Assembly: GCA_013152845.1 (NCBI GenBank)
Contig: JAADFM010000012.1
Coordinates: forward strand, 1 to 11,709
Direction: 5' to 3'
From: Methanobacteriota archaeon
Lineage (GTDB): Archaea; Hydrothermarchaeota; Hydrothermarchaeia; Hydrothermarchaeales; JAADFM01
Length of the DNA stretch: 11,709 nucleotides
The notes under the pieces were generated by a model. That model was given only the letters and a program-made list of their open reading frames with translations. It did not search any database and was not told where the DNA came from. Made by a program: the position numbers and the translations under genes. Below, in pieces: positions 1 to 11,709 of this stretch (the first letter of the stretch is position 1; the number at the start of each line of letters is the position of its first letter).

Positions 1-95
1 GAATTCAGGATGGTCTTGAACCTGTGGCAGTATCCCACCTCGAATCCCCGGTAGTCCTCGCAGGTCTCCAGGGCGCACGTCTTGTTTTTCTCCAA
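1..95 (-). CDS. Cys-rich mini-protein 3 of the nrd operon (partial, 3' end outside the window)
   Basis: The reading frame starts MEKNKTCALETCEDYRGF and continues EVGYCHRFKTILNS to the window edge. Function is unknown. It carries the pattern C-x4-C-x10-C-(H/V)-(K/R), almost the same as the 46-residue protein at 257-397, so the two look paralogous. Start choice: the strong Shine-Dalgarno GGAGGTGAT (100-108) overlaps an in-frame ATG (99-101). It sits four bases before an in-frame TTG (93-95), a spacing like that of the gene starting at 1540, so TTG is preferred. If ATG is used, the gene starts at 101 with Met-Arg first. It is the last visible gene of the operon that begins with nrdD. Metal or cofactor binding through the three cysteines is only a guess. 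Confidence 0.6.
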   Translation of the reverse strand, partial: MEKNKTCALETCEDYRGFEVGYCHRFKTILN

Positions 96-108
96 GCGCA
101 TCACCTCC

Positions 109-243
109 TCACTCCATACCCAGCCTGCACAGGGTGGTGTACACCTCCATCTTCCTGGCCTCGCTCTCCAGGCTCTCCTGGTACCTGAGGCAGTACGTCC
201 CTATGCAGTACTCGCACCGCTCCGGTGAGCACCCGTGGGACAT
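109..243 (-). CDS. Cys-rich mini-protein 2 of the nrd operon (44 aa)
   Basis: A 44-residue protein starting MSHGCSPERCEYCIGTYC, with cysteines at 5, 10, 13, 18 and 39. The second half (residues 19-44) is charged and probably helical. The first part shares C-S-P-E-x-C with the mini-protein at 257-397, and a shortened spacing to the aromatic-Cys that follows. ATG (241-243) is preceded by GAGGTGA about eight bases upstream. An adjacent GTG directly before it could be an alternative start. The stop lies just ahead of the Shine-Dalgarno of the next mini-protein. Four cysteines within 14 residues suggest a Zn or Fe-S site. No known family is recognised. It was too short for standard ORF cut-offs, but codon use, ribosome site and operon packing support it. 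Confidence 0.65.
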   Translation of the reverse strand: MSHGCSPERCEYCIGTYCLRYQESLESEARKMEVYTTLCRLGME

Positions 244-256
244 CACGGCCCTCACC

Positions 257-397
257 TCAAAAAGAGCACTGGTTGGACCAGTACTCCCTGTCCTCCGGGG
301 TCTTCAGGGTCACCCGCATCTTGACGCAGTACCCCACCGACTCCGGGCCCGAATAGTAATGGCATCCCTCAGGGGAACAGTCCATGGCAAACCTCAT
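257..397 (-). CDS. Cys-rich mini-protein 1 of the nrd operon (46 aa)
   Basis: A 46-residue protein whose ATG overlaps the nrdG stop as ATGA, with the Shine-Dalgarno GGAGG located inside the nrdG 3' end. This points to translational coupling. Cysteines are at 7, 12, 24 and 44. The core reads C-S-P-E-G-C, then a Tyr-Tyr stretch, then V-G-Y-C-V-K. The partial protein at 1-95 has the same layout (C-A-L-E-T-C, then V-G-Y-C-H-R). I do not recognise the family. It may be a small metal-binding or redox protein used with the anaerobic reductase or its activase, but the only support for that is location and cysteine content. Confidence 0.7.
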   Translation of the reverse strand: MRFAMDCSPEGCHYYSGPESVGYCVKMRVTLKTPEDREYWSNQCSF

Positions 398-1101
398 TTT
401 CCCCTCCATTTCACATCCTCCACATATCTCCTGGCCCGCTCCACCAGGGCGTCCATCTCCTCGTCTGTGGGGGGTGCCACCCCTCTAAGCTCCTCCACCC
501 TGATATTCAGGGGCGCATACTTCTGGAGCACGTACCTCTTAGCCCCCCGGAGTTCCCTGGCGATATCCTCGATATCCTCAGGCTCCATGAGGGTCGGCAC
601 ATAGGTTGTGCGGAACTCGTAGTCCACCCCCGAAGCCTTCAGGAGCTCGATGGACCTGACGATGCCATCCAGGTTGCCGTTCATATCCACCCCTGCCACC
701 CGGGAGTACTTCTCCGGCTCCAGGGGCGCCTTCACGTCCATGGCCACGTAATCCACCAGGTTCTCGTTTATCAGGGCCTTCAGGACCCCGAACCTGGTCC
801 CGTTGGTATCCAGCTTCACCATCATGCCCCGCTCCTTCAGCGCCCGGCAGAAATCCGGCAGGTCGGAATGTACCGTGGGCTCCCCGCCCACAATCACCAC
901 CCCGTCGATGAAGTCCGAATGCTCGTCCAGGAAGGAGAATATGGACTCCTTGGGCACGTTATCATAGGAGCCGGGCTCATAGACCAGCTCGTGGTTGTAG
1001 CAGTAGGGACAGCGCAGGTTGCACCCAGGTGTAAACACCAGGGAGGCAATCCTCCCGTCCCAGTCCACGAGACTGGTCTCCATGAAACCCTTAACGTCCA
1101 T
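394..1101 (-). CDS. nrdG: Anaerobic ribonucleotide reductase activating protein, radical SAM (NrdG type)
   Basis: This is the radical-SAM activase that uses a [4Fe-4S] cluster and S-adenosylmethionine to form the glycyl radical of class III ribonucleotide reductase. From the ATG at 1099-1101 the protein has 235 residues. The signature C-N-L-R-C-P-Y-C lies at about residues 27-34, followed by the SAM-binding G-G-E-P-T near residue 72. It fits the NrdG2-type subfamily of about 230 residues. The start ATG overlaps the redoxin stop as TGATG; a GTG one codon earlier (1104) is possible. The gene ends ATGA into the first Cys-rich mini-protein. Its natural substrate here is probably the separately encoded glycyl-radical protein at 1364-1540 rather than a full-length NrdD. 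Confidence 0.93.
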   Translation of the reverse strand: MDVKGFMETSLVDWDGRIASLVFTPGCNLRCPYCYNHELVYEPGSYDNVPKESIFSFLDEHSDFIDGVVIVGGEPTVHSDLPDFCRALKERGMMVKLDTNGTRFGVLKALINENLVDYVAMDVKAPLEPEKYSRVAGVDMNGNLDGIVRSIELLKASGVDYEFRTTYVPTLMEPEDIEDIARELRGAKRYVLQKYAPLNIRVEELRGVAPPTDEEMDALVERARRYVEDVKWRGK

Positions 1102-1364
1102 CACAGGCTCTTCCAGGCGCGTTCCAGTTCTTCCGGGTCCGGCACGTCGCCCCGCCAGGACCTGACCTCTTCTTCCTCGTCGTCCCGCAGCACCAGGGTC
1201 GTGGGGGTTGACATGACCCCGTAGTAGGCGGCCTCTGCCATCCCGTCCACGTCCTCCACGTCGTAGTACTCCACCGTGGCCCCCAGGGCCTCCAGGCCTT
1301 TAAGGACCTCCTTTGTGGCAGGGCACTTGCCGCAGTCCTCCTTGTAGAACATCTTGACCGGCAT
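1101..1364 (-). CDS. NrdH/glutaredoxin-like redoxin, 87 aa
   Basis: A small thioredoxin-fold protein starting MPVKMFYKEDCGKCPATK. The CxxC active site is C11-G-K-C14, and the expected cis-proline is P54 in S-T-P-T. The length of 87 residues is typical of glutaredoxin/NrdH-like proteins. The ATG overlaps the stop of the glycyl-radical protein (TGATG), and GGAGG stands about six bases upstream. Its place between the glycyl-radical protein and nrdG suggests it is the dedicated dithiol reductant of this ribonucleotide reductase. Some class III enzymes take electrons from a redoxin rather than from formate. The electron source for the redoxin is not visible here. The longer reading frame extending to 1529 is not used; it overlaps the preceding gene. 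Confidence 0.88.
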   Translation of the reverse strand: MPVKMFYKEDCGKCPATKEVLKGLEALGATVEYYDVEDVDGMAEAAYYGVMSTPTTLVLRDDEEEEVRSWRGDVPDPEELERAWKSL

Positions 1365-1540
1365 CAGGCCTCCTCCGCGGCGGCATAGAGGGTCCCGAAA
1401 TGGGAACCGTCCCTGGCCTGCCTGTCCTTGAGCTCGCCTATCTTCCCCTTGTTCCATGAGGAAACCTTGGAGAAGAAACCGGTAACCCGGGTTATATGCT
1501 CGATGTTTTCCGAACCGCAGCACGGACACTTTCCTTCCAT
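1364..1540 (-). CDS. Stand-alone glycyl-radical domain of class III ribonucleotide reductase (58 aa)
   Basis: This 58-residue protein matches the extreme C-terminus of NrdD, but here it is its own gene. It begins MEGKCPCCGSENIE, giving the second Cys pair of the NrdD zinc ribbon (C5/C8, with C7 extra). It continues with H-I-T-R-V-T-G-F-F, where G21 aligns with the radical glycine of the family motif R-V-x-G-Y (Gly681 in E. coli NrdD). After that comes W-N-K-G-K-I-G-E-L-K-D-R, the usual NrdD tail. The start is well defined: ATG directly follows the previous stop, and a full GGAGGTGAT lies three bases further upstream. An extra 17-residue tail follows the conserved part. The first Cys pair sits on the separate catalytic subunit, so zinc binding should join the two chains. 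Split proteins of this sort resemble the spare glycyl-radical protein YfiD/GrcA of pyruvate formate-lyase. Confidence 0.88.
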   Translation of the reverse strand: MEGKCPCCGSENIEHITRVTGFFSKVSSWNKGKIGELKDRQARDGSHFGTLYAAAEEA

Positions 1541-1666
1541 CTAATCACCTCCGTATCCGAATTCTTCGATGTAACGCTTGATAATCTCCTCGGCATGCTT
1601 CAGCGCCTCCTCGTCGTCGGCAAGCCTCTCTTTCAGGTCCAGGAAGAAGGCCTCGTCGATCTTCAT
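1541..1666 (-). CDS. 41-residue acidic helical protein between the two NrdD pieces
   Basis: A 41-residue protein beginning MKIDEAFFLDLKERLADDE and ending F-G-Y-G-G-D. It is rich in Glu, Asp, Lys and Leu and is probably one or two helices. It has no cysteine and no known motif that I recognise. Its ATG shares one base with the nrdD stop (TGATG), and its TAG stop directly abuts the ATG of the glycyl-radical protein. Codon use matches the neighbouring genes. It may help dock the glycyl-radical protein onto the catalytic subunit, but nothing in the sequence proves that. The ribosome site (a G-run about eight bases before ATG) is weaker than those around it, which suggests coupled translation. Confidence 0.7.
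   Translation of the reverse strand: MKIDEAFFLDLKERLADDEEALKHAEEIIKRYIEEFGYGGD
1544..1552 (-). promoter_or_regulatory. Full-length Shine-Dalgarno for the glycyl-radical protein
   Basis: GGAGGTGAT matches the anti-Shine-Dalgarno of archaeal 16S rRNA over nine bases and stands three bases (the preceding TAG stop) before the ATG at 1538-1540. It shows that the glycyl-radical segment is initiated independently and is not read through from nrdD. Confidence 0.85.
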
Positions 1667-3612
1667 CACGCCAGCCCCCTGACAGTCTTGCCGCAGTCCA
1701 GGCACGAGGTGAACTCCGGGGAGAAGCATATCTGGTCGTTTAAGGTCTTCTTGAAGGTCTTTATCACGAAGTTGGCAATACTGGCCGGGTCGGGTCTTGC
1801 CTCGCCCAGCCAGATGTGGGTCAGAGACCCGGCATGTATCATCGGGTGGAACATCCCCTCTTTCTTGACCCTCTCGATGGGGTTGATGCGCTCCCTGACG
1901 TTCAGGTAGGTGGAGTTGGTGTAGTACATCTCCCCGAGCTCTATGCTGCCCTTCATCACCGATGCCGCCTTGTCCCCGAAGTGGGCCAGGTCCAGCTTCG
2001 CCATCCGGTATGCGGTGGACTCCGCCGGGGTCTGCTCCAGGACAAAGCGCATGCCCATCTCCTCGCCCAGGCGCTCGGACTCCTTGTTCATGTAGGCGAT
2101 GGTGCGCAGGCCGAACTTGAAGGCCTCCCTGGACTGGTGCATCTCCTCGCCGGTGTGGTACTGGACCATCTCGTTTAGGCCCACCATGCCGAAGAGGAAG
2201 GTGGCCCGGTGGAGGCGGTAGTAGGGCTCCCCGTCCTTGGTCATGGCCAGCAGCCCTAACGGTCCCTGGTTGCCCATGGAAAGCAGCCGGGTGATGAACC
2301 GCCGCTTGTACTCGTGGGCCTGGGCCATCAACTTCATGCGCTCCGAGATGATGTCGAAGAGCTCCTCGTCGTCCCCGTTTGCCTGATAGGCGACCCTGGG
2401 CAGGTTCAGCGTGGCGTTCTGCATGGCAGAGTAGCGCATCTTCCAGGGGGTCTTGGCGTCCTCGAAGTCCTGCTCCTCCAGCTTGAATGACAGCCGGCAG
2501 CACTCCGAAATCTTGGCGGTCTCGCCCCGGTCCATGACGTAGTAGGTGTTGCCCATCCGGGAGGAGACCTCGGCGGCCAGGTTCAGGAACTCCTCGTAGC
2601 CCTCGGTCTTGAACAGCCGCTCGGTGATGTGGAGCTGGGGCTTGGGGAAGAAGAAGGGCCTGCCCATGCCGTCCCCGCCCTTGTAGACGTTGAACAGGGC
2701 GGTGGCGAAGCGTTGCGCCTCGGGCAGGTAGTCCTCGTAGTTGTTGCCCGTGAACTCGCCTCCGGGCCCGATGGCGGGAACGCCTTCAAAGTGCTTTGGT
2801 ATCTCCCAGTATATGTTCAAATCAGAGAATATGCTCTGCCCGCCCCGGGCCACCGCCTGCTGGGCGAACTCGAAGACCAGCATCTGGGCTATCTGCTCCA
2901 TCCTCTTGTCGTCCACGCCCTTCAGGAAGGGGGCGAAGAAGAGGTTGACCGCATCCCAGCCGATGGCCCCCGCAAAGGAGCCCTGGAGGGCGGCCGAGAA
3001 CTTGATGAGGTGCAAAAGCAGCACCTCGGGGTGCTTGGGTGGTTTCGAAATCGAGAGGGCGTTGGGCAGGTTCAGCCCGAACTTCTTGATGTACTCCAGG
3101 GAGTTGCCGGAGCAGTAGGGCCGGTCAATCATCCCCAGGTCGTGGAGGTGGAAGTCGCCCCGCTCGTGGCCTGCGGCTATCTCGGAGGGGAAGACCTTCA
3201 AGAGGGCGTACTGCTTCTTGATGCTCTCGGCCAGGGAGAGGTTGGTGGCCTCCGGGCCGTGGGGCACGTTGGCGTTCTCCTTGTTGTGCTGGACCACCAT
3301 CTCGTGGACATCGAAGATGGGCACACCCAGCCGGGTGTAGTCCGTCCTCGTATCGATGAGACCGTGCCTTATGAGCTGGGTGTTGACCAGCTCGCGGATG
3401 AGGGGGCCGGTGAGGTACTTCTTTATCCCGGAATCCTCCACGATGTCCCTCACCTCCAGGCTGATCTTCTCGGCCGTCTCCCGGTCCAGGCCTGTCTCGT
3501 GGATGAGGGACTCCACTATCCTCTGGCGGTCCCATTCCACGATGTCCCCCCTTGACACCTTCACAAAGAGCGCAAGGTCGGTTGCATCCTTGGATTCAAG
3601 TCTTGTCTCCAT
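1666..3612 (-). CDS. nrdD: Anaerobic (class III) ribonucleoside-triphosphate reductase, catalytic subunit lacking the glycyl-radical domain
   Basis: It reduces ribonucleotides to deoxyribonucleotides under anoxia. Positions below count from the GTG at 3622-3624; the preferred ATG (3610-3612) is codon 5, with GAGGTG nine bases upstream, giving 648 residues. An ATP-cone lies at about 22-90. H-D-L-G with P-Y-C171 matches the active-site cysteine next to the substrate. E-C-C-R-L at 374-378 holds the finger-loop cysteine that becomes the thiyl radical. Further NrdD motifs include N-Q-G-P-L-G-L-L near 452 and E-Q-T-P-A-E-S near 530. The chain ends C641-L-D-C644-G-K-T-V-R-G-L-A and stops (TGA). A normal NrdD continues through a second Cys pair to the radical glycine. 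Here that piece is a separate gene (1364-1540), with a 41-residue gene between them. The two pieces add up to an ordinary NrdD length. Confidence 0.95.
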   Translation of the reverse strand: METRLESKDATDLALFVKVSRGDIVEWDRQRIVESLIHETGLDRETAEKISLEVRDIVEDSGIKKYLTGPLIRELVNTQLIRHGLIDTRTDYTRLGVPIFDVHEMVVQHNKENANVPHGPEATNLSLAESIKKQYALLKVFPSEIAAGHERGDFHLHDLGMIDRPYCSGNSLEYIKKFGLNLPNALSISKPPKHPEVLLLHLIKFSAALQGSFAGAIGWDAVNLFFAPFLKGVDDKRMEQIAQMLVFEFAQQAVARGGQSIFSDLNIYWEIPKHFEGVPAIGPGGEFTGNNYEDYLPEAQRFATALFNVYKGGDGMGRPFFFPKPQLHITERLFKTEGYEEFLNLAAEVSSRMGNTYYVMDRGETAKISECCRLSFKLEEQDFEDAKTPWKMRYSAMQNATLNLPRVAYQANGDDEELFDIISERMKLMAQAHEYKRRFITRLLSMGNQGPLGLLAMTKDGEPYYRLHRATFLFGMVGLNEMVQYHTGEEMHQSREAFKFGLRTIAYMNKESERLGEEMGMRFVLEQTPAESTAYRMAKLDLAHFGDKAASVMKGSIELGEMYYTNSTYLNVRERINPIERVKKEGMFHPMIHAGSLTHIWLGEARPDPASIANFVIKTFKKTLNDQICFSPEFTSCLDCGKTVRGLA

Positions 3613-3647
3613 CTTTCCAAACACCTCGTCAATGCATCAGAGCAGAT

Positions 3648-3662
3648 GTTAGAGAATCTAAC
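3648..3662. promoter_or_regulatory. 15-bp perfect inverted repeat in the nrd leader, possible operator
   Basis: GTTAGA-GAA-TCTAAC has six-base arms around a three-base centre. It lies about 40 bp downstream of the nrdD TATA box and about 36 bp before the nrdD ATG, so it falls just past the expected transcription start. That position would suit a repressor. It does not look like a terminator, since no T-run follows. The binding protein is unknown. Confidence 0.45.
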
Positions 3663-3700
3663 AAATTATTACCCCTGAGATTAGGATAATAAGTAAATTA

Positions 3701-3714
3701 TTCATATATAAGCC
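3701..3714 (-). promoter_or_regulatory. TATA-box promoter of the nrd operon
   Basis: Read on the minus strand this is GGCTTATATATGAA, a good archaeal TATA box within an AT-rich stretch. Transcription should start about 25 bases downstream, near 3680, leaving a leader of roughly 70 bases before the nrdD ATG. No other promoter is evident inside the operon, whose genes overlap or lie within a few bases of each other. Confidence 0.6.
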
Positions 3715-3787
3715 TTACTAATCCTTCCTATTAACTTCAAATACGATAAAACTCACAGTATCCTAACCATTTTCTGCCCAGGCATCT

Positions 3788-3830
3788 GGAATCCCCCTCC
3801 CGGGGTTCACAGGCCGAACCTGCACCCCGG
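3788..3830. other. GC-rich intergenic element with two mutually exclusive hairpins
   Basis: The divergent gap of about 300 bases between nrdD and the rhomboid gene holds, besides the two promoters, a GC-rich block. Its middle segment CCGGGGTTC (3800-3808) can pair with upstream GAATCCCC (one bulge) or with downstream GAACC and CCCCGG (3816-3830, with a bulge). It lies upstream of both predicted transcription starts, so it should not be in either leader. It could be a remnant, a small RNA or a protein site. The GGTTC...GAACC part recalls a tRNA arm, but no tRNA can be assembled around it. Confidence 0.3.
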
Positions 3831-3872
3831 CGTGGACGTTCGGTATTCCAATTCCACCCTCTTTTCCGGTGC

Positions 3873-3886
3873 AAAAACCTTAATAC
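3873..3886 (+). promoter_or_regulatory. TATA-box promoter of the rhomboid gene, leaderless transcript likely
   Basis: AAAAACCTTAATA has the form of an A-rich BRE followed by an archaeal TATA box. Its centre is about 28 bases before the ATG at 3910, which puts the transcription start on or next to the start codon. No Shine-Dalgarno precedes that ATG, in keeping with leaderless translation. Confidence 0.5.
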
Positions 3887-3909
3887 CCGGACTCCACAGA
3901 AAGACCGCC

Positions 3910-4581
3910 ATGAAGGTCACAACAGAGCTCCTCCTTGCGAACATCGGCGTCTATTCTGTCCTTGCCGTCCTCAGCGGCAACCCCCTGGAGCTCGACGACC
4001 GCTGGGTCCACGCCTTCGGGCTGTACAACCAGAGCTTCCTTGCCGGTGCCTACTACCAGGTCCTCACCTCCCTCTTCTTTCACTTCGACCTCCCCCATCT
4101 CGGCTACAACATGCTCTTCCTTGCCATCTTCGGCTACCGTGCCGAGGATATCTACGGCAGGAAGCGCTTTCTGGCCATCTACCTCGCCACCGGGGTCATC
4201 GCCTCCCTCCTCACCCTCTACCACGTCATGGCCACCTCCTCGCCGGAGCTCAAGTTCACCTCTGCGGGGGCCTCGGGGGCCATCTTCGGCATCCTCGGGG
4301 CGGTCCTCATAGCGCAGCGCAACCTGTATTCCGGGGGCGTGCGGACCTCCCTCCTCTATGGTTTCCTCTTCTTCATCCTGGCCAAGTCCACCGGCTTTCT
4401 GGCCCACCTCATCGGCCTGGTGGCCGGGTTCCTCATGGGCTACGCCCTCACCTGGGACTGGTATCCCCGGGTGGAGGAGCAGGACATCGACTTCGACGAG
4501 GCGGCCTGGGAGGAGGTGGAGCGCCAGGTCATGGAAGAAATAGAAAGAGAGAGGAGAGCCCCCCCCCGCCCAAGAGGATAA
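3910..4581 (+). CDS. Rhomboid-family intramembrane serine protease
   Basis: A 223-residue membrane protein that should cleave transmembrane helices of other proteins within the bilayer. From the ATG at 3910 it has about six hydrophobic segments. It shows the rhomboid landmarks H58-F-D-L-P-H63-L-G-Y-N67-M before the second helix, the catalytic serine in G-A-S122-G, and the partner histidine H166 in F-L-A-H-L-I-G. The C-terminal tail from about residue 184 is acidic and highly charged and probably cytoplasmic. It ends in a Pro/Arg stretch coded by a run of nine C's (4559-4567), a likely slippage spot. A longer frame reaches back to 3832. The promoter placement and the typical rhomboid N-terminus favour 3910. 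It stands alone, divergent from nrdD and convergent with the sulfur operon, so its substrate is not indicated. Confidence 0.88.
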   Translation: MKVTTELLLANIGVYSVLAVLSGNPLELDDRWVHAFGLYNQSFLAGAYYQVLTSLFFHFDLPHLGYNMLFLAIFGYRAEDIYGRKRFLAIYLATGVIASLLTLYHVMATSSPELKFTSAGASGAIFGILGAVLIAQRNLYSGGVRTSLLYGFLFFILAKSTGFLAHLIGLVAGFLMGYALTWDWYPRVEEQDIDFDEAAWEEVERQVMEEIERERRAPPRPRG

Positions 4582-4618
4582 TCGAGAAAGGAGGCAGTCT
4601 TTCCGTATTACCCTAGGG

Positions 4619-4640
4619 CATATTCTATTATGGCAATATG
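4619..4640. terminator. AT-rich hairpin between convergent genes, weak terminator candidate
   Basis: CATATT and AATATG form a six-pair stem with a ten-base loop, in an AT-rich gap (4582-4695) between the ends of the rhomboid and SepCysS genes. On the plus strand the sequence ATTTATTTAAATATT follows. Archaeal termination mostly needs only T-rich tracts, so the hairpin itself may not matter. The gap also holds two copies of CAGTCTTT (4595 and 4669). Confidence 0.3.
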
Positions 4641-4695
4641 ATTTATTTAAATATTACGGTGTTTTGGACAGTCTTTGCAAAAGGGTGCACAACCG

Positions 4696-5904
4696 TCACC
4701 CGGCCCTGGCAGACGGCTTTTCCCCTGCATCCTGCTCCCGCCCCCGGCCTGCCTCCGCCACCTCCATGAAGGCCTCTGCCACCCTCCGGACCTCCTCCTC
4801 GGTGAGGCCGTAGACCGACATCTTCACGTGCTTGGTCAGGCCGCGGTGCAGCCCCACGATGCCCCGCTTGACCATCTCGCTGGCCAGGAAGAACCCCTTC
4901 TTCTTGTGGGTCCTGGATATCTCCCAGAATAGGGGTGTCTCGAAGTGGAGGAGGTGGTGGTTGTGGGGCAGGTCCCCCATGAGCACCATATCGCACTCCT
5001 TTTCCATCTCATCGGCGAATCTCCTGGTCTTATCGAGTTCCCCGTCCCACCCCTTCACCCTCTCCTTCACATACGGGAAGGCCAGCATGGAGCTTATGAG
5101 GGGCTGCCCCCCGATGCCGCAGCCGAAGAGGTTCGGTACCTTCTTGCCGAAGAGCCTGCCGCTCCAGGCCGGACGGATCTTTGAGGTCTCGAAGAGCTTC
5201 TTGGAGTACTGGTAGGAGGTGACCACATAGCCCAGGGGTGAGAGGGACGCCATGGACTTGTGGGCGCTGAGGCTCAGGAAATCTATGTTCATCCTCTTCA
5301 TGTCGATGGGCATCACACCGCCGGTATAGGCCGCGTTCACCATGAAGGGCACCCCGGCCTCACTGCAGACCCTCCCCACCTCGGCCACGTCGATGATGTT
5401 GCCGTAATAGGGGTCGGCATGGGTGGCCACCACCAGGGCAGGGTCCGTCCCCGTCTCCTGCCTGACCTCCCGGATCTTTTCTCCATAGTCCTCGGGGTTG
5501 ATGCGGTACTCCGGGTAGCCCGAATGGGGCACCTCCACCACCTGGAGGCCGCACATCTCGGCTGAAATCATGGTGGTGTAATGGCAGGTGGCATCGGCGA
5601 TGACCGTCCTCCCCTCGGCCTGCGAGGCCACGGCCCGCATCACCGTGAACTGGGCCGCCCGGCATCCGAAAGTGTGCTCGGCGACATCCCCGCCGAAGAA
5701 CTCCGCCACCTCGGCCAGGAACTCGGTGATGGGCGGGTTCCTGATAAGGCCCGACCGCCCCTCCAGGCAGTCGTGGCAGGTCTCGTACCCGGTGCGCATC
5801 CAGTCCCGGCAGAGCTCCTCCCTGACCCCCCGGGGTATCATCCCGCCCCGCATGAGGGGGTTGATGACGATGCTGTCCCGGTACCTGTTCCTAACCGCCT
5901 TCAT
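4696..5904 (-). CDS. pscS: O-phospho-L-seryl-tRNA:Cys-tRNA synthase (SepCysS)
   Basis: A PLP enzyme that converts phosphoseryl-tRNA(Cys) to cysteinyl-tRNA(Cys), the route to Cys-tRNA in methanogens and some other archaea; 402 residues. It matches family sequence throughout: C43-H-D-C46 after the N-terminal R-G-G segment, the PLP lysine in S-A-H-K216-S, and C262 in F-G-C-G-I-G-G-Q. These three cysteines correspond to those reported as needed for persulfide-based sulfur transfer in the Methanocaldococcus enzyme. The C-terminal 20 residues are charged and not typical of the family core. ATG at 5902-5904 is preceded by GGAGGCGAT, and the gene overlaps the DUF169 gene by 14 bases. It is the last gene of the sulfur operon, so upstream TusA and carrier proteins are plausible sulfur donors. 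The partner phosphoseryl-tRNA synthetase (SepRS) is not in this window. Confidence 0.94.
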   Translation of the reverse strand: MKAVRNRYRDSIVINPLMRGGMIPRGVREELCRDWMRTGYETCHDCLEGRSGLIRNPPITEFLAEVAEFFGGDVAEHTFGCRAAQFTVMRAVASQAEGRTVIADATCHYTTMISAEMCGLQVVEVPHSGYPEYRINPEDYGEKIREVRQETGTDPALVVATHADPYYGNIIDVAEVGRVCSEAGVPFMVNAAYTGGVMPIDMKRMNIDFLSLSAHKSMASLSPLGYVVTSYQYSKKLFETSKIRPAWSGRLFGKKVPNLFGCGIGGQPLISSMLAFPYVKERVKGWDGELDKTRRFADEMEKECDMVLMGDLPHNHHLLHFETPLFWEISRTHKKKGFFLASEMVKRGIVGLHRGLTKHVKMSVYGLTEEEVRRVAEAFMEVAEAGRGREQDAGEKPSARAG

Positions 5905-6829
5905 GGGCTATCGCCTCCTCTATCTTCTTCACCAGGAGTTCGATGGAGTTCCTCAGGTTCCTGCCGGTGTAGATGTCCGCACCGAAGGAATCCAGGTCCA
6001 CCCGGGCATTCACGTAGCTCCAGTTGCCCCGCCTCACCACCCTGAAGAGGTCCGTATCACCGACGTCCCCCCGCACCGGGAGGGTTATGGTGACCCTGCC
6101 CACCCTGCCCCGGGGGTCCTTTTCCAGGTACAGCTTCACGTCGCGGTCACCGACCCGGCCGAAGAAGAAATCGGTGCTCTTCTCGAATCCTGCCTGCCTG
6201 AAGCTCTCGATGATGCCGGGGGCTATATCGCTGGTCAGACACCCGCACATGGCGGTGCAGCCCTTCTCTATATCGCGGACCCTCTCGGCAAGGACCCGGC
6301 AGGCCTCCATGGGCAGGCCCACCGCCATCTCAGCGTCCTTGAAATCCGCCAGGACCCTTGCACCCTGGCAGAAGAGGGACGCCGATGGAGCCCCCTCCAG
6401 GAGGACCCTGGCCACGGCCTCGCCGCACAGGCCGAAGGAACCCTCCTCGCCGAAGGAGGCGGACACCCCGCCCAGGAGGGCGCTGAGCTCCATGAGCTGC
6501 CTCGGCGTGCCTATGATGACGACCAGGTCGCTGTCCTCCTCCGGGGGGTTGCTGAGGAGGACGGAGACGGTCTTTTTCCCCACCCTGTACGGGAGCTCTA
6601 TGTACCTGGGCTCCACGTACCCCAGGACCAGCTCGGCGTTGGGACATGCGTGGTCCCCGGCACTGAGCTGGAGTCTTGCAGGGGCCAGGGCCACCTCCCT
6701 TACCGCATCGCAGAATGCCACCGGGTTTCTGGGATGGGGCGCTGAATCTCCCTCCTTTTCGAGGAACTTCACCCCCACCAGGGAGTACCTGTTGCCGAAG
6801 TAGGGCGTTATCACTGCGTTTGGGTCCAT
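5891..6829 (-). CDS. DUF169-family protein with Cys-rich C-terminal extension
   Basis: A 312-residue soluble protein, probably cytoplasmic. Residues 1-190 resemble DUF169 (COG2043): V-G-V-K near 18-21, F-C40-D-A-V-R, A-C62-P-N-A, and F-G-L-C135-G-E-A. The family is uncharacterised. Beyond this it carries C177 and a C191-T-A-M-C195-G-C197 cluster, then about 110 residues with no recognised domain. Eight cysteines suggest sulfur handling or metal binding. The start at 6827-6829 is chosen for GGTGAT five bases upstream and because homology begins there; the frame stays open to 6916 inside the preceding gene. It sits between canonical TusA and SepCysS and overlaps the latter, so a role in passing sulfur to SepCysS is possible but unproven. 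Confidence 0.75.
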   Translation of the reverse strand: MDPNAVITPYFGNRYSLVGVKFLEKEGDSAPHPRNPVAFCDAVREVALAPARLQLSAGDHACPNAELVLGYVEPRYIELPYRVGKKTVSVLLSNPPEEDSDLVVIIGTPRQLMELSALLGGVSASFGEEGSFGLCGEAVARVLLEGAPSASLFCQGARVLADFKDAEMAVGLPMEACRVLAERVRDIEKGCTAMCGCLTSDIAPGIIESFRQAGFEKSTDFFFGRVGDRDVKLYLEKDPRGRVGRVTITLPVRGDVGDTDLFRVVRRGNWSYVNARVDLDSFGADIYTGRNLRNSIELLVKKIEEAIAHEGG

Positions 6830-6834
6830 TTCAA

Positions 6835-7083
6835 TCACCCGATCCTTATCACTATCTCCCACTCCCCCGGGCCCTTCGGGACAGCCGAGAACCCGTGGCC
6901 TTCCTTCTCCGCCCACCTGGATATGGTCTCCAGGGTCGGCGGGTTGTCGGTCAAAAGGACCAGCTCGTCCCCGGTCCCCAGCTCTGCGGCCCCGCTGCGG
7001 GCCATGAGGAGGGGATGGGGGCAGCTGTAGCCCCTTGCGTCAACGGTCCGTCTGCTCATCTTGGGAACCCCCGGGAAGCTCAC
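6835..7083 (-). CDS. TusA-family sulfurtransferase, canonical CPxP
   Basis: A small sulfur-relay protein (82 residues from GTG at 7083, 74 from ATG at 7059). The TusA signature is present as D-A-R-G-Y-S-C-P-H-P-L-L, with the persulfide-carrying cysteine at residue 21 of the longer form. TusA proteins accept persulfide sulfur and hand it on to thiolation or cofactor pathways. The GTG overlaps the stop of the upstream TusA-like gene as GTGA, and GAGGGA lies a few bases before it, so GTG is preferred. The internal ATG has no clear ribosome site. The product probably works with the DUF169 protein and SepCysS just downstream, or with the carrier system upstream. Confidence 0.87.
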   Translation of the reverse strand: MSFPGVPKMSRRTVDARGYSCPHPLLMARSGAAELGTGDELVLLTDNPPTLETISRWAEKEGHGFSAVPKGPGEWEIVIRIG

Positions 7084-7334
7084 CCGTCCCTCAGGTCCGG
7101 CACCTCGATGAATAGCTCGAAGTCCACCCCGGCCCGCCTGACGTCCCTGACCCTGGCCTGTATCCTCTCCCCCTCGAGGCTGCGTGCTATGTTCTCCACC
7201 GCAGGCGGGTAGTCGAGGATGACCTTCAGGACCCCCCCGCCCTCATAGGCCAGGTCCTCCACCTTTATCTTCGTGTAGAGGAAGGTGTGGGGGCAGGTCT
7301 TGCCCCGGATATCCAGCTCCTCGGTTGCGGTCAT
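7080..7334 (-). CDS. TusA-like protein with variant CPHT motif (84 aa)
   Basis: An 84-residue TusA-fold protein. It contains D-I-R-G-K-T-C14-P-H-T-F-L-Y-T-K, in which the second proline of the TusA CPxP motif is threonine. A similar C-P-Y-T-F-x-x-T-K form is, as I recall, common in TusA-like proteins encoded beside ThiF and ThiS genes. Its ATG overlaps the end of the E1 gene's downstream frame as ATGA, with GAGGTT seven bases before it. Because of the frameshift in the E1 gene, a continuous open frame runs from the E1 start into this gene (7080-8117). That apparent E1-TusA fusion is an artefact of the frameshift. It probably receives or supplies sulfur for the carrier protein. Confidence 0.82.
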   Translation of the reverse strand: MTATEELDIRGKTCPHTFLYTKIKVEDLAYEGGGVLKVILDYPPAVENIARSLEGERIQARVRDVRRAGVDFELFIEVPDLRDG

Positions 7335-8117
7335 CTCCCAACCTCGCATACCGCATCCACCGGCCTGGGTACGAAGCCCTCCCCGCAGGCGGTGCATCCG
7401 GGGTCCCTCCTCAGTTTCACCTTGTAGAAATCGAGGGTATCGGCGTTTATGACCAGGAGCCGGTTCTTCAGGGCGGGCTGGTGGCCCGCAAGGTACCTCA
7501 GGGCCTCGGTGGCCTGGAAGGACCCCACGATACCGGTGAGGGAGCCCAGGACCCCTGCCTCCCTGCAGGTGGGGATGAGGCCCGGGGGCGGGGCTTGGGG
7601 GAAGGCGCACCTGAAGCACGCCGTCTCCCCGGGTATTATGGAGGTGACCCTGCCCTCGTACTGGAGGACCGCGCCGTGGAAGAGTGGCACCCGGTTCCGG
7701 GCGCAGGCGTCGTTTACCGCATAGCGGGCAGGGAAGTTGTCCCACCACGGCGTCGAAGCCCTCCAGGAGCTCGAAGGCGTTATCATAGGTAATCCTCTCA
7801 CTTATCCCGTCCACTTCTATCTCGGGGTTTATCTCGGACAGGCGCCTGGAGGCCGCCTCTGCCTTGGGCCTGCCCAGGTCGGCTGTGGTGTAGAGGAACT
7901 GGCGGTTGAGGTTTGAAGGCTCCACCTCATCGCAGTCGATGATGGTGATGCTGCCCACCCCTGCCAGGGTGAGGTAGGTGGACACAGGGCATCCCAGGCC
8001 CCCGCCGCCTGTCACCGCCACCCTGGCCTTTTTCAGGCGGTTCTGCTCCCTGGCCCCGAAATCCGGGAGAATCAGCTGGCGGCTGTACCTCTCGATTTCG
8101 TCTATTGTCAGTCCCAT
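7331..8117 (-). pseudogene. MoeB/ThiF/HesA-type E1 activating enzyme, frameshifted at its catalytic motif
   Basis: This enzyme class adenylates the C-terminal Gly-Gly of a MoaD/ThiS-like carrier so sulfur can be added. The first part (8117 to about 7743) starts MGLTIDEIERYSRQL and has the nucleotide loop G-G-G-G-L-G at 37-42, D62, and N-L-N-R-Q near 69-73. Homology then jumps frame: D-N-F-P-A-R-Y onward (7741-7334) has the zinc pair C-F-R-C, the catalytic-type Cys in I-P-T-C-R-E-A-G-V-L-G, and the second zinc pair C-T-A-C. The family reads V-V-D-x-x-D-N at the junction. Here GTGGTGG meets GACAAC, and eight bases placed between them would restore that motif exactly. The loss removes the magnesium-binding Asp region. 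It may be a true null, a population variant or an assembly error. It lies one base after the carrier gene. Confidence 0.85.
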
Positions 8118-8118
8118 G

Positions 8119-8388
8119 TCATCCCCCCGATACCGCCGGCAGGATGGATATGGTGTCCCCTGGACCCACCGGCGTCTCCAGCCCGTCCAGGAACCGGACG
8201 TCCTCGTTGTTTACGAAGATGTTTATGAACTCGTTTATCCTGCCGTCCTTGAGGACCCGGTCCCCGAACCCCGGGCTCTCCCTGTCGATGAAGGATATCA
8301 CCTCCCTCAGGGTACTGCCCTCGGCCCGCAGCTCGGGTTTGCCGCCGCAGTGGACCCTCAGAGGTGTCGACAGCCGCACCAGCGCCAT
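8119..8388 (-). CDS. MoaD/ThiS-like ubiquitin-fold sulfur carrier (ends Gly-Gly)
   Basis: An 89-residue beta-grasp protein starting MALVRLSTPLRVHCGG and ending I-S-I-L-P-A-V-S-G-G. The terminal Gly-Gly is the site that an E1 enzyme adenylates and that is then converted to a thiocarboxylate. Carriers of this type give sulfur to molybdopterin, thiazole, cysteine (CysO) or homocysteine synthesis; archaeal ones can also be protein modifiers (SAMPs). The start at 8386-8388 follows GGAGGTGG and lies two bases past the stop of the PLP enzyme gene. The E1 gene begins one base after its stop. The tie to a PLP enzyme upstream resembles the CysO-CysM arrangement more than a molybdopterin locus. No Mec+ (JAMM) protease gene, which would release the product in the CysO system, is visible. 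Confidence 0.9.
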   Translation of the reverse strand: MALVRLSTPLRVHCGGKPELRAEGSTLREVISFIDRESPGFGDRVLKDGRINEFINIFVNNEDVRFLDGLETPVGPGDTISILPAVSGG

Positions 8389-8390
8389 CC

Positions 8391-9635
8391 TCAGGCCACC
8401 TCCCCGGCCACCTGGCGGTGGGCATGGCCGATGGCCGCCTCGAAGGCCCCCAGGTCGGACCTTATGTAGACCGGCTCCGGCAGGGCCTGCCTGAGGACGT
8501 CCTGGGTCTTGAGGCCGCACCCGGTGATGTAGGCCACCGTCCGCTCGTCAGGGTCTATCTCACCGCGCTCGACCAGGTTCTTGAGTGTGCCTATCACAAC
8601 GCCCCCCGCGGTCTCGGTGAATATCCCCTCGGTCCTTGCCAGCAGCTTGATGCCCTCGATTATCTCCCCGTCGGTGGCAGAGCCGGCCGTGCCGCCGGTC
8701 TCCTTTAGGGCCTTGAGGGTGTACCTCCCGTCGGCCGGGTTGCCGATGGCCAGGCTCTTCTCGATGGTGTCGGGTTTCACCGGCCGGATATCGCCCCCGG
8801 AGCGCCAGGCGGTTGTGATGGGGCTGCAGCCCGCAGACTGGGCGGCGGTGAGCCTCGGCGGGCCGCCGTCGAGGATGCCGACGTCGTTGAGTTCCCTGAA
8901 CCCCTTCCAGATCTTGGTCAGGAGGGACCCGGACCCCGCCGGTACCACCACCCTGTCGGGCACCTCCCAGCCCAGCTGCTCGGCCACCTCGAAGCCCAGG
9001 GTCTTGGAGCCCTCGGCATAATAGGGCCTCAGATTGATGTTTACAAAGGCCCAGTTGCGGTAGCCGGCAATCTCGGTGCAGAGGCGGTTCACCTGGTCGT
9101 AGTTGCCGTCAACGCAGACCAGGTTTGGGCCGTAGGCAAGGGCCTGGGCGACCTTTGCCGGGTTCAGGTCCGCCGGGATGAAGATGTAACTCGTAAGCCC
9201 GGCCTTGGCGCCGTGGGCTGCCACCGCCGATGCCAGGTTCCCGGTGGAGGCGCACCCCACCGTGGAGAAGGAGAACTCCAGCGCCTTGGAGACCGCCACA
9301 GAGACCACCCTGTCCTTGAAGCTGAAGGTGGGGTTCAAAGAATCATTCTTTATATACAGTTCCTTTAGGCCCAGCGCCCTCCCCAGGTTTTCGGCCTTCC
9401 GCAGGGGGGTAAACCCGGCACCCAGGTCCACGGGCGCCCCTCTCACAGGGAGCAGGGCCTTGTAGCGCCACAGACTGGCAGGGCCGCCCTCGATGGTCTT
9501 CCGGCTCACTGCCTCCTTGATTTTCTCATAATCGTAGGCCACCTCCAGGGGCCCGAAGCATTCCTCGCAGATGCTCACCGGGGCCTCCGGATATTCTTTT
9601 CCGCAGTTCCTGCAAACAAGTCCTTTTACTGTCAT
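8391..9635 (-). CDS. thrC: Threonine synthase-like PLP enzyme
   Basis: A 414-residue fold-type II PLP enzyme. It has an N-terminal zinc ribbon (C8/C11 and C23/C26), the PLP lysine in S-F-K107-D-R, A-S-T-G-N-L-A at 129-135, and the phosphate-binding G-S-G-S at 234-238 followed by Leu-Leu. This is the layout of archaeal threonine synthase, which converts O-phosphohomoserine to threonine. The same family includes cysteate synthase of coenzyme M synthesis and is related to enzymes that put sulfur on phosphoserine or phosphohomoserine. Being the first gene of an operon with a sulfur carrier, E1, two TusA proteins and SepCysS makes a sulfur-adding role worth considering. No other threonine-pathway gene is nearby. 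The ATG follows GGTGA at five bases. Confidence 0.85.
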   Translation of the reverse strand: MTVKGLVCRNCGKEYPEAPVSICEECFGPLEVAYDYEKIKEAVSRKTIEGGPASLWRYKALLPVRGAPVDLGAGFTPLRKAENLGRALGLKELYIKNDSLNPTFSFKDRVVSVAVSKALEFSFSTVGCASTGNLASAVAAHGAKAGLTSYIFIPADLNPAKVAQALAYGPNLVCVDGNYDQVNRLCTEIAGYRNWAFVNINLRPYYAEGSKTLGFEVAEQLGWEVPDRVVVPAGSGSLLTKIWKGFRELNDVGILDGGPPRLTAAQSAGCSPITTAWRSGGDIRPVKPDTIEKSLAIGNPADGRYTLKALKETGGTAGSATDGEIIEGIKLLARTEGIFTETAGGVVIGTLKNLVERGEIDPDERTVAYITGCGLKTQDVLRQALPEPVYIRSDLGAFEAAIGHAHRQVAGEVA

Positions 9636-9665
9636 CGTGTCACCTTGAACTGCAGTGGATATTCC

Positions 9666-9682
9666 TCATATAAATATTTAAT
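9666..9682 (-). promoter_or_regulatory. TATA-box promoter of the sulfur operon
   Basis: On the minus strand, AAATATTTATATGAGG is an AT-rich TATA-type element about 35 bases before the thrC-like ATG. Transcription should begin near 9650, giving a leader of about 15 bases that contains the GGTGA ribosome site. The seven genes downstream are spaced by at most five bases or overlap, so this is probably the operon promoter. Confidence 0.55.
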
Positions 9683-9770
9683 GGTGGAAAAAATTACCTT
9701 GGATAATAATTGAGTGGAATAAGAGGCGTGATGGGTCCTCCCGGATGTCCTACCTGTTGCCATAGAGGAT

Positions 9771-9784
9771 AAGGTTTTAAATGT
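9771..9784 (+). promoter_or_regulatory. TATA-like promoter of the TumE-like gene
   Basis: AAGGTTTTAAATG has a TATA-like TTTTAAAT centred about 40 bases before the ATG at 9818. Transcription should start near 9803, just ahead of GGTGAGG, which stands five bases before the start codon. Confidence 0.4.
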
Positions 9785-9817
9785 TAATTGCCAATCAGTT
9801 GGTAAGGTGAGGAAATC

Positions 9818-10354
9818 ATGGCGGTCTCCACCGACAAATCTGGAATCACCCATCTGATTACTTTTAATGAGATGATGGAACAGAAAAGAAAGCTCGAAGA
9901 GCTGCTGGGGAAATACGGGGTGGCCTCTCCAGGGGAGATTGAGGAAAAGATAAAAAAAGGTGATGTTCCAGAGCACCCGGCTTACGAGGATTACCTATCT
10001 GCTCTTTCCTTAGAGGATAACATCTCCAAACTCAAGGACCAAATCCACAGGATGATAGATAGAGGAGATATAACCTTGCTGATTTTGAGGTTCCTTGGCT
10101 TTGCGAGGATTGCCAGGGACAAGTTTTCTGATATCGTAGCAGGAATGGAGATATTCGACGACAGGATGGTACTCGTTTTCTCTGACGGCTCCGAGATGAC
10201 CGTTATGTACCCGATTGAGACTAAGTACTCTTTCCACTGGCAACGGAAGGACGGGATTATCCGGATTGATACCGCACCCCACCATCACGGCGTTAAGACA
10301 TTCCCCAACCACATCCATTATGGTTCGGAAAAGGATGTCAGGGAGATACCATAA
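9818..10354 (+). CDS. TumE-like (DUF6516) toxin-family protein with helical N-terminal half
   Basis: A 178-residue protein. The C-terminal part (about 85-178) resembles TumE/DUF6516 proteins of toxin-antitoxin loci: a beta-rich segment with S-D-G-S, then F-H140-W-Q-R-K-D-G, R-I-D-T-A-P-H-H-H157, and F-P-N-H165-I-H167-Y-G. The N-terminal half (about 15-80) is helical and charged, with L-L-G-K-Y-G and V-P-E-H-P-A-Y-E-D-Y-L. It looks like a separate short protein fused on, perhaps the antitoxin side. No stand-alone antitoxin gene lies beside it. The target is unknown; the His cluster could be catalytic or bind metal. The start is set by GGTGAGG five bases upstream. Base composition is more AT-rich than the operon to its left, which fits an accessory gene. 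Confidence 0.65.
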   Translation: MAVSTDKSGITHLITFNEMMEQKRKLEELLGKYGVASPGEIEEKIKKGDVPEHPAYEDYLSALSLEDNISKLKDQIHRMIDRGDITLLILRFLGFARIARDKFSDIVAGMEIFDDRMVLVFSDGSEMTVMYPIETKYSFHWQRKDGIIRIDTAPHHHGVKTFPNHIHYGSEKDVREIP

Positions 10355-10384
10355 CCGACCCTGGCAATCCCCCGGAGGAGAATT

Positions 10385-10399
10385 TCAAAAGGGTTTTGA
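10385..10399 (+). terminator. Inverted repeat TCAAAA-GGG-TTTTGA after the TumE-like gene
   Basis: Six-base arms around GGG form a short hairpin about 30 bases after the stop of the TumE-like gene. A further T-run (GTTTTG) follows closely, so it may act as a terminator. The rest of the 204-base gap to the next gene has only short open stretches with no recognised product. Confidence 0.35.
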
Positions 10400-10524
10400 T
10401 GTTTTGCAGGGATTGCATCTCGAAATAGGCTTCCCGCAAGGCTCGTGGAATGGGCGGAGGGGAAGTTCGTCTAGACCTTCATATAGATGCTCATCTTCGC
10501 CATAGCATTGACGTGGTAGTAGAG

Positions 10525-10536
10525 CTTTTATATAAC
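10525..10536 (+). promoter_or_regulatory. TATA-box promoter of the GATase-HEPN gene, leaderless transcript likely
   Basis: CTTTTATATAAC is a strong archaeal TATA box centred about 29 bases before the ATG at 10559. The transcription start would then fall within a few bases of the start codon. No Shine-Dalgarno is present directly before that ATG. Confidence 0.6.
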
Positions 10537-10558
10537 TTGAAACAGAAAGGTTTTCTCC

Positions 10559-11599
10559 ATGTCCCAAATTGGACTTGTGGGTGGTATGGGAGTTCTTGAA
10601 GAAACTTATCTCCAAAAATTAAAGCAAAATTATTATGTAATCGACAATGAAGACATTAACAATATACATGATTTAAGGACTTTTAAAGTAATTATTTTTC
10701 CGTCACGATTGGGATATTATAACAGAGAACTATTGAAAGAAATTATTGCTAATGATGATTTCAAATTCCGATTAGAGGAGTTTCTACATCATGGAGGTCG
10801 GATACTTTTTTTCCCGCCCCTAATGACTGAATCTGATTTTGATAATGTTTGGCTTGCTGATTCCGTGGTACTAAATTGGTCCCCAATCGGTAACATTACA
10901 TATCATCGTAAAAAAGGAACCAAAATCAAATTCAATGCTGAAGGAGACCATCACATAACAAAAAGTTTGAATTTACCCAATAGGCTTTCAGTAGTGGGTA
11001 GGTTTGAATATTCTGGAAAGAATAGGACTATTCCCATTATCACAACAAAACGCGATAATCGCCATGTTATATTCGAATTAAAAGTTGGTTCCGGTTCCAT
11101 TTTATTTTTTACATTGGATTTGTCCATCAAAAATGAAGTAGATACTGAGACAAATGAATTATACAAAGGATTTTTTGAAAACGTCTTGAATTGGGGCCTT
11201 TATCCCATATCGTCATCCGTCCTTTTTGGACCTTTGTGTAACCAAGTTAAAGAACATTTTGGAGAAAAAATTGCCAGGTTTTTGAGGAAGGCCGACAACA
11301 AACTACTTGAGAATAACTTTCCTGAAGCGGGAAGAGATGCCTATATCGCCTTTGATATGGCCTTGAGGCAAAAAGGTAAAAAGAATAGACTACACGATAA
11401 TATCAATGAAGTGTTTCCGGAGTCACCGGAAAAACCAGAATATAACATTTGTCATGGCATTCGAATTACGAGGAATAAAACTTTCCATGGGGGAAAATCT
11501 TCAGATGAAATCACAACAGAGGAAATCGAATATTTTATTTCTGCAATCAAATATATCTTCAAAAACTTGATTCAAGATGAAAAGTTTAGTACGAAATAG
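10559..11599 (+). CDS. Two-domain protein: ThuA/GATase-like N-terminus and HEPN-like C-terminus
   Basis: A 346-residue protein of no family I can name. Residues 1-215 look like a class I glutamine-amidotransferase/ThuA-like fold: a first strand I-G-L-V-G-G, V-I-I-F-P-S-R at 44-50, F-L-H-H-G-G-R-I-L-F-F-P at 75-86, and G-S-G-S-I-L-F-F-T-L-D near 177-187. The usual nucleophile Cys after the strand is missing (P-S-R), so this domain may bind rather than cut. Residues 235-340 are helical, with A-R-F-L-R-K-A-D and G-R-D-A-Y-I-A-F-D, and then R305-N-K-T-F-H310-G, an Rx4H motif of HEPN ribonucleases. HEPN domains are common in prokaryotic toxin and antiviral systems. The gene is far more AT-rich than its surroundings, which suggests transfer. 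A role in defence is an inference. Confidence 0.65.
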   Translation: MSQIGLVGGMGVLEETYLQKLKQNYYVIDNEDINNIHDLRTFKVIIFPSRLGYYNRELLKEIIANDDFKFRLEEFLHHGGRILFFPPLMTESDFDNVWLADSVVLNWSPIGNITYHRKKGTKIKFNAEGDHHITKSLNLPNRLSVVGRFEYSGKNRTIPIITTKRDNRHVIFELKVGSGSILFFTLDLSIKNEVDTETNELYKGFFENVLNWGLYPISSSVLFGPLCNQVKEHFGEKIARFLRKADNKLLENNFPEAGRDAYIAFDMALRQKGKKNRLHDNINEVFPESPEKPEYNICHGIRITRNKTFHGGKSSDEITTEEIEYFISAIKYIFKNLIQDEKFSTK

Positions 11600-11613
11600 C
11601 TACCCCCACTTCC

Positions 11614-11709
11614 CTATGACCCGATTTCATCAAGGACATCCCTGACCCTTTCCGTCAGTGCTTCAAGGTCCTCCCGGACCCCCATCGTTCCCTGAATGCC
11701 TGGAGGGCT
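11614..11709 (-). CDS. 3' end of an unidentified protein (partial)
   Basis: The minus-strand frame enters at the window edge and ends M-G-V-R-E-D-L-E-A-L-T-E-R-V-R-D-V-L-D-E-I-G-S with TAG at 11614-11616. The tail is helical and charged, and its GC-rich codon use matches the operons to the left rather than the neighbouring AT-rich gene. Only 31 residues are visible, so neither family nor true start can be given. It might even be a short complete ORF from the internal ATG. It is convergent with the GATase-HEPN gene, with 14 bases between stops. Confidence 0.45.
   Translation of the reverse strand, partial: SPPGIQGTMGVREDLEALTERVRDVLDEIGS

What the first reader, a model, noticed from the sequence alone, without database searches (positions are those of the whole stretch)
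1364..3612. Class III ribonucleotide reductase split into catalytic subunit and separate glycyl-radical protein
The large subunit stops right after the first Cys pair of the zinc ribbon (C-L-D-C). The second pair plus the radical-glycine motif R-V-T-G-F-F and the conserved tail are encoded by a 58-residue gene with its own GGAGGTGAT site. A whole gene lies between them, so a single sequencing error cannot explain it. The radical would have to be formed on a mini-protein, which must then dock into the catalytic barrel and share a zinc ion across chains. A replaceable radical subunit would be cheap to renew after oxygen cleavage.
Basis: partly seen in the sequence, partly recalled or inferred. 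Interest (0 to 1): 0.85.

Follow-up and report, generated by a model that had tools for sequence, protein, structure and literature searches.

The report
Anaerobic DNA-precursor enzyme with detachable radical subunit
The oxygen-sensitive enzyme that makes DNA building blocks in this archaeon is coded as two proteins, a large catalytic one and a 58-residue one carrying the radical, and related two-part versions turn up in other archaea and some bacteria.

Summary
Window 1666-3612(-) encodes a class III ribonucleotide reductase catalytic chain (NrdD) ending after the first zinc Cys pair; 1364-1540(-) encodes a 58-aa chain with the second pair and radical-glycine motif RVTGFF. Thioredoxin and NrdG follow. 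The split occurs in 14 of 20 genomes of the order. Both chains are under purifying selection; in one family the small chain is fused to a thioredoxin domain.

The design recurs. In 16 archaeal pairs of another type, the fourth zinc ligand lies on exactly one chain, 16 of 16. Of 21 archaeal genomes with other-type splits, 19 lack class I/II RNR, including a complete one. In the window's order, however, 13 of 14 split genomes have class II as well. In the Eisenbacteria phylum, NrdD ranges from intact with a separate radical chain, through Gly-to-Asp and stops with remnants, to truncation: perhaps a spare part made obligatory.

My literature searches found no cellular split class III RNR. Two-chain function is strongly supported; docking, radical transfer and zinc sharing are inferred.

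The parts
1666..3612 (-). nrdD large (catalytic) chain, 648 aa from ATG 3612 (652 aa from GTG 3624): barrel, finger loop SECCR (C371/C372), beta-A Cys in RPYCSGNS (C167), first zinc Cys pair CLDC (C637/C640), then stop
   Evidence: TIGR02487 355.8 bits over the 326.35 cut-off
1541..1666 (-). 41-codon ORF between the two chains, start overlapping the stop of the large chain (TGATG); orphan, doubtful as a gene; carries the Shine-Dalgarno of the next gene
1364..1540 (-). separate glycyl-radical chain, 58 aa: second zinc Cys pair CPCC, radical motif RVTGFF (G21), conserved tail WNKGKIGELKDR
1101..1364 (-). thioredoxin/glutaredoxin-like protein, 87 aa (EDCGKCP), start overlapping the end of the radical chain gene; fused to the radical chain in family f2 relatives
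394..1104 (-). NrdG-type radical-SAM activase (NrdG2), 236 aa
   Evidence: TIGR02495 199.7 bits, cut-off 131.15

Best explanation
The locus encodes a working class III ribonucleotide reductase made of two chains plus activase and redoxin: large catalytic NrdD, a 58-aa glycyl-radical subunit, a thioredoxin and NrdG. SHOWN by sequence: the two chains together carry the NrdD landmarks that I checked (finger-loop and beta-A Cys, two zinc Cys pairs, radical glycine motif); each chain is conserved; the break lies in the loop between the two knuckles of the zinc ribbon. INFERRED: the mini-chain docks on the catalytic barrel, the 2+2 cysteines form one zinc site across the chains, NrdG then makes the radical on G21 (probably on the docked complex, as for YfiD on cleaved PFL), the radical passes to a finger-loop Cys, and the disulfide formed at turnover is reduced by the thioredoxin rather than formate (SECCR, no Met). 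When oxygen cuts the radical chain, only a 58-aa part needs replacing. Similar two-chain designs arose more than once, with different break points. In the Eisenbacteria phylum it seems to have arisen from a separate spare-part copy that became obligatory when NrdD's own radical motif decayed.
For: Split large and mini chains in 14 of 20 genomes of the order. In 14 of 14 junctions printed GGAGG precedes the mini start, while register, stop codon and gap vary. Purifying selection in 10 pairs of 5 genomes of one genus: dN/dS 0-0.033 (mini), 0.025-0.051 (large). Mini-chain fused to a thioredoxin-type domain in 22 protein clusters, 21 of them with both Pfam domains. NrdG in the operon. Of 80 related loci 27 are split, 51 intact and 2 unclassed. 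Sixteen further archaeal pairs have the fourth zinc ligand on exactly one chain, 16 of 16. 19 of 21 archaeal genomes chosen because they carry another split NrdD have no class I/II RNR match, among them G158, one contig, 100% complete, whose only NrdD is split. In 7 of 7 Eisenbacteria-type genomes with truncated NrdD there is no class I/II RNR match, and the radical chain is on another contig.
Against: No experiment and no structure of any complex: the structure job for an intact relative was never accepted. In the window's order 13 of 14 split genomes also have class II NrdJ (all but G010), so the split enzyme is not shown to be essential there; three Omnitrophota-type genomes with a split (G070, G071, G072) also have a class I/II RNR. 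One intact relative (L065) lies inside the split clade, so the fission history there is not settled. Of 13 NrdDs of the Eisenbacteria phylum without a usable radical motif, one (G088) has no separate radical chain in its assembly.
Confidence: 0.88

Rival explanations
1. Assembly or sequencing error, or a pseudogene: one continuous nrdD broken in this MAG.
For: This assembly has frame breaks elsewhere (nrdJ on C6; apparently a ThiF-like gene in the window).
Against: The same split in 14 of 20 genomes of the order, including on 1.9 Mb and 0.6 Mb contigs, at nearly the same protein position with different registers, stops and gaps; dN/dS far below 1 in five relatives; fusion of the mini-chain to thioredoxin.
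Confidence: 0.02
2. The mini-chain is only a spare part (like GrcA/YfiD for PFL): it serves after oxygen damage, and the undamaged enzyme carries its own glycine.
For: Fits four genomes of the Eisenbacteria phylum with an intact NrdD and a separate radical chain (G075 with a divergent one, G081, G087, G089). Second mini-chains occur in UBA543 and G336.
Against: In the window's lineage the large chain has no radical glycine, and no second NrdD with an RVTGY/F motif was found in the own genome (62.7% complete), G013 (99%) or G004 (97%). The G004 paralog does keep a zinc ribbon and a Gly-Tyr (NKIGYSS) at its end, but has no Cys at the finger-loop columns.
Confidence: 0.05
3. The large chain works without a glycyl radical (another radical source, or a regulatory pseudoenzyme), and the mini-chain does something else.
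For: The same order carries NrdD-like paralogs most of which lack the finger-loop Cys and the radical domain, so NrdD folds can lose the chemistry.
Against: The window large chain keeps the double finger-loop Cys and the beta-A Cys, invariant in 8 of 8 aligned split chains, and lies in an operon with the radical motif chain and NrdG. The 14 mini-chains of the Eisenbacteria phylum that I translated from 13 genomes all keep VTGY, even where NrdD lost its Gly.
Confidence: 0.04
4. The two reading frames are joined in the cell (programmed frameshift, readthrough, RNA or protein splicing) into one chain.
For: In G015, G016, G044, UBA543 and some others the two frames are in register with a single stop between them.
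Against: Registers and stop codons differ among close relatives; gaps reach 283 nt between the Cys pairs; GGAGG and a start codon lie at the mini start in 14 of 14 junctions. In Eisenbacteria-type genomes the chains are on different contigs; in G080 those contigs are 114 and 334 kb long, with both genes more than 15 kb from a contig end.
Confidence: 0.02

Closest known systems
Canonical class III RNR NrdD (T4, Thermotoga maritima, Prevotella copri)
   Same: Same landmarks; above the NrdD equivalog cut-off; an intact close relative aligns with 8p23, 4coi and 1h78
   Different: There the glycyl radical domain is the C-terminus of one chain (PMC11226230 passages; PMC9669993 passages); here it is a separate gene product
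GrcA/YfiD and T4 Y06I, spare parts of pyruvate formate-lyase
   Same: A small separate chain with a radical glycine that completes a large glycyl-radical enzyme; some bacteria keep an NrdD-type one beside an intact NrdD
   Different: YfiD serves PFL after oxygen cleavage; spare parts have been shown only for PFL (PMC8683613, passages and whole discussion read). The mini-chain matches the NrdD profile and no other Pfam family, and the large chain here has no glycine of its own
Split class II RNR NrdJa/NrdJb of Pseudomonas aeruginosa
   Same: An RNR split into two genes of one operon, both needed
   Different: Split off is the part that handles re-reduction of a B12 enzyme, not a radical domain; that paper calls it the only split RNR found in a non-viral organism (PMC4520616 passages)
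Split nrdD genes of phages (introns, inteins, homing endonucleases)
   Same: nrdD in several pieces
   Different: Most of the phage cases described there are tied to introns, inteins or homing endonucleases, and some are spliced; one (phiAS4) has no known cause (PMC3653736 and PMC12363816 passages). Here the break is at the radical domain and I saw no such element in the junctions
Thioredoxin-dependent NrdD of Neisseria bacilliformis type
   Same: Double-Cys finger loop without Met (SECCR here, SCCR there)
   Different: As described there, a class III alpha chain with its own radical domain (PMC9669993 section 2.5 read)

Membership tests
class III RNR (NrdD) | NrdD family profile over the catalytic domain | tested here: met
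   TIGR02487 355.8 bits vs 326.35; PF13597 409.9 bits vs 26.2
class III RNR (NrdD) | finger-loop cysteine and beta-A cysteine | tested here: met
   SECCR C371/C372 and RPYCSGNS C167 invariant in 8 of 8 aligned large chains; PYC of an intact relative aligns with PYC of 4coi
class III RNR (NrdD) | radical glycine in an RVTGY/F-type loop | tested here: met
   G21 of the 58-aa chain, aligned with 8p23_A residue 715; on a separate chain
class III RNR (NrdD) | four-ligand zinc ribbon | tested here: met
   2+2 cysteines on the two chains; zinc binding itself not testable here
class III RNR (NrdD) | catalytic and glycyl radical domains on one chain | tested here: not met
class III RNR (NrdD) | NrdG-type activase in the operon | tested here: met
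   TIGR02495 199.7 bits vs 131.15
class III RNR (NrdD) | N-terminal ATP-cone | tested here: inconclusive
   PF03477 22.3 bits, below the cut-off of 25.8
class III RNR (NrdD) | ribonucleotide reduction and glycyl radical EPR | not testable with these tools
   no experiment
GrcA/YfiD autonomous glycyl radical cofactor | sequence family of the PFL-type glycine radical domain | tested here: not met
   in Pfam the mini-chain matches PF13597 only
GrcA/YfiD autonomous glycyl radical cofactor | large partner has its own radical glycine and is repaired after cleavage | tested here: not met
   the large chain ends before the glycine in the window and its relatives; an intact partner is present in 4 genomes of the Eisenbacteria phylum; repair not tested
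thioredoxin-type NrdD (NrdD2) | double-Cys finger loop without Met | tested here: met
   SECCR against the motifs given in PMC9669993 section 2.5
thioredoxin-type NrdD (NrdD2) | active-site Glu proton source; thioredoxin as reductant | not tested
   residue not mapped; biochemistry not testable here

The most novel reading that the evidence does not exclude
A separate, exchangeable radical subunit is a general and repeatedly evolved design of class III ribonucleotide reductase in archaea and in several bacterial phyla, easily missed because the subunit can be only about 50 residues long. It carries zinc ligand(s) that bridge the chains, and in some lineages it began as an NrdD spare part that became obligatory when NrdD lost its own radical glycine. 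Radical damage would then be repaired by swapping the small chain.
Probability: 0.65. Interest if true: 0.92.

Novelty: new variant of a known kind. Interest (0 to 1): 0.85.

Why it matters
Class III RNR supplies DNA precursors in strict anaerobes, and its radical is destroyed by oxygen. In the papers that I read in part it is described with the radical on the C-terminus of the catalytic chain. A separate radical chain would add a third component to the enzyme, give a natural two-part system in which radical installation, docking and transfer can be studied apart, and make zinc sharing across chains testable. It would extend the spare-part idea from PFL to RNR, which PMC8683613 raises only as a general possibility for other glycyl radical enzymes. 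It also warns annotators: in a genome with a 'truncated' nrdD and an uncalled 50-aa ORF, the RNR could be taken for broken or missing.

Tried and rejected
Rejected: error or pseudogene (14 of 20 genomes of the order show the split); readthrough or frameshift (registers and stops vary; different contigs in Eisenbacteria-type genomes); a complete second nrdD in the own genome (the C57 copy has no Cys at the finger-loop columns and no radical domain). I had expected the 41-codon ORF to be a conserved linker gene: no convincing relative in 25 other genomes (best E 0.04), and G006 has a different ORF there.

Led nowhere: dN/dS of Eisenbacteria mini-chains (one search printed none; my pattern or saturation). 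The structure of the ~100-aa mini-chain has mean pLDDT 72.1, with residues 65-83, which hold the radical motif, under 50, so nothing is built on it; no fold search ran. The intact relative was never folded. tblastn of the ~100-aa mini-chain against phages: no match (the 58-aa chain was not tried). Promoter/terminator scan: nothing clearly above shuffles, and it is a bacterial scan. Kammel and Sawers on GrcA (PMC9112899) is not held; I saw only its title in a reference list. NCBIfam/Pfam scans failed on a wrong coordinate of mine and were repeated.
Full report
WHAT IS IN THE WINDOW. On the minus strand the order is: large nrdD chain (1666-3612, 648 aa from ATG), a 41-codon ORF (1541-1666), a 58-aa radical chain (1364-1540), an 87-aa thioredoxin-like protein (1101-1364), and a radical-SAM protein that scores above the NrdG2 cut-off (394-1104). 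The large chain ends SPEFTSCLDCGKTVRGLA; it covers PF13597 to position 518 and TIGR02487 to 535. The 58-aa chain covers 523-560 of PF13597 and 542-579 of TIGR02487. Its G21 aligns with 8p23_A residue 715; PMC11226230 (passages) names Gly711 of the same protein as the radical glycine, and I infer that the difference of four is a tag. The gene has GGAGGTGA four bases before its ATG.

IS IT AN ERROR? Not in view of the relatives. In the window's order (own genome plus 19) 14 of 20 genomes have the large chain followed by a break before the radical domain: G000, G001, G004, G006, G008, G010, G011, G013-G019. In 12 the profile match ends at 516-519 and a separate match begins at 517-521; in G015 and G016 one match runs across an in-frame TAA. 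In the other six it cannot be judged or another NrdD is present. G012 is cut by its contig end; G003, G005 and G007 show only a paralog or a fragment; G002 and G009 have an intact NrdD with QCCR. Stops, registers and gaps vary: 61 to 283 nt between the first Cys codons of the two pairs in the 14 junctions printed, each with GGAGG before the mini start. Among five genomes of one genus (10 pairs) dN/dS is 0-0.033 for 45 codons of the mini-chain and 0.025-0.051 for 639 codons of the large chain. In family f2 the mini-chain is fused to the thioredoxin domain (10 genomes), and the protein database holds 22 such clusters (P0112-P0133; 21 with both Pfam domains, P0133 by alignment over 94% of the query). 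In the window the thioredoxin is a separate, overlapping gene.

OTHER NrdD IN THE GENOME. A second NrdD-like gene (C57, 707 aa) keeps the beta-A Cys but has no Cys at the finger-loop columns and ends before the radical domain. Of ten such paralogs aligned (own plus nine of the order), eight have no Cys at those columns (G006 has one three columns off), G005 has one, and G003 is a fragment with a gap there. The G004 paralog keeps a zinc ribbon and a Gly-Tyr without the RVTG motif. The own genome has class II nrdJ, with broken frames; 13 of the 14 split genomes of the order have class II. So in this lineage the split enzyme is not shown to be the only RNR.

HOW WIDE IS IT? A scan of named genomes with the large chain gave 107 relatives, of which the best 80 were kept. 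Of these 27 are split, 51 intact; L118 runs off its contig and L130 has a broken frame (L118 was entered as intact in the tree, L130 left out). Fifteen are split as in the window: 13 loci of the window's clade, archaeon UBA543, and a bacterium M55B174. Five (Omnitrophota, TA06 and unnamed bacteria) and seven (six named Candidatus Eisenbacteria, one unnamed) end after the zinc ribbon. The five have a ~100-aa radical chain just downstream; the seven have it on another contig, 7 of 7. In the Omnitrophota-type phylum group 10 of 35 genomes have a full-length match to the ~100-aa chain (an eleventh, G115, is partial). A quick tree (85 rows, SH-aLRT only, long branches warned of) needs at least 5 changes between split and intact; the direction is not settled, and intact L065 lies in the window's clade.

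OTHER ARCHAEA. In 297 archaeal genomes, 197 had a PF13597 match (its match list was cut). I fetched 20 places chosen because the profile match stopped short or held stops, so their rate says nothing of the frequency. All 20 proved split: 17 with a radical chain next to the large chain and three (G263, G194, G155) with a radical chain match on another contig. Two more had been seen before (G029, G040). Sixteen of these 22 form a second archaeal type: large chain ending ...CPxHG...CP..., then a mini-chain (EV[FYW]SR.VGY). In 9 of the 11 whose next ORFs I printed, a radical-SAM-like ORF follows (judged by eye). In the two intact relatives that I looked at (L008, L009) C, H, C and C precede this motif. 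In 8 of the 16 the large chain lacks the fourth ligand, and the mini-chain has Cys exactly five residues before EV[FYW]SR. In the other 8 the large chain keeps it (CPxC in 3, CPxxH in 5), and the mini-chain has no Cys there: 16 of 16 complementary. By hand, two-sided Fisher p is about 1.6e-4, ignoring kinship (10 families). That the H is a ligand is inferred. In G294 the large chain itself also has a frame broken by a stop.

IS THE SPLIT ENZYME USED? Of 21 archaeal genomes chosen because they carry another split NrdD, 19 have no class I/II RNR match (exceptions G266, G294). G158 is a single contig, 100% complete; its only PF13597 matches are the large chain and the mini-chain, and it has no class I/II RNR match. 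In 7 of 7 Eisenbacteria-type genomes tested (G061-G067) none was found; of five Omnitrophota-type genomes two have none and three have one. G029, G044 and G277 also carry a full-length NrdD.

HOW COULD IT ARISE? In the 20 genomes of the phylum of G067 (records mostly named Candidatus Eisenbacteria) 18 have NrdD. The C-terminus reads: intact radical motif in 4 (G075, G081, G087, G089); full length but RVSDY, Gly to Asp, in 2 (G079, G080); a stop in or at the motif with a remnant behind it in 4 (G064, G078, G083, G088; that of G078 is weak); truncated in 7 (G061-G063, G065-G067, G086); not seen in 1 (G085). A separate radical chain was found in 17 of 20 (G075's is divergent, RIVGYF), not in G082 and G084 (no NrdD) nor in G088. 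Thus 12 of 13 NrdDs without a usable motif have one, and so do 4 of 4 intact ones. The 14 mini-chains that I translated, from 13 genomes, keep VTGY. I read this as a spare part beside an intact enzyme, then takeover; the order of events is inferred.

MECHANISM. Inferred: the mini-chain docks, one zinc is shared, NrdG acts on the complex, the radical moves to a finger-loop Cys, and the thioredoxin re-reduces the enzyme. The docking-first order leans on YfiD, where no activation was detected without cleaved PFL (PMC8683613 discussion). The thioredoxin step leans on SECCR without Met (PMC9669993 section 2.5) and on gene order and fusion.

IN PRINT? Searches listed nothing that I recognised as a cellular split class III RNR. 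Passages were read in PMC3653736, PMC9669993, PMC12363816, PMC11226230, PMC9531940, PMC4520616, PMC2795772, PMC3019208, PMC4009431, PMC4390871, PMC8683613 and PMC12288474; one section each in PMC8683613 and PMC9669993. [quoted passage not shown] Most subscription journals are not in the library, so absence is not proven.

Noticed in passing
L002 937-3060 (G000:C57); also L053, L051, L048, L199-L204: NrdD-like paralogs of ~600-780 aa recurrent in the window's order, 8 of 10 aligned without Cys at the finger-loop columns, and in general without a radical domain; in several an Lrp/AsnC-like regulator ORF lies beside them (by eye). Possibly nucleotide-sensing pseudoenzymes.
   Followed up: partly
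window 7080-8117 and 7331-7801 (-): A ThiF/MoeB-like gene (by eye) appears broken into two frames, which suggests an indel error in this assembly or a decayed gene.
   Followed up: no
L207 769-2608 (G000:C6): The own class II RNR gene nrdJ is spread over several frames.
   Followed up: partly
window 9818-10354 (+): 178-aa protein whose C-terminal part matches the TumE toxin family (PF20126, E 1.1e-13).
   Followed up: no
L150 (UBA543), G336:C79:83506-83613, L185/L186 (G089): Second radical mini-chains in genomes that already have one: candidate spares.
   Followed up: partly
L036, between large and mini chain: A different small ORF with Cys residues fills the gap in G006, unlike the window's 41-codon ORF.
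   Followed up: no
L222, L223 (G328, G277): A further mini-chain form with an extra Cys-containing stretch (such as FACSKTCKEK) before the radical motif.
   Followed up: no
L065 (Bathyarchaeota ex4484_205): Intact NrdD inside the split clade with a longer loop between the Cys pairs, possibly a re-fusion.
   Followed up: partly
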